Source: Bradyrhizobium sp. AZCC 2176
GTDB lineage: Bacteria > Pseudomonadota > Alphaproteobacteria > Rhizobiales > Xanthobacteraceae
DNA: 64,000 nucleotides
Direction of reading: 5' to 3'
NCBI RefSeq assembly: GCF_036924645.1
Contig: NZ_JAZHRX010000001.1
Location: 1,178,001 to 1,242,000 of the forward strand
Shown: in pieces, positions 1 through 64,000 of the stretch
Position numbering within the stretch: position 1 is the stretch's first letter
How the letters are laid out: the number at the start of each line of letters is the position of its first letter
Notes under the pieces: model-generated
Database searches by the model: none
Told to the model about the DNA's origin: nothing
What the model saw: the letters and a program-made list of their open reading frames with translations, nothing else
Program-made: the position numbers and the translations under genes

Positions 1-706
1 AGACGAGCACGCCGATGGCCGCAGCCGCCCCGAGACTGCCGACGAGGAGCCACGTCAAAACTCCGACGAAACCGCCGGTCGCAGCCGAACCGACCAACCG
101 GCCAAGCGACGCCCTTAGCACGCCGCCGACAATGAACACGAAGGCGAGGACGAAGGGATTGAACGGGTCGATCGTATTGAACAAGCCGGGACTTTGCCAA
201 TGCGGTGGCTCCGGCTCGGGCAATTTTTCGCCATCGGCGACCCGAATTATACGGGTGATCCCGGCAGAAACGCCGCCGGCGAAATCTCCGGCCTTGAACT
301 TCGGCGTGATGTCTTCGTCGATGATGCGCTTCGTGGTGACATCGGTCAGCGCGCCTTCGAGGCCATAGCCGACCTCGATACGCAGGCGGCGATCGTTTTT
401 GGCGATGACGAGCAGCGCGCCGTCGTCGATCTTCTTGCGGCCGATCTTCCAGGCTTCCGCAACCCGGAGCGAAAATTGCTCGATCGCCTCGCCGTCCGTC
501 GTCGGCACGATCAGTACGGCGATCTCGCTGCCCTTTCGCGTCTCCAGATCCTTCAGTTGCCGCGTCAGCGAGACGATGTCGATGCTACCCAGCGTGCCGG
601 TCTGGTCGACCACCCGTCCGCTCAAAGGCGGCACCGCGACGAGCGCCAGCGCCGAACAGGCCCAGCACACGAGCAGCGCAAGAATGGGGGCTCTTGCAGC
701 GTCCAT
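1..706 (-). CDS. TPM-domain (YgcG/DUF477) membrane protein, partial at window edge
   Basis: The reverse strand is open from an ATG at 706 to the window edge (235 codons, no stop). The N-terminus is a hydrophobic secretion signal (residues about 5-24). It is followed by a TPM-like domain with PPLSGRVVDQTGTL, a helix ending in RKGSEIAVLIVPTT, and GRKKIDDGALLVIAKNDRRL then IEVGYGLEGALTD, which are the family hallmarks. Two hydrophobic stretches near residues 190 and 220-235 suggest C-terminal membrane anchoring. It starts 22 bp after the stop of the LemA gene on the same strand, so the two are probably one operon; LemA and TPM proteins are often neighbours. The molecular role of this family is poorly defined (cell-envelope or photosystem repair in homologues). 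The C-terminus lies outside the window. Confidence 0.85.
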   Translation of the reverse strand, partial: MDAARAPILALLVCWACSALALVAVPPLSGRVVDQTGTLGSIDIVSLTRQLKDLETRKGSEIAVLIVPTTDGEAIEQFSLRVAEAWKIGRKKIDDGALLVIAKNDRRLRIEVGYGLEGALTDVTTKRIIDEDITPKFKAGDFAGGVSAGITRIIRVADGEKLPEPEPPHWQSPGLFNTIDPFNPFVLAFVFIVGGVLRASLGRLVGSAATGGFVGVLTWLLVGSLGAAAAIGVLV

Positions 707-727
707 CGCGTTTGTCTTTTTTGGCCG

Positions 728-1336
728 CTACTTGGCGGGCGCCAGCGTCGGGTTGAAGTCCACCTTCGGCGCCGTCGAGATGGCCTTCTCGTTCTCGACC
801 GTGAAGCTCGGCTTCTCCTTGTAGCCGAAGGCCATTGCCGTCAGATTGTTCGGGAAGGTGCGGATGCCGACATTATAGTCCTGCACGGCCTTGATGTAGC
901 GGTTGCGTGCCACGGTGATGCGGTTCTCGGTGCCTTCGAGCTGTGACATCAAATCGCGAAACAGCGCGTCCGATTTGAGCTGCGGATAGTTTTCGGTCAC
1001 CACCAATAGCCGCGACAGCGCGCTCGTGAGTTCGCTCTGGGCGGCCTGGAATTTCTGGAATGCGGCGGGATCGTTCAGCACCTCCGGCGTCGCCTGGATG
1101 CTGCCAACTTTGGCGCGCGCATTGGTGACCCCGAGCAGAACGTCCTTTTCCTGCTGCGCAAAGCCCTTCACCGAATTGACGAGGTTGGGTACGAGATCAG
1201 TGCGGCGCTGATACTGGTTGATCACTTCCGACCAGCCCGACTTGACCTGCTCGTCGTTGGTCTGGATCGCATTGTAACCGCAATTGGTCAGGCTCAGTGT
1301 CGCCAGCGCCGCCAGCACGGTCCAAAATCTGCGCAT
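728..1336 (-). CDS. lemA: LemA family lipoprotein
   Basis: This 202-aa protein starts with a short signal ending in a lipobox (L-T-N-C, Cys19), so it is probably a lipid-anchored envelope protein. The body is the LemA helical domain: the tract SEVINQYQRRTDLVPNLVNS (about residues 37-56), then VKGFAQQEKDVL, and a C-terminal YNVGIRTFPNNLTA segment, all typical of the family, as is the length. It is the first gene of a two-gene unit with the TPM-domain protein downstream (22-bp gap). Its biochemical function is unknown in the family; linkage with TPM proteins suggests a shared envelope role. Confidence 0.9.
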   Translation of the reverse strand: MRRFWTVLAALATLSLTNCGYNAIQTNDEQVKSGWSEVINQYQRRTDLVPNLVNSVKGFAQQEKDVLLGVTNARAKVGSIQATPEVLNDPAAFQKFQAAQSELTSALSRLLVVTENYPQLKSDALFRDLMSQLEGTENRITVARNRYIKAVQDYNVGIRTFPNNLTAMAFGYKEKPSFTVENEKAISTAPKVDFNPTLAPAK

Positions 1337-1497
1337 TGGGCTCTCCCGCTGTTATTTCCGGCGCACGGTATCAGAATAGCCGCCTCAAATAAGCGCCCAA
1401 AGCCGTTCCCGTTCCATTTCGCTGCCGATGGCCCTTGCGTATGATTTGCCGAAATAACAACATGGCTCGACAAGAATAAGGGAAACGCGAGGACGTC

Positions 1498-2345
1498 ATG
1501 GAGTTTGAGACCATCGTCGTGGAGCGGCCGGAGCCGCGCATCGCGCGGATCGTGATGAACCGGCCCGAGGCGCGCAACGCGCAGAACCTGCAGATGACTT
1601 ACGACCTCAATGCCGCCTTCGACCAGGCGGTGCAGGACGACACAGTCAAGGTCATCATCCTCGCCGGCAACGGTCCGCATTTTTCGTCCGGGCATGATTT
1701 GCGCCCTGCGCCTAAGAATACTGCTGGCGCTGATTTTCCGCCGGTCGGAAATTGGGGCGCTTCGCCGAGCCCAACGCCCACGGCCGCTTTGCGCGCGAGC
1801 AGGAAATCTACCTGCAGATCACACGGCGCTGGCGCAATCTTGCAAAACCGACGATCGCGGAAGTGCACGGCAAATGCATCGCCGGCGGCCTGATGCTGGC
1901 CTGGGCCTGCGACCTCATCGTGGCCAGCGACGATGCAGAGTTCTGCGATCCCGTGGTCACGATGGGCGTCTGCGGTGTCGAATGGTTCGTGCATCCCTGG
2001 GAGCTCGGTCCGCGCAAGGCCAAGGAATTGCTGTTCACATCAGACGTCTGGAGCGCTGAGGAAGCGCACCGGCTCGGCATGGTCAATCACGTGGTGCCGC
2101 GGGGCGAACTTTCCTCCTTCGTAATGAAGCTCGCCGAAAGCATCGCGGCGAAACCCTCCTTCGCGCTGAAGCTGACCAAAGAGGCCGTCAATCGCTCGGT
2201 CGACGTGATGGGGCAGCCGGCGGCGATCGAGCAAGCGTTTGCGCTGCATCAGCTTTGCCACGCGCACAACCTTCAGGAATTCGGAATGATCGTAGATCCC
2301 ACAGGCCTGCACCCCTCCGTCAGAAAACCGGCACAGGCAAAATAG
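1498..2345 (+). pseudogene. enoyl-CoA hydratase/isomerase family, broken by a one-base frameshift
   Basis: The first frame (from ATG 1498) encodes a normal crotonase N-terminus, with the start at MEFETIVVERPEP, the tract NRPEARNAQN and the oxyanion-hole segment GNGPHFSSGHDLR. It runs out of homology after PVGNWG near 1758. The homologous sequence resumes one frame over with RFAEPNAHGRFAREQEIYLQ and GKCIAGGLMLAWACDLIVAS, and stops at 2345. One missing base around 1755-1760 restores a 282-aa protein of ordinary length. The gene sits 19 bp before an acyl-CoA dehydrogenase and would supply the hydration step of a beta-oxidation-like operon. It is either a genuine recent pseudogene or a base-call error; the sequence alone cannot decide. 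Confidence 0.85.
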
Positions 2346-2364
2346 AACAAGCAAAGTAGATCAG

Positions 2365-3513
2365 ATGGACCTTACCCCAAGTGACGAGCAGCGGTTGCTG
2401 CGCGAAAGTGCCGATCGCTTCGTCAGCGAGACCTACACCGCCGATCATCGCCGCAAGGTCGCAAACGAACCACTCGGCTTCAGCGCCGATATCTGGAAGC
2501 AGTTCGCCGATCTCGGCTGGCTGGCGCTGCCGATTTCGGAGGCCCATGGCGGGCTCGGCGGCGGTGCCATCGAGATCGGCATCCTGATGGAAGCGTTCGG
2601 GCGCGGCCTGGTCTCCGAACCGTATCTTTCCACCGTCGTGATCGGCGCATCGCTGATCTCGAAATGCGGCACGGAGGCGCAGAAGCAGGCGCTGCTGCCT
2701 GATATCGCCGGCGGCTCGCTGGTTCTGGCATTCGCGCATTCGGAACGTCAGGCGCGCTACGATTTGGCTGATGTCGCGACCACGGCAAAGAAGACGCCTG
2801 ACGGCTGGCGCCTCGACGGACACAAGACAGCGGTGCTCGACGGCAACGCCGCCGGACAGATCATCGTCTCGGCCCGCGTCGATGACGGCTCTCACAAGCC
2901 CGGCAAGCTCTGCCTGTTCCTCGTACCGCAAGGCACGCGCGGCCTCACCTCGCGCGATTTTCCGCGGCTTGGCGGCGGGCGCGCTTGCAATCTCGATCTA
3001 CGCGACGTGCAGCTTCCCGCGGATGCCCTGCTCGGTGACGGCAGCGACGCCCTGCCCGCGATCGAAGCCGTGGTCGATCGCGCCATGGCAGCGCTCGGCG
3101 CGGAGGCCGTCGGCATCATGCAAATGCTGCTCGACCAGACGCTGGAATATACCAAAATCCGAAAGCAGTTCGGACGGCCGCTGTCCGCCAACCAGGTGAT
3201 CCGGCATCACCTCGCCGACATGGCGATGCAATGCGACGAGGCGCGCTCGATGGCGTTGCGCGCCGCGCTGATGGTTGACGCCGAGCCGGTCGCGCGCAGC
3301 CGCGCGGCGTCAGGGGCGAAGGCCAAGATCGGCAAATGCGCGCGCTTTGTCGCCGAGCAGTCGGTCCAGCTTCATGGCGCCATGGGCGTCACCGAGGAGC
3401 TCGACATCGGGGCCTACTTCAAGCGGCTGCTTGCCTTCGACACGCTGTTCGGCGGCAGCGCTCATCACTATCGCCGGCACGCCGCTCTCGGCGGCCGCGC
3501 CGTTCAAGCCTGA
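2365..3513 (+). CDS. acyl-CoA dehydrogenase family protein
   Basis: A 382-aa acyl-CoA dehydrogenase, a flavoenzyme introducing a 2,3-double bond into an acyl-CoA. The N-terminal helical domain (DLTPSDEQRLLRESADRFVS), the middle beta domain (GWRLDGHKTAVLDG) and the C-terminal helical domain (YTKIRKQFGRPLSANQVIRH) are all present in order. At the C-terminus the usual Y-E-G-T region is replaced by LLAFDTLFGGSAHHYRRHA, a variant common in the CaiA-like/steroid- and side-chain-active subgroups that often work as heteromeric pairs. It lies 12 bp before a second dehydrogenase, consistent with a two-subunit enzyme. The substrate cannot be read from sequence. Confidence 0.88.
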   Translation: MDLTPSDEQRLLRESADRFVSETYTADHRRKVANEPLGFSADIWKQFADLGWLALPISEAHGGLGGGAIEIGILMEAFGRGLVSEPYLSTVVIGASLISKCGTEAQKQALLPDIAGGSLVLAFAHSERQARYDLADVATTAKKTPDGWRLDGHKTAVLDGNAAGQIIVSARVDDGSHKPGKLCLFLVPQGTRGLTSRDFPRLGGGRACNLDLRDVQLPADALLGDGSDALPAIEAVVDRAMAALGAEAVGIMQMLLDQTLEYTKIRKQFGRPLSANQVIRHHLADMAMQCDEARSMALRAALMVDAEPVARSRAASGAKAKIGKCARFVAEQSVQLHGAMGVTEELDIGAYFKRLLAFDTLFGGSAHHYRRHAALGGRAVQA

Positions 3514-3525
3514 AAGGAGCGCATC

Positions 3526-4722
3526 ATGGATCTTGCTTTCAACGCCGAAGAGCGCGCTTTCGAGAAAGAGGTGCGCGACTTCATCGCGGCCAACCTCACA
3601 CCGGAAATGAAACGCGCCACCACGCTGACGCCCTCCGTGTTTTCCGACCCCGACATCGGCATGGCCTGGCAGCGCGCGCTCCACAAGAAGGGCTGGGGCG
3701 CGCCGGGCTGGCCGGTGGAGCATGGCGGACCGGACTGGACCCCGGCACAGCGCTGGATCTTCGAGGCCGAATGCGCCCGCGCCGGCGCGCCGAATGTGAA
3801 TGTGATGGGCGTCAAGATGGTCGGCCCCGTCATCATCGGCTTCGGCTCGCCCGACCAGAAGAATTTCTACCTGCCGCGAATTCTCTCCGGCGAGGATTAC
3901 TGGTGCCAGGGCTATTCCGAGCCGGGCTCCGGCTCCGACCTCTCGTCGCTGAAAACCCGCGCGGTACGTGACGGCGACGACTACATCATCAACGGCACCA
4001 AGATCTGGACCACGCATGCCCATCACGCCAACCGCATGTTCGCGCTGGTGCGCACCAACGAGACCGAGCGACAGCAGGACGGCATCTCCTTCATCCTGAT
4101 CGACATGAAGAGCGCGGGTATCACGACGCGGCCGATCCTGACTATCGGCGGCGACCATGAGGTCAACCAGGTGTTCTTCGACGATGTCCGCGTACCCGTC
4201 GCCAACCGCGTCGGCGAGGAAGGCAAGGGCTGGACCTACGGCAAATATCTGCTCGAGTTCGAACGCGGCGCCGGCATCGCCTCGGCCAAACTGCGCGACG
4301 CACTGAAGACGATTTCCGATCTTGCCGAATCCGACGCCACCGGCCGCGCCATTGACGATCCCGATATCGCAGTGCGGATGTCCGAGATCGAGGTCGACAT
4401 CGATACGCTCGAGATGACCGAACTGCGCGTGCTGTCGGCGCTGCAGACCGGGCAGAATCCCGGCGCGGTGTCGTCGCTGCTGAAATTGCGCGTCAGCGAA
4501 ATCCGCCAGGCGGTGACGCGGCTCGGGGTCGACGTCATCGGCAATGACGGCCTCTATGTCGAGCCGGTGCGGCCGCTTTACCGGCTGAACGAAGCGCCCG
4601 GCATTGCGGAGGAATTGCTGCCGGTGGTGCCGGAATATCTCAACGGCCGGGCGTATACGATCTTCGGCGGCTCGTCGGAGATCCAGCGGGATATCGTAGC
4701 GAAGATGGTGTTGGGGTTGTAG
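3526..4722 (+). CDS. acyl-CoA dehydrogenase family protein
   Basis: A 398-aa acyl-CoA dehydrogenase downstream of, and probably translationally linked to, the preceding paralogue (12-bp gap, strong GGAG-type site before ATG 3526). It keeps the FAD/acyl-CoA segment [19 protein letters not shown], the beta-domain motif [20 protein letters not shown] and the C-terminal [20 protein letters not shown]. This subfamily (about 400 aa, N-terminal [19 protein letters not shown]) is typical of alphaproteobacterial alpha/beta paired dehydrogenases. Together with the frameshifted crotonase it forms a three-gene operon for acyl-CoA breakdown. A palindromic repeat directly after its stop may help terminate transcription. 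Confidence 0.9.
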
Positions 4723-4736
4723 ACCACTTACCTCCC

Positions 4737-4839
4737 GTCATTCCGGGGCGGCCCGTAGGGCTGAGCCCGGAATCCATTTCACTACGCATGCGGCCCGATG
4801 GATTCCGGGCCTGCGCCTGACGGCGCATCCCGGAATGAC
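4737..4839. repeat. nested palindromic intergenic repeat
   Basis: Outer arms GTCATTCCGGG (4737-4747) and CCCGGAATGAC (4829-4839) are perfect reverse complements. Inner arms CCCGGAATCCAT (4766-4777) and ATGGATTCCGGG (4798-4809) are also perfect. The element fills the gap between two convergent genes. It resembles the multi-copy REP-like palindromes of Bradyrhizobium genomes and could act as a bidirectional terminator or RNA stabiliser. Confidence 0.85.
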
Positions 4840-4842
4840 GAG

Positions 4843-7167
4843 CTATCCCGCCGCCCTCGCGTCCCGGATCGCCTGCCACACCTTGGCCGGCGTCAGCGGG
4901 GTGTTGAGCTGCTTGATGCCGAGCTCGCTCAACGCATCCATCACGCCGTTGGTGACGCAGGGCGGGCCGCCAATGGCCCCGGACTCGCCGCAGCCCTTGG
5001 CGCCAAGCGGATTAGTGCGGCAGGGCGCGGAATCATCGAGCGTCACAACGATTGGCGGAATGTCATCGGCGCGCGGCACGCAGTAATCCTGGTAGCTCGC
5101 GGTCAATAGCTGGCCTTCCTCGTTGTAAGCGACGCCCTCGTAGAGCGCCTGCCCGATGCCTTGGGCAACGCCGCCATGCACCTGACCGGTCACCAGCATC
5201 GGATTGACGGCGATGCCGACGTCGTCGACCGTGGTGTAGCGCACCACCTTGCTAACGCCGGTTTCCGGATCGATCTCGACTTCGCAGATATGCGTGCCGT
5301 TCGGCCAGCTCGGGCCGTCGACTTCGCCTTCACTGTCGACGGAAAGCCGCGCGCCGTCTTCCTTCATGGCGATCTCAAACAGGCTGATGCGCTTGTCGGT
5401 GCCGACCACACTGAGCCAGCCATCGCGATATTCGATATCCTCGACGGAGGTTTCCAGCACGTTCGAGGCTTTCTCGCGCGCTTTCTGGATCATGTCATTG
5501 CTAGAGACCGCGACCGCCGTGCCGCCGACGAACAGCGAACGCGAGCCGACGCTGCCGAATCCGATGGCAAGGTCAGTATCGCCCTGCACCACGTCGATCT
5601 TGTCCATGGCAATGCCGAGCGTATCGGATACCATTTGCGTGTAGGTGGTCTGCAGGCCCTGCCCCATCGCCATGGTGCCGGAATGCAGGATGATGCGGCC
5701 CTCGGCCGTGGCATGCAGGCTGACCTTTTCGGTATGCGCGCGCCCGCCGGTCCATTCGATGTAACTGGTGAGGCCGCGCCCATAGAGCAGGCCCTTCTTC
5801 TTCGCCGTCTTCTTGCGCGCGGCAAAGCCGTCCCAGTCCGCAAGCTCGGAGGCGCGCGACAGCATGTGCGCGAAGGCGCCGGAATCGTACACCTGGCCGA
5901 CCGCGTTGGTGTAAGGCAGTTGCGCGGGCTTGATGTAGTTCACCTTGCGGATGGTGCGCGGATCCATGCCGATCTCCCGCGCGGCGGCATCCATCAGCCG
6001 CTCGACGATAAATACCGCCTCGGGCCGCCCTGCCCCGCGATAGGCGCCGACCGGCGCGGTGTTGGTCATCACCGACTTCACTTCGAAATGCACCAGCGGC
6101 AAATCGTAGACGCCAGTCTGCACGAACGGTCCGAGCACCAGCGGAATGATGTTCGCGGTCCCCGACGAATACGCCCCGGTGCCGCCGATCGAGCGCACGC
6201 GATAGGCGAGCACGCGGCCCTTGGCGTCAAGCGCGAATTCGCCGGTCGAAGTGAGATCGCGGCCATGGGTGCCGCCGACGAATTCATCGGTGCGGTCACC
6301 GCGCCAGCGAATCCTCCTGTTCAGCTTGGTCGCGGCGTAAGCGACGATGCCGTCCTCAGGATAGAGGCTCGTCTTCTGGCCAAAGCCGCCGCCGATATCG
6401 CCGACCAGCACGCGCACGCTGTCCTTCGGCCGCTTCAGAATGGATTCCGCGAGCAGGTCACGGGTCGAGCCGGGGGTTTGCGACTGCACATGCAGGATCA
6501 ACCGGCCGGTCTTCTTCTCGATCTCGGCGATCGTCGAGCGCGGCTCCATCGCCGATGGCACCAGCCGCTGGCTGACCAGATCGAGCGAAACCGTGTGCGC
6601 CGCCTTGGCAAACGCTTCTTCGACCTTGGCGGCGTCGCCATAGCTCATGGCGGCCACGATGTTGTCGGGCGCCTCGGGCCACACCACCGGTGCACCGGGC
6701 TTCACCGCCTCGACCGGATCTACCACCGAGGGCAACACCTCGTAGTCGATTTCGATCGCCTCGGCCGCCGTCTGTGCCAGCACCCGCGATGTCGCCACCA
6801 CGGCCGCCACCGCCTCGCCGGCATAGCGCACGACTTCATGGGCCAGCAGCCGCCGCGGCGGCACCGTCATCGGCTTGCCGTCCGGCCGCTGAAAGATCGC
6901 AAGCGTCGGCAGAGTGCCGATATCGTCCTTGATCAGGTCAGCACCGGTATAGACGGCCTCGACGCCCGGCATTTGGGCGGCTGCGCCGGTGTCAATCGAG
7001 ACGATCTTCGCGTGGGCATGTGGCGAGCGAAGCACATAGAGCCACAGCGCGCCTTCCTCGGGCTTGTCGTCGATGAACTGCCCCTTCCCGGTAAGCAGTC
7101 TCTGGTCTTCCAAACGCTTGACCGGCTGGCCTGCACCAAAACGCATATTGCCGGGAAGAATGTTCAT
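4843..7167 (-). CDS. xanthine dehydrogenase family, molybdenum-binding large subunit (CoxL form II-like)
   Basis: A 774-aa aerobic-type CO dehydrogenase/xanthine oxidase family large subunit that would bind the molybdopterin cytosine dinucleotide cofactor and the substrate. It begins with the family's [20 protein letters not shown], has [14 protein letters not shown] and the form-II CoxL signature [10 protein letters not shown] in the middle, [11 protein letters not shown], and near the C-terminus [13 protein letters not shown], which carries the catalytic Glu. The AYRCSFR motif of true CO dehydrogenase is absent, so another hydroxylation (purine, aldehyde, N-heterocycle) is likely. No small (2Fe-2S) or medium (FAD) subunit gene lies next to it; 151 bp of non-coding sequence separates it from the upstream protease gene. 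Confidence 0.9.
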
Positions 7168-7318
7168 CAGTTTGTCCTTCGAGCTTCCTGTCGGATCGGG
7201 CGGGTTTTAGCGGTTTTTCCGGCCGACACAACTCATTCAACTCGTTGCAATAAATGCGCCAGCGCACAGGGCGCGGCCGGCCGCAAACGGGTATGATCCT
7301 GCTGCAAGAAGGGAAGTA

Positions 7319-8419
7319 TTAGCTGCGGCCGATATCCACGATGTCAATGTCGATGTCGCGCGTCTGCGAACCGCGTTTCAGGCTGATCCGGATGCTCTTG
7401 CCGGCGCCGACCTGCTCGATCTGATCGGTCAGGTCGGACAAGCGGTGCACCGGCTTGCCGTCGACCTGGACAATGACGTCGCCGAGTGCACCAGAGCCGA
7501 AATCGACGCCGCGGATGCCGGCGCGCTCGGCCGGACTTCCGGGCGCGGTGCGCACGATGATCACCCCTTCGACACCTAATCTGGTCGAAACGGCCTCGCT
7601 GGCGGCGACAATGCCGATCCCGGGCGTCGGCACGCGGCCATTCTTGATGAGTTCAGGGACCACGCGATTGACGATGTCGACGGGGATCGCAAAGCCGATG
7701 CCGGCGCTGGAGCCCGAAGGCGAGATGATCGCCGTGTTGACGCCGATCAGCCGCCCCGCCGAATCCAAAAGCGGCCCGCCCGAATTACCGGGATTGATCG
7801 CAGTGTCGGTCTGGATCACGTTGGCGATTTCGCGGCCGCTGCTGGTCGGCAGCCGGCGCTTGAGTGCACTGATGATTCCACTGGTCAGCGACTGGTCGAG
7901 ACCGAAGGGATTGCCGATCGCAAACGCGGATTGACCGACCTTGAGTTCGGTCGAACTGCCAAGCGCCACCGGCGGCGGCAACTTGCGCGCACTCCTGATC
8001 CGCAACACCGCAACGTCATAGTTGGGCGCGACCCCGATGACTTCAGCCTGCGCCACCTCGCCAGAAGCGAAGCGAACCGCAACCTCCCTGCCGTTCTGGA
8101 CGACATGATTGTTGGTCACCACGTGGCCGGCATTGTCCCAGACGAAGCCGGTGCCGGAAGCCGCCCCAGCCGCGGCTTCTCCGCCTTCGTCTTCGGCCAG
8201 AGGATTGCCGGCGGCAGATCGTGCCGCCACCTGTACCACCGACGGCGACACCCGCTCGAACAGTTCAATATTGGCACGCTCGGCCTCGGACAGCGGGCCG
8301 CGCTGGTCGACGGTCCGCGCGACCGTGTTGGTCCACGGGCTGTAGCGGATATTGGAGATGGTCAGCGCGGCCAAAACGCCCGCGACAATGGCTGCGAAAA
8401 GCACAAAGCGACGGTTCAT
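7319..8419 (-). CDS. HtrA/DegP-type serine protease with PDZ domain
   Basis: A 366-aa trypsin-like protease with an uncleaved-looking N-terminal membrane anchor or signal (FVLFAAIVAGVLAALTI, residues 5-21). The catalytic triad is visible: His105 in TNNHVV, Asp135 in NYDVAVLRI and Ser213 in INPGNSGGPLLDS. A single PDZ domain follows (about residues 265-360), ending in a basic KRGSQTRDIDIDIV tract. Length and one PDZ domain fit a DegS/DegQ-like periplasmic, membrane-tethered protease. It is divergent from ftsH across a 326-bp gap, so two envelope/protein-quality proteases share a control region. Confidence 0.9.
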   Translation of the reverse strand: MNRRFVLFAAIVAGVLAALTISNIRYSPWTNTVARTVDQRGPLSEAERANIELFERVSPSVVQVAARSAAGNPLAEDEGGEAAAGAASGTGFVWDNAGHVVTNNHVVQNGREVAVRFASGEVAQAEVIGVAPNYDVAVLRIRSARKLPPPVALGSSTELKVGQSAFAIGNPFGLDQSLTSGIISALKRRLPTSSGREIANVIQTDTAINPGNSGGPLLDSAGRLIGVNTAIISPSGSSAGIGFAIPVDIVNRVVPELIKNGRVPTPGIGIVAASEAVSTRLGVEGVIIVRTAPGSPAERAGIRGVDFGSGALGDVIVQVDGKPVHRLSDLTDQIEQVGAGKSIRISLKRGSQTRDIDIDIVDIGRS

Positions 8420-8745
8420 GGATTACTCACCCGGCAATGCCGCTCGCTTGCGATGAACGAAAGCGGGGGGCGGGCTTTTCAGCCCTTGGAAGTGTTCGCG
8501 TAACCAAACGCCCCGGCTGGCACAAAGTTTCTGCCGTTTCGGAGGCTTGTTGGCGCACCAAAGCTGCCGGCCTGGATGATCCCGGGAGCGCCGATTTGCC
8601 GCGCAGGCTGCCCCGCCATTGAAACCAAACCTCCCTGTTCCCATTGTCAGAGGGCCGCAATCCAGGTGTCGCCACGGGCTTTCCTGGATCGGGCGAATGT
8701 GCCGACGCGGCTTCCCGTGAGAGGGTGTGCGCCCGGAGTTCAATC
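8420..8745. promoter_or_regulatory. divergent control region between the HtrA-like protease and ftsH
   Basis: This 326-bp gap holds no convincing gene. On the forward strand CATTGAAA (8617-8624) followed after 14 bp by TCCCATTG (8639-8646) resembles the heat-shock sigma-32 pattern (CTTGAAA / CCCCATNT), which would suit ftsH. The match is partial and the alphaproteobacterial consensus differs, so this is only a candidate. A GGAG stretch lies 9 bp upstream of the chosen ftsH ATG at 8746. Confidence 0.3.
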
Positions 8746-10587
8746 ATGAACAACAAGATGCGTTTCAACGTCGGATACGCGATCGCTGCAATCTTTGCCG
8801 TCTTCGTGATCCAGTACTTCATCTCCGCGGCGAGCCAGATCGCTATTATTCCCTACAGCGAATATCAACAATTGCTGAAACAGGGGAAAGTCGCGACCGT
8901 CGGCATCTCCGACCGCACGGTGCAGGGCACCCTGAAGGAGCCGCTGTCGGGCGGACAAAAGCAGTTCGTCACCACGCGGGTCGACCAGGAAACCGCGCAA
9001 GAGCTCGAGAAATACAACGTCCGCTTCACCGGCCAGATCGAGAGCACGTTCCTGCGTGACCTGCTGTCATGGGTCATGCCGGTGCTGCTGTTCTTCGGCC
9101 TGTGGTGGTACATCGCCAGACGCGCCGCAGAAGGTAGCGGCCTCGGCGGCGGCCTGATGGCGATCGGCAAGAGCAAGGCCAAAATCTACGTCGAGTCCGA
9201 TACCGGCGTGAACTTTTCCGATGTTGCCGGCGTCGACGAAGCCAAGGACGAACTGCGCGAGGTCGTCGACTTCCTGAAAAACCCGACCGACTACGGGCGG
9301 CTCGGCGGACGCATGCCCAAGGGCGTGTTGCTGGTCGGTCCGCCCGGCACCGGCAAGACCCTGCTGGCCAAGGCTGTCGCCGGCGAAGCCAAGGTACCAT
9401 TCTTCTCGATATCCGGTTCAGAGTTCGTCGAGATGTTCGTCGGCGTCGGCGCAGCGCGCGTACGCGATCTGTTTCAGCAGGCGCACCAGAAAGCTCCAGC
9501 GATCATCTTCATCGACGAACTCGATGCGCTGGGACGCGCCCGCGGCATTGGGCCCTTTGCAGGCGGACACGATGAAAAGGAACAGACGCTCAATCAGCTC
9601 CTGGTCGAACTCGACGGCTTCGACTCGCGGTCGGGGCTCATCATCCTGGCCGCGACCAACCGGCCGGAAATCCTCGATCCCGCACTGCTGCGTGCCGGCC
9701 GCTTCGATCGCCAGGTGCTGGTCGACCGCCCTGACAAGAAGGGCCGCGTTGAAATCCTCAAGGTGCATGCGAAAAAAGTGCAGCTTGATCCAGACGTCGA
9801 TGCCGAGGCCGTTGCGGCGCTCACGCCAGGTTTCACGGGTGCCGATCTCGCCAACCTGGTCAATGAAGCAGCCCTGCTCGCGACACGTCGCGGCGCCAGC
9901 GCGGTCGCGATGGCCGATTTCAACAACGCGGTCGAGCGTATGGTTGCCGGATTAGAGAAGCGAAACCGGCTTCTCAATCCGAAGGAGCGCGAGATCGTCG
10001 CCTATCACGAGATGGGCCACGCTCTGATTGCGCTGTCGCTGCCCGGTGTCGATGCCGTGCACAAGGTGTCGATCATTCCAAGGGGCGTCGGCGCGCTCGG
10101 CTATACCATCCAGCGCCCGATCGAAGATCGCTTCCTGATGACCAAGGAGGAGCTGGAGAACAAGATGGCCGTGCTGCTCGGCGGGCGCGCGGCGGAATTG
10201 ATCGTGTTCAATCATTTGTCCACCGGTGCCGCCGACGACTTGCGCCGCGTCACCGATATCGCCCGCAGCATGGTGACGCGCTACGGCATGTCGGAAAAGC
10301 TCGGCGGCGTCGCCTATGAGCGCGACCCAGGCAATTTTCTCGCGGGCGCCGACCGGCCCTACCCGGTTCGCGAGCGCGAATATGCCGACGAGACCGCCGC
10401 TTCCGTCGACGAAGAGGTCCGATCGATCGTCGATCGGGTGTTCGAGCGCGCGCAGGGCATCCTGAAAGCGCGACGCGCGATCCTGGATCGGGCAGCGAAG
10501 AAACTATTGGAGAAGGAGACCTTGGAGCAGAGCGATCTCGAGGCATTGATCCGCGAAACGCCGAAAGAGGCGCTGCGGGCCATTTAG
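8746..10587 (+). CDS. ftsH: ATP-dependent zinc metalloprotease FtsH
   Basis: A 613-aa inner-membrane AAA+ protease degrading misfolded membrane and some cytosolic proteins. Two membrane segments (about residues 10-30 and 106-124) flank a short periplasmic domain. The AAA module has Walker A GPPGTGKT (198-205), Walker B IIFIDELD (253-260) and the second region of homology [20 protein letters not shown] (303-322). The zinc site is HEMGH (421-425), a variant of the usual HEAGH that keeps HExxH. ATG 8746 was chosen because the membrane segment begins just after it and GGAG precedes it; an in-frame extension to 8644 lacks homology. This shortish copy may be a paralogue of the main FtsH. Confidence 0.92.
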
Positions 10588-10589
10588 GC

Positions 10590-11483
10590 TTATGCGAGAT
10601 CGCGCAGCGCCACCTCGACGGCCTTGCGCTCCTCGGCAGTCAGAGGTGCCTGCGGCGGGACCGGGTCGCCAACGGCGTAGCCCTGAATTTCGAGGCCTGC
10701 CTTGATACAGGCGGCGAGATTGAAACGCGCAAACGCTTCATTGATGCGCCACAGCTTACGTTGCAGCGCCATCGCCTCATCCCAGCGCGCCGCCTTGCAG
10801 AGGTTATAGAGCTCGACGCTCTGCCGCGGGATGATGCAGGCGGGGCCGGCCATCCAGCCCAAACCGCCGATCAGCATCACCGCCGCCGGGATATGGGCGG
10901 ATGCCGAGAACACTTTGATGCTGTCGCCGCAGCGGTTCATGATCGACAGCAGCCGGCCGGTATTGGTGGAGGCATCCTTGATGTGGCCGATGCGTGGATG
11001 GGTCGCGAGCCGCGCGATCACATCGAGCGTCAGGTCGGAGCGCTGGAATTGCGGGTTGGTGTAGATCACGACGGGAATGTCGACGGCGTCGGCAATGGCA
11101 CGGAAATAGCACTCGACCTGCGCGTCGGCCACCGGGAAATAGGCTTCCATGATCGCGAGAATGCCATCGGCGCCGAGTTTTTGATGCGCCTTTGCCTGCG
11201 CCACCGCATCCGCCGTCGACGTCGAAGCGACGCCGGCGATCACGGGCACGCGCCCCCTTGCGGCTTCGATCGTGGCTTGCACGACGGCCGCGCGCTGCGC
11301 CTGGTTGAGATAGGCGAATTCGCCGGTCGATCCGAGCGGCGTCAACCCGTGCACGCCCTCCTTGATGAGGTCGTCGCACAACCGGCCCAGCACTGCGGTA
11401 CGGATCTGGCCTGACGCATCGATGGGTGAGACCAGATAGGGAAAGACGCCGTGGAAATCAGCCATGGGAGGAAAATGCCTCAA
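10590..11483 (-). CDS. dihydrodipicolinate synthase/N-acetylneuraminate lyase family aldolase
   Basis: A 297-aa TIM-barrel class I aldolase. The pyruvate-binding loop is seen as [10 protein letters not shown], the active-site Tyr in VIYTNPQF and the Schiff-base Lys in GHIKDAST. The family includes DapA, sialic-acid lyase and several keto-sugar or aromatic aldolases; the sequence does not resemble housekeeping DapA closely enough to assign lysine biosynthesis. Its stop is 2 bp from that of ftsH (convergent). The start is uncertain: ATG 11483 or, more in keeping with homologues ([10 protein letters not shown]), ATG 11465. Confidence 0.85.
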
Positions 11484-11560
11484 GCGGGAAAGTCCTGATA
11501 GCCATGGCTATCCGGAATGCCGGTGCAAGGCAACGCTCCGCACGAATCGTGCGAACGGCT

Positions 11561-14227
11561 CTATCGTTTGCGCGCCTTGATCCACGCATCGATCACCGGC
11601 AGCGCACGGCCCTTGAGGTCGGCCGAAATCGCGATCGTCTCCTGCGCGCGGGCCGCCATCACGCGCCCGCCCGAGGTCGCCTGAACCGGTGCAAAGGCGG
11701 CGAGTTCGGCGGCATGAGCGTCATCGTTGAAGTTCGTCATGAAGTTCGCAACGAACTGGTCGCGGAACTGAGGCCCAAGCTTTGCGAACAACGCCGCGTA
11801 GTTCTTCTGCAGGAAGTCCCAGGCCAGATCCGGCTGCTCTCCCGATGACGCAACCGAATTGATCAGCCCGACGACGATCGTTCCCGGCACTTCATCCGTC
11901 AGAGTCAGCTCCAGCGTGGCATTCGCCAGCGCGGCGTCGCGCGCGCTGGCTGCAGCGTAGTAATAGCGCAGCCGCTCATTGGTGACGGTGCTCTTGCGCG
12001 CCAGCGCCAGCAGCGCATCGTAGGTCGCTCGATCAGCCGCGATGCCGACGACATGGGTGACGGAATCGCGCAACGCGCCGGATAAGGATTGCGGCTCGCG
12101 GAGGAAACCGGCGAACCGCCGCCTCGCTTCGGCGATGGCCTGCTCGTCGCCGAGTTCGCCGAGCATCCGGATCAGGCTGCCGCGCAGCAGGGTGGCGTCG
12201 TCATCACCGGAGCCGCCGCCATCCCAGCCGAGCCGGTCGAGCACCGGCCGCAATCGGGCGCTGATGTAGCGCTGCACGGCCGGGCGCTCGGTACGGCCGC
12301 GCGACAGACGATTGAGCGAGGAGAATACCGCAATGACCTGATCCCAAACCGCGCGGCGGTCATCGATGCTGATGGCCTCGGCCAGTTCAAGGTAGGATGG
12401 CGGCTCGGCGCGGCGCCCCTGCACCATCGCCCAGCTATCGGCCAGGAAATTGACGCGGTCGGCCGGTGACATCTGCGGCAGCGACTTCGCCAACGCCGCC
12501 CTGCTCCCCGGTCCGTACTCGACGCGGAAATAGCCGATGTCGCCGAGATTGACCTTGATCGCCTTATCGCAGGATCCGGCCGGAATCTCGGTGGAGCCTT
12601 GCAGCAGCACGACATCCGGCGATCGTGTCGCATCCACCGGCCCGACCGCGACCGGTACTTGCCAGGTGCGAGACGGCAGGGATGCGTCGCCGGCGCGCGC
12701 CGGCGCGATCACGAAACGGCCCTGCCGCAGCGTCAGCCGCTGAGCATCGCCGTTGCAGGCGGTTTCGGCCGATATCAACGGCACGCCATCCTGCTCGGTA
12801 AAGGAAACCGCGATATCGGTCACGGGCTTGTGACCCGCGCGCTCCAGCGCCCGCCAGAGATCGGCCGTGGTGGTGTTGCCATAGGCATGCGCGGCCATGT
12901 AGGCGCGGATGCCGTCACGGAACGCCGCTTCGCCGAGGTAATTTTCCAGCATGCGGATCAGCGCCTGGCCCTTGTTGTAGGTAATGGCGTCGAACGCGAT
13001 CATGGCCTCGCTCTCGTTGGCGACCGGCTGCTGGATCGGGTGCGTGGTGCGCCGAGCGTCGAGCGCCATGGCGAACTGCTTCTGGCCGTAACCGTTCAGC
13101 CAGCTTTGCCATTGCGGATAAAATTGCTCCGCGGCTTTCGTCGCCATCCAGGTCGCAAAGCCTTCGTTGAGCCAGAGATTGTCCCACCACGCCATCGTGA
13201 CGAGATCGCCGAACCATTGATGCGCCATCTCGTGCGCGATGATGGAAAAGATGCCGCGCCGCGCGCTGTCCGGACTTGTTGCGGGATCGAACAACAGCCG
13301 GCTCTCGAAGAAGGTGATGCCGCCCCAGTTCTCCATCGCGCCGCCGAAGCCGCCGGGCACCGCGATCAGATCGAGCTTGGGCAGCGGATACTTGACGCCG
13401 AAATAATCGTTGAACCAGCCAAGCAGTTTCGCTGCGCTATCGAGTGCGAATTGCCCTTTCGCAGCCTTGCCGATGGTGGCGACGACGCCGATCGTCACGC
13501 CTTCCGCTTCCACTGTGATGCGCTCCAGTTCGCCCACCGTCAGCACGAAAAGGTAGGTCGACATTTTCGGCGTGGGGGCGAAGGCGACGTTCTTCAGGTT
13601 CGGCTCCAGCGGCTCTTCGCGCACCACCGGCATGTTGCCGACCGCGAGGAAATGGCGCGGCACGCCTACGGTCAGGGCAAAACTCGCCTTGAAAGCCGGC
13701 TCGTCCCAGCATGGAAATATCCGCCGCGCGTCCGCCGGCTCGAGTTTGCTCGTCAACAGCCGCTTCATGCCGCCGTCGGTCGGATAGTCGACCAGGAAGA
13801 AACCGCGGTCGAACTTGTTGATCCGTGCCGCAAACTCGATGCGCAGCCGATGAGCGCCCACCGCGAGCGGCTGTGCGAACGTGAACGTCGCCGTCTCGGC
13901 GGCCGCATCGAGCGCGACATCGGCGCGTGCTGCGCCGTCATCCACGGTAACGGAAGCAAACGTCGTGTTGACGGCGTTGAGCGTCAGCCGTGCGGTCGGT
14001 TCGCGCACCTCGATGTCGATCACTTCGACGCCGGGAAGCGCAAGGCTCTCGGCGTCGGGTCTCAGCTCGATTGAATAGTTGATTGGAACGACCGTCTTCG
14101 GCAGCTTGCCCGGCGTGGAGTCGAAAGAAAACACCGGCTCGGCTCGAGCGGCGCCTGAAATAACTAGCATCAGTACGAGCATTGCGCCGAAACGACGCGT
14201 CAAGGGTGCCGTCTCGGTAAGCTTCAC
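11561..14227 (-). CDS. M1 family zinc aminopeptidase, exported
   Basis: An 888-aa gluzincin aminopeptidase that would remove N-terminal residues from peptides. A cleavable signal peptide is evident (hydrophobic core AMLVLMLVISGAARA, residues 15-29). The exopeptidase motif GAMEN is at 296-300, the zinc motif HEMAH at 332-336 and the third ligand Glu355 in NEGFATW. The C-terminal about 400 residues form the ERAP1-like helical domain. Its length matches secreted M1 enzymes of Proteobacteria such as the Caulobacter and Bradyrhizobium periplasmic peptidases. It is monocistronic and divergent from the heme peroxidase gene. Confidence 0.92.
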   Translation of the reverse strand: MKLTETAPLTRRFGAMLVLMLVISGAARAEPVFSFDSTPGKLPKTVVPINYSIELRPDAESLALPGVEVIDIEVREPTARLTLNAVNTTFASVTVDDGAARADVALDAAAETATFTFAQPLAVGAHRLRIEFAARINKFDRGFFLVDYPTDGGMKRLLTSKLEPADARRIFPCWDEPAFKASFALTVGVPRHFLAVGNMPVVREEPLEPNLKNVAFAPTPKMSTYLFVLTVGELERITVEAEGVTIGVVATIGKAAKGQFALDSAAKLLGWFNDYFGVKYPLPKLDLIAVPGGFGGAMENWGGITFFESRLLFDPATSPDSARRGIFSIIAHEMAHQWFGDLVTMAWWDNLWLNEGFATWMATKAAEQFYPQWQSWLNGYGQKQFAMALDARRTTHPIQQPVANESEAMIAFDAITYNKGQALIRMLENYLGEAAFRDGIRAYMAAHAYGNTTTADLWRALERAGHKPVTDIAVSFTEQDGVPLISAETACNGDAQRLTLRQGRFVIAPARAGDASLPSRTWQVPVAVGPVDATRSPDVVLLQGSTEIPAGSCDKAIKVNLGDIGYFRVEYGPGSRAALAKSLPQMSPADRVNFLADSWAMVQGRRAEPPSYLELAEAISIDDRRAVWDQVIAVFSSLNRLSRGRTERPAVQRYISARLRPVLDRLGWDGGGSGDDDATLLRGSLIRMLGELGDEQAIAEARRRFAGFLREPQSLSGALRDSVTHVVGIAADRATYDALLALARKSTVTNERLRYYYAAASARDAALANATLELTLTDEVPGTIVVGLINSVASSGEQPDLAWDFLQKNYAALFAKLGPQFRDQFVANFMTNFNDDAHAAELAAFAPVQATSGGRVMAARAQETIAISADLKGRALPVIDAWIKARKR

Positions 14228-14450
14228 GCAAAGCTCCTATTGCCAGCCGGCACAATGAGGTGCCGGATCATATAGCTGCATCGCCTGCCGCGGAACAGCC
14301 GGGAAAAACGCCGCGTCGCGCAGTTTCCGGCTGCCGCACATTGGCCCAAAGATGTCCACAGAAGTTCACAGGTTCTAACGATTTAACTCACGATAATTTC
14401 ACGACTTTCTCCGCAGTCTCGCTGCCCCAGCCAAGCGCGAGAGTAGTTTT
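14228..14450. promoter_or_regulatory. divergent intergenic region, aminopeptidase / heme peroxidase
   Basis: A 223-bp region with no gene. Its right half (14360-14450) is noticeably AT-richer than its surroundings and contains GATAAT (14392-14397) about 54 bp before the peroxidase ATG, a possible -10 element. No well-placed -35 or operator symmetry was recognised. Confidence 0.3.
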
Positions 14451-16199
14451 ATGGCTCTGCAGAACGTCGCTGACGCATCCTCTTTCCGAACTTCCGAGTT
14501 GGATACGCGCGACTCTGCTCGATCGCCGACAGCCCCCGGCTTTCGTCATTTCCTTGGCAGTCCGGCCGCCTCGCAGCGCTTTCGCGCATTCGGTGCCGAC
14601 CCACTGAGTTCGCCTGCGGTCCTCCCCGACCTGCGGAGGCTGATGCAGCGTCTGTCACGCCGGATGGACGCCGCCATACGCTGGCCTTCACATGGCTACG
14701 GATCCGCGGAGCACTGGGAGAACCCGTTGATACCTTCCGGGTATACCTATCTGCTGCAATTCGTGGCGCATGATCTGGTTCATTCGGCGATCCCGCTTTC
14801 GGTCGCGGGAGGTCTCGGCGGCGGGACCGCGAACGCGCGCCGCACACCGCTTCGGCTGGAGACGCTGTATGGCAGCGGCCCGGTCGGATCCCCGCACATC
14901 TATGCACTCGACGCACCGAATGACGACCGCCGCACCAAGCTGCGGCTCGGGCGAATGCGCTGGAAGGAGAACGAGCCCGCAACCGGATGCCCATTCCGCG
15001 ACATCGCGCGGACCCCTGCGGAGAATGTGACGGGGATCGACCGCAGCATCGCAGGTGTCCGCGTTGCCCTCACCGAGGCGCTGGTCGCCGATCCGCGCAA
15101 TGACGATCACGCCGTCATGTCGCAGCTCACCGCGCTGTTCGCACTGCTGCACAACGGGCTCATTGATATCATTCGCCGTAATGAAGGCAACGCGGGGCCA
15201 AATGGTCAGTTCGGTGCCGCCTACAAGCGCTTCTTGTGCGCCCGCGGCGCACTGACGGCCATCTATCACAACATCATCCGCAACGACCTGATGCGGCGGG
15301 TGATCCATCCGGCGATCTACGCGGTTTATCACGGACCTAGCCCCGACTTTATCGAGCGCCCCCATTCCACCGGAGGCTTTGCGACCGGCGACTGGGAAGT
15401 CCCCTTCGAGTTCTCGCACGGCGCGTTTCGCTTCGGCCATGCCATGGTGCGGCACGAATACCAGATCAATGACCTGTCCCTCCACGACCTCAATAACACG
15501 CTTGAAAAATCCTCCCTGAACGATCCTGTCAACATGCCGCTCGACGAGACGTGGATGGTCCAGTGGTCGCGCTTCTTCGAGATCAACGGATCGAAGCCGA
15601 ATTTCAGCCGGCGCATCGGACCCTATCTGAGCGACGGTCTCGGCAACGACCAGATGTTTCCCGCGTTCGACGAAACCGAACGCGTAGGCCTGCTCTATCG
15701 TGACCTGCTCGGCGCCGGCCTCGCCGGCATGTGGTCGGTAGACGCACTGATTGCCGAGATCGGTCGCAGACGGCCGCATCTCATCGCCATGTCGCGCCTG
15801 CTTGCCGACCGCGCCTATCGTGTCGATCAACTTCGCGAATGGCTGGCCGCCGCGCCTGCATATGGCGCGCTGACGGCTGAGGACATCGAAACGCTTTCGA
15901 ACGAGCCGCCGCTGCCTTTCTTCATCCTGTTTGAAGCGATGCGGCAACCGAACGCCGAGGGCCTGCGCCTCGGCCCGCTCGGTTCAATTATCGTCTCGGA
16001 AGTCATCTTTGGCGCGCTCGCGGGCGACCCGCGGCGCGCGGACAGCGGCTCGCTTGCCGGACAACTGGCGGCTATTTCCAGCGAATTTTATCCGGCAAAC
16101 GTACTTCAGGGCATTCCCGATATCTCAAGCATGGCGCAGCTGGTGGAGTTCACCACCGAAATAGCCGAGCTGCAGCATGCCGTGCCTGCATTCTTGTGA
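14451..16199 (+). CDS. animal-type heme peroxidase family protein
   Basis: A 582-aa member of the peroxidase-cyclooxygenase superfamily. The distal His motif is LLQFVAHDLVH (about residues 102-112) and the proximal His lies in AFRFGHAMVRHEYQ (about residue 328), both in the expected order and spacing. The acidic residue that esterifies heme in mammalian peroxidases (D in DHD) is Ala here, so heme is probably bound without that covalent link. No signal peptide is visible; the N-terminus is polar, which suggests a cytoplasmic enzyme or non-classical export. It is followed by a 10-bp hairpin and the gene for a 136-aa protein, likely co-transcribed. It lies next to a YcaO gene and a SARP regulator, which suggests a role in a modified-peptide or oxidation system. 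Confidence 0.85.
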   Translation: MALQNVADASSFRTSELDTRDSARSPTAPGFRHFLGSPAASQRFRAFGADPLSSPAVLPDLRRLMQRLSRRMDAAIRWPSHGYGSAEHWENPLIPSGYTYLLQFVAHDLVHSAIPLSVAGGLGGGTANARRTPLRLETLYGSGPVGSPHIYALDAPNDDRRTKLRLGRMRWKENEPATGCPFRDIARTPAENVTGIDRSIAGVRVALTEALVADPRNDDHAVMSQLTALFALLHNGLIDIIRRNEGNAGPNGQFGAAYKRFLCARGALTAIYHNIIRNDLMRRVIHPAIYAVYHGPSPDFIERPHSTGGFATGDWEVPFEFSHGAFRFGHAMVRHEYQINDLSLHDLNNTLEKSSLNDPVNMPLDETWMVQWSRFFEINGSKPNFSRRIGPYLSDGLGNDQMFPAFDETERVGLLYRDLLGAGLAGMWSVDALIAEIGRRRPHLIAMSRLLADRAYRVDQLREWLAAAPAYGALTAEDIETLSNEPPLPFFILFEAMRQPNAEGLRLGPLGSIIVSEVIFGALAGDPRRADSGSLAGQLAAISSEFYPANVLQGIPDISSMAQLVEFTTEIAELQHAVPAFL

Positions 16200-16219
16200 A
16201 GCGGAATCCTCCGCTTCAC
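16196..16219 (+). promoter_or_regulatory. intercistronic hairpin after the peroxidase stop
   Basis: GTGAAGCGGA (16196-16205) and TCCGCTTCAC (16210-16219) are perfect 10-bp complements with an ATCC loop. The left arm contains the TGA stop of the peroxidase gene, and the structure ends about 20 bp before the ATG of the small downstream gene. There is no U-tract after it, so it looks more like an RNA-processing or stabilising element, or an attenuator, than a full terminator. Confidence 0.65.
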
Positions 16220-16239
16220 GCAACCCGGAGAGTGAAGCT

Positions 16240-16650
16240 ATGGCAATCGAAAGAATGCAAGTGACCAACCATGAGCGCTGGGGCAATCTGGTGAAGACAT
16301 GGTCCACCGGCAAGAACTACCTCGACGACGACAACGAGTACCCGATCCCGACCACCGTCGACGAATTCAAGGAGCAGCTTGCCAAGGCCCAAGTGTTCAT
16401 GACGGTGCCGGAACGGTTCAAGAAGGTAAAGTTCGTCGAACAGGAGATGGACACGATCGTGGTGCGTCTGCCGCCGGCCGTGATGATCGCGGATTCCGAA
16501 GAAAGCCTCAAAAAGCCAGGCGCGACCTATCCGCTTCCGCCGTTCTACAAGCGCCTGTTCAACGGCCTGGACCCGGTGATTCCGGAAAGCGACAAGTTCC
16601 GCGTGCATGCCGAACGCGTCGGGGACTACACCATCAGCTACTGTGCCTGA
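16240..16650 (+). CDS. 136-aa protein with an NHLP/nitrile-hydratase-like segment; candidate RiPP precursor or peroxidase partner
   Basis: ATG 16240 follows GGAGAGTGAAGCT, a good ribosome site; an upstream in-frame ATG at 16177 lies inside the peroxidase gene. The product has no signal peptide or membrane segment. Residues 42-79 read as a helix (EFKEQLAKA) followed by VPERFKKVKFVEQEMDTIVV and RLPP, which resembles by eye the leader of nitrile-hydratase-derived (NHLP) peptide precursors, where a helix is followed by a beta strand ending in LPP. YPLPPFYKR (97-105) also recalls the nitrile hydratase alpha YPWP...LPP.WYK region. The only Cys is Cys135, the penultimate residue (TISYCA). It may be co-transcribed with the heme peroxidase and sits close to a YcaO gene. 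The RiPP assignment is a hypothesis; the sequence could equally be a peroxidase accessory protein. Confidence 0.7.
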   Translation: MAIERMQVTNHERWGNLVKTWSTGKNYLDDDNEYPIPTTVDEFKEQLAKAQVFMTVPERFKKVKFVEQEMDTIVVRLPPAVMIADSEESLKKPGATYPLPPFYKRLFNGLDPVIPESDKFRVHAERVGDYTISYCA

Positions 16651-16654
16651 TGAT

Positions 16655-18766
16655 CTAGCTCCGCGTTAGGTACGTGATGCCATCGACAGGAAGCCCTCCG
16701 CCACGCAAACTTTGGCGCAGGGCTTCCCACCGCTCCTTCACGCTGATGGGATGCGCCTGCATAACCCAGCGCGCCGCCGCCTCGTCTGTCGGGGTGGAGG
16801 AGCCGACCCAGAATGAACGCAGGCCGTTCACGAAGCGCTGGACTTCCTGCTGCGCTCGCACGCGCTCCCCGAGCTGGAACAGCGCGGCGGCCCGCCATGC
16901 CGGCAGCACCTTGTTGATGCCTTGCGCGCGATCGCACGCTTCGATAGTTCCCTCGTAGTCGCCGCAGAAGAAGCGCACAGTGCCATGATAGGCCCATTCC
17001 AGATAGGAGGGCGCGGGTGAAAGTGCGAGCGACCGCTCGGCGCGAACGCGGGCATCGTCGATCGATCCGCAGATTGCCGAGTAGTGCGCACTGGATAGCA
17101 ACGTCCATGGATCGTTGTCGTTGAGTTCGCAGGCGAGCGCCATATGTGGCGCGGCTTCCGCTTCGCGAAGCGCCATTACATAAGACCAGCCGCAGCACAG
17201 ATGCGCCCTGGAATCGACCGGGTCCAGTTGAACGGCGGTCTTCGCCAGTTCGAGGGTAGCCTTCGCCTTGTCGAGATCGCGGAAGATTCCAGGATGCACT
17301 AGATGCTCGATATTATTCATTTGCACGAGGCTGCTGTAGCAGGGAGAGAACCCCGGATTGTCGCGGATCGCATCGCGGAAGATGGCGACCGCCCGCCGCC
17401 AGCTTTCGGGATCGAATTTCGACATGAGATTCTGTCCGCGCAGCCAGCGGTCGTGCAGGTCGAGCGACACGTCAGGCTCGCCGGCGAGCCGCATCAGGCG
17501 TTCGGTCGAGAGCTGCACGTTCAGCGCGGTCGCGATGCGGCGGATGATACGCTGTTGCGTTTCGAACCAGTTGCCCAGGCCGAGCCGGAAGCTCTCGCTC
17601 CAGACGTAGATCCCGGTGGTATCGTCGCGCAGCACCATTACAATGTTGATCTCGGGCCCCGCCTGGTAAGCGGTGGTTTCGATGCAGTATTGCGGCGCCG
17701 AATCGGGCGCGGGAAGCACGACGGCGGCCGGCGGACGGTCGACGACGCTCCATTCGCGGAAGCGTACGAGACAGGCGGCAAGATGCTGGGAGAACCCCTG
17801 CACCAGATGGCTATGGTCTTCATCGACGCCGTGCATCGCAAAGGGGCGCAGCACGAGGCGCGTCTTCGCGGGCGGATTGGCCGCTGGCGTGATCGGGACC
17901 ACCGGCTGCGGGGCGCTCCCCCTGACCATCCTGACGGCGAATTCGTCATTCGCTGCCGACGCGGCCCGATCGGCCGGCGCGCGCTCCAGAATGCCGAGCT
18001 TGATGTTGGCGACGAGTTCTTCGGTGGCTGACGACGGCTCCATCGCGTAGTCACGGTCCAGCAGATCCCACAGCGCCTTGTAAATGCGTAGCGCACCGGC
18101 GACATCGCCCTCTTCCGCATGCGCCCGCATCAGATAGCGGCAGGCATATTCGTGGGTCGGATCGAGATTGACGATCGCGGCCGCGATCCGCTTCTTGGCG
18201 TCGGCGGGAACGCTTGCGGAGGTCAAGCCTTCATCAAGGTTTCGCATCAACCGTTCATGGATGGTCTGGCGCTTGGCCAGAACCCAAACCCGGAATGACG
18301 GGTCGAGATCGTCCATGCCTTCGAGCAGCCGCCCGTCGAGTTGCGGCGTATCGAGCAGCAGCGGGTGAACGCGTCCGCCTTCGGCGAGTTGAATCACGTT
18401 TTCGATATCGACTTCGATCCGTCCGACGTCGATGCCGATCATCAGCCGCTCCGCGACGAAGCCGTCATATCCGGCCTCCTCCAGCATCGACCGCAACTCG
18501 CGAACGACCTGGCGCAGCGAGGCACGCGCTTTTTCCTCGTCCGAACGACTCCAGAACAGGCCGACCAGCCGCTCACGGCTTTCCTGCTTCGCCTCCAACA
18601 ATGCGAGGTAGCTCAGGACCGCACCCGCTTTACGGGTTCGCAGTTCAATCGGCCGGCCGTTGAACCGCACGCCCAGCCGCCCGACCAGCGATACCGACAG
18701 ACGCGGGGCGCCTTCCGGCGCCGCCGTGGCGTTGTCTGCTGTGATGGCGTTTGCACTGGCCGGCAT
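16655..18766 (-). CDS. SARP/BTAD-type transcriptional activator with C-terminal TPR region
   Basis: A 703-aa regulator. Residues about 24-115 form an OmpR/SARP-like winged helix (LVGRLGVRFNGRPIELRTRK, then SYLALLEAKQESRERLVGLF, SLRQVVRELRSML). Residues about 120-270 match the bacterial transcriptional activation domain (YLMRAHAEEGDVAGALRIYK). The middle (LVLRPFAMHG to EWSVVDRPP) resembles the module linking regulators to TPR arrays in cyclase-like proteins. TPR-like helices fill residues about 440-690. SARPs commonly activate natural-product clusters in actinobacteria; the fused TPR form is frequent in rhizobia. It lies 38 bp after the YcaO gene on the same strand, so it is probably in its operon, and converges with the 136-aa gene (4-bp gap). 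Confidence 0.85.
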   Translation of the reverse strand: MPASANAITADNATAAPEGAPRLSVSLVGRLGVRFNGRPIELRTRKAGAVLSYLALLEAKQESRERLVGLFWSRSDEEKARASLRQVVRELRSMLEEAGYDGFVAERLMIGIDVGRIEVDIENVIQLAEGGRVHPLLLDTPQLDGRLLEGMDDLDPSFRVWVLAKRQTIHERLMRNLDEGLTSASVPADAKKRIAAAIVNLDPTHEYACRYLMRAHAEEGDVAGALRIYKALWDLLDRDYAMEPSSATEELVANIKLGILERAPADRAASAANDEFAVRMVRGSAPQPVVPITPAANPPAKTRLVLRPFAMHGVDEDHSHLVQGFSQHLAACLVRFREWSVVDRPPAAVVLPAPDSAPQYCIETTAYQAGPEINIVMVLRDDTTGIYVWSESFRLGLGNWFETQQRIIRRIATALNVQLSTERLMRLAGEPDVSLDLHDRWLRGQNLMSKFDPESWRRAVAIFRDAIRDNPGFSPCYSSLVQMNNIEHLVHPGIFRDLDKAKATLELAKTAVQLDPVDSRAHLCCGWSYVMALREAEAAPHMALACELNDNDPWTLLSSAHYSAICGSIDDARVRAERSLALSPAPSYLEWAYHGTVRFFCGDYEGTIEACDRAQGINKVLPAWRAAALFQLGERVRAQQEVQRFVNGLRSFWVGSSTPTDEAAARWVMQAHPISVKERWEALRQSLRGGGLPVDGITYLTRS

Positions 18767-18804
18767 GCAACGGTTCCGGAACCGGTTGGTTAATTCCAGC
18801 CAGT

Positions 18805-20166
18805 CTATATCAAAGAAACACCGCCGGTATAGGTTGCGCCGCCTCCGGTTGCCGCAATCGCATCGTGCAGTCTGGCCGTGATGATTTCGGATGGCTCGAG
18901 TTGCAGGCCTGGGGCGATGACGCGGACCACCGGAACGGCAAAGCGCTGGCGCGTGAGATCAAGGCAAAATGTCTCGATTCCCAGCTTCTCCAAACGCTGT
19001 ACGATCAATCCAAACATGACGCTCGCTTCAGTTGCGTGAAGCGGCAGATGGGAAGCGTGCTCCGCGACCGGCTGCAGCAGTCTGCACTGACCGGCATCGA
19101 TCGCCGCGCGCTGCAGGTGGATGCGATCCTGGGCGTTGAGCGCGTCATCGCCGCGCTCACTTCGTTTGGTCATGACGACGGCGTCGGCCAGTTCGAGCTG
19201 ACACATTTCGAGCGTAGCCGAGCGGGCGGCGGCCTCGAGCGCCGGCCGCGCGGCAAGGCCGAAGGCAAAACCGGAACCGTCCGCCCGGCAGGAGACGGCC
19301 GCGACGCAGGGCACGCCGATATCCGTCGTGATATCGAGCAGCCATGTCCGGCGCTGCACCGATGCGCCGTGCCGGAGCTGCCGCAACAAACCTTCCGCCA
19401 CGATGCCGGCTTCATGCTGCGGCGGAATCGATCGGGCCAATTGGCCGCCCCGCCACCACAGGCTGGCCGCATCACGCTCGATCAATTCCAGCAGGCCGTG
19501 CAGCGCTGCAGCGTCACGCGACGGACCGGCGGCCGATCCGATGCTCAAGGGAAATGGCGGCGCGAAGTCGCGCTGCGCCAGCGGACGCCGCAGGCAAATG
19601 TCCGCCGGAAGCCACACTTCGCCTCCGTCGGTCAGCCTCGTTGCGCGACACCAGGAAAGCGCTCGCTCCGGTTGCATGCGGCGTTCCGAAACGGCAGCCA
19701 CCAACTCCAGCGCCTTCGGACCGAGTTTTCCGGCCCAGTCGTCGACGCCGGGTTTGAGCAACAGGTCGGTGCCAGTCTGCAATTGAGAAAGATACTCGAC
19801 CCCCTCGCCGATGCAGCCCTGAAATGCTTCCCGCAACGTCAGGCCGACACCTGAGACGCCGACCATCGGGCTTCCGTCGTGCAACGGATCGGCGAGCGCC
19901 GGATCGAATTGCGCACCAAAGCTGAGCAGGCCGGGCGCGTCGGGCGCGGCCAGTTCGAACACCCGCGCAAACCGGGAAGCCGCGATCAGCAAATGAGCGC
20001 GATTCGCGGTCTCCGAATCAATCCGGTTGCCGGATTCCGCGGCATATTCCAGCGCGCGCAGGATATGTCCGGCATCGCCATCACTCGCGGCGTCTACTTC
20101 GTTGCCGAGAAGCAACGATGCCGCGCGTGCAAACAATTCCTGCATCGAATTTTCGGTACCGCTCAC
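18805..20166 (-). CDS. YcaO family (TOMM-type) ATP-dependent peptide-modifying enzyme
   Basis: A 453-aa YcaO protein. YcaO enzymes use ATP to phosphorylate a peptide backbone amide, giving azolines, thioamides or amidines. The nucleotide-binding Glu pairs are visible: E121-x-x-E124 in GEGVEYLS and the strongly conserved LLELIERDA (225-233). The helix ATLEMCQ (317-323), LDITTDIGVPCVAAVS and PVVRVIAPGLQ near the C-terminus also match the TOMM/SagD-type group. There is no fused E1-like domain, no proline-rich PxPxP tail and no neighbouring TfuA, ThiF/E1-like or SagB-like gene, so partner proteins must be elsewhere or absent. It is upstream of the SARP gene (38-bp gap) and divergent from an unknown 184-aa gene. 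Confidence 0.87.
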   Translation of the reverse strand: MSGTENSMQELFARAASLLLGNEVDAASDGDAGHILRALEYAAESGNRIDSETANRAHLLIAASRFARVFELAAPDAPGLLSFGAQFDPALADPLHDGSPMVGVSGVGLTLREAFQGCIGEGVEYLSQLQTGTDLLLKPGVDDWAGKLGPKALELVAAVSERRMQPERALSWCRATRLTDGGEVWLPADICLRRPLAQRDFAPPFPLSIGSAAGPSRDAAALHGLLELIERDAASLWWRGGQLARSIPPQHEAGIVAEGLLRQLRHGASVQRRTWLLDITTDIGVPCVAAVSCRADGSGFAFGLAARPALEAAARSATLEMCQLELADAVVMTKRSERGDDALNAQDRIHLQRAAIDAGQCRLLQPVAEHASHLPLHATEASVMFGLIVQRLEKLGIETFCLDLTRQRFAVPVVRVIAPGLQLEPSEIITARLHDAIAATGGGATYTGGVSLI

Positions 20167-20234
20167 GGTGACCTCACGACTTGACGCGCAGACTCCGGAC
20201 GAGAGGCCAGCCCGCCCTCGCCCCGGAGGAACTT
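20167..20234. promoter_or_regulatory. divergent promoter region, YcaO / 184-aa protein
   Basis: The 68-bp gap must carry both promoters or one shared region. TTGACG (20181-20186) could be a -35 element, but no matching -10 is obvious. CGGAGGA (20224-20230) is the ribosome site of the forward gene. Confidence 0.3.
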
Positions 20235-20789
20235 ATGCTCGCGAAAGCCTTAGTCATAGCCATGGCAGCAGATATTGCCCGTTCAGATTATGCCAAGCCG
20301 ACCTTGATTCGCAGCCGCAGCCGCGAGTGGCTGATCGCCTGCCGTTGGGGACCGGAGGGCGAATATCTCTCGATCGCGACGGCTGGCCCGATCACGGAGC
20401 CTCTCGCACTGGTTGCACCGCAAATGATCGCACCGATCCATAGCCTGGTCGGCGTGCTGGTTTCCGAATCGGAATCGCAATCCACCAGCACGTTTCTGTT
20501 GGTGCGCCAGTTGCCTGCTGCGATCGAGCTTGCCGGCACATTTTTTCCGGCCGATGGCTACGTGCTGTTGCAGGACCACGGCGATATCCATCTCGTCTGC
20601 AAGGCGCGCTATTCACATAGCTGCGGCTGGCTCGACGGCAAGGAGATCCGCAAGGACATTCCCGATCCGGCCCCCTATTCGGCCGAGGCAATGTGCTGGC
20701 ATATCGAAGCGACGCGACGCGACTGGATCGGCGAGTTCATTCCCGGCAGCAGGCCGCCGGAGCGGCTTGCGATTCGCGCGACCGGTTGA
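20235..20789 (+). CDS. hypothetical protein linked to the YcaO gene
   Basis: ATG 20235 is preceded by CGGAGGA at ideal spacing, giving 184 aa; a TTG start at 20181 is less likely. The product has no membrane segment or recognisable domain. It is a mixed alpha/beta protein with strands such as LIRSRSREWLIACRWG, FLLVRQLPAAIELAG and YVLLQDHGDIHLVC, and a C-terminal WHIEATRRDWIGEF. It is divergent from the YcaO gene, and the pairing suggests a shared system. Its last 53 bp overlap the tail-to-tail XRE regulator gene. Function unknown. Confidence 0.7.
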   Translation: MLAKALVIAMAADIARSDYAKPTLIRSRSREWLIACRWGPEGEYLSIATAGPITEPLALVAPQMIAPIHSLVGVLVSESESQSTSTFLLVRQLPAAIELAGTFFPADGYVLLQDHGDIHLVCKARYSHSCGWLDGKEIRKDIPDPAPYSAEAMCWHIEATRRDWIGEFIPGSRPPERLAIRATG

Positions 20790-21303
20790 CGCCTGTGATC
20801 GCACCACCGGGAAATGGGGCGGCATGGGATTGCCGCTCGTCTTCCTGCGGAAGACTATCCTCGCTAGGTAACCTCCGCTGCTCACCACGATCGACGATAT
20901 TGAGACGCGCAACCGTGGCCTTCGCCCTGAGAGTTCGACCGGCGATGCTTTCAACCAGCCTTGCGATGCAAAGCCGCACGCGCGGACTGGTCGTTCGCGC
21001 ATAAGCCTTGAGAACGCGCAAGGCGCCAGGCTCGGCGAGCAAGTGAACCGGTGAATTCAAGCCGGGAGATTCAGCTCGGGAAGATTCGAACAACTCGCCG
21101 ACCGAAACGCCCAGCACGGAAGCGATTTGCGACAAACGGCTGGCGCCAACCCGGTTCGTGCCCCGCTCATACTTCTGCACATGTTGAAAGGTAACGCCGA
21201 TTCGTTCCGCAAGCATGGTTTGGCTCATGCCGCGGTCGACCCGAAATATGCGAATCCTCGCGCCCACCATCGCATCGAGCGGGCCACACGTCCTCGTCGC
21301 CAT
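20737..21303 (-). CDS. XRE family helix-turn-helix regulator
   Basis: A 188-aa protein with an N-terminal Cro/CI HTH (residues about 12-68): IRIFRVDRGMSQTMLAERIG, then FQHVQKYERGTNRVGASRLS and IASVLGVSVGELF. This type, with QHVQKYERG, is abundant in rhizobia at about 140 aa; here the C-terminal part after about residue 140 is low-complexity and runs into the 3' end of the convergent 184-aa gene, so the stop may have been lost and the tail extended. It may regulate the neighbouring YcaO/peroxidase island or itself; no operator was identified. Confidence 0.82.
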   Translation of the reverse strand: MATRTCGPLDAMVGARIRIFRVDRGMSQTMLAERIGVTFQHVQKYERGTNRVGASRLSQIASVLGVSVGELFESSRAESPGLNSPVHLLAEPGALRVLKAYARTTSPRVRLCIARLVESIAGRTLRAKATVARLNIVDRGEQRRLPSEDSLPQEDERQSHAAPFPGGAITGVNRSRESQAAPAACCRE

Positions 21304-21362
21304 GGGCAGGCTCCCAACTGTTCAAGCTGGGAGCCTAACACAACCTCAGGGACCTGCGGGCG

Positions 21363-21689
21363 CTAATTTGCGATCACAGGAAGCGCTTTTACGCGCTGCT
21401 CGATCTCGACGTGGTCAATCGTCAGCCGGCCTTTCGGGTCGATCGCCGCCTTCATGGCCGGCGGGTGGCCGGTTTCGAGAAAGTGCTGCAGGACGGCACG
21501 GCTCTCGTCCGAAAGCGCAAACAGCCCGCGCATCAATTCAAAGAATCCCGGTTCTTCCGCCACATAGAGCAGTTCGCGCAATTCCGCGCCGGTATATTGT
21601 CCCAATGCCGTCAAAAGCCATTCGGTTTGGTCATTCGGATCGCTCTCAGGCACGCGATTCAGATAGTAGACAACCGATTCCGCACTCAT
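21363..21689 (-). CDS. conserved hypothetical protein
   Basis: A 108-aa acidic, mostly helical soluble protein without signal or membrane segment. Visible features are VVYYLNRVPESDPNDQTEWL near the N-terminus and a helical middle (RELLYVAEEPGFFELMRGLF). It lies upstream of the XRE gene on the same strand with a 59-bp gap and may be co-transcribed. No family was recognised. The reading frame has ordinary codon use for the region, supporting a real gene. Confidence 0.6.
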   Translation of the reverse strand: MSAESVVYYLNRVPESDPNDQTEWLLTALGQYTGAELRELLYVAEEPGFFELMRGLFALSDESRAVLQHFLETGHPPAMKAAIDPKGRLTIDHVEIEQRVKALPVIAN

Positions 21690-21953
21690 TTCATCCCCCG
21701 GTACCTCGATAGCCCACAGGCCCCCCGCTCCCGGACGGCTTTCTGGCAGCTAACTCCCGAGCCTAACATTGCTTGGGCCTTCGTGATTTCAGCGTGATCG
21801 CAAACGCGGCAGCGCACGAAACTCAATTCCGCAGTTCCCGCCTGGGAGTGTGCCGAACCGGTGCAGTCAGTCAGGTGCAGCCTGGCGCAGTATTCTTCCG
21901 CCGCACGACCGCCACCGGGGTTTTCCGTTGCCCCCAACCGCCTAACCCCGAAG

Positions 21954-23594
21954 TTAGAAGACCTTCGCGATGGCGCGCTGCGCGTCCTGCTGAATCGCCT
22001 TCAGATGGCTCTGGTCCCGGAAACTCTCGGCGTAGATCTTGTAGACGTCTTCGGTGCCCGATGGACGCGCGGCGAACCATCCCGCCTCGGATTCAACCTT
22101 GATGCCGCCAAACGACTGATCGTTACCCGGTGCCCGGGTCCTGATCGCGCTGACCGGATCGCCGGCGAGCTGGCGCATGTCGAGTTGCTCCGGCGCGAGC
22201 GCCTTCAGTGCGCTTTTCTGTTTCGGCGTCGCCGGCACGTCGATCCGCTCGTAGTGGGGCACGCCGAGTTCGGCTGTGAGGGTGGCGAACAACTGGCTTG
22301 GGTCGCGGCCGGTGCGCGCCAGGATTTCGGCGGCGAGCAGTCCCATCACCATGCCGTCCTTGTCGGTCGTCCAGACCGAGCCGTCGCGCTTGAGGAACGA
22401 CGCGCCGGCGCTTTCCTCACCGGCCAATCCGAACGCACCGGTGCCGAGGCCTTCGACGAACCATTTGAAGCCGACCGGGGTTTCGACCAGCTTGCGGTTC
22501 AACTTCCTTGCGACACGGTCGATGATCGAGCTGGAGACGATGGTTTTGCCGATCGCAGCCTCGCTGCCCCATTGCGGCCGATGCTCGAACAGATAGGCGA
22601 TCGCAGCCGCAAGAAAATGATTCGGGTTCATCAAGCCGCCGGTGCGCGTCACGATGCCGTGCCGATCGGCATCGGTGTCGTTGGCAAAGGCGACGTCGAA
22701 TCTGTCGCGCATCGCAATGAGGCTCGCCATCGCGAACGGCGAGGAACAATCCATGCGGATTTTTCCATCCCAGTCCGCCGTCATGAAACGGAACGTCGGA
22801 TCGACGGCGTCATTGACGATGGTCGCATCGATTCCATAACGCTCGATCAGCGGCGCCCAGTAGTGAACGGCCGCGCCGCCGAGCGGATCGATGCCGATCT
22901 TGACGCCGGAGGACTTGATCAGCGCCATGTCCAAGGCATTGCCGAGATCGGCGATGTAGGGACTGACGTAGTCGTGCCGATGCGTCGTGGGCGCCTTGCG
23001 GGCGCGCGCATACGGCATCCGCGCAACGCCCTTCATGTCGGCTTCCATGTAGGCGTTGGCGGCCTTTTCGACCTTGGCCGTCACGTCGGTGTCGGCCGGG
23101 CCGCCATGCTGCGGATTGTATTTGTAGCCGCCATCCTCGGGCGGATTGTGCGAGGGCGTGATGACAACGCCATCGGCAAATCCGCTCGTGCGACCCTTGT
23201 TGTAGCTCAGGATCGCATGCGAGATAACGGGCGTCGGCGTGTAACCGCCGTGCGCGTCGACCATGATGTCGACACCGTTGGCCGCAAACACTTCCACGGC
23301 GCTCGCCAGCGCGGGCTCGGCGAGCGCGTGGGTATCGATGCCGACGAACAGCGGGCCGGTCAGCCCGGTTTCACGGCGGTGGTCGCAGATCGCCTGCGTC
23401 GTCGCCAGGATATGATTTTCGTTGAACGAGTTCTTCAGCGAGGTCCCGCGATGCCCCGAGGTTCCGAAGGCAACGCGCTGCGTGGGATCGGACGGGTCCG
23501 GTTTCGACGCGAAATAGGCCGTGACCAACTGCGGCACGTTGACGAGGGAGGCTGGATCGACCGGTTTGCCGGCAGCAGGATTGGGGGCAGTCAC
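21954..23594 (-). CDS. pgm: phosphoglucomutase (alpha-D-glucose phosphate-specific)
   Basis: A 546-aa enzyme interconverting glucose-1-phosphate and glucose-6-phosphate, feeding glycogen and exopolysaccharide synthesis. The catalytic phosphoserine loop is FGTSGHRGTSLKNSF (residues about 43-57), the metal-binding loop is NDTDADRHGI, and sugar binding is seen in GEESAGASFL. The C-terminal phosphate-binding loop is RPSGTEDVYKIYAESF. Length and motifs match the bacterial Pgm of the E. coli type rather than phosphomannomutase. It is monocistronic. Confidence 0.95.
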   Translation of the reverse strand: MTAPNPAAGKPVDPASLVNVPQLVTAYFASKPDPSDPTQRVAFGTSGHRGTSLKNSFNENHILATTQAICDHRRETGLTGPLFVGIDTHALAEPALASAVEVFAANGVDIMVDAHGGYTPTPVISHAILSYNKGRTSGFADGVVITPSHNPPEDGGYKYNPQHGGPADTDVTAKVEKAANAYMEADMKGVARMPYARARKAPTTHRHDYVSPYIADLGNALDMALIKSSGVKIGIDPLGGAAVHYWAPLIERYGIDATIVNDAVDPTFRFMTADWDGKIRMDCSSPFAMASLIAMRDRFDVAFANDTDADRHGIVTRTGGLMNPNHFLAAAIAYLFEHRPQWGSEAAIGKTIVSSSIIDRVARKLNRKLVETPVGFKWFVEGLGTGAFGLAGEESAGASFLKRDGSVWTTDKDGMVMGLLAAEILARTGRDPSQLFATLTAELGVPHYERIDVPATPKQKSALKALAPEQLDMRQLAGDPVSAIRTRAPGNDQSFGGIKVESEAGWFAARPSGTEDVYKIYAESFRDQSHLKAIQQDAQRAIAKVF

Positions 23595-23695
23595 ATGACC
23601 TCACGGAATAAGTGGTTTCGCCTGACTATACGTAGAAGCGATGGCATGGGCAAAGTTGAGCATGGCACCTCCGACGCAAGCCGATGCAGCCACCT

Positions 23696-23950
23696 CTAGT
23701 AAACGTTGCGCTGCCGAGACAGTTTCCTGTCGCCGTGCGCGAAATATGGGTTGTTCAGGCACTGCGCCGCGCGGCCCGATGCAGATGCCGCGCACTGCGC
23801 CAGCGAAGTAAAGCTGCAGTCGATATAATTGCCGTCAATGCCGTAGGTTTGCAGGCAAACCGGGTAGCTTGGATCATAGGTCTGGGCGCGCGCGGGCGCG
23901 ACGACCAGCATCGTTCCGACTGTTAGAATTGCGGAAGCCAATGGGCGCAT
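23696..23950 (-). CDS. DUF3551-type small secreted protein
   Basis: The product is 84 aa from ATG 23950, which follows GAAGGA. It has a signal peptide (PLASAILTVGTMLVVAPARA, cleavage after A-R-A-Q) and a Cys-containing mature part (YPVCLQTYG, DCSFTSLAQCAASASGRAAQ, CLNNPYF). The pattern of about four Cys with a conserved aromatic/Pro C-terminus is the DUF3551 family, which is expanded in Bradyrhizobium and relatives. The role is unknown; disulfide-bonded periplasmic proteins are likely. Confidence 0.8.
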   Translation of the reverse strand: MRPLASAILTVGTMLVVAPARAQTYDPSYPVCLQTYGIDGNYIDCSFTSLAQCAASASGRAAQCLNNPYFAHGDRKLSRQRNVY

Positions 23951-24151
23951 TGGGGATCCTTCGGGACAAGTGAACAAGACAACGGGGAACTTGGCTACAT
24001 CCGCAAACAGATAGGAGCTAATAGAAAATCAGCCACCTCAAAGAGTCGCTCGCTTGGCGCTCTCGGGCAGATCGGAAGCTCCGCGATATCGTGTTCAGCG
24101 GCCCCTCGTGAACTGTACGCTCCGGGGCGTTCAGCAGTTTGTGGACGGCTG

Positions 24152-24588
24152 CTACGCCGGCAGGGTGCTCGCTCCGTATCTCAGATTTGTTGGAGCAGGA
24201 CCGGCCGATTCGCCGCAACTCGCCTGGTAAGTTTGCAAAGCGAGGCGCATGTCCTCGGGCAACCCAATCGATTTGTGATCCACCAGCGAAGTCGTCACCG
24301 TCACGAAGGTGGCGCGTACGCACTCGGCGCCATCCTTGAACGCGTGAACCGTAAGCTTCACCGAGCTGCGTCCGATATCGCGCACGATGACCGCGACGTC
24401 GAGAACGTCACCCATGCTGCTGGGCTTGGCGAAATCCGCCGAGACGTGCGCATAGCCGAGGCCGGTCCTGCGTGTTCCAACCAGCTCATGATAGGGAATT
24501 GCCAGCGCGTCGCCGTACCAATCCTCGATCACGCCGTTGAACAAATTGAGATATTCCGGCGTGTAGACGATTCCGGCCGGATCGCAGG
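24152..24588 (-). CDS. acyl-CoA thioesterase (4HBT hotdog family), 3' exon of intron-split gene
   Basis: This segment encodes the main part of a 4-hydroxybenzoyl-CoA thioesterase-like hotdog protein: CDPAGIVYTPEYLNLFNGV with the catalytic Asp in the CDPAG motif, then IEDWYGDAL and GLGYAHVSADFAKPSSMGD, and a C-terminal GESAGPAPTN. The N-terminus is absent here because a group II intron is inserted immediately upstream. Joining it to the exon at 26465-26558 gives a continuous frame (VRFG-S-CDPAG). The enzyme would hydrolyse a CoA thioester, plausibly recycling CoA in the downstream catabolic locus. Expression of full-length protein requires intron splicing. Confidence 0.85.
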
Positions 24589-24628
24589 ATCGGGATAGGG
24601 GGGAGCCTCTCGGCTCCTCCCCTCCCAC

Positions 24629-24660
24629 ACCACCGTACGTACGGGTCCGTATACGGCGGT
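24629..24660 (-). ncRNA. group II intron domain V
   Basis: On the reverse strand ACCGCCGTATACG pairs with CGTACGTACGGTGGT, leaving the usual small bulge and a short loop. This about 32-nt hairpin, 40 nt before the intron 3' end and just after the maturase stop, is the catalytic core of the ribozyme. Domain VI (24589-24627) follows with a GAGGAGCC/GGCTCC stem. Confidence 0.8.
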
Positions 24661-24668
24661 TCGGTGGA

Positions 24669-26054
24669 TTATGCATGTCGTAGTTCTGTGATGGAAGTCA
24701 GGCCGAGTGAACCGAAGAAAGCAATTGGCATTGCAGTGGTGAGCGCGGGGCTGCTTGCGAGCCGCCAAGGGCCACGCGGGCTTCCGGCGGTTCGCGCCGC
24801 CAGGTCCCGGCCGACGCCGCAGCGTCGCAGCTCGGCAAAGCGAGCAGGTCCACACTTCCATTGCTTCCAGGCGATGGCGCGCAACCGCCGCCTGATCCAT
24901 TCCTCAAGCGCGCGCAACACCGACGGGGTTTGGCAGAAGCCGAAGTAACCCCGCCACCCGATGAGGTAGACCGACAGCTCCTTGACGATCTGCGCAAGGC
25001 TTCGTCCACGCGTGCGCCGCGTCAGCTCCCGAATTCTCGCCTTGAAGCGGGCGATGGCCTGCGGCGCAACGCGCCGTCGCGGCTTTCGTCCACTCGTGTA
25101 GCTGAAGCCCAGGAACTTGCGAACGCTCGGTTTGGCAACCGCACTCTTGGCTTTGTTGACCTTGAGCTTGAGGCGCTTCTCGATGAACCGCTCGATCCCG
25201 GCCAGCACCCGCTCGCCCGCCTTCTGACTGCGCACATAGATGTTGCAATCGTCGGCGTAGCGCACGAAGCGATGGCCGCGTTTCTCCAGTTCCTTGTCCA
25301 GCACATCCAGCATCAGGTTCGACAACAGCGGCGAGAGCGGCCCACCCTGCGGCGTGCCTTCCTCCGTCGGGCTGACAAGGCCTCCTTCCATCGCACCCGC
25401 GGTCAGAAAGCCGCGGATCAGCTTCAGGATGCGTTTGTCGGCAACCCGCTTGGCAACAAGCCCCATCAGGATATCGTGGTTGACCCGGTCGAAGAACTTC
25501 TCCAGGTCGATGTCCACGACGATGGCGTGTCCGGACGCAATATACGTCTGCGCCCGCTCTACCGCCTGATGCGCCGAGCGCTTCGGCCGGAAGCCGAAGC
25601 TCGTCTCGGAGAACGTTCCGTCCCAGTCGGCTTGCAGCACCTGCATCACCGCCTGCTGGATAAAGCGGTCGAGCACCGTCGGAATGCCGAGCAGCCGCAT
25701 GCCACCCGACGGCTTCGGTATCTCGACGCGCCACACCGGCTGCGGCTTGTAGATGCCTTCAAGCAACTGGACCCGAACCGTAGGCCAGTGCTCCTTCAGG
25801 TAGGCCGACAAGTCATCGACATTCATACCGTCAATGCCTGCCGTACCTTTGTTGCGCTTCACTCGCGCCAACGCTTTCTTCAGGTTCTCACGCTCAACCA
25901 CGTCTTCCATCGACGGTCCCGCAACCGCCGGGCGTTCGGGACAGGCTCTCGCCGGGCGCGCTTCGGGCTCTCGGGCGGCGGCGCTTCGGGCTTCACCCTC
26001 CGCTCCGGTGCCCAAGTTCAGCTCGACCTGGTTCTTCTGCCGCATGGCTCGCAC
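24669..26054 (-). CDS. ltrA: group II intron reverse transcriptase/maturase
   Basis: A 461-aa intron-encoded protein. RT blocks are visible in order: ETSFGFRPKRSAHQAVERAQ, VVDIDLEKFFDRVNHDILM, EEGTPQGGPLSPLLSNLM, the catalytic FVRYADDCNIYV, and FLGFSY. The maturase (domain X) has ARFKARIRELTRRTRGRSLA and the typical GWRGYFGFC. No C-terminal H-N-H endonuclease motif is seen, so mobility would rely on other priming. The frame is intact, so the element may be active. It lies within intron domain IV, ending 9 bp before domain V. Confidence 0.95.
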   Translation of the reverse strand: MRAMRQKNQVELNLGTGAEGEARSAAAREPEARPARACPERPAVAGPSMEDVVERENLKKALARVKRNKGTAGIDGMNVDDLSAYLKEHWPTVRVQLLEGIYKPQPVWRVEIPKPSGGMRLLGIPTVLDRFIQQAVMQVLQADWDGTFSETSFGFRPKRSAHQAVERAQTYIASGHAIVVDIDLEKFFDRVNHDILMGLVAKRVADKRILKLIRGFLTAGAMEGGLVSPTEEGTPQGGPLSPLLSNLMLDVLDKELEKRGHRFVRYADDCNIYVRSQKAGERVLAGIERFIEKRLKLKVNKAKSAVAKPSVRKFLGFSYTSGRKPRRRVAPQAIARFKARIRELTRRTRGRSLAQIVKELSVYLIGWRGYFGFCQTPSVLRALEEWIRRRLRAIAWKQWKCGPARFAELRRCGVGRDLAARTAGSPRGPWRLASSPALTTAMPIAFFGSLGLTSITELRHA

Positions 26055-26464
26055 GAGATCGCCGCTCTACTAACCGCTTCCACCGTTCAGGCCTTCGGCG
26101 GCGCGCTGCCGCCTACTACGCCCTCTGCTGACTTCTGCGCTGCGGTCAGGCCGCCTTGCGGCGGCCTCAGTCCCAAAGCTGGGACGCAGCGCAGACCTCC
26201 CGAGGTAAGACCGACCGCCTTCACCGCACGCCCGCCGGATCTACCACCCCGACCTTTGATGACCATGGACTTCGCGATTGGCTGCTCGCTCGTCCGGCCG
26301 GGCAGGCCTCGTTATCCGGTGTTTGTCCATCGGGCCGCGGCTTTGCTCCACGCTTTCTTCAGACCCCACCTCGCGGTGACGCCCTTGCGCTTCGCTAGTC
26401 CTTCGCCGTCATCAGGCTAGACAGAGGACTTCCACCTCCAAGCTGTCGTTCATACTCGGCACAC

Positions 26465-26558
26465 AGCCGAAGCGCACCCGCAGGCGCGTGCGCCAAATGC
26501 CGCTCGGCAGCTCGGAAAGCGTCAAGGGTTCAAAACGGGCCATACACAAGGCGCTCAT
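26465..26558 (-). CDS. acyl-CoA thioesterase, 5' exon of intron-split gene
   Basis: Too short to stand alone, this segment encodes about 31 residues: start MSALCMARFEPLTLSELPSG, continuing with IWRTRLRVRFG and one base of the next codon. Joined to C24588 across the intron it reads VRFG-S-CDPAGIVYTPEYL, a normal hotdog-thioesterase N-terminus. ATG 26558 or the in-frame ATG 26543 could be the start; neither has a strong ribosome site. The TTTAGGCCTAAA operator ends only 4 bp upstream of ATG 26558, so repressor binding would block this gene directly. Confidence 0.75.
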
Positions 26559-26562
26559 TTAG

Positions 26563-26579
26563 TTTAGGCCTAAAGCATT
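26563..26579 (+). promoter_or_regulatory. MarR-type operator at the thioesterase promoter
   Basis: TTTAGGCCTAAA (26563-26574) is a perfect 12-bp palindrome followed by GCATT. Three close relatives occur in this locus (26829, 29152, 36919 reverse strand), all sharing C[CT]TAAAG.ATT. It abuts the split thioesterase start and lies 337 bp upstream of the divergent MarR gene, its likely regulator. Confidence 0.7.
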
Positions 26580-26910
26580 GTTTTTATAGCCGGGCCGGCT
26601 CGCAGAGTCGAGCATTTGAAGTCTCCGCACGCCGCGTCCCGACTCTCAATCGGCGATTCCGCGTTGAGGCACAGCACTGCATTTTTCCGGAAATTCAGGT
26701 GGTTTTCTGCATGGACGGGGGGCCGCGCCGCTTGCCTCGCCACGATGTCCTCTACTACGGTCGTGGGTGGCGCAGGCAACCGAACCGAGAGCAGAATCGT
26801 TCAGGCCCCTCTTGCGTCGGGCACTTGATTTGGTCCTAAAGGATTTGCACGTTCATTTCAGAACCTTTGCGCCGATCCGCTCGGCTGCACCACGGGGAAC
26901 GTCGGGAGGC
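26580..26910. promoter_or_regulatory. intergenic region upstream of the first MarR gene
   Basis: This 331-bp gap holds no convincing gene; the frame open from 26767 upstream of the MarR start has no family similarity. It contains the operator-like site at 26829-26845 and the ribosome site GGGAGG (26904-26909). Confidence 0.4.
26829..26845 (+). promoter_or_regulatory. MarR-type operator upstream of marR (autoregulation)
   Basis: TTTGGTCCTAAA followed by GGATT matches the palindrome at 26563 at 10 of 12 positions and keeps the extended CCTAAAG.ATT. It is 66 bp upstream of the MarR start at 26911, the usual place for autorepression. Confidence 0.6.
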
Positions 26911-27429
26911 ATGGGGTTGATGGCCGGCAAGGAAATCGCGCTGATCGACGAAGAGAACATGACGGGCGAAGACACCGATAACCGCGCCCAGGTCAGGTTA
27001 TGGCTTCGCCTCCTCGCCTGTACGTCGTTGATCGGCACCGAGCTTCGCCGTCAGTTCCGGGAAGAGTTCGACTTCACAATGCCGCGCTTTGACGTGCTGG
27101 CGCAGCTCGATCGTGAGCCCGTTGGGCTGGTGCTGGGTGAGCTGCCAAAGCGGTTGATGGTCACCGCCGGAAATCTGACCCCGATCGTGGATCGCCTGGT
27201 CGAAGACGGCTTCATCACGCGGTCGCCGTCACCGCTCGACCGTCGCGTGCAGATCGTCTGCATGACGGCCGAGGGCAGGAAGGCGTTCAGGCGGATGGCG
27301 AAGAAGCATGGGCTTTGGCTGGCTTCGCTGCTTGCCGAGGTTCCGAAAGGGCGGCTCGACGGATTGGTCAAGGAGCTCGACGACCTGAAGAACGCCGTGA
27401 AGCGCGCGACGGAGCAGGCCCGCGCCTGA
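26911..27429 (+). CDS. MarR family transcriptional regulator (first of two in the locus)
   Basis: About 172 aa from ATG 26911 (or ATG 26920, which is better spaced from GGGAGG). The MarR winged-helix fold is seen as WLRLLACTSLIGTELRRQFR, DFTMPRFDVLAQLDREPVG, the recognition helix region RLMVTAGNLTPIVDRLVEDG and the wing SPLDRRVQIVCMTAEG. MarR proteins of this type repress aromatic and CoA-ester catabolic genes and release DNA on binding the acid or its CoA ester. Matching palindromes at its own promoter, the thioesterase, the ligase pair and upstream of the six-gene operon make it the probable local repressor. It is closely related in layout to the MarR at 56884. Confidence 0.88.
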   Translation: MGLMAGKEIALIDEENMTGEDTDNRAQVRLWLRLLACTSLIGTELRRQFREEFDFTMPRFDVLAQLDREPVGLVLGELPKRLMVTAGNLTPIVDRLVEDGFITRSPSPLDRRVQIVCMTAEGRKAFRRMAKKHGLWLASLLAEVPKGRLDGLVKELDDLKNAVKRATEQARA

Positions 27430-27446
27430 TCCCGCGCGCCGCAAGG

Positions 27447-29090
27447 CTAGCGACGCAGCTTGTATCCCGCCGCATCGCGATCCCAGATGCCGGGAATCCT
27501 CCCGGCCTCGCGCAGCGCAACCTTTCGTATTTTGCCGTTCTCGGTCAGCGGCATTTCGGAGACGATCCGGACGAACCGCGGAACCGCGAAATAGGCCATC
27601 TTGCCCTCGCAATGCCTGACCACATCAATCGGCTCCAGCGCATGCCCGGGTTCGAGCTGGACGGCCGCCGCAACTTCATCCTCGCCGAGCTCGGAGGGCA
27701 GCGGATAGATGGCGCAGGCAGCGATCGCCGGATGCTTCAGCAGCACCTGCTCCACCTCCCAGGACGAAACATTCTCGCCGCGCCGGCGGATTGAATCCTT
27801 GATCCGGTCGACGAAGCGGTAGTGGCCGTCCGCATCGCGCACCACCCGGTCGCCAGTATGAAACCAGAGATTTCGCCACGCTTCGGCCGTCTTGTCCGCC
27901 ATTCCGAAATAGCCCGTCGCGAACGCGAGCGGCTCGCGCGATCGTAGCAGCAGCTCGCCGGCCTCCCCGTCAGGCAGAGGTTCATCGCCAGGACCGACGA
28001 TGCAGGCCTCGATGCCCTCGACGAGATGGCCCATGGTGCCGGGGCGATCGGACGGGATCGTGCCCGCGAACACGAAATTCGTTTCGGTCGAACCGTAGCC
28101 ATCGAGCAGCGGCACGCCGAAGCGTTCGAGAAACGGCCCGTGAAATTGACCGGGGACGCCGCCGCCGAGCGCGACCCGCAGGAAATGCGCGGTGTCCTCG
28201 TCGGATTTCGGCTGCGCCAGCAGCATCACGGCCATCGCACCGAGGAGATAGCCGACGGTTGCCTGGTGCTGTCGCGCAGATGCCCAGAAACCGGAAGCGG
28301 AGAATTTCGGCTCGAGCGCAAAGGTGCAGCCGTTCAGGAGCGCCTGATAGAAAGCGTTCAGCGCATTGGTGTGGAACAGCGGCAGCGTCGTGAACAGTAC
28401 ATCACCCTCGCGGATGCCGAGCGCGCGCGCCGAATAGACGCCCCACCAGAACATCTGCGCCTGCGGGCAGCAGACACCCTTGGAAGGACCCGTGGTGCCC
28501 GACGTATAGAGGATCGCGACCGTGTCGCCGGGCCGTACGGGCGCCGGCGCAACTCCCTCGCCAAGCGCAGGCAGGGGCAAGATCGATTGCGGCGCGACCA
28601 ACAGCGCGGCGCTTTCCCCGATCATCCAGATAAGATCCGGCGGCGCGATATCGCGTTCCAGCGTTTCGATCGCCGGCACAAAGCCAGACTCGATCACCAG
28701 CAGTTTCGGCGTGGAGTTGCGCAGGATGTGGCCGAGCTGAATGCCGCGCAGCGCGGTGTTGATCGGCACGGTCACGGCACCCATCCAGGCGCAGCCGAGA
28801 TAGACCTCCAGGAATTCCGGCCGGTTCGAGCACATCAGCGCGACGCGGTCGCCGGCCCGAATTCCGGCGCGCATCAGGCGCGCCGCGGATGCGGCGGCGA
28901 TTGCGGCCGTCTCCGCATAGCTCCATCGTGTTTCGCCGAAGACAAACAGCGTACGATCGCGGTATTGCGCGGCCTGCCGCGTCAGGATGGTCGAGAGTAT
29001 GCGATCCGCCGGCGGGAAACGTTCAGCCGCCAGCGACCAGATCGACGCGCCCCGCCGCTGCCTGGCCGCGCTGCTATCACCTGCCTGCAC
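27447..29090 (-). CDS. AMP-forming acyl-CoA synthetase/ligase
   Basis: From GTG 29090 (after AGGAGGT) this gives 547 aa; the open frame continues upstream but without homology. It activates a carboxylic acid as acyl-AMP and then acyl-CoA. The P-loop is ILYTSGTTGPSKGV, then DGYGSTETNFVFAGT (A5), WFHTGDRVVRDADGHYRFVD (A7/A8 with the adenylate Asp) and the C-terminal Lys in TENGKIRKVALRE (A10). The substrate is unknown, but the pairing with a second ligase on the other strand and the shared operator suggests the aryl or indole acetic acid type substrate of this locus or a ring-cleavage product. Confidence 0.9.
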   Translation of the reverse strand: MQAGDSSAARQRRGASIWSLAAERFPPADRILSTILTRQAAQYRDRTLFVFGETRWSYAETAAIAAASAARLMRAGIRAGDRVALMCSNRPEFLEVYLGCAWMGAVTVPINTALRGIQLGHILRNSTPKLLVIESGFVPAIETLERDIAPPDLIWMIGESAALLVAPQSILPLPALGEGVAPAPVRPGDTVAILYTSGTTGPSKGVCCPQAQMFWWGVYSARALGIREGDVLFTTLPLFHTNALNAFYQALLNGCTFALEPKFSASGFWASARQHQATVGYLLGAMAVMLLAQPKSDEDTAHFLRVALGGGVPGQFHGPFLERFGVPLLDGYGSTETNFVFAGTIPSDRPGTMGHLVEGIEACIVGPGDEPLPDGEAGELLLRSREPLAFATGYFGMADKTAEAWRNLWFHTGDRVVRDADGHYRFVDRIKDSIRRRGENVSSWEVEQVLLKHPAIAACAIYPLPSELGEDEVAAAVQLEPGHALEPIDVVRHCEGKMAYFAVPRFVRIVSEMPLTENGKIRKVALREAGRIPGIWDRDAAGYKLRR

Positions 29091-29151
29091 ACGCACCTCC
29101 TGGGTTTCGCCGGGCTGATCTGCGACAGATCGCACTTGGCCGACGAGATAG

Positions 29152-29168
29152 TTTAGGCTTAAAGTATT
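29152..29168 (+). promoter_or_regulatory. MarR-type operator between the divergent ligase genes
   Basis: TTTAGGCTTAAA (one mismatch from perfect symmetry) followed by GTATT matches the 26563 site including the preceding TAG. It is 61 bp upstream of the reverse ligase start and 97 bp upstream of the forward one, so one bound repressor could control both. Confidence 0.7.
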
Positions 29169-29264
29169 CACGAAAGTTGCCGCCGCAGCAAGGGGCTGCG
29201 CGCGGGTTCCGGCTGTCATCCCTCCGGCGGTGGCCGCAGCCGACGAACAGGAGCGACGTCTGCA

Positions 29265-30887
29265 ATGAGCCTCGACACGCCGTATCGATCGCCGTCCGAT
29301 GCCTTCGCGGCCACGGCTGCAAGGCGGCCGGACGCGCCATTCCTGCTGGCGCCTGCAAGCGCAGGACTGCCCTATGCGCTGGAAGGATTCAAGATCGAAT
29401 ACGGGGCATTCAAGACCGAGGTTGATCGGCTGCGCGCGGAATACGCGGCCGCTGGCTATGGGCGCGGGGCGCGGGTTGCGTTGCTGCTCGAAAATCGTCC
29501 GGTCTTCTTCCTCCATTGGCTTGCGCTCAATGCGCTCGGGGTTTCGATCGTTCCGATCAACCCCGACGTCCGGCCCGACGAATTGTCCTTCCAGCTTGAG
29601 CTGTCGCATGCCGATCTGCTGGTGGCGACGCCGGATCGCATGCAGGTGACGAAAGGGGCGGCACTCGGGCGCGCCCGCTTGATCGATACCGACAGCCGCA
29701 TCCCGCCGTGCCAGATGGATGTCGCCGCCCAGGACGGTGAATTCAACGGCGAATGCGCGCTGCTGTTTACTTCAGGCAGCACCGGCAAGCCAAAGGGCTG
29801 CATGCTCTCGAACCGCTATTTTCTACAGGTCGCCGATTGGTACCTCGCGCAAGGTGGCGTGGCCGGGCTGCAGCCGGACCGCGAGATCAACCTGACGCCG
29901 CTGCCGATGTTTCACATGAACGCGCTCGGCTGCAGCGCCGTCGGCATGATGGTGCTCGGCGGCGCCGTGGTGCCGCTCGACCGCTTTCACGCCAACCGCT
30001 GGTGGCAGTGCGTGGCCGACAGCGGCGCGACCGTCGTGCATTGTCTGGGCGTCATCCCCGCCATCCTGCTGCAACTGCCGGTGACCGAGGTGGAACGGCA
30101 GCATCGCGTGCGCTTCGCGTTTGCGCCCGGCGTCGATGTCCGCCACCGCGCCACCTTTGAGGAGCGCTACCGCATCCCGATCGTCGAGGCCTGGGCGATG
30201 ACCGAAACCGGCGGAGCGGCGGCTACCACCACCGCGCGCGAGCCGGCCGGGTTTGGCGCGCGTTGCGTCGGCCGACCATCTAAAGGCATGGAGTATCGCC
30301 TCGTTGACGACCAGGGCGCCGATGTCGCGCCTGGAAAACCCGGCGAACTGCTGGTCCGCGCCAAGGGCGAGGATATCAGAGCCGGTTTCTTCAGCGGCTA
30401 TCTGAAGGACGAGGAAGCCACTGAAGCGGCGTGGCAGGACGGCTGGTTCCACACCGGAGACCTGGTCTTCGCCGATGAAGACGGGCTGATGTATTTCTTC
30501 GATCGCAAGAAGACCATCGTGCGGCGCAGCGGTGAGAACATCGGTGTGCTCGAGGTCGAAAGCGCGCTTTACATGGACACCCGTGTCGGCGGCTGCGCGG
30601 TAACACCCGTTCCCGACGACATCCGCGGCGAGGAGGTTTTCGCGTTCATCGTGCCGAACGCGGAGATCGATGACGCCGACGCGCTCGCGGTCTCGATCGT
30701 AAAGACCTGCGCTGAGCGTCTCGCCTACCACAAGGTACCCGGCTACATCGCCATCGTCGACGAGCTTCCGCTATCGTCAACGCGCAAGCTCGCCAGGGGC
30801 GAGATCAAGGCGCTCGCCGCTGCGGCCGTCAGCAACAAACGCGCGATCGACATTCGCGCGCTCAAGGCGAAGCTGCGCCACGCCTGA
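29265..30887 (+). CDS. AMP-forming acyl-CoA synthetase/ligase
   Basis: A 540-aa adenylate-forming ligase divergent from the paralogue at 27447. Motifs in order are LLFTSGSTGKPKGCMLSNR (P-loop), EAWAMTETGG (A5), WFHTGDLVFADEDGLMYFFD (A7), RKKTIVRRSGENIGVLEVES and the C-terminal Lys in LSSTRKLARGEIK (A10, slightly divergent). Architecture and length match crotonobetaine/carnitine- or aryl-CoA ligases. It ends 22 bp from the stop of the substrate-binding protein gene (convergent). It probably gives the CoA ester of the locus substrate; which ligase handles which acid cannot be told from sequence. Confidence 0.9.
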   Translation: MSLDTPYRSPSDAFAATAARRPDAPFLLAPASAGLPYALEGFKIEYGAFKTEVDRLRAEYAAAGYGRGARVALLLENRPVFFLHWLALNALGVSIVPINPDVRPDELSFQLELSHADLLVATPDRMQVTKGAALGRARLIDTDSRIPPCQMDVAAQDGEFNGECALLFTSGSTGKPKGCMLSNRYFLQVADWYLAQGGVAGLQPDREINLTPLPMFHMNALGCSAVGMMVLGGAVVPLDRFHANRWWQCVADSGATVVHCLGVIPAILLQLPVTEVERQHRVRFAFAPGVDVRHRATFEERYRIPIVEAWAMTETGGAAATTTAREPAGFGARCVGRPSKGMEYRLVDDQGADVAPGKPGELLVRAKGEDIRAGFFSGYLKDEEATEAAWQDGWFHTGDLVFADEDGLMYFFDRKKTIVRRSGENIGVLEVESALYMDTRVGGCAVTPVPDDIRGEEVFAFIVPNAEIDDADALAVSIVKTCAERLAYHKVPGYIAIVDELPLSSTRKLARGEIKALAAAAVSNKRAIDIRALKAKLRHA

Positions 30888-30909
30888 GCGATCTCGCTGG
30901 CTGCCGCCA

Positions 30910-32064
30910 TCACGGCAGCAGCTTGTATGCTCCGTTTTTGATCTGGACCAGAATGCGTGCGCGGCTGTCGACGCCGTGGCGGTCGGCCGGCGTGAAGCTG
31001 TAGATGCCGTGCGTGCCGACAACGTCCTTGGTCGTAAACAGCGCCTCGCGCAATGCGTTACGGAAGGCCGGCGTGCCCGGCGTCGCCCCTGTCGCTTTTG
31101 CACGCCTGGCGGCATCCATGAACACCAGCCAGCCATCAAAGGCATAGGGCGAAAACCCGTCGGTCGGCGCCTCGCCGTTGGCCTTCTCATAGGCGGCGCG
31201 GAACGCAAGCCCGACCTTGCGGGTCGGATTGCTCTCGGGAAGCTGCTCGGCTGCCGTTATCGGCCCGGTCGGGCAGATGATGCCCTCGGCCGATTTGCCG
31301 GCAAGCCGCAGCAAGTCGGCGCTGATCATCCCATTGTTGCCATAGAGCGGTCCCTTGTAGCCACGCTCGGACAGCGTAATCACCGGCAACGCGCCCGGCG
31401 TCCCGGTCCCACCCAGCATGATCGCATCGGGTCGCGCCGAGATCGCACGCAGCACCTGCGCGGTGACTGAATTGTCGGAACGCGCGTAGCGCTCATTCGC
31501 AACCACCTTGATATTGGCCGCTTCAGCAGTTTGCAGCAGGGCGTTATAGAACAGATCGCCGAGGGCGTCGGAGAAGCCGAGAAACGCCACCGTTTTCACG
31601 TTGCGGCTCTTCATGTGATCGACGATGCCTTGAATGAGAAGCGGCATCGGCTGCGGCGTTTGCACGACCCATGGCCCGCCCTCTCCGGCCGGCACCGGCG
31701 CGATCGGCGAAACCGCCACCATCGGCACCTTCATCTCGATCGCCGCGGTGGCCATCGCAAGCGTCTGCGGCGCACCTGATGTGCCGATCAGGAAGTCGAC
31801 CTTTTCCTGCTCGACCAGCTTGCGGGCGTTGCGCGTCGACGCGGCCGGGTCGGAGCCGTCGTCGAGCTGGATGACGCGAACTTTCTCGCCGTCGATCTCG
31901 CCGATATACGCTTGGCCTGCGGCCAATCCCTTGGCGTTCGGCACGCCGATCGAGGACACCGGCCCGCTCAGGCCGGTGATGAAACCGACGATAATTTCGG
32001 CGCGCACCGGCGCGACCGCGCCGAGCAGAAGCGCGGCGCCGATCAACAAAGTCTTGCTTTTCAT
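30910..32064 (-). CDS. ABC transporter substrate-binding protein (Liv/aromatic acid type)
   Basis: A 384-aa periplasmic type-I binding protein, start at MKSKTLLIGAALLLGAVAPV with cleavage near VRA-E. The fold is seen in IIVGFITGLSGPVSSIGVPN, VIQLDDGSDPAASTRNARKL, and DGFSPYAFDGWLVFMDAARR. It is a paralogue of the binding protein at 38047, sharing the segments GLSGPxSSIG, LDDGSDPxAxTRNARKL and NERYAR. It is the last gene of a six-gene operon, 28 bp after the cyclase gene. It would offer an alternative ligand specificity for the Liv-type transporter encoded at 39234-42753. Confidence 0.9.
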   Translation of the reverse strand: MKSKTLLIGAALLLGAVAPVRAEIIVGFITGLSGPVSSIGVPNAKGLAAGQAYIGEIDGEKVRVIQLDDGSDPAASTRNARKLVEQEKVDFLIGTSGAPQTLAMATAAIEMKVPMVAVSPIAPVPAGEGGPWVVQTPQPMPLLIQGIVDHMKSRNVKTVAFLGFSDALGDLFYNALLQTAEAANIKVVANERYARSDNSVTAQVLRAISARPDAIMLGGTGTPGALPVITLSERGYKGPLYGNNGMISADLLRLAGKSAEGIICPTGPITAAEQLPESNPTRKVGLAFRAAYEKANGEAPTDGFSPYAFDGWLVFMDAARRAKATGATPGTPAFRNALREALFTTKDVVGTHGIYSFTPADRHGVDSRARILVQIKNGAYKLLP

Positions 32065-32092
32065 GATGTCACTCGATGTGGGAGATGGAGGC

Positions 32093-32878
32093 TCAACCCT
32101 GCCCGGGCACCAGCGCAAGCACGCGCAGCGGACTGCCGGAGCCGTTCTGGATCTTGAGCGGCGCGGCCACGATCACCGCGCCGGTCGGCGGAAGCTGATC
32201 GAGATTGCACAGGCATTGCAGGCCGTAACGCCCGCCGCCGTGCAGGAAATGGTGCGCCGGATAGGGCGGATCGAGATGACCGGCCTGTCCGGCATCAGTC
32301 CCGATCGTCTCGGTGCCGAGGCCGATGATGCCGCGCTCCTCGACCAGCCAGCGCATCACGGTGGCATCCGGCCCGGGCGTGTGCGCGCCGTCGTCCTTCA
32401 AATTGGCGTAGTCGCGCCAGCCTTTCTTCGACCAGTCGGTGCGCAGCAATACCCAGTGCCGTTCCGGAATCCGCCCGTGGCTTTTTTCCCAGGCTTCAAT
32501 GACCGGTATCGTCAAAAGGAAATCCGCGTCCTTTGCGGCCTGCGCCGAGCAATCGATCACGCAGGCCGGCGCGATCATGTCGCGCACCGGCAGCGTATCG
32601 ACCGAATTGTTCGGCAGATCCTTGCCGGTAAACCAGTGGATCGGCGCGTCGAAATGCGTGCCGGTGTGCTCGCCGAAGGTCAGGTTGTTCCAGTACCAGG
32701 CAGGACCACTCGCGTCATAGCGCGAAATCTGCTGGATGCGGACGGGCGCGGCCTGGCCGAACTCGGGCGGCAGTACGATGACGGGGAAGTCCGGGCTGAG
32801 CGTAAACGTCAGGTCGACGATGCGCACCGCGCCGGATGCAACCGCGCCGGCAAATTGCGTGAGACCATTGCTGTCCAT
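32093..32878 (-). CDS. cyclase family metal hydrolase, probable isatin hydrolase type
   Basis: A 261-aa member of the kynurenine formamidase/isatin hydrolase family. The metal-binding motif is EHTGTHFDAPIHW (residues about 70-82), preceded by VDLTFTLSPDFPV and followed by PVRDMIAPACVIDCS and LLRTDWSKKGW; GLGTETIGTD and HFLHGGGRYGLQ complete the site. Family members open cyclic amides or remove formyl groups; isatin hydrolases (described from Bradyrhizobium and Labrenzia) convert isatin to isatinate. In the same operon are a thiolase-like protein and a DUF35-SDR fusion that could generate isatin. The substrate is inferred from context. Confidence 0.8.
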   Translation of the reverse strand: MDSNGLTQFAGAVASGAVRIVDLTFTLSPDFPVIVLPPEFGQAAPVRIQQISRYDASGPAWYWNNLTFGEHTGTHFDAPIHWFTGKDLPNNSVDTLPVRDMIAPACVIDCSAQAAKDADFLLTIPVIEAWEKSHGRIPERHWVLLRTDWSKKGWRDYANLKDDGAHTPGPDATVMRWLVEERGIIGLGTETIGTDAGQAGHLDPPYPAHHFLHGGGRYGLQCLCNLDQLPPTGAVIVAAPLKIQNGSGSPLRVLALVPGQG

Positions 32879-32907
32879 TGCGCTTCTCCCGTTTCTAGCA
32901 AACCCGC

Positions 32908-34149
32908 CTACGCCCCGAGTTCACGCTCGACCGCCTTGGGGTTGGCCGCAAGGCGCTGACGAATATCCTCGGCGACATCGCCTACGAACACATCTTCAAG
33001 TCCGCGCTTGAGCGCCGACACGATCGCGCTCGCGACCGCGCGGGGCGCGACCTTCGGCGGCGGCACCGTCTGGAACCACTCGATATCGAGCGGCCCGGTA
33101 AACACGTTCACCACCTTGACGCCGCCGGGGCGAAGCTCCGCCCGCAGGCAGTGCGACAGGGAGAGGCAAGCAGCCTGCGACGCCGAATACGCACCGAACA
33201 CCGGCCAGTTTGCGAGCGCATAGACAGAGAGGATATTGACCCAGGCGGCGGCGCTGTTGACGCCATCGGAGCCCCGCATTCGCATCGCGGGTCCAAACGC
33301 CTGCGCCAGATGCACGAAGCCGAGATAGCTCTGGTCGATCTCGTCGCGCACGACGCTGGTGCCCTGACGATCGAGCAGGCCGCCGGCGCGGACATGCTCG
33401 GCGGTATTCACGAGGATATCGACCTTGCCGCCGATATCGGCCGCGAGATCCGCGACGGATTTTTCGTCGCCGATATCGAGCGGCACGATCTCGACTCCCT
33501 CCAGCGCCTGCAACGCGTCCTCGCCGGGAAACGGCTTCCACGGTTCGGCGACACCGACGAACACGATCGAAGCGCCGGCCGCCTTCAACGCGGCCACCGC
33601 TTCCTGACCGACGATGCTCCGCCCGTTTGTCACCAGAACGCGCCGGAATTTCGGATCGGCGGTCATCTCACGCCACTGCCTGTCGTCCGTCATGTTGGGG
33701 GTCTCACGTTCGGGGTACGCGAAGGCCACGGCCTGCCCGCTCTTGTCCAATTGAAACGACATCACGACCGGCCGCCCTTCTTCGCAATCCGCGTGCAGGT
33801 GCGTCACCAGCTTGGGTCCGCATTCCATCGCGACCAGCCCGACGCGCCATGGCGCGCGCTCGCGGAAATGCACGTCGGCCGGAATATGCAGCGTGGTTTC
33901 GCTCAGGAGCGTGCCGCGCCGCGGCGCGTCCGCAAAGACGAGATCGGCGGACAGGCACGCCGGACAGGCGTCGCGCGCGGGATAGCAGAACGTGCCGCAG
34001 GCGCCGCAGCGCTGCAGCATGAAGCGGCCTTCGGCGGCTGCCCGCGTAAAACCGTGCGACGCGCGGCTGCGCGCGCGTGGCGGCGACGTCGGCAGCCGCG
34101 TCCGCTTCAGCGGATTCTTTCGGCGCGGCTTTGCTATCGGCTCGATCAT
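32908..34149 (-). CDS. DUF35 OB-fold/zinc-ribbon protein fused to a degenerate SDR domain
   Basis: A 413-aa fusion. Residues about 30-150 are a DUF35 module: rubredoxin-like zinc ribbon CGACGTFCYPARDACPAC then an OB-fold (RRGTLLSETTLHIPADVHFR, VGLVAMECGPKLVTHLHAD). Residues about 165-413 are a Rossmann short-chain dehydrogenase. In the SDR part the glycine motif is TNGRSIVG instead of TGxxxGxG, the NNAG motif is NTAE, and the catalytic YxxxK is YSASQ, so the essential Lys is missing. DUF35 proteins partner thiolase-like proteins, and the start overlaps the stop of such a gene by 4 bp (ATGA). A structural or CoA-channelling role for the SDR part is likely. An unusual architecture. Confidence 0.85.
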   Translation of the reverse strand: MIEPIAKPRRKNPLKRTRLPTSPPRARSRASHGFTRAAAEGRFMLQRCGACGTFCYPARDACPACLSADLVFADAPRRGTLLSETTLHIPADVHFRERAPWRVGLVAMECGPKLVTHLHADCEEGRPVVMSFQLDKSGQAVAFAYPERETPNMTDDRQWREMTADPKFRRVLVTNGRSIVGQEAVAALKAAGASIVFVGVAEPWKPFPGEDALQALEGVEIVPLDIGDEKSVADLAADIGGKVDILVNTAEHVRAGGLLDRQGTSVVRDEIDQSYLGFVHLAQAFGPAMRMRGSDGVNSAAAWVNILSVYALANWPVFGAYSASQAACLSLSHCLRAELRPGGVKVVNVFTGPLDIEWFQTVPPPKVAPRAVASAIVSALKRGLEDVFVGDVAEDIRQRLAANPKAVERELGA

Positions 34150-35324
34150 GCGCCCGGTCCTGCGAGAATCGCCGCGCCCGAGGCGAGGCCGCGATCATAA
34201 TTGATCATACCAAAACCCGACGCCAATCCGACGCGCGCATCCCTGACCTGCGTCGGACCGGCCTGACCAAGCACCTGGCGCAGCGCCTCGACCACGCCGA
34301 GATAGGCGCCGCCCGCGCCGGCCTGCCCGACCGAGAGCTGCCCGCCGGATGTGTTGTGCGGGAAGCTGCCGTCGATCGTGAGATCATGCTGCCGGACGAA
34401 ATCCGGCCCCTCACCCTTGCGGCAGAAGCCGAGATCCTCGAACTGCATCATCGAAATGACGGGATAGTCGTCATAGGTCTCGACGAAGTCGAGATCATCC
34501 GGCTTGACGCCGGCCATCGCATAAAGCTCGTCGATGTCCATCGCCCAACCGCCCCGCACCTGAACGGGATCGTCGCCGAACGCATTGTGGCGCTCGATCG
34601 TGGCGAGAATTTTGGCGGCGGGCAGCTTCAGCGAAGTGGCGACGTCCTCGCTCATCACCAGGAAGGCCTCCGCGCCGGCGCACGGCATCACGCAATCGAA
34701 CAAATGGATCGGGTCGGCGATCGGCCGCGCCGACATGTATTGCTCGATCGTCAGCGGCGCTTTCATCAGCGCATGGGGATTGCGAAGCGCGTTGTGGCGC
34801 TGGGCGACGGCGATCTTGCCAAAGTCCTCGCGCCGCGCGCCGAACGTGCGCATGTAATTGCGTGCGATCAGCGCAAAGCTCGCATTGGCGCCGCCGGCGC
34901 CGTAGGGATAGACGGCATCCTGGTTGAAGCGCGAGAAATTCTCGAGCGTGTAGCGGAAGGAATCGACGTGGTTGGTATCGCCCGCCACGCAGGCCACGAT
35001 GCGGGCGTCGCCCGCCTGCACCGCCCGCGCGGCGCGCCGGAGCGCGGCAATCGCGCTCGCGCCCCCAAGCGGAATGGTGTCGAGCCATCGCACGCACAGT
35101 CCGAAATGCTGGGTGAGACCGATCCCGCTGTCGAGCCCCGCCGTGAAACTCGAAACACAGAACCCGTCGATATCGCGCGGCGTGATCCCGGCGCCATCCA
35201 CCAGCGCCTTCAGCGCGCGGCCGATCCACCACTGCGCGCTCTCGATCGAATAGCGCACATAGGGGATCGTCACCGGAACCGCCATCACGACCCGATCATA
35301 TGGTGTTCGGATGGAGCTCTGCAT
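34146..35324 (-). CDS. thiolase-superfamily protein lacking the catalytic Cys and His (SCP-x/Ltp2-like)
   Basis: A 392-aa thiolase-fold protein. The usual nucleophilic Cys region reads IPLGGASAIAALRRAARAVQ, with no Cys, and the C-terminal GHPxGATG box is GGQLSVGQAGAGGAYLG, with Gln in place of His. The SCP-x-type segment FVETYDDYPVISMMQFEDLG and the tail are conserved. Loss of both residues excludes normal thiolysis. Ltp2, a steroid side-chain retro-aldolase, shares loss of Cys and works with a DUF35 partner, as here (4-bp overlapping DUF35 gene). A retro-aldol cleavage releasing acetyl-CoA is therefore the best hypothesis. Third gene of a six-gene operon. Confidence 0.85.
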   Translation of the reverse strand: MQSSIRTPYDRVVMAVPVTIPYVRYSIESAQWWIGRALKALVDGAGITPRDIDGFCVSSFTAGLDSGIGLTQHFGLCVRWLDTIPLGGASAIAALRRAARAVQAGDARIVACVAGDTNHVDSFRYTLENFSRFNQDAVYPYGAGGANASFALIARNYMRTFGARREDFGKIAVAQRHNALRNPHALMKAPLTIEQYMSARPIADPIHLFDCVMPCAGAEAFLVMSEDVATSLKLPAAKILATIERHNAFGDDPVQVRGGWAMDIDELYAMAGVKPDDLDFVETYDDYPVISMMQFEDLGFCRKGEGPDFVRQHDLTIDGSFPHNTSGGQLSVGQAGAGGAYLGVVEALRQVLGQAGPTQVRDARVGLASGFGMINYDRGLASGAAILAGPGA

Positions 35325-35350
35325 CGGACTACCGGGTTCCTGTGAGCCGT

Positions 35351-35779
35351 TCAGAGCACGGTCAACTTGACGTCGATATTGCCGCGCGTCGCGTTGGAAT
35401 AAGGGCAGCGCTCGTGGGCGCCGGCAACGATTTCCTCGGCGACGGATTTCTCCAGTCCGGGGAGCAGCACCTTGAGCTCGACGGTGAGCGCGTAGCCGAC
35501 CGCGACCGGTCCCATACCGACCTTCGCGGTGATGGTCGGCTCCGCCGACGGCGTGATGTTACGGGTGCGCGCGACGAGTTTTACCGCGCCGAGGAAGCAC
35601 GCCGCATAACCGGCAGCAAAAAGCTGCTCCGGATTGGTTCCCGGTCCGCCTGGCCCGCCCAGAGATTTCGGCAGCGACAGCGACACCGACAACAACCCGT
35701 CGTCGCTCGCGGCCTTGCCGTCGCGCCCGCCGGTCGCCGTCACTTCGGCTTCATACAGAATCTTGTCTGGCTGCAGCAT
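35351..35779 (-). CDS. ohr: Ohr/OsmC family organic hydroperoxide reductase
   Basis: A 142-aa thiol peroxidase reducing organic hydroperoxides. Both redox cysteines are present: AAGYAACFLGAVKLVA (peroxidatic, about residue 61) and HERCPYSNATRGNIDV (resolving, about residue 125). N-terminal YEAEVTATGGRDG and TNPEQLFAAGY are typical of Ohr. It lies inside the catabolic operon (26 bp before the thiolase-like gene, 9 bp after the racemase-like gene), which suggests protection from peroxides formed by oxygenase chemistry, and it is not next to an OhrR gene; the MarR regulator of the locus could control it. Confidence 0.93.
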   Translation of the reverse strand: MLQPDKILYEAEVTATGGRDGKAASDDGLLSVSLSLPKSLGGPGGPGTNPEQLFAAGYAACFLGAVKLVARTRNITPSAEPTITAKVGMGPVAVGYALTVELKVLLPGLEKSVAEEIVAGAHERCPYSNATRGNIDVKLTVL

Positions 35780-35788
35780 GTCTTGTCC

Positions 35789-36607
35789 TCAAGGGCTCTT
35801 TGGTCTGTCGGCCTGCGTGCGCGCCACGGTGGCGCGGAAATCCTGGCGGGCGCGGTCGTTGGCCAGCGCGAAGCTCGGTCCGCGGCTCGGCTCGGTACCG
35901 TTGAGGCGCTGCAACTGCACCCACATCTCGGCGCTCTTCAACGCCACCGCCGCACAGTTGACCACCGGCGCATGACCGATCTTGAAGCCATGCTCGCTCG
36001 CAATAAGGAGACCGGGCAACACGCCAGCCGGAATGATGACATCGGCGCCGCGATCGACGAGCGGCTGGGCGCAGGCCGCAAACTCGGTCAGCATGCGCGC
36101 CTTTGCCGCCGCATCTCCCGCGAATGCGGCACTGAAATCCTCCGGACGGCAGCCCATCCCGGTGACATGCATCACGCGGCCGGAGAGTCCGTAACGATCG
36201 GCCTGCTCGTAATGCCAGACCTCGAAGGCGGTATCGAGCGTGACGAGGCCGAGGCGGCGCCCAAGCTGCGAGGCCGCGAGCAGCGTCGCCTCGCCCGTCC
36301 CGACGACCGGAATCGTGAGCGCGGAGCGCAGTTCGTACAATCCTGGATCCTGGAAGTGGCCCATGACATAGGCGTCGAAACCGTTCTCCTGCGCCGCGAG
36401 CCCATTGTCGACCGCCTGGATCGCACAACGGAATTCGCTCAGGCGGCCGAAATCACGATCAGCGGGCGTGATGCCCTCAACATGGACGCTGGTGCCGGGC
36501 GCCGCGATCTCGTTCAGATAGGCCGCAAGCCGCGCCATGTAGGGCGCGCTCGTGGCCTGGTCGACGAAGCTCTGCCAGAAGATGCGCACAGCGGGTATCC
36601 TGTTCAC
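35789..36607 (-). CDS. Asp/Glu/hydantoin racemase-fold protein without the catalytic cysteines
   Basis: A 272-aa protein of the aspartate/glutamate racemase superfamily. The fold is recognisable from FDAYVMGHFQDPGLYELRSA, then IPVVGTGEATLLAASQLGRR and VTLDTAFEVWHYEQ. In racemases and hydantoin racemases the DPG motif is preceded by Cys (CFGDPG); here it is His. The second Cys (typically ILGC) is replaced by IIPAGVLPG. The two-base cysteine mechanism is therefore lost, and another reaction or a non-catalytic role is likely. First gene of the six-gene operon. Confidence 0.8.
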   Translation of the reverse strand: MNRIPAVRIFWQSFVDQATSAPYMARLAAYLNEIAAPGTSVHVEGITPADRDFGRLSEFRCAIQAVDNGLAAQENGFDAYVMGHFQDPGLYELRSALTIPVVGTGEATLLAASQLGRRLGLVTLDTAFEVWHYEQADRYGLSGRVMHVTGMGCRPEDFSAAFAGDAAAKARMLTEFAACAQPLVDRGADVIIPAGVLPGLLIASEHGFKIGHAPVVNCAAVALKSAEMWVQLQRLNGTEPSRGPSFALANDRARQDFRATVARTQADRPKSP

Positions 36608-37088
36608 AGGCTAAGCGTGCCGGTCCTCGAACCTTCGCGTCATTGAGAGGCCTGACGACACGCACATGCCGGTCGCTGCGAACACACGCCACAGCGTGGC
36701 GCCATTCCATCGACCGAAATATTTCAACCACAAAATAATTTTGGCGTCAATTGAACCGCGCGCCGAAGCGTTCTGCGCGCGACACGGTCGAGTGCCGAAA
36801 CGACAGGCAGGTAGCGCCTCACCCTTTTGCACAGGCGAATTCAGCCTTCGCGCCGGCGCGCGCTGCCGCAAACTTTTTCCGCGAGGCACGAAACTGGTGT
36901 ATTGACCTTCGGTCGAGAAATACTTTAGGCTTTAAACAATTGACAGCATCGGCGCCTGGGCGGACGGACGTCGCATTGGTAGTTGCGTTGATAAAGGCTC
37001 ATCAATCGTGGCTGAGATCATCAACCTCGGAACAGCAGGCGCTGCCGGCGAATTGCCATTCGCGCCGGTCGAGCGGGGCATTTCAGTT
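36608..37088. promoter_or_regulatory. intergenic region upstream of the six-gene operon
   Basis: This 481-bp gap lacks a credible gene; the short open frames in it have Arg/Ser-rich, shadow-like composition. AT-rich patches at about 36720-36755 and 36900-36950 are probable promoter areas. The latter contains a copy of the MarR-type operator (36919-36936) about 310 bp before the racemase-like ATG, implying a long leader or an undetected small gene. Confidence 0.5.
36919..36936 (-). promoter_or_regulatory. MarR-type operator upstream of the six-gene operon
   Basis: On the reverse strand TTTAAAGCCTAAAGTATT shares GC[CT]TAAAG.ATT with the other three sites; the left half has one extra base relative to TTTAGGC. 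Its orientation matches the operon direction. Confidence 0.55.
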
Positions 37089-37907
37089 TCAGGGCATCCG
37101 GGCAGCGATGAACTCGCGGACCAGGCCGGCGAAAGCCTCCGGCATCTGATCGGGAAGCGGCACCATGCCTCCTGAGAGCTCACGCAAGATGCTGCCTTCG
37201 ATAGCTTCAGCGACCTTCGGAGCCACCGGATGAACATGCGGATCGCCCGTCGGAGCAATGACCAGCGTGGGACAGTGGATCTGCCCCAGACGGTCCTCCA
37301 TCCGATAGCGATTCACCACCCGATGGCCTTCCGCCGCCATCTCGCCGGCCCGCAGCGCGTCGATCATGAAGCGCTGCAGCAGATCGATATCGTCAGCCGG
37401 ATAGAATGGCTGCCGGCGCGCCCAGAGCTCAGCGAGATGGGCGCCATCGGTACGCGCTTTCACATCGTCGATGACGCGCGTGCCGTGATGTTTGGCCCGG
37501 CGCGCCGCATCGACGAAAGGACAGGCCGAGAGCACCAGCGCGCTCACGCGCGCAGGCACGGAGGCTGCCATTTCGACCGCGATCACCGCACCGGTATGAT
37601 GGCCCACGATCGCGGCGTGCGGTTCTTCCAGCGCATCAAGCAGCGCGAACGCGCCCTCGGCCCACAGTTCAATCGAAGGATCGCCGGGAGGCCGATCGGA
37701 ATCCCCGAAGCCGAGCGTATCCATCGCGATCGTGCGGAAATCGCGGCCGAGCAGCGGCAGCACATCACGGTACTCGTCCCACGACCGCGGCGTCTGATGC
37801 AGCAGGAGAACGGGAAAACCGGTTCCCGCCATGGCGACGTGGATGCGGCCCAAGCGCGTCGTGACGAAGCGGCGCTCGACGTTGGAACCGGTTCTGCTGG
37901 CACTCAT
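37089..37907 (-). CDS. alpha/beta hydrolase with atypical nucleophile elbow
   Basis: A 272-aa alpha/beta-hydrolase-fold protein from ATG 37907 (GGAG 9 bp upstream; an in-frame ATG at 37961 lacks homology after it). The oxyanion region is LLHQTPRSWDEY, and strand/loop MDTLGFGDSDRPPGD follows. The nucleophile elbow is VGHHTGAVIA, giving GxHxG rather than GxSxG, so the usual Ser nucleophile is replaced by His. LVIAPTGDPHVHP carries the acid and a possible catalytic His. It may be a C-C or ester hydrolase with altered chemistry. It stands between two operons of the catabolic locus and is divergent from the transporter genes. Confidence 0.82.
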   Translation of the reverse strand: MSASRTGSNVERRFVTTRLGRIHVAMAGTGFPVLLLHQTPRSWDEYRDVLPLLGRDFRTIAMDTLGFGDSDRPPGDPSIELWAEGAFALLDALEEPHAAIVGHHTGAVIAVEMAASVPARVSALVLSACPFVDAARRAKHHGTRVIDDVKARTDGAHLAELWARRQPFYPADDIDLLQRFMIDALRAGEMAAEGHRVVNRYRMEDRLGQIHCPTLVIAPTGDPHVHPVAPKVAEAIEGSILRELSGGMVPLPDQMPEAFAGLVREFIAARMP

Positions 37908-38046
37908 TTCATAACTCCATCCGGATGCGGGGACCAGGCCCGTCCCGGCTTTCGGCAACAATTACGGCATCGATCGTGCTGGTCCGACCTCGATCCATGC
38001 TGACATCTCGCTCAGGTCGCGGCTGATTTCAACCAAGGGGAATGCA

Positions 38047-39195
38047 ATGCGCAAGATGTTGAGTTTGACTGCACTCATCGGCGGCCTCGTCGCGGCCTCG
38101 ACCGCACAGGCGGATATCACGATCGGATTCGTGACGTCGCTCAGTGGACCCGGCTCCTCGATCGGCATCCCGTACGGGCGCGGCATTCAGGCGGCCATGG
38201 AATACAAGAAGGAGGTCAACGGCGAGAAGATCAAGCTGATCCAGCTCGATGACGGCTCCGATCCCTCCGCTGCAACGCGCAACGCGCGCAAGCTCATCGA
38301 GGAAGAAAAGGTCGATCTCCTGATCGGCACCGCAACCGCTCCTTCGACCATCGCAATGCTGGCGGTCGCGACCGAACTGAAGGTGCCGATGATCGCGGTC
38401 TCCCCGGTGATCGGACAGCCCAACCCGGCCGACCAGTGGGGCATTTCCGTTCCGCAACCAGCCTCGCTGCTGGTCAAGGTCGTTGCCGATCGCATGAAGC
38501 GCGATGCCATGAAGAACATCGGCTATATCGGCTTCTCTGACGCCTGGGGCGACCTCGTCTACAACGGAGCCAAGGCGGTGGAGGCCGAGGACGGCATCAA
38601 GGTGCTGACCAACGAACGCTATGCGCGCGTCGATACGTCGGTCACGGGCCAGATCCTTAAAGTTCTTGCGGTGCGCCCGGATGCCGTGCTGATCGGCGGA
38701 TCGGGCACGCAGGGAGCGCTGCCGCTGCTGGCGCTCGGCGAACGCGGCTTCAAGGGCAAGACCTACGGTACGGTCGCACTGGTCAATCCCGATTTCGTTC
38801 GTGTCGGCGGCAAGGCCGCGGATGGAATTCAGGTCTCCGCCGGCCCGGTCATCGTCGCCGAGCAGCTTCCCGACAACCATTTCGCGAAGAAGCTTGCACT
38901 CGAGTTCCGCGCCGCCTTCCTGAAGGCCAACAATGTCCCGACCACGGACGGTTTCTCGGCCTATTCATTCGACGGCTGGATGATCTTCACGTCAGCCGCG
39001 GCGCGCGCGCTAAAGATCGCGAAACCCGGCACCATCGAATTCCGCAAGGCGCTGCGCGACGAGATCCTCAACACCAAGGAACTCTCGGGCGTGCACGCGG
39101 TCTACAACTTCAAGGCCGGCGCTTACCACGGCGTGGACGAGCGCGCGCTGGTGATTGTCCGCCTGAACAACGGCGCCTGGACCTACGAGCCCTGA
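38047..39195 (+). CDS. ABC transporter substrate-binding protein (Liv/aromatic acid type)
   Basis: A 382-aa periplasmic binding protein with a signal peptide (MLSLTALIGGLVAASTAQA-D). It has the type-I fold segments ITIGFVTSLSGPGSSIGIPY, IQLDDGSDPSAATRNARKLI and DGFSAYSFDGWMIFTSAAAR. This clade of binding proteins accompanies transporters for benzoate-like and other aromatic acids as well as amino acids. It is first in a four-gene transport operon with permeases and ATPases; the paralogue at 30910 probably shares the same membrane complex. Confidence 0.92.
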   Translation: MRKMLSLTALIGGLVAASTAQADITIGFVTSLSGPGSSIGIPYGRGIQAAMEYKKEVNGEKIKLIQLDDGSDPSAATRNARKLIEEEKVDLLIGTATAPSTIAMLAVATELKVPMIAVSPVIGQPNPADQWGISVPQPASLLVKVVADRMKRDAMKNIGYIGFSDAWGDLVYNGAKAVEAEDGIKVLTNERYARVDTSVTGQILKVLAVRPDAVLIGGSGTQGALPLLALGERGFKGKTYGTVALVNPDFVRVGGKAADGIQVSAGPVIVAEQLPDNHFAKKLALEFRAAFLKANNVPTTDGFSAYSFDGWMIFTSAAARALKIAKPGTIEFRKALRDEILNTKELSGVHAVYNFKAGAYHGVDERALVIVRLNNGAWTYEP

Positions 39196-39233
39196 GCGAT
39201 ACCTGCGGGTAACACGGAAGGACGGCCGACAGC

Positions 39234-40277
39234 ATGACGGCAGATATCGCAGCGATCCTTGCGATCGACGGAATAGCGACCGGGGCGGTCTACGCCCTGG
39301 TGGCGATCGGGACCGTGTTGATCTTCACCGTGACGCGGGTGATCTTCATTCCGTTCGGCGACATCGCGGCCTTCACGGCGCTGACGCTGGCGGCGCTCGA
39401 CGCCAAACAGCTTCCCGGAACGGTCGGGCTGGTTGTCGTGCTGGCGTGCCTGGCGTGCGCGATGGAGGCCGTCTCGCTGGCGCGCACAGGCGAGCTTCGC
39501 GCGGTGCCGAAGGCCGTCCTCGGCTATCTCGTGTTGCCCTTGATTGTCGTCGCGATCGTCTGGCTGACGATGCGCTTCAATCCGCCGATGCCGGTCCGTA
39601 TCCTGCTGGCGCTGCTCTTGATCATGCCGATCTCGCCGCTGCTGGACCGGATTGTGTTTCGCCCGATCGCTGACGCCTCGGTTCTGCTGTTGCTGACGGT
39701 GTCGGTCGCGCTTCACTTCGCGCTGGTCGGACTTGGCTTGCTGTTCTTCGGTCCTGAAGGCGTCCGGACCGAGCCGCTGACGTCGATGGCGATGGAGATC
39801 GCCGGCGTGCACGTTTCCGGTCAGACGGTGCTGATACTCGCCGCGGCGCTGGTGTTCAGCGGCCTGCTGTTTCTGTTCTTCGACTTCACGCTGATCGGCA
39901 AGGCGCTGCGCGCGACCGCCCTGAATCGGACCGGCGCCCGGCTGATGGGTATCAGACCGGCGCGCGCCGGGACCATCGCCTACCTCCTGGGGTCGCTGAT
40001 GGCGGGCGTCTCCGGCATCCTGATCGCGCCCGTGAATACCATCTTCTACGATTCCGGATTCCTGCTCGGCCTGAAGGCCTTTGTCGGCGCCATCGTCGGC
40101 GGCATGGCCAGCTATCCAGGCGCGGCGCTCGGCGCGTTCGGCGTCGGCATTATCGAGAGCTTCGCTTCGTTCCAGAGCAGCACCTTGAAGGACGTCATCG
40201 TCTTCTCGCTGCTGATCCCTGTCCTGCTCTGGCGCTCGCTCGCCTCGCAGCATTCCGAAGAGGAAGTCGAGGAATGA
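39234..40277 (+). CDS. livH: branched-chain-type ABC transporter permease (LivH-like)
   Basis: A 347-aa inner-membrane permease with about eight to nine hydrophobic segments. The N-terminal IDGIATGAVYALVAIGTVLI and the C-terminal LKAFVGAIVGGMASYPGAAL (permease loop) are hallmarks of LivH. Length is slightly above the family average because of an extra N-terminal region (residues about 70-120). Its stop overlaps the next start by 4 bp (ATGA). With the following genes it forms a transporter for aromatic or branched acids. Confidence 0.92.
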   Translation: MTADIAAILAIDGIATGAVYALVAIGTVLIFTVTRVIFIPFGDIAAFTALTLAALDAKQLPGTVGLVVVLACLACAMEAVSLARTGELRAVPKAVLGYLVLPLIVVAIVWLTMRFNPPMPVRILLALLLIMPISPLLDRIVFRPIADASVLLLLTVSVALHFALVGLGLLFFGPEGVRTEPLTSMAMEIAGVHVSGQTVLILAAALVFSGLLFLFFDFTLIGKALRATALNRTGARLMGIRPARAGTIAYLLGSLMAGVSGILIAPVNTIFYDSGFLLGLKAFVGAIVGGMASYPGAALGAFGVGIIESFASFQSSTLKDVIVFSLLIPVLLWRSLASQHSEEEVEE

Positions 40278-42043
40278 CACCGCAGCAGATCCGTCTCATC
40301 ATCGCCGCGGCGGTCGGCTGCCTCGTGGCGGCACCCTTCGTGCTCAATCCGTTCAGCATCACCTTGCTGAACTACATCGGCATCTACTCGCTTGCCGCCA
40401 TCGGGCTGGCGCTGCTGACCGGCGTCGGCGGCATTGTCTCGTTCGGCCAGGCGGCCTTCGTCGGTGTAGCAGCCTACTCAACCGCCTGGGTCACGGCGAT
40501 GAACGGCTATTCGCCATGGCTCGGACTGGTGCTGGCGATCGTCTTGACCTGCAGCATCGCAGCGATCCTCGGTTTCGTGACACTGCGCCTGGGCGGCCAC
40601 TTCCTCTCCCTGAGCACGGTGGCCTGGGGATTGGCTATCGCGTTCCTGTTCGGCAACATCGATGGCCTCGGTCAACATAACGGCATCTCCGGCATTCCGC
40701 CGATTTCGATCGGCCCGGTCGCTTTGGTCGAAAGCCGGCAGATCTTCTTCCTGATCTGGGCGATCGTCGTGGCCGTTCTTTTCGTTTGCTACAACCTGCT
40801 CGACTCCCGCATCGGGCGGGCGATGCGGGCGCTTCGCGGCGGCAATACGCTGGTCGAAAGCCTCGGGATCAGCGCATTCCAGATCAAGCTGGTGACATTC
40901 GTGATCGCCGCGTTCCTCGGCGCGCTGTCCGGATGGCTCTATGCTCATCTTGGCCGTTTCGTCAGCCCCGGACCGTTCGATGCCAGCATGGGCATCGAAT
41001 ATCTGATGATGGCGATGGTCGGTGGTGCCGGCAGCATTTTAGGCGGCGTGGTCGGCGCGGCAATCGTGACGCTCCTGAAGAACAGCGTGCAGGACTACCT
41101 GCCGCTGATCGCAAAGGGCGCCTCGGGCCAGCTCGAGATCGTGGCGTTCTCGGCGCTGTTCATCCTGTTCCTGCAGCGCGCCCGGCAGGGCATCGTGCCG
41201 TTCCTCTTCGGTTTTCTGCCGGAGCTGAAACAGTCCCGTCCGCAAGCGGCGACGCCATTGCCGCGCCGCGAGCAACCGGCGCCTGGTACGCTGCTTCTCA
41301 AGGTCAGCGGCGCGCAGCGGCGGTTTGGCGGCCTCGTCGCCGTCAATAATGTCAGCTTCGAGGTGAGGTCCGGCGAAATCCTCGGGCTGATCGGGCCGAA
41401 CGGCGCCGGCAAGACCACGATGTTCAACCTGCTCACAGGGGCGCTGCGCGCCAATAGCGGCGAGATCGCATTCGCGGGCCGCTCGATCACCCGCGACCAG
41501 CAATTCCATATCGCCCGCGCCGGCATCTCGCGCACCTTCCAGCACGTCAAGCTGCGTCCGCGCATGACGCTGCTGGATAATGTGCTACTCGGCACCTATT
41601 CGCGCACCCGGACCGGCCTGTTCGCCGGCGCGCTGCGCCTCAACCAGGCGGAAGAGGCCAGCGCGCGCTACGAGGCGCTGCAGCAACTCGAACGGGTAGG
41701 CCTCGGCGACAAGCCTTTCGAACTCGCCGGCAACCTGCCGCTCGGCAATCAGCGCGTGCTCGAAATCGCCCGCGCGCTCGCCGCCGATCCGACGCTGCTC
41801 GTGCTCGACGAGCCGGCGGCCGGCCTGCGGCGCCAGGAAAAGCTCAAGCTCGCCGAACTGCTGCGGTCGCTGCGCGCCGATCACCTGACCATCCTGCTGG
41901 TCGAGCACGACATGGAGTTCGTCATGGCGCTGGTCGACCGCATCGTCGTGCTCGATTTCGGCTTAAAGCTCTGCGAGGGCGAGCCGGCAGCGATCCGCAG
42001 CGACGCCCGCGTCCAGGAAGCCTATCTCGGAGGTGTCGCGTGA
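40274..42043 (+). CDS. livM: fused LivM permease-LivG ATPase
   Basis: A 589-aa fusion. Residues about 1-315 are a LivM-type permease (IYSLAAIGLALLTGVGGIVS, FGQAAFVGVAAY, MMAMVGGAGSILGGVVGAAI). Residues about 335-589 are an ABC ATPase of the LivG type: Walker A GPNGAGKTT (about 374-382), IARAGISRTFQHVKLRPRMT, signature LPLGNQRVLEIARAL (about 485) and Walker B LLVLDEP. The linker (about 316-334) is Pro/Arg-rich. Such LivM-LivG fusions occur in rhizobial aromatic-acid uptake systems. It overlaps the next gene by 4 bp (GTGA). Confidence 0.92.
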   Translation: MTPQQIRLIIAAAVGCLVAAPFVLNPFSITLLNYIGIYSLAAIGLALLTGVGGIVSFGQAAFVGVAAYSTAWVTAMNGYSPWLGLVLAIVLTCSIAAILGFVTLRLGGHFLSLSTVAWGLAIAFLFGNIDGLGQHNGISGIPPISIGPVALVESRQIFFLIWAIVVAVLFVCYNLLDSRIGRAMRALRGGNTLVESLGISAFQIKLVTFVIAAFLGALSGWLYAHLGRFVSPGPFDASMGIEYLMMAMVGGAGSILGGVVGAAIVTLLKNSVQDYLPLIAKGASGQLEIVAFSALFILFLQRARQGIVPFLFGFLPELKQSRPQAATPLPRREQPAPGTLLLKVSGAQRRFGGLVAVNNVSFEVRSGEILGLIGPNGAGKTTMFNLLTGALRANSGEIAFAGRSITRDQQFHIARAGISRTFQHVKLRPRMTLLDNVLLGTYSRTRTGLFAGALRLNQAEEASARYEALQQLERVGLGDKPFELAGNLPLGNQRVLEIARALAADPTLLVLDEPAAGLRRQEKLKLAELLRSLRADHLTILLVEHDMEFVMALVDRIVVLDFGLKLCEGEPAAIRSDARVQEAYLGGVA

Positions 42044-42753
42044 CACAGATGTTCTCGGTCGAGAATGTGTCGGTCGCCTACGGCAAGGTGGAAGCCGTGC
42101 GGAATGTCTCGCTTTCCGTCGAGCAGGGGCAGATCGTGACCGTGATCGGCCCGAACGGCGCCGGCAAGACGACGCTCCTGATGGCGGCGATCGGCCTGCT
42201 GAAGTCCACCGGGCAGATGATGTTTCAGGGCGCGGACCTTGCGCGGATCGACGTCGAGGGTCGCGTCGAGCGCGGCCTTTGCCTTGTGCCCGAGAAGCGC
42301 GAGCTGTTTGCCGACATGTCGGTCGCCGACAATCTGCTGCTCGGAACCTACAGCCTGCGCGACCGCTCGACGACGCGCAAAAGCCTCGACGACGTATTCG
42401 ACCGCTTCCCGCGGCTGAAAGAGCGCAGCAAGCAGGCCGCCGGCACGCTATCGGGCGGCGAGCGTCAGATGCTGGCGCTCGGCCGCGCGCTGATGGCGAA
42501 GCCGAAACTCCTGGTGCTCGATGAACCCAGTCTCGGCCTCGCGCCGCTCATCGTCCGCGAAATCTTCCGCACCATCGCCTCGCTGCGGAGCCTCGGCGTC
42601 TCGGTCCTTCTGGTCGAGCAGAATGCCCGCGCTGCGCTCGAGACAGCGGATTTCGGTTATGTGCTGGAAACCGGCGAGATCATCCAGTCCGGCCCGGCGG
42701 ACACGCTGATCCACGACCCGAAGCTGATCGCGGCCTATCTCGGTGGCCACTGA
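42040..42753 (+). CDS. livF: LivF-type ABC transporter ATP-binding protein
   Basis: A 237-aa ATPase. Walker A is GPNGAGKTT (about residues 37-45), the signature is TLSGGERQMLALGRALM, Walker B is LLVLDEPSLGL, and the H-loop region is VLLVEQNARAAL. It starts with GTG 42040 overlapping the previous stop (GTGA), or ATG 42049. It completes the transporter; no fourth permease component is needed because LivM and LivG are fused. Confidence 0.93.
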   Translation: MTQMFSVENVSVAYGKVEAVRNVSLSVEQGQIVTVIGPNGAGKTTLLMAAIGLLKSTGQMMFQGADLARIDVEGRVERGLCLVPEKRELFADMSVADNLLLGTYSLRDRSTTRKSLDDVFDRFPRLKERSKQAAGTLSGGERQMLALGRALMAKPKLLVLDEPSLGLAPLIVREIFRTIASLRSLGVSVLLVEQNARAALETADFGYVLETGEIIQSGPADTLIHDPKLIAAYLGGH

Positions 42754-42775
42754 CGCGAGGCGCGCGGCTCCTGCA

Positions 42776-43753
42776 TCACGCGACAGGTTCGCGCGCCAGC
42801 CCCATGGCCCGCAGCGCCGCGGCAAAGGCTGCCAGCCGCTTCTCGCGATAGGCAGCCAGATCGACGCCTTCGTAGTTCATGAATCCCTGCCCGGTCTTCA
42901 TGCCGATGCGCCCCTCCCGCATATTCGTCGCGATGATGTCAGGCGCGGCGTAACGGCTGTCGCCAAGCGACTCGACCAGATAGTGGCTGGCATGATGCAG
43001 GATATCGCCGCCGCCCCAGTCGATGAACTCGAGCAGGCCGAGCACCGCAAAGCGGAATCCGAAGCCGTAAATCACCGCCTTGTCGATATCCTCCGCCGAG
43101 GCGACGCCCTCCTCCACCATGCGGGCGGCCTCGTTCATCGCCAGCGACTGGATTCTGGGAACGATGAAGCCCGGCCGCGCCGCGCAGACGACCGGCACCT
43201 TGCCGATGCCTTCGAGCAGCGTCTTCATCCGCTCCGTAACTTCCGGCGCGGTGAGCCGCCCGGGTGACAATTCGATCAGCGGCACCAGATAGGCCGGATT
43301 GAGCCAATGCGCATTGAGGAAACGGTCGGGATGTTCGATCGATCCCGCGAGATCGTCAACCAATATCGTCGACGTGGTCGAGGCGATGATCGGGCCCTCG
43401 CCCGCCAGTCGCGAGGCCTCGGCCAGCGCTGCCTGCTTCAGCGCGAGAATCTCCGGCATTCCCTCGAAGATGACATCGCAGCGCGGCAACACCGCAGCCG
43501 CCTCCTGCCGACGCACGATCGTGATCCGTTCGGCAATCGTCGGTACGAGGTCTGGCGGGAGCAGACCGATGCGCGAGAGGATTTCGAGCGTCGAGCGGAT
43601 TTCCGCCTTGGCTTCGGCTGCAAGCGCCTCAAATGCTGAGGCTTCCCGTTCCTTGAAGTCGACGACGACCACCTGACGGCCGGCGAACGCGAACACGACC
43701 GCAATGCCGCGGCCCATACGTCCGGCGCCGAGGCATCCGATGACCGGCCTCAT
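42776..43753 (-). CDS. 3-hydroxyacyl-CoA dehydrogenase family protein
   Basis: The product is 325 aa from ATG 43753. It has an N-terminal NAD-binding motif (IGCLGAGRMGRGIAVVFAFA), the catalytic His in LNAHWLNPAYLVPLIEL and the C-terminal helical domain MKTGQGFMNYEGVD. It oxidises a 3-hydroxyacyl-CoA or similar hydroxy acid such as 3-hydroxybutyryl-CoA. The stop of the upstream opine dehydrogenase-like gene overlaps its start by 4 bp, so they are translationally coupled. It converges with livF (22 bp). Family assignment is secure, substrate not. Confidence 0.88.
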   Translation of the reverse strand: MRPVIGCLGAGRMGRGIAVVFAFAGRQVVVVDFKEREASAFEALAAEAKAEIRSTLEILSRIGLLPPDLVPTIAERITIVRRQEAAAVLPRCDVIFEGMPEILALKQAALAEASRLAGEGPIIASTTSTILVDDLAGSIEHPDRFLNAHWLNPAYLVPLIELSPGRLTAPEVTERMKTLLEGIGKVPVVCAARPGFIVPRIQSLAMNEAARMVEEGVASAEDIDKAVIYGFGFRFAVLGLLEFIDWGGGDILHHASHYLVESLGDSRYAAPDIIATNMREGRIGMKTGQGFMNYEGVDLAAYREKRLAAFAAALRAMGLAREPVA

Positions 43754-44841
43754 CGAAAGCCCTCCGCGAGAAGATTTTGCAGCGCCGCCCGATCGAGATC
43801 GCCAAGGCCGAGCGAAGACAAAGTCCGCCCCGTCACCGTAAAATCCTCGCCGGTGATGGCGGCGCCGATCGCCAGGAACGCCTTGACCAGCGGCGTTTGC
43901 ACGCCTGCGAGGCCCGCCACTGAAGCAAGGAACGACAGGCCAAGACGCAAATCCTCCAGCATGTAGCGGTGCTCGACGAGGACGAGGCGCTCGGACCAAT
44001 CGCCGGAATCCGTGAGCTGGTCATGCGCGTCGCGCGTATACATCCAGGGGTCGCCGTCCTTCGAATAATGGTCGGCCAACGGAAAATGCGGCCCTCCGTA
44101 GCCCAGCGCCTCGCGGATAGCGACGCGCTCGGCATCGAGTGCATCCGTCACGCGGCGGATCGCCGGCTGGGTTCCTTCCTTGTGGATATCCCATTTGTCG
44201 AAATGTTCGATTGGACCGGCGTTCATTGTGATCAGCGGCGGATGAATGATCGGACCGGCATTCATCAGCGCGGCCGAAAGTACATCGCCGCACGGCTCGA
44301 TGGCGTTTGGAAACGCGCGCTCGATCACATCAAGCGCGTGCCGTACGAGGCGTAACGGAAATACGCCGGTCGGCAATCGCGCGCCCCTGCCCGAGATGCG
44401 CACCGCATAAGGGCCCTGCTTGCGCGCCAGCCACGGCAAGGTCCCGGTCTCCGCAGTTGCGATCTCGGCGCGGTTGCCCGCGTCTCGCGCGGCGCGGGCA
44501 AAGACATAAGAGCCGAACGTGCCGGGCGGCAGAAACACGACCTGGCCGTCGCGCAGATGCGGCGCGGCCAGATCAGCGATTGCGGGCTGCGCGAATGCCG
44601 GTGCCGGACACAGAATGAGATCGGCGGCCTCGATGGCTTCCGCGATGCAAGACGTAACCATCGCAGGTCGAGCTTCACGGCGGCCCGTCCGGTCGATGAC
44701 CGTTATCGTGCCGCCCTGCGCGCGATGCGCCTCCACGTCTTTGGGATTTCGCCGCCACAGCCGGACTTCGTGACCGGCCAAAGCGATGTCGCCGGCGGCC
44801 GCGAACGAACCGTTGCCTCCACCCAACACTGCAATCTTCAA
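43750..44841 (-). CDS. NAD/NADP octopine/nopaline dehydrogenase family protein
   Basis: A 363-aa protein with an N-terminal GxGxxG Rossmann motif (IAVLGGGNGSFAAAGDIALA) and the C-terminal opine dehydrogenase domain (ALMNAGPIIHPPLITMNAGP, then DKWDIHKEGTQPAIRRVTDA). Opine dehydrogenases reduce an imine between an amino acid and a keto acid; family relatives also act on other hydroxy or amino acids. Here it is embedded in an aromatic catabolic set, coupled to a hydroxyacyl-CoA dehydrogenase, so opine synthesis is not the obvious job. It is 22 bp after the flavin reductase gene. Confidence 0.85.
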   Translation of the reverse strand: MKIAVLGGGNGSFAAAGDIALAGHEVRLWRRNPKDVEAHRAQGGTITVIDRTGRREARPAMVTSCIAEAIEAADLILCPAPAFAQPAIADLAAPHLRDGQVVFLPPGTFGSYVFARAARDAGNRAEIATAETGTLPWLARKQGPYAVRISGRGARLPTGVFPLRLVRHALDVIERAFPNAIEPCGDVLSAALMNAGPIIHPPLITMNAGPIEHFDKWDIHKEGTQPAIRRVTDALDAERVAIREALGYGGPHFPLADHYSKDGDPWMYTRDAHDQLTDSGDWSERLVLVEHRYMLEDLRLGLSFLASVAGLAGVQTPLVKAFLAIGAAITGEDFTVTGRTLSSLGLGDLDRAALQNLLAEGFR

Positions 44842-44863
44842 GCTGTCCTCCGCTCAGATTCTG

Positions 44864-45511
44864 CTACGCAGGTTTCGCCTTGATGTTCTCGTCCTGCCAT
44901 GCCGCCCAGGTCGGGCGATCGATCTGGAACAGGTCGGTGGAGCGTGCATACCAGCCGCTGCCGTGCATGCGGGCGATCAGACGCAGCGCCTGCGTATCGA
45001 TGTGACAGCGCTCCTTGTCCAGGATCACAGCATCGTCGACATGGGCGCGGACCACCCGGCCGATGACGGTGGTCTGCCGCGGCCCCGTCACCAGCGAAGC
45101 GAGGACCCGGCATTCGAACGACACCGGCGATTCCGCAATGCGCGGCGGACGTACCGCCTGCGAGGCAGCCTGCGTCAGCCCGGCCAGCGTCAATTCGTCG
45201 ATCTCGGGCGGCGCGTCGATACAGGTGATGTTCATGGCCTCGGCGTTGGCTTCGCCAACGAGGTTCACGACGAATTCCCCGGTGTCGAGAATATTGGCCG
45301 CCGTGTCCTTGAAGCGTTCCGAGCCCGCCAGCAGACCGATCGCGACCGTGGGCGGCTCATGCCCCATCACGTTGAAAAAGCTGAAGGGCGCGGCATTGAT
45401 CACACCGTTCGCGGAGAGCGTGGTGATCCAGGCGATCGGCCGCGGCGTCACCGTCGCGGTCAGGATCTTGTAGCGGCTCTGCGCCTCCAGCGTCTCCATG
45501 TCGAAGATCAT
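44864..45511 (-). CDS. flavin reductase family protein (FMN-binding split barrel)
   Basis: A 215-aa DIM6/NTAB-type flavoprotein. YKILTATVTPRPIAWITTLS, INAAPFSFFNVMGHEPPTVA and EFVVNLVGEANAEAMN are characteristic of this group (the type that binds FMN and serves a partner oxygenase, or is itself an oxidoreductase). No separate flavin monooxygenase large subunit is adjacent. The gene is in a run with the FAH hydrolase and the cupin dioxygenase (9-bp gap to the FAH gene). Confidence 0.85.
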   Translation of the reverse strand: MIFDMETLEAQSRYKILTATVTPRPIAWITTLSANGVINAAPFSFFNVMGHEPPTVAIGLLAGSERFKDTAANILDTGEFVVNLVGEANAEAMNITCIDAPPEIDELTLAGLTQAASQAVRPPRIAESPVSFECRVLASLVTGPRQTTVIGRVVRAHVDDAVILDKERCHIDTQALRLIARMHGSGWYARSTDLFQIDRPTWAAWQDENIKAKPA

Positions 45512-45520
45512 GCCGGCCTC

Positions 45521-46432
45521 TCAGATCGCCACCACCGGGTGGCGCAGCCGGCCGATGCCGGTGACTTCCGCTTCGACCACGTCACCTGGCCACAGCCATT
45601 CCTGCGGCGAGCGCCCGGCGCCGACGCCCTCGGGTGTCCCCGTCGCGATGATATCTCCCGGCTCCAGCGTCATCGCGGCCGAAATGTCTGCGATCAGGAG
45701 CGGGACCTTGAACAGCATATGGCGCGTGTTGGAGCGCTGCTTCTCGACGCCGTTCACCGTCAGCCAGAGATCGAGCGCATGCGGATCCGTGATTTCGTCT
45801 GCAGTAACGATGCACGGCCCGAACGGTCCGTAGGTGTCCTGCCCCTTGGAGTAGATCCATTGGCCGGCGCGGCGATTGTCGCGGGCGCTGATGTCGATCA
45901 TTACGCTGTAGCCGAACACGAAGCCGAGCGCTTCCGCCTCCGACACCCGTCGTGCGGTTCGTCCCATTACGACGGCAAGCTCGACTTCCCAGTCGAGCTG
46001 CTGCGTAATCGCCTTGTTGTGTTGGATGGCCTCGTCCGGCCCGATCACGCTGGTCGGCGGTTTCGAGAAGATGATGGGCTGCTTCGGCAAGTCCTTTGCC
46101 GTGTCGAGGGCGCGCGACGATTCCGCGACGTGCTCGACATAATTGAGGCCGATGCCAAAAATGTTCTTGCGCGGACGCGGGATCGGCGCGAGCAGCCTGA
46201 CATTCGCAAGCGGCAATGCGGCGCCGACCGGCCAGTTATCGTTGCCTTCGCTAAGTATCTTCTTGAGCGCAGCCAATGCCGGTGGCCCGAGATCGATGAA
46301 GTCGAGCATCGATGACGGCAGGGGAGCCCCGGCCTGCTGGCCAACTTTCTCGACGTCCACGACGAGGTCGCCGACAACCGCACCAAGACGGGCTGCAGCT
46401 TCGACCGTACTGCGATAGGTAACAAGACGCAC
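45521..46432 (-). CDS. fumarylacetoacetate hydrolase family protein (fumarylpyruvate hydrolase-like)
   Basis: A 303-aa FAH-fold hydrolase. Metal and substrate motifs are FGIGLNYVEHVAES, PTSVIGPDEAIQHN, LDWEVELAVVMGRTARRVSE, GYSVMIDISARDNR and DIIATGTPEGVGAG. Family members cleave C-C bonds of acylpyruvates and homologues, finishing gentisate or homoprotocatechuate type pathways. It directly follows (downstream of) a gentisate-dioxygenase-like gene, so hydrolysis of a maleyl/fumarylpyruvate-like ring-cleavage product is likely. Confidence 0.9.
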   Translation of the reverse strand: MRLVTYRSTVEAAARLGAVVGDLVVDVEKVGQQAGAPLPSSMLDFIDLGPPALAALKKILSEGNDNWPVGAALPLANVRLLAPIPRPRKNIFGIGLNYVEHVAESSRALDTAKDLPKQPIIFSKPPTSVIGPDEAIQHNKAITQQLDWEVELAVVMGRTARRVSEAEALGFVFGYSVMIDISARDNRRAGQWIYSKGQDTYGPFGPCIVTADEITDPHALDLWLTVNGVEKQRSNTRHMLFKVPLLIADISAAMTLEPGDIIATGTPEGVGAGRSPQEWLWPGDVVEAEVTGIGRLRHPVVAI

Positions 46433-46447
46433 TGTTGCTCTCCTATA

Positions 46448-46543
46448 GCGTTTTCGAGCGAAGTGGATATCGGTTCGCGTGAAGAAAACGCGTCAAAACA
46501 AGAATTTGGAGCTTCGGTTCTGATTCAATCAGACCCGAAGCTC
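46448..46543. repeat. double-hairpin intergenic repeat
   Basis: GCGTTTTC (46448-46455) and GAAAACGC (46484-46491) form one inverted repeat. A second hairpin (46509-46543) pairs GAGCTTCGGTTCTGA with TCAGACCCGAAGCTC (one mismatch) and overlaps the stop codon of the cupin gene. This paired arrangement recurs in Bradyrhizobium intergenic regions as I recall; here it lies between co-directional genes and may punctuate the transcript. Confidence 0.75.
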
Positions 46544-47670
46544 TAAGATACGAGCGGCTGCCGGCCGCCATTGTCGCCAAAAGCTTCCTCGCGGTAGAGC
46601 CCGAGCGCGCGCATGACCGGCAAGTCGTTGAAGGTGAAGAGACAGGCGTCCTCGTTGGCGGAGGCGTTGACATGCTCATGCCAGGCCCAGGACGGAACGC
46701 AGAAGATGTCGCGCTCCTTCCAGTCGAAGCGCCTGCCGTCGATGATCGAGTGCCCGCTCCCCTTGGCGACCTGATAGATGAAGCTACCGGTGTGACGGTG
46801 CGCGCGCGTACTCTCGCCCGGCCGCAGCATCTGCATCGATGCGCCGATCGTCTGCATCACCGGCCCGCCGGTCACTGGACTGACGTAGTTCATGAGAACT
46901 CCGTCATACGGCGAACCATTGGAGGCCTTGCCATAGCGCTGCAGCGCCTCGTAGGTCGGACCCCATTCATATTTCAATAGCGGCGAATATCCCTTGGACC
47001 ATTCCGCGCCCGCCGGACGCAGGCCGGGACTACCCCAGGTGTGCGTCATGTCGTCGACGGGATAGCCGACGCTCTGCTGCAGATCGGGATGAACCACGTA
47101 GAAATTGGCTTCGAGCGTGTTGACCAGGGGAATGTCGAGGCCGTCCTGCCAGATGCAGGGCGTGCCGTCGGCGGAGACGCCGTGTTCGTGCCAGGTGCCG
47201 TTCGGCGTCAGCACGAAGTCGTTGGCGCCGAGCGTCAACTTGTGACCGTCGACGATGGTGTAGGCGCCCTCGCCCTCCATGATGAAGCGAAGCGCGGACG
47301 CCGAATGAGCGTGGGCGGTGGCGACCTCGCCCGGGTGCATGACCTGCAGGCCGGAATAGAGCCAGCCGACTGCGGCGGCGTGCTCACGTCGACCAGGATT
47401 GTTCAGATAGATGACGCGCCGACCGGCCCTCTCCGGCGATACCAGTTCGACGGAGCGCAACACATGCGCGCGGAGGTCCTCATAGCGCCACAACACTGGA
47501 ACCGAAGACGATTTGGGCTGCCAGGGCTCGATCTTGTTCGCGACCGTCCAGAGCGCGCCGGCTTCCAGCCTTTCGAGTTGGTCGTAATAGGCGAGCAGTT
47601 CAGGCGTATCCTCGACATTGGCCCGTCCGGCCACGTCTTCCCGGTGGTTCTCACGCGCTTTCGCTGCCAT
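46543..47670 (-). CDS. cupin ring-cleaving dioxygenase, gentisate 1,2-dioxygenase family
   Basis: A 375-aa bicupin enzyme of the gentisate/1-hydroxy-2-naphthoate/salicylate dioxygenase family, which uses Fe(II) and O2 to open rings. The N-terminal cupin has the metal motif ATAHAHSASALRFIMEGEGA, and the second cupin HRHTGSFIYQVAKGSG and SWAWHEHVN. TVDGHKL-type segment VDGHKLTLGANDFVLTPNGT and WHEHGV are typical. It could act on gentisate, hydroxyanthranilate or a salicylate derivative. Next to it are FAH hydrolase and RidA genes, which suggests ring fission of a hydroxy/amino-substituted benzoate. Confidence 0.88.
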   Translation of the reverse strand: MAAKARENHREDVAGRANVEDTPELLAYYDQLERLEAGALWTVANKIEPWQPKSSSVPVLWRYEDLRAHVLRSVELVSPERAGRRVIYLNNPGRREHAAAVGWLYSGLQVMHPGEVATAHAHSASALRFIMEGEGAYTIVDGHKLTLGANDFVLTPNGTWHEHGVSADGTPCIWQDGLDIPLVNTLEANFYVVHPDLQQSVGYPVDDMTHTWGSPGLRPAGAEWSKGYSPLLKYEWGPTYEALQRYGKASNGSPYDGVLMNYVSPVTGGPVMQTIGASMQMLRPGESTRAHRHTGSFIYQVAKGSGHSIIDGRRFDWKERDIFCVPSWAWHEHVNASANEDACLFTFNDLPVMRALGLYREEAFGDNGGRQPLVS

Positions 47671-47712
47671 GTCGCTCTCCTGTGAGTTGGCGCCGTGTTC
47701 GGCGTCGCGTTG

Positions 47713-48117
47713 TCAGTTCATCCCGTCAGGTATCATTGCGATTGCCTGGATTTCGACCTTGGCGCGATCCTCGATCAGCCCCGATACCTGCAGCGCCGTC
47801 ATGGCCGGAAAGTTCCGGCCCATGACGCCGCGATAGGCCACGCCGATTTCCTTCAGCCGCGCCGAATACTCCCTGCGATCGAGCAGGAACCAGGTCATCG
47901 ACACGATATGCTCGGGCCCGGCGCCGCCGGCCCGCGCCACCGCATCGACGTTCTTCAGGGTCTGGCCGATCTGATCCACCAGATCGTCGGACTCGAACTT
48001 GCATTGCTCGTTCCAGCCGATCTGGCCTGCGACGAAGATCATCTTGCCGCGGGCGGCGATGCCGTTCGCGTAACCGCTCGGCTTGGCCCAACCGGGCGGC
48101 TGCAAGAACTCGAACAT
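47713..48117 (-). CDS. RidA family deaminase-like protein
   Basis: A 134-aa YjgF/YER057c/UK114 family protein. YANGIAARGKMIFVAGQIGW, then DLVDQIGQTLKNVDAVARAG, and IVSMTWFLLDRREY and FPAMTALQVSGLIEDRAKVE, show the fold. The conserved Arg of RidA (usually in the R-P loop near residue 105) is not apparent; PAMTALQV fills that region, so it may belong to an amino-muconate deaminase-like or other subfamily. Proximity to a ring-cleaving dioxygenase hints at removal of an enamine/imine nitrogen. Confidence 0.88.
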   Translation of the reverse strand: MFEFLQPPGWAKPSGYANGIAARGKMIFVAGQIGWNEQCKFESDDLVDQIGQTLKNVDAVARAGGAGPEHIVSMTWFLLDRREYSARLKEIGVAYRGVMGRNFPAMTALQVSGLIEDRAKVEIQAIAMIPDGMN

Positions 48118-48160
48118 TTCTTAACTCCCGTAGCAGGACGCAACCGGACGCCCGCGCGGC

Positions 48161-49336
48161 TTAAGCCACCTTCAGGACGTCGCGTCCGATAATGAGTTTC
48201 TGGACTTCGGTCGCGCCTTCATAGATGCGCAACGCGCGTATCTCGCGATAGAGTTGCTCCACCACCTCACCGGAGCGGACGCCGCGGCCGCCGAACATCT
48301 GCACGGCGCGGTCGATCACTTCTTGCGCGGTTTCGGTCGCGACCATTTTCGCCATCGCCGCTTCGCGCGTTGTGGGAGCCTTCTGCACGTCGCGCCGCCA
48401 GGCTGCGCGATAGGTGAGAAGCGCGCTGGCATCGACATCTGCGGCCATCTCGCCGAGGGCTGCCTGCGTCAATTGCTGGTCGGCCAGCACGCCGCCGAAC
48501 ATCCGCCGTGACAGCGCATGCGCCACTGCCTCGTCCAGCGCGCGGCGGGCAAAACCAAGTGCCGCGGCTGCGACCGAAGCGCGGAAGATATCGAGGGTGC
48601 GCATCGCGATCTTGAAACCTTCGCCCGGCGAGCCCAACAGCCGCGCCGCCGGAATCCGGCAACCTTCGAAACGCAACGTCGCCAACGGGTGCGGCGCCAT
48701 CACGTCGATGCGGTCGGCAATCGAGAATCCAGGATCGTCTGGAAGCACCACAAAGGCGGAAATGCCGCGCGCACCCGGCGCCTCGCCGGTTCGCGCAAAC
48801 AGCGTATAGACGTCGGCGATGCCGCCGTTGGAAATCCAGGTCTTCTCGCCATCCAGGATATAATGGTCGCCGTCGCGCCGGGCGCTGCAGGTCATGGCGG
48901 CAACGTCGGAACCGGCTTCCTTCTCCGACAGGGCGAAGGCCGCGACCCAGTCGCCACGCCGCGCTTTCGGCAGCACCATTGCGCGCAATTCGGGCGAACC
49001 GGCAATCGCCACCGCACCGGTACCGAGTCCCTGCATTGCGAAAGCGAAATCGGCGAGTCCGCTGTGCCAGGCCAGCGTCTCGCGGGCGAGACAGATCAGC
49101 CGGGAATCGATCACCGCATCGGGCCGATCGCCCGCGACCGATGCCTCCAGCAGTCCCGCGGCGCCAAGCTGCCGCACCAGTGAACGGCAGGTCCCGTCGA
49201 CGTCGCCGCCATGCGTATCGCCAAGACTGGCTGCAAAGGCATCGAGCGCCGCAGCGTAATCGCTGTGGCGGGAATCGAAGAACGGCCATTCGAGATGCTC
49301 GCGAGACGGCCCGCGCAACTGCGAAACCGGGGTCAT
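48161..49336 (-). CDS. acyl-CoA dehydrogenase family protein
   Basis: The product is 391 aa from ATG 49336 (the in-frame ATG at 49387 lacks homology). It has WVAAFALSEKEAGSDVAAMT for FAD binding, YILDGEKTWISNGGIADVYT, and the C-terminal catalytic Glu in RIYEGATEVQKLIIGRDVL. The central part is the usual ARRALDEAVAHALSRRMFGG. This is a canonical acyl-CoA dehydrogenase with the catalytic Glu, unlike the pair near 3 kb. It is probably the first gene of the run 48161-42776. A promoter-like TTGACA (reverse strand of 49417-49422) lies about 80 bp upstream. Confidence 0.9.
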   Translation of the reverse strand: MTPVSQLRGPSREHLEWPFFDSRHSDYAAALDAFAASLGDTHGGDVDGTCRSLVRQLGAAGLLEASVAGDRPDAVIDSRLICLARETLAWHSGLADFAFAMQGLGTGAVAIAGSPELRAMVLPKARRGDWVAAFALSEKEAGSDVAAMTCSARRDGDHYILDGEKTWISNGGIADVYTLFARTGEAPGARGISAFVVLPDDPGFSIADRIDVMAPHPLATLRFEGCRIPAARLLGSPGEGFKIAMRTLDIFRASVAAAALGFARRALDEAVAHALSRRMFGGVLADQQLTQAALGEMAADVDASALLTYRAAWRRDVQKAPTTREAAMAKMVATETAQEVIDRAVQMFGGRGVRSGEVVEQLYREIRALRIYEGATEVQKLIIGRDVLKVA

Positions 49337-49613
49337 GTCAGTCTCCCGCAAAGGCCGCTTCAGCGTACGCCGCCAGGCGCGACGCATCCCAATAATGTTT
49401 CATGGCTAAAATATCTTGTCAAGCGAGCCGATCCGGCGACGGAGTCGGCCGGATGTGCATGTAGCTCACGAAATAGGCTCCAAAACTGCACATCAATGCG
49501 CCCAAGGTGTTTTGCCATGCGCAAACGCGCAAGTCCGATTGACATCATTTTTGTTTGATGTCTAAAATTATATTTGGTCATCCGGAGTTCCCCGCAGGGC
49601 CGAGGAGGCGAGC
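49337..49613. promoter_or_regulatory. divergent control region, acyl-CoA dehydrogenase / IOR operon
   Basis: A 277-bp AT-richer gap between divergent catabolic operons, with no gene. Forward: TTGACA (49539-49544), 18-bp spacer, TAAAAT (49563-49568), a good sigma-70 promoter 46 bp before ATG 49614. Reverse: TTGACA (49422-49417). CTAAAAT occurs at both promoters (49405-49411 and 49562-49568). Confidence 0.6.
49541..49562 (+). promoter_or_regulatory. inverted repeat inside the IOR-operon promoter, candidate repressor operator
   Basis: GACATCA (49541-49547) and TGATGTC (49556-49562) are perfect 7-bp inverted arms with an 8-bp spacer. They overlap the -35 and fill the space up to the -10 hexamer, so binding would block RNA polymerase. 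The MarR encoded at the end of this operon (56884) is the natural candidate regulator. Confidence 0.55.
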
Positions 49614-51776
49614 ATGGCAGAACGCTCTTTCGCGCGCGAGGTGGAAGACCTGAAGCTGGGCGCCGGCCAGGAATTTCGCGGCGAAGGTATCCTCGCGATC
49701 ACCAAGGCACTGCTCGAATGCGGCGTCAGCTATGTCGCTGGCTACCAGGGCGCGCCGATCTCGCATCTGATGGACGTGCTGTCGGACGCGCAGGATATCC
49801 TTTCCGACCTCGGCGTGCATTTCGAATCCAGCGCCAGTGAGGCTACCGCAGCGGCGACGCTGGCCGCCTCTGTGATGTACCCGATCCGTGGCGCGGTCAC
49901 GTTCAAGGCACCGGTCGGCATCAACGTCGCTTCCGACGCGCTCGCCAACCTCTCCTCGGGCGGCGTCACCGGCGGCGCGCTCGTCATCATCGGCGAGGAT
50001 TACGGCGAAGGCTCCTCCATCATGCAGGAGCGTTCGCACGCCTTTGCGATGAAGTCGCAGCTCTGGCTGGTCGATCCGCGGCCCAACGTGGCGTCGATCG
50101 TCAAGGCCGTGCACGATTCCTTCGAGCTATCCGAGGCGTCGAATACGCCTGTCATGCTGGAAGTGCGGATACGCGCCTGCCATGTCCATGGACGTTTCGC
50201 TACCCGCGACAATGTCCGCCCCGCCTTTCCGCTGGCCCACGCGCTCGATGCGCCGTCGCGCGATACCAACCGCATCGTACTGCCACCAGCCTCGTTCCTG
50301 CACGAGAAGGAGAAGATCGAGCAGCGCTGGCCCGCGGCGGTCGAATTCATCCACGCGCGCGGCATGAACGAGACGTTCGATGGCGATATCGACGATATCG
50401 GCATCATCATGCAGGGCGGCATGTATAACGGCGTCGTCACCGCGCTGCGCGATGCCGGACTTGCCGACGTCTGGGGCGAGACGCGGGTGCCGCTCTATGT
50501 GATGAACGTGACCTATCCGATCGTCGACCGCGAGGTGATCGACTTCTGTCGGGCTAAGAAGGCCGTGCTGATGGTCGAGGAGGGCCAGCCCGAATTCATC
50601 GAGCAGGCGCTGCACAAGATCCTCCGCAACGCCGACATTCCAGCCAAGCTGCACGGCAAGGACCTGTTCCCGATGGCCGGCGAGTACACCGCGCAAGTCA
50701 TGGGCGGGGCGATCGGCGCCTTCATCCGCCGCTGGCGTCCGGACGCACTGCCCGATGCCGCGCGCGCGCCGAACATCGACCGTGTCGAGGTCGACGACAA
50801 GATCCGTGCGCTGGCCGACGTGGTGCCGCCGCGACCGCCGGGCTTTTGCACTGGTTGTCCGGAGCGGCCGATCTTTTCCGCGATGAAGCTGGTGGAGAAG
50901 GAGCTCGGCCCACATCATATCGCCGCCGATATCGGCTGCCATTTGTTTTCGATCCTGCCGCCGTTCAATATCGGCGCCACTACCATGGGCTATGGGCTCG
51001 GCCCGGCGTCGGCTTCCGCCTTCAACGTTCCGGCGAGCAAGCGCTCGATCTCGATGATGGGCGACGGCGGCTTCTGGCATAACGGGCTGACCAGCGGCGT
51101 CGGCAACGCCGTCTTCAACCAGCACGACGGCGTGATCGTCGTGGTCGACAATTACTATTCCGCCGCGACCGGCGGCCAGGACATCCCCTCCTCCCGCGCC
51201 GACAACCGTTCGCGCTCGACCAAGCATCCGATCGTGGAAGCGGTGAAGGGCGTCGGCGCCAAATGGGTGCGCCAGATCGACCGCACCTACGACGTCACGC
51301 GCATGCGCGACACGCTACGCGAGGCGCTGACAACGGAGGAAAAAGGTCCGAAGATCATCGTCGCCTCGTCGGAGTGCATGCTGAACAAGCAGCGCCGCGT
51401 GAAGCCGCAGGTTTCGGCCGCCGCCAGGCGCGGCGAGCGCATCGTGCGCGAGCGCTTCGGTGTCGACGAGGACGTGTGTTCCGGCGACCACGCCTGTATC
51501 CGTTTGTCCGGCTGTCCGTCGCTGTCGGTGAAGCCGACCAGCGATCCCTTGAAGGACAATCCGGTCGCCGCCGTCGACAATACTTGCGTCGGCTGCGGCC
51601 ATTGCGGCGAGGTCGCGGACGCCGCTGTTCTGTGTCCCTCCTTCTATCGCGCCGACGTCGTTTCCAATCCAACCGCGTTCGAAGCGCGGCTCGACCGCAT
51701 CTGGCAACGGATGATCGGCGCGTTGCAGCGCTGGCGGGCAGGACGGCGGATCATGTTCGAGCAGGAGGTGGCATGA
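49614..51776 (+). CDS. indolepyruvate ferredoxin oxidoreductase-like alpha subunit (TPP, 4Fe-4S)
   Basis: A 720-aa 2-oxoacid oxidoreductase. The N-terminal pyrimidine-binding domain has ECGVSYVAGYQGAPISHLMD, the central region CTGCPERPIFSAM, and the TPP diphosphate loop is MMGDGGFWHNGLTSGVGNAV with the metal-binding VDNYYSAATGG. The C-terminus carries a ferredoxin domain (CVGCGHCGEVADAAVLCPS, plus CSGDHACIRLSGC). It catalyses oxidative decarboxylation of an aryl 2-oxoacid such as indolepyruvate or phenylglyoxylate, passing electrons to a ferredoxin. In this aerobic locus the likely substrate is an aromatic 2-oxoacid such as isatinate. It starts the IOR/Rieske operon and overlaps the beta gene by 4 bp. 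Confidence 0.88.
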   Translation: MAERSFAREVEDLKLGAGQEFRGEGILAITKALLECGVSYVAGYQGAPISHLMDVLSDAQDILSDLGVHFESSASEATAAATLAASVMYPIRGAVTFKAPVGINVASDALANLSSGGVTGGALVIIGEDYGEGSSIMQERSHAFAMKSQLWLVDPRPNVASIVKAVHDSFELSEASNTPVMLEVRIRACHVHGRFATRDNVRPAFPLAHALDAPSRDTNRIVLPPASFLHEKEKIEQRWPAAVEFIHARGMNETFDGDIDDIGIIMQGGMYNGVVTALRDAGLADVWGETRVPLYVMNVTYPIVDREVIDFCRAKKAVLMVEEGQPEFIEQALHKILRNADIPAKLHGKDLFPMAGEYTAQVMGGAIGAFIRRWRPDALPDAARAPNIDRVEVDDKIRALADVVPPRPPGFCTGCPERPIFSAMKLVEKELGPHHIAADIGCHLFSILPPFNIGATTMGYGLGPASASAFNVPASKRSISMMGDGGFWHNGLTSGVGNAVFNQHDGVIVVVDNYYSAATGGQDIPSSRADNRSRSTKHPIVEAVKGVGAKWVRQIDRTYDVTRMRDTLREALTTEEKGPKIIVASSECMLNKQRRVKPQVSAAARRGERIVRERFGVDEDVCSGDHACIRLSGCPSLSVKPTSDPLKDNPVAAVDNTCVGCGHCGEVADAAVLCPSFYRADVVSNPTAFEARLDRIWQRMIGALQRWRAGRRIMFEQEVA

Positions 51777-53317
51777 ACGTCTCGTTCGCCCCCTCCTCCA
51801 TCGCGCTCAGTCAGGCTCGCCCGATCACCGTTGCGGTGCTCGCGATGGGCGGCCAGGGCGGCGGCGTGCTGGTCGACTGGATCGTGGCGCTGGCCGAGCG
51901 GCGCGGCTGGTTCGCGCAATCGACCTCGGTGCCCGGCGTCGCGCAGCGCACCGGCGCCACGATCTATTACATCGAGATGATCGCACCCGACGCGAGCAAG
52001 CCGGATCGTCACCCCGTGCTGTCGCTGATGCCGGCGCCCGGCAAGGTCGACATCGTGATCGGTGCCGAATTGATGGAGGCCGGCCGCGCCATCCTGCGCG
52101 GGCTGGTCTCGCCCGACCGCACGTTGTTGATCGGCTCCTCGCACCGCTCACTTGCTGTGATCGAGAAGACCGCGCCGGGCGACGGCACCGCCGACGCGTC
52201 GCAGGTCTACGAGGCGGCAAATGTCGCGGCCAATCGCTTCATCGCATTCGACATGGCCGAGATTGCGGATGCCACCGGCAGCGTGGTCTCCTCGGTGCTG
52301 TTCGGCGCGCTCGCAGGCTCCGGCGCCCTGCCCTTCACGACCGAGGATTTTGAAGCCACGATCAGGGCGGCGGGGGTCGGCGTCGATGCCAGCCTGCGCG
52401 CCTTCACTGCCGGCCGCGAGCGCGCCGTCGCCACGCTCAAGCAGGATCCGAAGATCAAGCCAGCGGCAAAACCGCCGCTCGCCAAACGCTTTCCGCGCCT
52501 GGAGCCGATCGGTGATGCCGGTTATGACGCGCTGATCGCGCGGGCGCGGCTATTGCCGGAGGCTCTGCACGGTATCGTCGCAGCCGGCCTGCAGCGCGTG
52601 GTCGATTATCAGGACGTCGCCTATGGCCGCGAATATCTCGACCGGCTGGAAGCGATGCCGCGTGACGCAACCGGCCTGCTGCAGGCCTTTGCCAAATATC
52701 TTGCGGTCGCAATGGCCTATGACGACGTCATCCGCGTGGCAGACCTCAAGACGCGCGCGGGACGATTCGACCGGGTACGCCGCGAGGTGCGAGCCGGTGA
52801 CGACCAGGTCCTCGCGATCACCGAATTCTTCCATCCGCGGATCGAGGAAATGGCGGGACTCTTGCCGCCGCGGCTCGGCGAAAAGCTCGAGCGCAGCGAA
52901 CGGCTCGCCCGGCTCATCGATCGTGGACGAAAGTTGCGCACAACCGCGCCGTCGGCGTTCCTGATGCTATACTGCGTGGCGGGCCTGCGGCGATTCCGCC
53001 GCGGCACGCTGCGGCATGCCCGCGAGGTGCGCCATCTCGACGAATGGGCGCAACGTATCTGCAAGTTCGCCGCAAGTGATACAGCGCTAGCCACCGCGGT
53101 GTGCGAAGCCCGCCGTCTCGTCGGCGGCTATTCGGACACACATTCCCGCGGCGAATCGAAATTCGACAAGGTCATGCAGGCGTCCGATCGCCTGTTCGGC
53201 CGGCCCGACGCCGCCGAATGGGTGCAGCGGCTGACCAAGGTCGCGCTGAAGGACGCCGATGGCACTGAGCTCGACGGCGCGTTGCGCACAGTCGAGACTC
53301 TGTTCGAGGACGCCTGA
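51773..53317 (+). CDS. indolepyruvate oxidoreductase-like beta/gamma subunit with C-terminal extension
   Basis: The product is 514 aa from ATG 51773, which overlaps the previous stop (ATGA) and follows GGAGG. Residues about 15-215 are the gamma/catalytic-domain module of 2-oxoacid:ferredoxin oxidoreductases: TVAVLAMGGQGGGVLVDWIV, STSVPGVAQRTGATIYYIEM and VSPDRTLLIGSSHRSLAVIE. The extra about 300 residues (RGRKLRTTAPSAFLMLYCVA, HSRGESKFDKVMQASDRLF) match the extension found in fused or long IorB-like proteins (DUF6537-type as I recall). Together with the preceding gene it makes a two-subunit enzyme. It is 2 bp before the reductase gene. Confidence 0.85.
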   Translation: MNVSFAPSSIALSQARPITVAVLAMGGQGGGVLVDWIVALAERRGWFAQSTSVPGVAQRTGATIYYIEMIAPDASKPDRHPVLSLMPAPGKVDIVIGAELMEAGRAILRGLVSPDRTLLIGSSHRSLAVIEKTAPGDGTADASQVYEAANVAANRFIAFDMAEIADATGSVVSSVLFGALAGSGALPFTTEDFEATIRAAGVGVDASLRAFTAGRERAVATLKQDPKIKPAAKPPLAKRFPRLEPIGDAGYDALIARARLLPEALHGIVAAGLQRVVDYQDVAYGREYLDRLEAMPRDATGLLQAFAKYLAVAMAYDDVIRVADLKTRAGRFDRVRREVRAGDDQVLAITEFFHPRIEEMAGLLPPRLGEKLERSERLARLIDRGRKLRTTAPSAFLMLYCVAGLRRFRRGTLRHAREVRHLDEWAQRICKFAASDTALATAVCEARRLVGGYSDTHSRGESKFDKVMQASDRLFGRPDAAEWVQRLTKVALKDADGTELDGALRTVETLFEDA

Positions 53318-53319
53318 GG

Positions 53320-54285
53320 ATGGATCAATTCGAGGTCGTGGTATCGAAGGCCGAGGCGCTCACGCCACGCATTCGCGAATTCGTGCTGGCGCGCCCCAAT
53401 GGCGCGCCGATGCCGGGCTGGGCCGCAGGCGCTCATATCGACGTCCACCTGCCCGACGTCGGCCGTCGCTCTTATTCGCTGATCGAGACGAGTTCGCCGC
53501 GCGCGGCCGCCGAACATCCGGCCGCCTATCGAATTGCCGTGCTGCAGGAAAGCAGGGGTCGCGGCGGCTCGACCCACATGCACAGCCTCAAGGCCGGCGA
53601 TCGCCTGACGATCTCGCAGCCGGCAAATAATTTTCCGCTCGACACGAGCGGAGCCGAAGTCGCGCTCGTCGCCGGCGGCATCGGCGTGACGCCGCTGCTC
53701 GCGATGGCCTGCGAGCTGAGCGCGGCGAAGCGGCCGTTCTCCTTCTATTACGCCGGCCGCAGCCGCAACGAGCTCGCTTTTCTCGGCGACATCGAGCGGT
53801 TGGCCAGCGCCAGCGCGACCATCCACGCCGACGACGAGGCCGGCCGCTTCTTCGATCTCGAGGGCCTGATGACGCGGCTCGCGCCCGACGTGCCGCTCTA
53901 TCTCTGCGGACCGCTGCCGATGATCGAAGCCGCCATCGCGCTGGCGAAGCGGATGAACTGGCCGCAAGGACGGCTGCATTTCGAAATCTTCACCGCGCCC
54001 GAGGAGAAGTCCGGCGATACCAGTTTCGAGGTCGAACTCAAGGGCAGCGGACGCGTCTATGAGATTCCTGCCGGCAAGACCATCCTCGACGTGCTGCTTG
54101 AGGCCGGCGAGGACCCGATACATGACTGCAAGCGCGGCGATTGCGGGATCTGCCAGACCACGGTGATCTCGGGCATTCCCGATCATCGCGACTACATCTT
54201 GAGCGAAAGCGAGAAGGCGTCGAACAAGGTGATGCAGATCTGTATTTCGCGCGCCAAAACCAAGCGACTTGTGCTCGACCTGTGA
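53320..54285 (+). CDS. PDR/VanB-type oxidoreductase (FMN-NAD-2Fe-2S)
   Basis: A 321-aa reductase for a Rieske oxygenase. It runs from an FMN-binding barrel (AHIDVHLPDVGRRSYSLIET) through an NAD module (LVAGGIGVTPLLAMACELSA, LYLCGPLPMIEAAIALAKR) to a C-terminal plant-type 2Fe-2S domain with DCKRGDCGICQTTVISG. This order is the phthalate dioxygenase reductase type. It delivers NADH electrons to the downstream oxygenase (11-bp gap). It is the third gene of the operon. Confidence 0.92.
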   Translation: MDQFEVVVSKAEALTPRIREFVLARPNGAPMPGWAAGAHIDVHLPDVGRRSYSLIETSSPRAAAEHPAAYRIAVLQESRGRGGSTHMHSLKAGDRLTISQPANNFPLDTSGAEVALVAGGIGVTPLLAMACELSAAKRPFSFYYAGRSRNELAFLGDIERLASASATIHADDEAGRFFDLEGLMTRLAPDVPLYLCGPLPMIEAAIALAKRMNWPQGRLHFEIFTAPEEKSGDTSFEVELKGSGRVYEIPAGKTILDVLLEAGEDPIHDCKRGDCGICQTTVISGIPDHRDYILSESEKASNKVMQICISRAKTKRLVLDL

Positions 54286-54296
54286 AGGAGGAACGC

Positions 54297-55610
54297 ATGA
54301 TCCGATATGCCGGCAATGCCGCGGCGCTTCGAGCCCTGGTCCGCGACCAGGAGGTTCACCGCGACGTCTATGTCAGCGAAGAGGTTTTCCAGCTCGAGAT
54401 GGAGCACATGTTCCCGAATAGCTGGGTCTATGTCGGCCACGACAGCCAGGTTCCCAATCCCGGCGACTATTTCGGCACCACGATCGGCACGCAGCCGGTG
54501 CTGCTCGTGCGCCATACCGACGGCAAGGTGCACGTGTTGCACAACCGCTGCCCCCACAAGGGCACGCGCATCACGTCCGAGACCTGCGGCAACACCGGAA
54601 AATTCTTCCGCTGCCCCTACCATGCCTGGAGCTTCAAGACCGACGGTTCGCTGCTCGCGATTCCCTTGAAGAAGGGCTACGAGAACACCGGCTTCGAACA
54701 GAGCCATGCAGCGCCCGGAATGGCGCCGGTACGCCATGTCCGCAACTATCGCGGCTTCGTGTTCGCCAAGATCAACGACGGCGGCCTCGACTTCGAGGAG
54801 TTCTTCGGCGAAAGCCTGTCGAGCTTCGACAACATGATCGACCGTTCGCCGGTCGGCCAGCTCAAAGTCGCTGGCGGCGTGCTGCGCTACATGCACAATT
54901 GCAATTGGAAGATGCTGGTCGAAAACCAGACCGACACCTGCCATCCGATGGTCGCGCACGAGTCCTCGGCCGGAACCGTGGTCGAGGTCTGGAAGAAGGC
55001 GCCGCCCGGCACCAAGAAGCCGATGGCCGTCGAGATCATCGCTCCCTTCATGAGCCCGTACGAGTTCTTCGAAAACATGGGCATCCGGATCTGGGACAAT
55101 GGCCACGGCCATACCGGCGTGCACCACTCGATTCATTCCGACTATTCGGCAGTGCCCGGTTATTTCGAGAAGATGAAAGCCGCCTATGGCGAGGCCCGCG
55201 CCAAGGCGATCCTCGACGAGAACCGGCACAACACCGTCTATTTCCCCAACATCATGATCAAGGGGCCGATCCAGTTGTTGCGGCACTTCAAGCCGATCGC
55301 GGCCAACAAGACGCTGGTCGAATCCTGGACGTTCCAGCTCGTCGACGCGCCCGACATGCTGCTCGAACGCACGTTGATGTACAACCGGCTGATCAATGCG
55401 CCGACCTCGATCGTCGGCCATGACGACCTCGAAATGTACGAGCGGGCACAGGAAGGCCTGCACTCGAACGGCAATGAGTGGGTGAACCTCCAGCGCCTCT
55501 ACAGCCCCGACGAGGCCGGACAGACCAACGTGGCGGTCAACGGAACCAGCGAATGGCCGATGCGCCACCAGTTCCGGGCGTGGACCAAGTTCATGACGAT
55601 GGGGATGTGA
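54297..55610 (+). CDS. Rieske ring-hydroxylating dioxygenase, large subunit
   Basis: A 437-aa alpha subunit from ATG 54297 (AAGGAGG site; the upstream in-frame extension lies in the reductase gene). The Rieske cluster is C85-P-H87 in HNRCPHKGT and C106-P-Y-H109 in FRCPYHAWSF. The mononuclear iron site is in VENQTDTCHPMVAHE (about 205-220). The enzyme introduces oxygen into an aromatic or indole ring. The adjacent beta subunit and reductase complete the system. In Variovorax/Bradyrhizobium indole-acetate degradation a Rieske oxygenase starts the pathway, and this is the proposed role here. Confidence 0.93.
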   Translation: MIRYAGNAAALRALVRDQEVHRDVYVSEEVFQLEMEHMFPNSWVYVGHDSQVPNPGDYFGTTIGTQPVLLVRHTDGKVHVLHNRCPHKGTRITSETCGNTGKFFRCPYHAWSFKTDGSLLAIPLKKGYENTGFEQSHAAPGMAPVRHVRNYRGFVFAKINDGGLDFEEFFGESLSSFDNMIDRSPVGQLKVAGGVLRYMHNCNWKMLVENQTDTCHPMVAHESSAGTVVEVWKKAPPGTKKPMAVEIIAPFMSPYEFFENMGIRIWDNGHGHTGVHHSIHSDYSAVPGYFEKMKAAYGEARAKAILDENRHNTVYFPNIMIKGPIQLLRHFKPIAANKTLVESWTFQLVDAPDMLLERTLMYNRLINAPTSIVGHDDLEMYERAQEGLHSNGNEWVNLQRLYSPDEAGQTNVAVNGTSEWPMRHQFRAWTKFMTMGM

Positions 55611-55611
55611 C

Positions 55612-56124
55612 ATGAGCATGGTCGCTGACGCTCCCCTGAAGAATGCGGTCCCCACCGACCAGGAATTGATCGACTTCGTGGTCAGCGAGGCGCGGCTGAT
55701 CGACCAGCAGCGTTTCGACGAATGGCTCGATATGTACGCCGACGACGCCTTCTACTGGATGCCGCTGGAATGGAATCAAACCGATCCGCGGCTCACCTGC
55801 TCGCTGATGTATGAGGACAAGCTGTTGCTCTCGATCCGGGTCGAGCGCCTCAAGGGCGCGCGGACCTTCAGCCAGAAGCCGAAGAGCCGCTGCCATCACG
55901 TGCTGCAGACGCCGCAGGTGGATTCGCGCGACGCCGCCACGAACAACTACGTCACCTGGACCCCGATGCATTATCTCGAGACCCGTCTCGACGAGCAGAC
56001 GCTCTATGCGGCCTGGGCCACGCATCATCTGGGCGTCGAGCACGGCAGGCTGAAGATCAAGCTGAAGCGCGTCGACCTGATCAATTGCGATGCTGCCTTC
56101 GGCAACATCCAGCTCTTTATGTGA
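55612..56124 (+). CDS. aromatic-ring-hydroxylating dioxygenase, small (beta) subunit
   Basis: A 170-aa protein of the SnoaL-like/BphE fold. TDQELIDFVVSEARLIDQQR, DEWLDMYADDAFYWMPLEWN and YEDKLLLSIRVERLKGARTF are typical of dioxygenase beta subunits, which stabilise the alpha3beta3 complex. It starts just 1 bp after the alpha stop. The pair plus reductase is a complete three-component (two-protein) Rieske system. Confidence 0.93.
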   Translation: MSMVADAPLKNAVPTDQELIDFVVSEARLIDQQRFDEWLDMYADDAFYWMPLEWNQTDPRLTCSLMYEDKLLLSIRVERLKGARTFSQKPKSRCHHVLQTPQVDSRDAATNNYVTWTPMHYLETRLDEQTLYAAWATHHLGVEHGRLKIKLKRVDLINCDAAFGNIQLFM

Positions 56125-56130
56125 GGGAAG

Positions 56131-56865
56131 ATGAGCGTGGTCCACCACACGGCGATCGTAAGCGGCGGCAATACCGGCATTGGTGCGGCGATCGCCCGCG
56201 GCCTGCTCGCCGAGGGCTATGACGTGATCTCGCTGTCGCGGCGCAAGCCCGACTGGAGCCATCCAAAGCTCTCCTCGCGCGAGGTCGATCTGCTCGATGC
56301 GACGGCGACGCGGCAGGCGGCGGCGGAAATCGCTGCGAAGGTTGCGATCACTCATGTCGTGCACAATGCCGGCGCGATCCGCGCCAAGCCGCTGGAAGAG
56401 GTCGCTGACGAAGATGTCGGCGCATTGGCCCAACTGCATTTCGGCGCCGCGATTGCGCTGGCGCAGGCGGCGCTGCCGGGCATGAAGCAGGCCCGCTTCG
56501 GCCGCATCGTGCTGCTGTCTTCCCGCGCCGCGCTGGGAACGGCCACACGTACGGTCTATTCGGCGACCAAGGCCGGCATCATCGGCATGGCGCGGACGTG
56601 GGCGCTGGAACTCGCCCCCTTTGGAATCACCGTCAATGTCGTCGCGCCTGGCCCGATCGGAGATACCGAGATGTTCGAGAGCGTGATGTCGCCGGAATCC
56701 GAACGCGCTAAAAAGCTGGCGCAGTCGATTCCGCTCGGCCGCCTCGGCAAATCAAGCGACGTTGCCCGTGCGGTCACGTTCTTCAGTTCACCGGATGCCG
56801 ACTTCATCACCGGACAGACACTTTATGTCTGCGGCGGAGCCAGCATCGGATCGATTTCCATCTAG
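56131..56865 (+). CDS. short-chain dehydrogenase/reductase
   Basis: A 244-aa classical SDR. Cofactor motif SGGNTGIGAAIARGLL, HNAGAIRAKP, catalytic Ser in IVLLSSRAALG and YSATKAG (YxxxK) are intact, with VNVVAPGPIGDTEMF after it. It lies 6 bp after the Rieske beta gene. Because Rieske dioxygenases often make cis-diols or ketols, this enzyme may dehydrogenate the oxygenated product. Confidence 0.9.
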   Translation: MSVVHHTAIVSGGNTGIGAAIARGLLAEGYDVISLSRRKPDWSHPKLSSREVDLLDATATRQAAAEIAAKVAITHVVHNAGAIRAKPLEEVADEDVGALAQLHFGAAIALAQAALPGMKQARFGRIVLLSSRAALGTATRTVYSATKAGIIGMARTWALELAPFGITVNVVAPGPIGDTEMFESVMSPESERAKKLAQSIPLGRLGKSSDVARAVTFFSSPDADFITGQTLYVCGGASIGSISI

Positions 56866-56883
56866 CCCGGTGAGATCCCAGCC

Positions 56884-57411
56884 ATGGATGCCACAGTCAA
56901 ACGAAAGGCCCGATCCCCGAAGGGCGCACGGGCGCAACCGTTGCGGCCGGCCGAGCCGGCGCACGAATCCGACGGCGCGCATCTGGAATTGCGCATCTGG
57001 CTGCGGCTGCTCTCCTGCGCCACCCGGATCGAGAAGGCGCTGAACGCAAGGCTGCGCAAGGAGTTCAACACCACGCTGGCCCGCTTCGACCTCTTGGCGC
57101 AACTCGCGCGCAAGCCGGCCGGCGCGACCATGTCCGAGGTTTCCGAACTTCTGATGGTCTCGAACGGCGCGATCACCGCGCTCGTGCAGAAGCTGGAGGC
57201 CGACGGCTTTATCCATCGTGAGGTCGATTCCGAGGACCGCCGCACCTTTCGCCTGCGCCTGTCGCAGGAAGGCGCCAGGGAATTCGGCCGCATGGCACGC
57301 CGGCATGAGGAATGGGTGATTGCCCTGATCGGCGAACTATCACACGTCGCGCAGTCGGATCTGCTGCAACATCTGACCCTGCTCAAGCGTCGCCTCGACA
57401 AGCACTCCTGA
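56884..57411 (+). CDS. MarR family transcriptional regulator (second in the locus)
   Basis: A 175-aa MarR protein. LELRIWLRLLSCATRIEKAL, then TTLARFDLLAQLARKPAGAT, the recognition region LLMVSNGAITALVQKLEADG and the wing DSEDRRTFRLRLSQEG follow the same plan as the first MarR. The N-terminal 25 residues are a basic, disordered tail. It is last in the IOR/Rieske operon. MarR proteins that sense auxin have been reported in iad-type loci of Variovorax and Bradyrhizobium; the inverted repeat at 49541 would be its candidate target. Confidence 0.9.
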   Translation: MDATVKRKARSPKGARAQPLRPAEPAHESDGAHLELRIWLRLLSCATRIEKALNARLRKEFNTTLARFDLLAQLARKPAGATMSEVSELLMVSNGAITALVQKLEADGFIHREVDSEDRRTFRLRLSQEGAREFGRMARRHEEWVIALIGELSHVAQSDLLQHLTLLKRRLDKHS

Positions 57412-57460
57412 CGCGGCCGCCGGGCCGCAACACAAGCAATGCGGGCAGTCAGTTCCGGAC

Positions 57461-58276
57461 TCATTTGAGACGGTGTTCGAAGAACGCCAGGATCTCATCG
57501 CGGGCTGCGATCGTCGGCTGGCCCGCCTCGTCGATCAGGTGCGCGGTGACGACGCTATGCGGGGTCGTCACGTGGCGCTCGAAAAACGGCGCAAGATCGG
57601 TATTCGCCGCGCTGTCCGGAAGCACCCGGGCGATGAAACGATCGCCGAGCGCTTCTGTATAGGCCGCGAAGCGTTGCGCCATGCAGAACCTGTCGCCCGC
57701 GAAACGATAGGCCATGACAGTCAGATCTTCCCGCTCCAGCCGTTCGCGGACGGCCTTGACCTCGCCGGGCGCGATTTCAATGCCGGCCGGATCGTTCAGC
57801 GGCAGCGACGGCTGCGAGAGCACCGGCGCCAGCATCGAGGGTTCGAGCATCATGGTGAGCGCAAAATTTCCCGTAAAGCACATCCCGATGGCGCCGACGC
57901 CGGGACCGCCGCACTCGCCATGCGCAAATCGCGCCAGCGAACGGAGCCACTTCGTCACGGGACTGGATTCATTGGAGGCCAGCGCACGGAACTCGGCGCT
58001 CACGCAGGCGCGCTGAAAAATCGCGGCGCCCTCCTCCGCACCGGGAACTGCGCCGTCGCGGCCGAACAGCGACGGCATGTAAACGGAAAAGCCGGCGTCG
58101 CGGACCCAGCGGGCAAACCGCGCGACATGCGGGCTGATACCCGGCATCTCCGTCATCACGATGACGGCTGGCCCTGCGCCGGCCACGTAGACGACCTTGC
58201 TGACGCCGTCGAGCGTGATGTCGCGGCGCGTAAAATCCTCGAGCGTATCGTCCCGCTTCATGGACCGTTTCGGCAT
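57461..58276 (-). CDS. dienelactone hydrolase family protein
   Basis: A 271-aa alpha/beta hydrolase of the dienelactone hydrolase family. The Cys nucleophile elbow is AIGMCFTGNFALTMM, the acid lies near GDRFIARVLPD and the catalytic His in TTPHSVVTAHLIDEA. An N-terminal segment VIVMTEMPGISPHVARFARW is typical. It could cleave an ester or enol-lactone late in aromatic breakdown. Its start is at 58276, divergent from the GlxA-type regulator. Confidence 0.87.
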   Translation of the reverse strand: MPKRSMKRDDTLEDFTRRDITLDGVSKVVYVAGAGPAVIVMTEMPGISPHVARFARWVRDAGFSVYMPSLFGRDGAVPGAEEGAAIFQRACVSAEFRALASNESSPVTKWLRSLARFAHGECGGPGVGAIGMCFTGNFALTMMLEPSMLAPVLSQPSLPLNDPAGIEIAPGEVKAVRERLEREDLTVMAYRFAGDRFCMAQRFAAYTEALGDRFIARVLPDSAANTDLAPFFERHVTTPHSVVTAHLIDEAGQPTIAARDEILAFFEHRLK

Positions 58277-58437
58277 CGGCGCAATTCCTTGTTGGTCGAT
58301 AGGTACTCAGGCAGACGCGCGGCGCAGGCGCCGAAGGTGCTGCAGAGCCCCACGGGACGATGTTTTCACGCATATCGTTGCGATTTAGCGCCTTGTGGAC
58401 TAGTGTCAAAATTGACATTTATCAGGCATTTTTTGAC
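58277..58437. promoter_or_regulatory. divergent promoter region with a TGTCAA-AA-TTGACA palindrome
   Basis: TGTCAA (58404-58409) and TTGACA (58412-58417) are perfect inverted arms separated by AA, in an AT-rich patch 21 bp before the regulator ATG. TTTTTTGACATG at the start codon (58429-58440) repeats the half-site TTGACA. It is probably the operator for the AraC-type regulator or its -35 element. Confidence 0.5.
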
Positions 58438-59367
58438 ATGACCAAAGTCGCGGTTATCGAGATCGACGGATGCATGGCTTCGAGCGCGGCCATCACCTAC
58501 GACGTCATGGCAACCGCCAACCGGATCAGCGCTGCGAAGCGCGTTCCGCCCTTCAAGGTTACGACGGTGCGTTGCGGATCCCGCCGCAACATTGCCGATC
58601 TGCGCGGAAGCGAACTCGTCATCGTCCCCGGGCTCGGAACGGCGTCGGCAGACGAACTGGACACGAAGTTGAAGAGCCCAATGTGCCGGCGCGCGGGCGA
58701 CATGCTGAGGCGGGCGCACGCGAGCGGCGCCATGCTCGCCGCGTCCTGCGCGAGCACCTTCCTGCTGGCGGAGGCGGGTTTGCTCGACGGCCGTCGGGCG
58801 ACCACCACATGGTGGCTCGCGCCCCTGTTCCGGCAGCGCTATCCCGCAGTCGAACTGCTGACGGAGCAGATGGTCGTCGCCGATTGGCCGATCGCAACCG
58901 GTGGCGCGGCCATGGCGCAGATGGACCTGATGCTCGCAGTCGTCGGCCGGTTCGCCGGACCAGGCCTCGCGAAAGCCTGCGCCAACTATCTCCTGCTGGA
59001 TGAGCGACGCGCCCAGGCGCCGTTCATGGCGATCAACTATCTGGCGGGTCAGGACCCCAGGATTGCCAAGGCCGAGAAATGGGTGCGTGACAACATTGCG
59101 CGCGACTTTGCGATCGAGGAGCTGGCCGAAGCCGTCGCGCTGGCGCCACGGACATTTGCCCGGCGCGTCTCGGCGACCTGTGGCATTTCACCAATTCAGT
59201 TCGTGCAGCGGATCAGGCTGGAGACTGCGCGATTGCTGCTTGAAACGACGCGGCTGCCGGTCGACGAGATCGCGCGGAGGGTCGGATATTCAGAGCCTTC
59301 CACGCTTCGCCGGCTGATCCGGCGCGATACGAAACATCCGCCCGGACATTTCCGTCCCGCCGCTTGA
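58438..59367 (+). CDS. GlxA family AraC-type transcriptional regulator
   Basis: The product is 309 aa from ATG 58438. The N-terminal domain is DJ-1/PfpI-like (VAVIEIDGCMASSAAITYDV, LVIVPGLGTAS, AASCASTFLLAEAGLLDGRR, TTTWWLAP). The C-terminal AraC DNA-binding domain spans about residues 215-305, with two helix-turn-helix motifs (DFAIEELAEAVALAPRTFAR, then LPVDEIARRVGYSEPSTLRR). GlxA-type proteins sense small molecules or thiols. It is divergent from the dienelactone hydrolase gene and upstream of nothing on the same strand, so those flanking genes are plausible targets. The in-frame start at 58360 is rejected because the promoter palindrome lies inside it. Confidence 0.88.
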   Translation: MTKVAVIEIDGCMASSAAITYDVMATANRISAAKRVPPFKVTTVRCGSRRNIADLRGSELVIVPGLGTASADELDTKLKSPMCRRAGDMLRRAHASGAMLAASCASTFLLAEAGLLDGRRATTTWWLAPLFRQRYPAVELLTEQMVVADWPIATGGAAMAQMDLMLAVVGRFAGPGLAKACANYLLLDERRAQAPFMAINYLAGQDPRIAKAEKWVRDNIARDFAIEELAEAVALAPRTFARRVSATCGISPIQFVQRIRLETARLLLETTRLPVDEIARRVGYSEPSTLRRLIRRDTKHPPGHFRPAA

Positions 59368-59398
59368 GCGCCTCCCTCGCCCCGCGATGCCGCCAGTC

Positions 59399-60817
59399 TC
59401 AGTAGCCCAGGATAGCTTTCACCTCGAGATACTCTTCAAATCCAAAAACCCCGAACTCACGCCCATTGCCGGACTGCTTGTAGCCACCGAAGGGCAGGCT
59501 GCGGTCGAACGGCGCACCGTTGAGATAGACGCGTCCTGCGCGGATGCGGTTGGCGACAGCGCGGGCGCGGTCAAGGTCTTTTGATTGCACGAAGCCCGCC
59601 AATCCGAACGGCGTGTCATTGGCGATTTCGATCGCCTCATCCTCGGTGTCGTAGCTCATGATCGACAGCACGGGGCCAAAAATCTCCTCTCGTGCAATCT
59701 TCATGTGTGGCGTCACATCACCGAAGACGGTCGGGCGAACGTAGTATCCACGGTTGACCTCGGATGGCCGCCCCGTTCCGCCAGCCACCAGCGTCGCCCC
59801 TTCATCGACACCGGACTGGATGAGATCCTGCACTTTCTCAAACTGCGCCCAGCTCACCAGCGGCCCCATGGTGCACGCCGGATCGAACGGGTCCCCCAGG
59901 CGAATGGTGTCGACAGCTTCACGTGCTGCCGCGAATGCCGCTTCCCGCTGCGCGCGGGGGATAAGCATGCGCGTCGGAGACTGGCAGTTTTGGCCGGCGT
60001 TCGTGTAACAGGCGTGAACGCCCTGGATCACGGCGGTTTTCAGGTCGGCATCGGCCAGGATGATGTTGGCGGATTTGCCGCCCAGTTCCTGCGCGACGCG
60101 CTTGACCGTATCCGCCGCAAGCTTGGCCACCCTGACGCCAGCCGTCGTCGATCCGGTGAACGACACCATGTCGATCTCGGGGTGGGCGGCGATCGCCTCG
60201 CCCACCGTGGGTCCATCGCCGTTGATGAGATTGAAGACGCCCGCCGGAATGCCCGCGTCGTCGACGATCTCCGCAAACAACATCGCGCTGAGCGGCGCGA
60301 TCTCGCTGGGTTTCAGGACGACGGCGCAGCCGGTGGCGAGCGCCGGCGCGACCTTGGAGGCAACCTGGTTCAGCGGCCAGTTCCACGGCGTGATCAGTCC
60401 GCAGACACCGATCGGTTCGCGGCGGATGATGCCGTTGCCCATTCGCTTCTCGAACTTGTAGTTCGCAAGCACGCGCGCCACTTCCTCGAAATGAAACAGC
60501 GCGACGGTTGCCTGGCGTTGGGTCGCAAACGTGATCGGCGCGCCCATCTCCAAAGTCATCATCCGCGCCAGCTCCGGCAGACGTGCTCTAAAACCCTCGA
60601 TGATCTTCTGAAGCCAGGCCAGCCGCTGTTCGACATCAGTTACGGAATAGGTCGCGAAAGCGCGGCGCGCTGCCTTGGCGGCTCGATCCACGTCTAGCCG
60701 CGAACCCAGGCTGATCTGCGCGAAAGTCTCCTCCGTCGCAGGATTGGTTATTCCGAGAGTTGATGGCGCGGCGGGATCGACCCAGGCGCCGTCGACGTAG
60801 AACTTCAATTTTTCCAT
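59399..60817 (-). CDS. aldehyde dehydrogenase family protein
   Basis: The product is 472 aa from ATG 60817. NAD-binding is seen in TPWNWPLNQVASKVAPALAT and GSTTAGVRVAKLAADTVKR, the general base Glu in QELGGKSANII, the catalytic Cys in AGQNCQSPTRM and EEIFGPVLSI near the C-terminus. It oxidises an aldehyde to an acid with NAD(P). It is the last of a three- to four-gene run with an SDR and a TctC-type binding protein. Confidence 0.93.
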   Translation of the reverse strand: MEKLKFYVDGAWVDPAAPSTLGITNPATEETFAQISLGSRLDVDRAAKAARRAFATYSVTDVEQRLAWLQKIIEGFRARLPELARMMTLEMGAPITFATQRQATVALFHFEEVARVLANYKFEKRMGNGIIRREPIGVCGLITPWNWPLNQVASKVAPALATGCAVVLKPSEIAPLSAMLFAEIVDDAGIPAGVFNLINGDGPTVGEAIAAHPEIDMVSFTGSTTAGVRVAKLAADTVKRVAQELGGKSANIILADADLKTAVIQGVHACYTNAGQNCQSPTRMLIPRAQREAAFAAAREAVDTIRLGDPFDPACTMGPLVSWAQFEKVQDLIQSGVDEGATLVAGGTGRPSEVNRGYYVRPTVFGDVTPHMKIAREEIFGPVLSIMSYDTEDEAIEIANDTPFGLAGFVQSKDLDRARAVANRIRAGRVYLNGAPFDRSLPFGGYKQSGNGREFGVFGFEEYLEVKAILGY

Positions 60818-60866
60818 TGTTTCCCACCCACGGACCTTACGTCGCGCTACCGGTTGCGGCTCGCTT

Positions 60867-61631
60867 CTAGAGGTGTCTGCCCTCATCCACCGGCACCACA
60901 ATTCCCGTCGAACTGGTTAGGTTGACGATGCAGGCGACCGCCGCCCTCGCAACATCGTCGGGCGTAGTGACGTGGGCCAACGGCAGTCTTTCGGCGACCT
61001 TCTGCAGCGCTTCACGGGTCCGGCCGGCGACAAAATCCGTATCCACACCGGCTGGCGAGACGGAGAACACGCGGATTTTCGGCGCAAGGACTTTTGCGAG
61101 CGCAATCGTGAGCGCGTCGACGCCGGCCTTTGCAGCCAGATAGGCCAGGCTGCTGCCCAAACCGGTGCGGGCCGCAATCGACGAAATATTCACGATGGCA
61201 GCGCTAGTGCCGTGCTCCAGCAACGGACGGAAGGCGCGAACCATGGCGAACGGACCGCGCAGATTGAGCGAAACAGTGCGGTCGAAGATGTCGTCCGTCA
61301 GTCCCTCGAGATCATTGGCGGGCACAGGCGTCGTGGCGCCTCCGCAATTGACCAGCACATCGAGCCGCCCGTACTGCTTCTCCACGGCCGCCGTGGCGTC
61401 GGAGATGGAAGCCGGATCGTCGATCGCGATGCGCATGGCGAGATGCCCGCGGCCTTGCAAGCCCTCGATCACCTCTTCGGCCTGCGCGCGGCGGCTGTTG
61501 TAGCCGACAACGACGGCAGAACCCATGGCGGCAAGGCGCGCCGCGGTGGCCTTGCCGATGCCGCTGTTGCCGCCGGTGACAAGCGCAACCGTCGGAATCG
61601 GCAGCGCAGGAATTTCAATAGCAGCAGTCAT
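60867..61631 (-). CDS. short-chain dehydrogenase/reductase
   Basis: A 254-aa SDR. It has TGGNSGIGKATAARLAAMGS, NCGGATTPVP, Ser in IVNISSIAARTG, and YLAAKAGVDAL (YxxxK). It lies 11 bp from the TctC-type gene and 49 bp from the aldehyde dehydrogenase gene. It is probably a 3-oxoacyl/alcohol dehydrogenase. The N-terminal residues (MTAAIEIPALPIPTVALV) form a short leader before the Rossmann fold. Confidence 0.9.
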   Translation of the reverse strand: MTAAIEIPALPIPTVALVTGGNSGIGKATAARLAAMGSAVVVGYNSRRAQAEEVIEGLQGRGHLAMRIAIDDPASISDATAAVEKQYGRLDVLVNCGGATTPVPANDLEGLTDDIFDRTVSLNLRGPFAMVRAFRPLLEHGTSAAIVNISSIAARTGLGSSLAYLAAKAGVDALTIALAKVLAPKIRVFSVSPAGVDTDFVAGRTREALQKVAERLPLAHVTTPDDVARAAVACIVNLTSSTGIVVPVDEGRHL

Positions 61632-61642
61632 CTATGGCGGCC

Positions 61643-62611
61643 TTACATCGTGATCTTTGCAGCCTCGATCACGGGATGCCATTTGGCGCGTTCGCCGTCG
61701 ATGAACGCCTTGAGGTCATCAGGAGCGCCCCCGACGCCTTGCAGCGAATTTTGCTCGAGGATGGTTTTGCCTTTTTCGCTCTTCAGGAAGGCGTTCACCG
61801 CATTGTTCACCTTGCTCACGATGTCCTGCGGCGTACCGGTAGGAGCTACGATCGCGTACCACGCGGTCGCCTCGAATCCCTTGAAGCCCGCTTCCTGCAC
61901 CGTCGGCACATCGGGCAGTTGCACGACGCGCTGGCTTGTCGTCACCGCGAGCGCGCGGATCTTGCCGCTGGCCACCAGCGGCAGATAGGTCGGCATAAAA
62001 TCCATGGCGACGTTGACCTGTCCCCCCAGCAGGTCCGTGACCAGCGGCGCTGAGCCGCGATAAGGCACATGCGTCATCTCCACGCCGGCAAATTGCTGGA
62101 TCAGCGCCGAGGTGATGTGTCCGAGCGTTCCGTTGCCGGGATGGCCGACATTGACCTTACCCGGGTTCTGTTTGGCATAGGCGATCAGTTCGGGGAGCGT
62201 CTTCGCCGGAAAGTCTGGTGTCGCCGCGATGATCAATGGAGACTTGGCGACGAGTACGACCGGCATGAAATCCCGCTCGGAATCGTAAGCCAGGCCCTTG
62301 TACATGAACTTGTTGAGCGCGATCGGCGCGGGTGTCCCGAACAGCCACGTATGGCCGTCGGCCGCCGCCTTGGCGACCGCCGTTCCGCCGAGATTGCCGC
62401 CCGCGCCCGCACGGTTTTCGACGATGAACTGCTTGCCGAAGTCTTCGCTCAGCGCGTGCGCAACGGCGCGCGCCAGCGTGTCGACGGCAGCGCCGGCCGG
62501 GAACGGCACCACCATGGTGACCGGGCGGTTCGGCCACTCCTGTGCGACGGCATCGTGACATGGCGCAACAGCAAGTGCGAGGCCCAGGAGACCCAAAGTG
62601 AGCAGGCGCAT
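61643..62611 (-). CDS. tripartite tricarboxylate transporter substrate-binding protein (TctC/Bug)
   Basis: The product is 322 aa from ATG 62611, with a strong GGAGGA site. The signal peptide is MRLLTLGLLGLALAVAPCHD followed by AVAQ, and mature EWPNRPVTMVVPFPAGAAVD is a hallmark of Bug proteins. ENRAGAGGNLGGTAVAKAAADG, HVPYRGSAPLVTDLLGGQVN and DVPTVQEAGFKGFEATAWYA complete it. It captures a carboxylic acid in the periplasm. No TctA/TctB membrane genes are in the window, as is usual for the many orphan Bug genes. Confidence 0.93.
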   Translation of the reverse strand: MRLLTLGLLGLALAVAPCHDAVAQEWPNRPVTMVVPFPAGAAVDTLARAVAHALSEDFGKQFIVENRAGAGGNLGGTAVAKAAADGHTWLFGTPAPIALNKFMYKGLAYDSERDFMPVVLVAKSPLIIAATPDFPAKTLPELIAYAKQNPGKVNVGHPGNGTLGHITSALIQQFAGVEMTHVPYRGSAPLVTDLLGGQVNVAMDFMPTYLPLVASGKIRALAVTTSQRVVQLPDVPTVQEAGFKGFEATAWYAIVAPTGTPQDIVSKVNNAVNAFLKSEKGKTILEQNSLQGVGGAPDDLKAFIDGERAKWHPVIEAAKITM

Positions 62612-62654
62612 GTTTCCTCCGATTTTTGTGCGAGGCTCGCGTTGGCGCATGCGC

Positions 62655-63734
62655 TTATTCCCCGGCAAACTTGTCCAGGCCTTTGCGGCCCAACCATTTG
62701 GATAATTCGTCGGCAACGGCTTCGTTATTGAGATCGGCGAATGCGATGTGCGTGTTGCCGCGCAGACCCGCATCGGGAAGCAGCAAGACCTCGCAATCGC
62801 CGCCGTGGCGGTTGACGATATCGCAGAAGGTCCGCGCCACCTTGACGGAAGAGGCCCAGATCGGGCGCGTGTCGGTGTAGTCGCCGAACACCATCTGGAT
62901 CGGAAACTTCGTCAGCTTCATGAACTCCGCCAGCGGCACGGCATTGGGGCCATACGGCGCGTCCGGCTTCGGCTCGGGTCCCTCGCCCTCCGGGAAGACG
63001 AAGCCCGGGGTTTCGTAGGCAACAATGCCCTTCATGTTGTCGCTCTTTGCCTTCAGCGCCGACAACAGGGCGCGCCAGCCGCCCGCGGAATTGGTGACGG
63101 CAATGACAGGTCCGATTCTATCGATGGCCTGGCCGCCGGCCTCAGCCTGCAACAATGCATTCTCAAGCGTATCGAACTCGTCGTAGCGGGCGCGCGTCGC
63201 CTGATTCCAGGCTTCCTTGTCGGCGGTCGGGAATTGCAGTCCCGGATACCAATTGAGATAGGTCAAGCCGAAACGCCAGGCGGCAAAGTTGCGTTGATCG
63301 AAATAATCAGGCGTATAGGTGATCGGCTCGCAGCTCCAATTCGCACGCCCGACGCGCGGGCCATCCCAGAGGTAAACGGGATATCCCTGACGCAAGAAAA
63401 TGCTCTTGTAGCCTTCACCGCCATCCCAGCGGTTTTCCCAAACCTTCGTGCTGGAGCTGTGCCACATGATCAGGCCGACGCTGCGCCGTTTCGCGGGGAT
63501 GAAGTATTCGACGTAGCCATGGTCGCAAGAGAGCGTCTGACTGGGATCGCCGGGCTTGGCAATGATCTTACCGCCAACTTCATACGCGCCGGTCGATTCC
63601 AGGATGATCGGAGGCTTCGCTGGTTTGCGATTCTCTTCCGCGAATCCCGGGTTGCCTAGTCCGGCGACCAGCAATGCCGTGGCAAACGGCTGCAACCGCT
63701 TCCAGCGTTTCAAAGGACTTCTACCGCAATTCAT
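62655..63734 (-). CDS. secreted alpha/beta hydrolase/esterase
   Basis: A 359-aa protein with an N-terminal signal (ATALLVAGLGNPGFAEENRK). The serine-hydrolase elbow is VIAVTNSAGGWRALLSA (TNSAG, nucleophile Ser). FGDYTDTRPIWASSVKV carries a probable acid and LLLPDAGLRGNTHIAFADLN the His. A long N-terminal beta region (GGKIIAKPGDPSQTLSCDHG, YVEYFIPAKRRSVGLIMWHS) precedes the core. The family is poorly characterised (esterases of plant aromatic esters are among relatives). It lies 43 bp from the TctC-type gene, suggesting hydrolysis followed by uptake. Confidence 0.8.
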   Translation of the reverse strand: MNCGRSPLKRWKRLQPFATALLVAGLGNPGFAEENRKPAKPPIILESTGAYEVGGKIIAKPGDPSQTLSCDHGYVEYFIPAKRRSVGLIMWHSSSTKVWENRWDGGEGYKSIFLRQGYPVYLWDGPRVGRANWSCEPITYTPDYFDQRNFAAWRFGLTYLNWYPGLQFPTADKEAWNQATRARYDEFDTLENALLQAEAGGQAIDRIGPVIAVTNSAGGWRALLSALKAKSDNMKGIVAYETPGFVFPEGEGPEPKPDAPYGPNAVPLAEFMKLTKFPIQMVFGDYTDTRPIWASSVKVARTFCDIVNRHGGDCEVLLLPDAGLRGNTHIAFADLNNEAVADELSKWLGRKGLDKFAGE

Positions 63735-63792
63735 GATCAGCCTCCTCCCCGAATAATGCGCGCCGCTTTTCGCGGTCTTTGCGCGCCTTTTG

Positions 63793-64000
63793 CTAGGCGG
63801 CGTCCTGCGCAGCCGACCGGCTCACCGGAAGATTTAGGAACCGCGCGGCGTTATCGCTGATGAGTTTTCTGATTGCCGTGCTCGGCATCTGCAGATCGAG
63901 CAGGATCTGCGTGATGCTGCGGAAGCCATCGACCGGACGCTGCGACCCCTGCAGCCCGAGGTCGGACGACAGGATCGTGTTGTCGACGCCGGCCACCTCG
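63793..64000 (-). CDS. amidohydrolase family protein, C-terminus only
   Basis: The reverse frame ends at 63793 and continues past the window edge. The about 69 residues seen match the C-terminal end of an amidohydrolase-2 type metal-dependent hydrolase: DNTILSSDLGLQGSQRPVDG, with the metal-binding Asp in SSDLG, then FRSITQILLDLQMPSTAIRK and SDNAARFLNLP. Members include decarboxylases and hydrolases of aromatic acids. The N-terminal catalytic part is outside the window, so function cannot be judged. Confidence 0.7.
   Translation of the reverse strand, partial: EVAGVDNTILSSDLGLQGSQRPVDGFRSITQILLDLQMPSTAIRKLISDNAARFLNLPVSRSAAQDAA

Follow-up and report, generated by a model that had tools for sequence, protein, structure and literature searches.

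The window, a 64-kb stretch of DNA from a genome that is a single contig of 7.15 Mb, contains a jointly regulated island that probably serves Bradyrhizobium-related soil bacteria to chemically alter the penultimate cysteine of a small protein. Judged by their co-occurrence and linkage, four genes form one module. They encode an An_peroxidase-like heme protein, a small protein of 136 aa, a SARP/BTAD-TPR regulator and a lone YcaO. A sequence-only reading of this DNA had grouped the four genes as an unusual RiPP-like island, and all four open reading frames were confirmed where it had placed them. The island extends beyond these genes, to p202 and probably also to orf108 (Table 1). With modest confidence we favor a RiPP-like pathway, in which YcaO would modify a folded carrier at its penultimate Cys, the peroxidase would oxidise the product and the SARP would switch the island.

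Table 1. Features of the island and its surroundings; positions are those of the window.
Feature	Position	Strand	Remarks
Operator 1, TCACG-N6-TCACG	14388..14403	+	47 bp 5' of the peroxidase ATG; kept in orthologous loci
Animal-type heme peroxidase, 582 aa, proposed oxidase	14451..16199	+	PF03098 E 2e-5
Small carrier/precursor protein, 136 aa	16240..16650	+	No known family; AF2 model pLDDT 89.7
C-terminal motif R126-V-G-D-Y130-T-I-S-Y-C135-A136	16615..16647	+	C135, proposed modification site
SARP/BTAD-TPR regulator, 703 aa	16655..18766	-	BTAD E 4.4e-9
Lone YcaO, 453 aa from GTG	18805..20166	-	PF02624 E 9.3e-50; likelier ATG start 20145
Operator 2, TCACG-N6-TCACG	20163..20178	+	Between ycaO and p202
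p202, 184 aa from ATG	20235..20789	+	Predicted all-beta barrel
HTH_3 (Cro/C1-type) protein	20737..21303	-	HTH_3 E 8.4e-15; same strand as orf108, downstream; island membership uncertain
orf108, 108 aa	21363..21689	-	Operator 3 upstream; putative regulon member
Operator 3, TCACGCTGAAATCACG	21782..21797	-	92 bp 5' of orf108

The sequence-only reading would fall if the peroxidase and small protein, as one pair, and YcaO and SARP, as the other, occurred independently of each other. This was checked in 117 genomes of the same genus. The small protein (E<=0.001) was present in 33 of them, and the identical 33 genomes carried a YcaO of the island clade (E<=1e-58; best match elsewhere 2e-21) and the SARP (E<=1e-150; best match elsewhere 3e-45). 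The peroxidase (E<=3e-89) was detected in 32 of these 33 genomes, G088 being the exception, and in 0 of the 84 others, where the best match reached 2e-22. Thus the two pairs travel together. The four genes adjoin by coordinates in the genus genomes, except where a contig breaks between them.

The linkage was also observed at greater distance. Profile searches at the order level detected the small protein in 22 of 297 genomes, all 22 with a linked YcaO, intact or decayed. Twenty wider loci were inspected, 19 from the 22 order genomes and one (G648) from a phylum-level sample. All 20 contained SARP and YcaO genes, the latter decayed in L081 and in two frames in L079. The peroxidase was found in 17 of the 20; it was missing in L071-L073 and split over two frames in L079 and L080. 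Searching from the YcaO side, members of the island clade (at least 119 bits) were found in 23 order genomes, 21 of which had the small protein. In G122, which has YcaO and SARP genes, the small protein was not found; in G153 the contig stops beside the clade YcaO gene, and the small protein was not found there. Named genomes were scanned with the pattern [VFL][HQ][AS][ERA]R[IV]G[DE]Y[TS]; this selects for the tail motif and not for the cysteine. The scan yielded 45 loci, among them loci of Acetobacteraceae, Rhodopila, Nisaea and Desertibaculum. A SARP was present in 44 of the 45, YcaO in 41 and a strong peroxidase in 43, and three contigs end before YcaO. The one YcaO detected in the Rhodopila genome, 40% identical, is on the same contig as the locus, 3.4 kb past its edge. 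On plasmids of Mesorhizobium huakuii, Paroceanicella profunda and Phaeobacter inhibens, a SARP and a YcaO occur together with a protein of small or medium size and a gene annotated as 'peroxidase family protein'. The block recurs in Hyphomicrobiales, in Acetobacteraceae and on plasmids of Rhodobacterales, and its small proteins there are only about 20-45% identical to that of the window. Flanking M1 peptidase and FtsH-like genes occur in some Bradyrhizobium-type loci only (9 and 12, respectively) and in no divergent locus examined over 13 kb.

Pairwise divergence of the four proteins was correlated for all pairs (r 0.55-0.87, Mantel p 0.001, 21-23 selected loci), which supports coupling without proving it, because shared species history would account for part of the correlation. 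The block is not complete everywhere. A linked peroxidase was not found in L024/L121, L025 and L071-L073, and that of L029/L118 is weak and of a different kind. In four loci of the same genus (L026, L031, L032 and L081) ycaO is broken or split, and the small protein, SARP and operator are retained. Two genomes with a broken or split ycaO, G102 and G327, keep another YcaO of the clade. The break in L032 could be a sequencing error.

The presence of a SARP/BTAD regulator beside YcaO, as read from the sequence before, was borne out by a BTAD match of 37.3 bits (cut-off 22.1). The OmpR-type DNA-binding domain PF00486 scored 19.7 bits (cut-off 26.2), and Pfam gave no NOD domain in this protein. Alignment of the upstream regions of Bradyrhizobium-type loci revealed two conserved blocks, TCACGATnATTTCACG 5' of the peroxidase gene and TCACGnTnnnCTCACG between ycaO and p202. 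Both are TCACG direct repeats with an 11-bp period; spacings of 11 or 22 bp are reported for the repeats of SARP targets (PMC10936776). TCACG-N6-TCACG has three sites in the window, all within the island (0.23 expected; 0 of 100 shuffles reach three). Genome-wide there are 14 sites, compared to 3 for the reversed control pattern, and 3 of the 14 fall within 7.4 kb. For a comparison across loci the operator was generalised to TxACG-N6-TxACG, where x is one and the same base in the two repeats, and searched for up to 400 bp 5' of the peroxidase or small gene. It was found in 25 of 25 close loci (0.05 expected) and in 31 of 43 others (0.07 expected, 2-mer block shuffles); the count was taken after removal of four duplicate loci and includes loci with enough upstream sequence and a recognised small gene, several of the Acetobacteraceae loci are closely related to each other, and L026 among the 43 is really of the close type. 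The half-site variants TGACG and TAACG preserve the 11-bp period. In 12 of the 43 loci the operator was absent within 400 bp (L023, L025, L028, L068, L070, L071, L072, L073, L076, L078, L127 and L132), and in L068 and L076 sites were present further out. A -10 element, expected 8 bp past the 3' repeat, had no consensus in 32 divergent sites. Three predicted operators of one type link the island genes as a unit, and the repeats TCACG-N6-TCACG are the likely binding sites of the SARP. The annotated GTG of ycaO falls inside operator 2, and therefore translation probably starts at the in-frame ATG 20145.

The small protein, with 16240 as its likely start, did not reach the cut-off of any family in Pfam or NCBIfam. 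Its AF2 model is compact and confident, with a tail following the C-terminal helix; the C-terminal motif lies partly inside the predicted helix 116-132. Among 73 distinct tails of small-protein profile matches, Arg at C-9, Tyr at C-5 and the penultimate Cys (pattern Arg-x3-Tyr-x4-Cys-x) are present in all 73, a count that carries some selection because the profile itself includes the tail. The last residue is of 12 kinds and the C-1 residue of 15 kinds in the same set. Five further proteins, located by their position beside SARP/YcaO and unrecognised by the small-protein HMM, also end in Cys-x: ITKCR (L133), LFGCR (L137), VRGCR (L138), FTRCR (L141) and TNMCD (L144). L144 retains the Tyr and not the Arg, and the other four retain Cys-x only. 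The weak profile matches L140 (MSRCK, 24 bits) and L142 (LQHCD, 31 bits) keep Cys-x and the spacing of Arg and Tyr. L135 (LKRCR) was located by a search for Cys-x endings. No convincing small-protein partner was found in L129, L130 and L131. In L110, L116 and L112 (= locus L027) the small gene is in tandem and both copies keep the tail. From this conservation pattern, we propose modification at C135, with the small protein as the putative substrate of YcaO.

An NHLP-leader-like segment, which the earlier reading had seen in the small protein, was not supported by the family models. The window protein had no match to TIGR03793 or TIGR03795 at E up to 10. It contains no Gly-Gly within its 136 aa, and its tail is conserved rather than a hypervariable core. 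Unlike a hypervariable RiPP core, the protein is conserved along its full length (close orthologs 76-100%). Weak similarity is confined to a sister lineage, where L138 and L134 reach 15 bits against the NHLP models (E 0.015-0.017, cut-off 50.9). In sister lineage g61, 7 of 8 genomes encode an NHLP-like precursor with a Cys five residues from the end (GCxRPxx) and not penultimate. Alignment of the small protein to the NHLP-like set by hhalign gave probabilities of 3.4% and 11%. A fold match to NHLP leaders was not obtained, with no Foldseek hit at E<=0.001 and a VIA comparison that covered 37 chains only.

YcaO, the sole one found in the source genome, matched PF02624 with 170 bits. Residues E121, E227, E230, E320, Q323 and E325 are invariant among 69 aligned family members; we take them to be ATP-site-type residues, and the claim of a lone YcaO with intact ATP-site Glu pairs therefore stands. 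By sequence, its closest solved structures are TruD and LynD. Both are heterocyclases that form azolines. When the 13 ORFs between 8644 and 23699 were scanned with Pfam, neither an E1/ocin-ThiF-like (RRE) partner nor an FMN dehydrogenase nor TfuA was detected, in agreement with the sequence-only reading. A protease or exporter was likewise not recognised among the island genes.

The designation animal-type peroxidase is sound for the family and less so for the window protein, which scored 23.8 bits against PF03098, 1.2 bits short of the curated threshold (25 bits). Of the family members aligned, 15 in number, every one matched PF03098 at E<=0.01, the best at 3.2e-18. A single-sequence search gave no solved relative and a profile search was needed, which retrieved lactoperoxidase 8s6c (E 3e-6). 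Q103, H107, R216 and H330 are invariant in 82 sequences, and D108 is invariant too. By comparison with myeloperoxidase, Q103/H107 would presumably be the distal Gln/His, R216 the catalytic Arg and H330 the proximal His. We regard the protein as a divergent PF03098 member on the basis of these sequence matches.

In the pathway that we favor, the SARP-TPR would bind the direct repeats TCACG-N6-TCACG and switch on several transcription units together, namely peroxidase and small protein, ycaO and the SARP gene, p202 and, in Bradyrhizobium, orf108. Folding as a stable domain, the small protein would display the C-terminal tail R-x3-Y-x4-Cys-x-COOH. The lone YcaO would dock on this domain. Docking of the NHLP leader on MprC (PMC12455567) may serve as a model for this step; MprC has an RRE domain, whereas no RRE was recognised in the window island. 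Using ATP, YcaO would activate the peptide carbonyl preceding the penultimate Cys, and closure to a thiazoline at C135 is the most likely outcome. The heme peroxidase may then oxidise the sulfur-containing group to a thiazole, an S-oxide or a coupled product. Such oxidation would be the simplest role for an oxidase that is found with the block in most loci. The modified product might remain on the carrier or be cut out by an unlinked protease. The RiPP-like reading keeps its footing in the linkage, the invariant penultimate Cys and the common operator; NHLP membership was not supported and its chemistry is unproven. That the peroxidase takes the place of a flavin dehydrogenase was not established either, as it is missing in a few otherwise complete loci.

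YcaO enzymes make thioamides and amidines too. Accordingly, such a backbone change at the tail, with C135 as a nucleophile or metal ligand and the peroxidase acting elsewhere or in redox protection, is an alternative to thiazoline formation, and one that we consider unlikely. It would suit the lack of a TOMM partner protein and of a flavin dehydrogenase among the scanned ORFs, and the McrA thioamidation model of NCBIfam does match YcaO, at 70.3 bits (cut-off 365). The SagD-type model TIGR03604 scored higher, however, with 122 bits, though below its own cut-off of 219.25. The kinship to TruD and LynD, the strictness of the penultimate Cys and the lack of TfuA in the scanned ORFs also speak against a thioamide or amidine. 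If the peroxidase instead crosslinked Tyr130 to Cys135 in a Tyr-Cys thioether, YcaO doing a separate step, the invariance of both residues in the HMM-recognised tails would be explained. Yet there are loci with a peroxidase and another residue at C-5 (T in L133, L in L135 and F in L141), and loci with the Tyr and no linked peroxidase (L024, L025 and L071-L073). Since both kinds exist, the crosslink is disfavored, to the point of being rather improbable, and an oxidation centred on Cys is favored.

The small protein could also serve YcaO and the peroxidase as a scaffold or adaptor, with the true substrate encoded elsewhere and the Cys-x tail as a docking or heme/metal-binding element. Its full-length conservation, the confident predicted fold and the lack of Gly-Gly and of a linked protease agree with this possibility. 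Retention of the terminal Cys at a fixed C-terminal distance in highly divergent domains, and in both copies of the tandem duplicates in L027/L112, L110 and L116, argues against it, and we give a scaffold the same low probability as a thioamide or amidine. A chance juxtaposition of two unrelated gene pairs is scarcely credible in light of the identical genome sets, the common operator, the co-divergence and the flanks that are not conserved. No point in support of such a juxtaposition was found and it is already contradicted. A modified Cys on the small protein remains our preferred reading. That the product is a standard RiPP antibiotic is doubtful, because conservation spans the entire small protein, neither exporter nor protease was recognised, four loci have a broken or split ycaO beside an intact precursor and operator, and peroxidase-free loci exist. 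These doubts fit an intracellular modified protein, or a scaffold role, better than a RiPP antibiotic.

The island resembles the TOMM/linear azol(in)e RiPPs in having an ATP-dependent YcaO beside a precursor-like protein with a cyclisable Cys, plus an oxidase. Those systems combine a YcaO cyclodehydratase with a partner and an FMN dehydrogenase, whereas in the island no partner/RRE protein was recognised adjacent and a heme peroxidase is present instead. It further differs from them by the single terminal Cys, the folded and fully conserved carrier and the exporter or protease that was not recognised. With NHLP/proteusin precursors (TIGR03793, TIGR03795; MprE/MprC, PMC12455567) it would share a long folded leader that offers a short C-terminal target to YcaO. 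In Haft 2010 (PMC2887384), the NHLP model for Burkholderia lacks motif 2, and its suffix is short, at 11 residues. The window protein has no family match, hypervariable core or fold match to these precursors, and the weak NHLP similarity of the sister lineage occurs with the same type of YcaO and SARP. Since defining features of NHLP and classical TOMM families were tested and not found, we class the island as a variant of YcaO-dependent modification systems outside both. A YcaO without C partner is also known from stand-alone systems such as bottromycin (PMC4603692); a radical-SAM methyltransferase was not found among the ORFs scanned. The peroxidase shares with lactoperoxidase and myeloperoxidase of the peroxidase-cyclooxygenase superfamily the PF03098 region and the invariant Gln/His, Arg and His, and differs in lying just under the Pfam cut-off and in its genetic tie to YcaO. 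The regulator resembles SARPs such as AfsR (PMC10936776) in the BTAD domain, the C-terminal repeat region and the direct repeats of 11-bp period before its putative targets. In contrast to these, it is alphaproteobacterial, has the putative operator TxACG-N6-TxACG, no NOD in Pfam and a YcaO/peroxidase island as its likely target.

The arrangement had appeared unfamiliar from the sequence, and in the open-access text searched we found neither a published description of a YcaO and heme peroxidase pair nor a pathway aimed at one fixed penultimate Cys on such divergent folded proteins. More tentatively, and as a possibility that falls somewhat short of probable, the islands may represent a new class of YcaO-dependent modification that is widespread in Alphaproteobacteria. 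In such systems, the penultimate residue of structurally diverse folded carriers would be turned into a Cys-derived group by a lone YcaO acting together with a heme peroxidase of the animal type. The product would be an intracellular cofactor-like or signalling group and not an exported antibiotic, switched by its own SARP via TxACG-N6-TxACG. If true, this would add an oxidase type to YcaO chemistry and offer a compact system of two enzymes and one target residue that lends itself to testing. It would also provide an example, outside actinomycetes, of SARP-type control whose operators can be read off the sequence, and a named regulon and operator that help to locate members annotated merely as hypothetical proteins.

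Among the accessory genes, orf108 had no Pfam match and was seen, among the loci compared, in Bradyrhizobium-type loci only. It is likely a regulon member because operator 3 precedes it. The HTH_3 protein is present in most, not all, Bradyrhizobium-type loci. Values of dN/dS, computed against six relatives, were 0.12-0.15 for the peroxidase, 0-0.29 for the small protein, 0.05-0.12 for the SARP (one value discarded), 0.15-0.22 for YcaO and 0.04-0.15 for p202. These values are consistent with purifying selection on all five genes tested.

The ycaO gene was found split or broken in four loci of the same genus, although the break in L032 could be a sequencing error. Despite the damaged ycaO, all four loci retained the SARP gene, the small protein and the operators. 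A second YcaO of the island clade was detected elsewhere in genomes G102 and G327 (loci L025 and L129). Upstream of the peroxidase in some loci (see table), both operator half-sites switch jointly to TGACG or TAACG, and the 11-bp period is kept.

In two loci of the island family, YcaO is adjoined by a Rieske-type ring-hydroxylating oxygenase. The nearest model for the L078 protein was glycine betaine monooxygenase, with a score under the model cut-off. This oxygenase is possibly a third tailoring enzyme of the island family. The small-protein gene was also observed as a tandem pair in three loci. Genus g61 carries a sister SARP/YcaO system with an NHLP-like precursor, whose C-terminal end reads GCxRPxx in 7/8 genomes.

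In the window, the gene for a Cro/C1-type HTH protein overlaps the end of p202 (184 aa) tail to tail, and the C-terminal part of this protein is poorly conserved among orthologs. The island is also adjoined by two long ORFs overlapping on opposite strands. We consider the plus ORF probably spurious, because the minus ORF encodes a phosphoglucomutase/phosphomannomutase and its frame is better conserved (88-95% versus 65-78% for the plus ORF).

Features of the compared loci (coordinates within each locus) and of the window
Feature	Locus	Position	Strand	Remark
Broken/split ycaO	L026	12075-12256		
Broken/split ycaO	L031	6473-9355		
Broken/split ycaO	L032	10428-11787		
Broken/split ycaO	L081	10705-11133		
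Joint half-site change	L027, L110, L116 / L074, L075, L125	upstream of peroxidase		TGACG or TAACG
Rieske-type oxygenase	L078	12163-13488		PF00848
Rieske-type oxygenase	L131	10200-11048		PF00848
Tandem small-protein genes	L110, L112, L116	about 9980-10900		Bradyrhizobium ivorense, B. jicamae SZCCT0215, B. sp. JYMT SZCCT0180
g61 sister SARP/YcaO system, NHLP-like precursor	L134	8074-8526		also L145-L151
Cro/C1-type HTH protein	window	20737-21303		between p202 and orf108
Long ORF, probably spurious	window	21861-23699	+	
Phosphoglucomutase/phosphomannomutase	window	21954-23594	-
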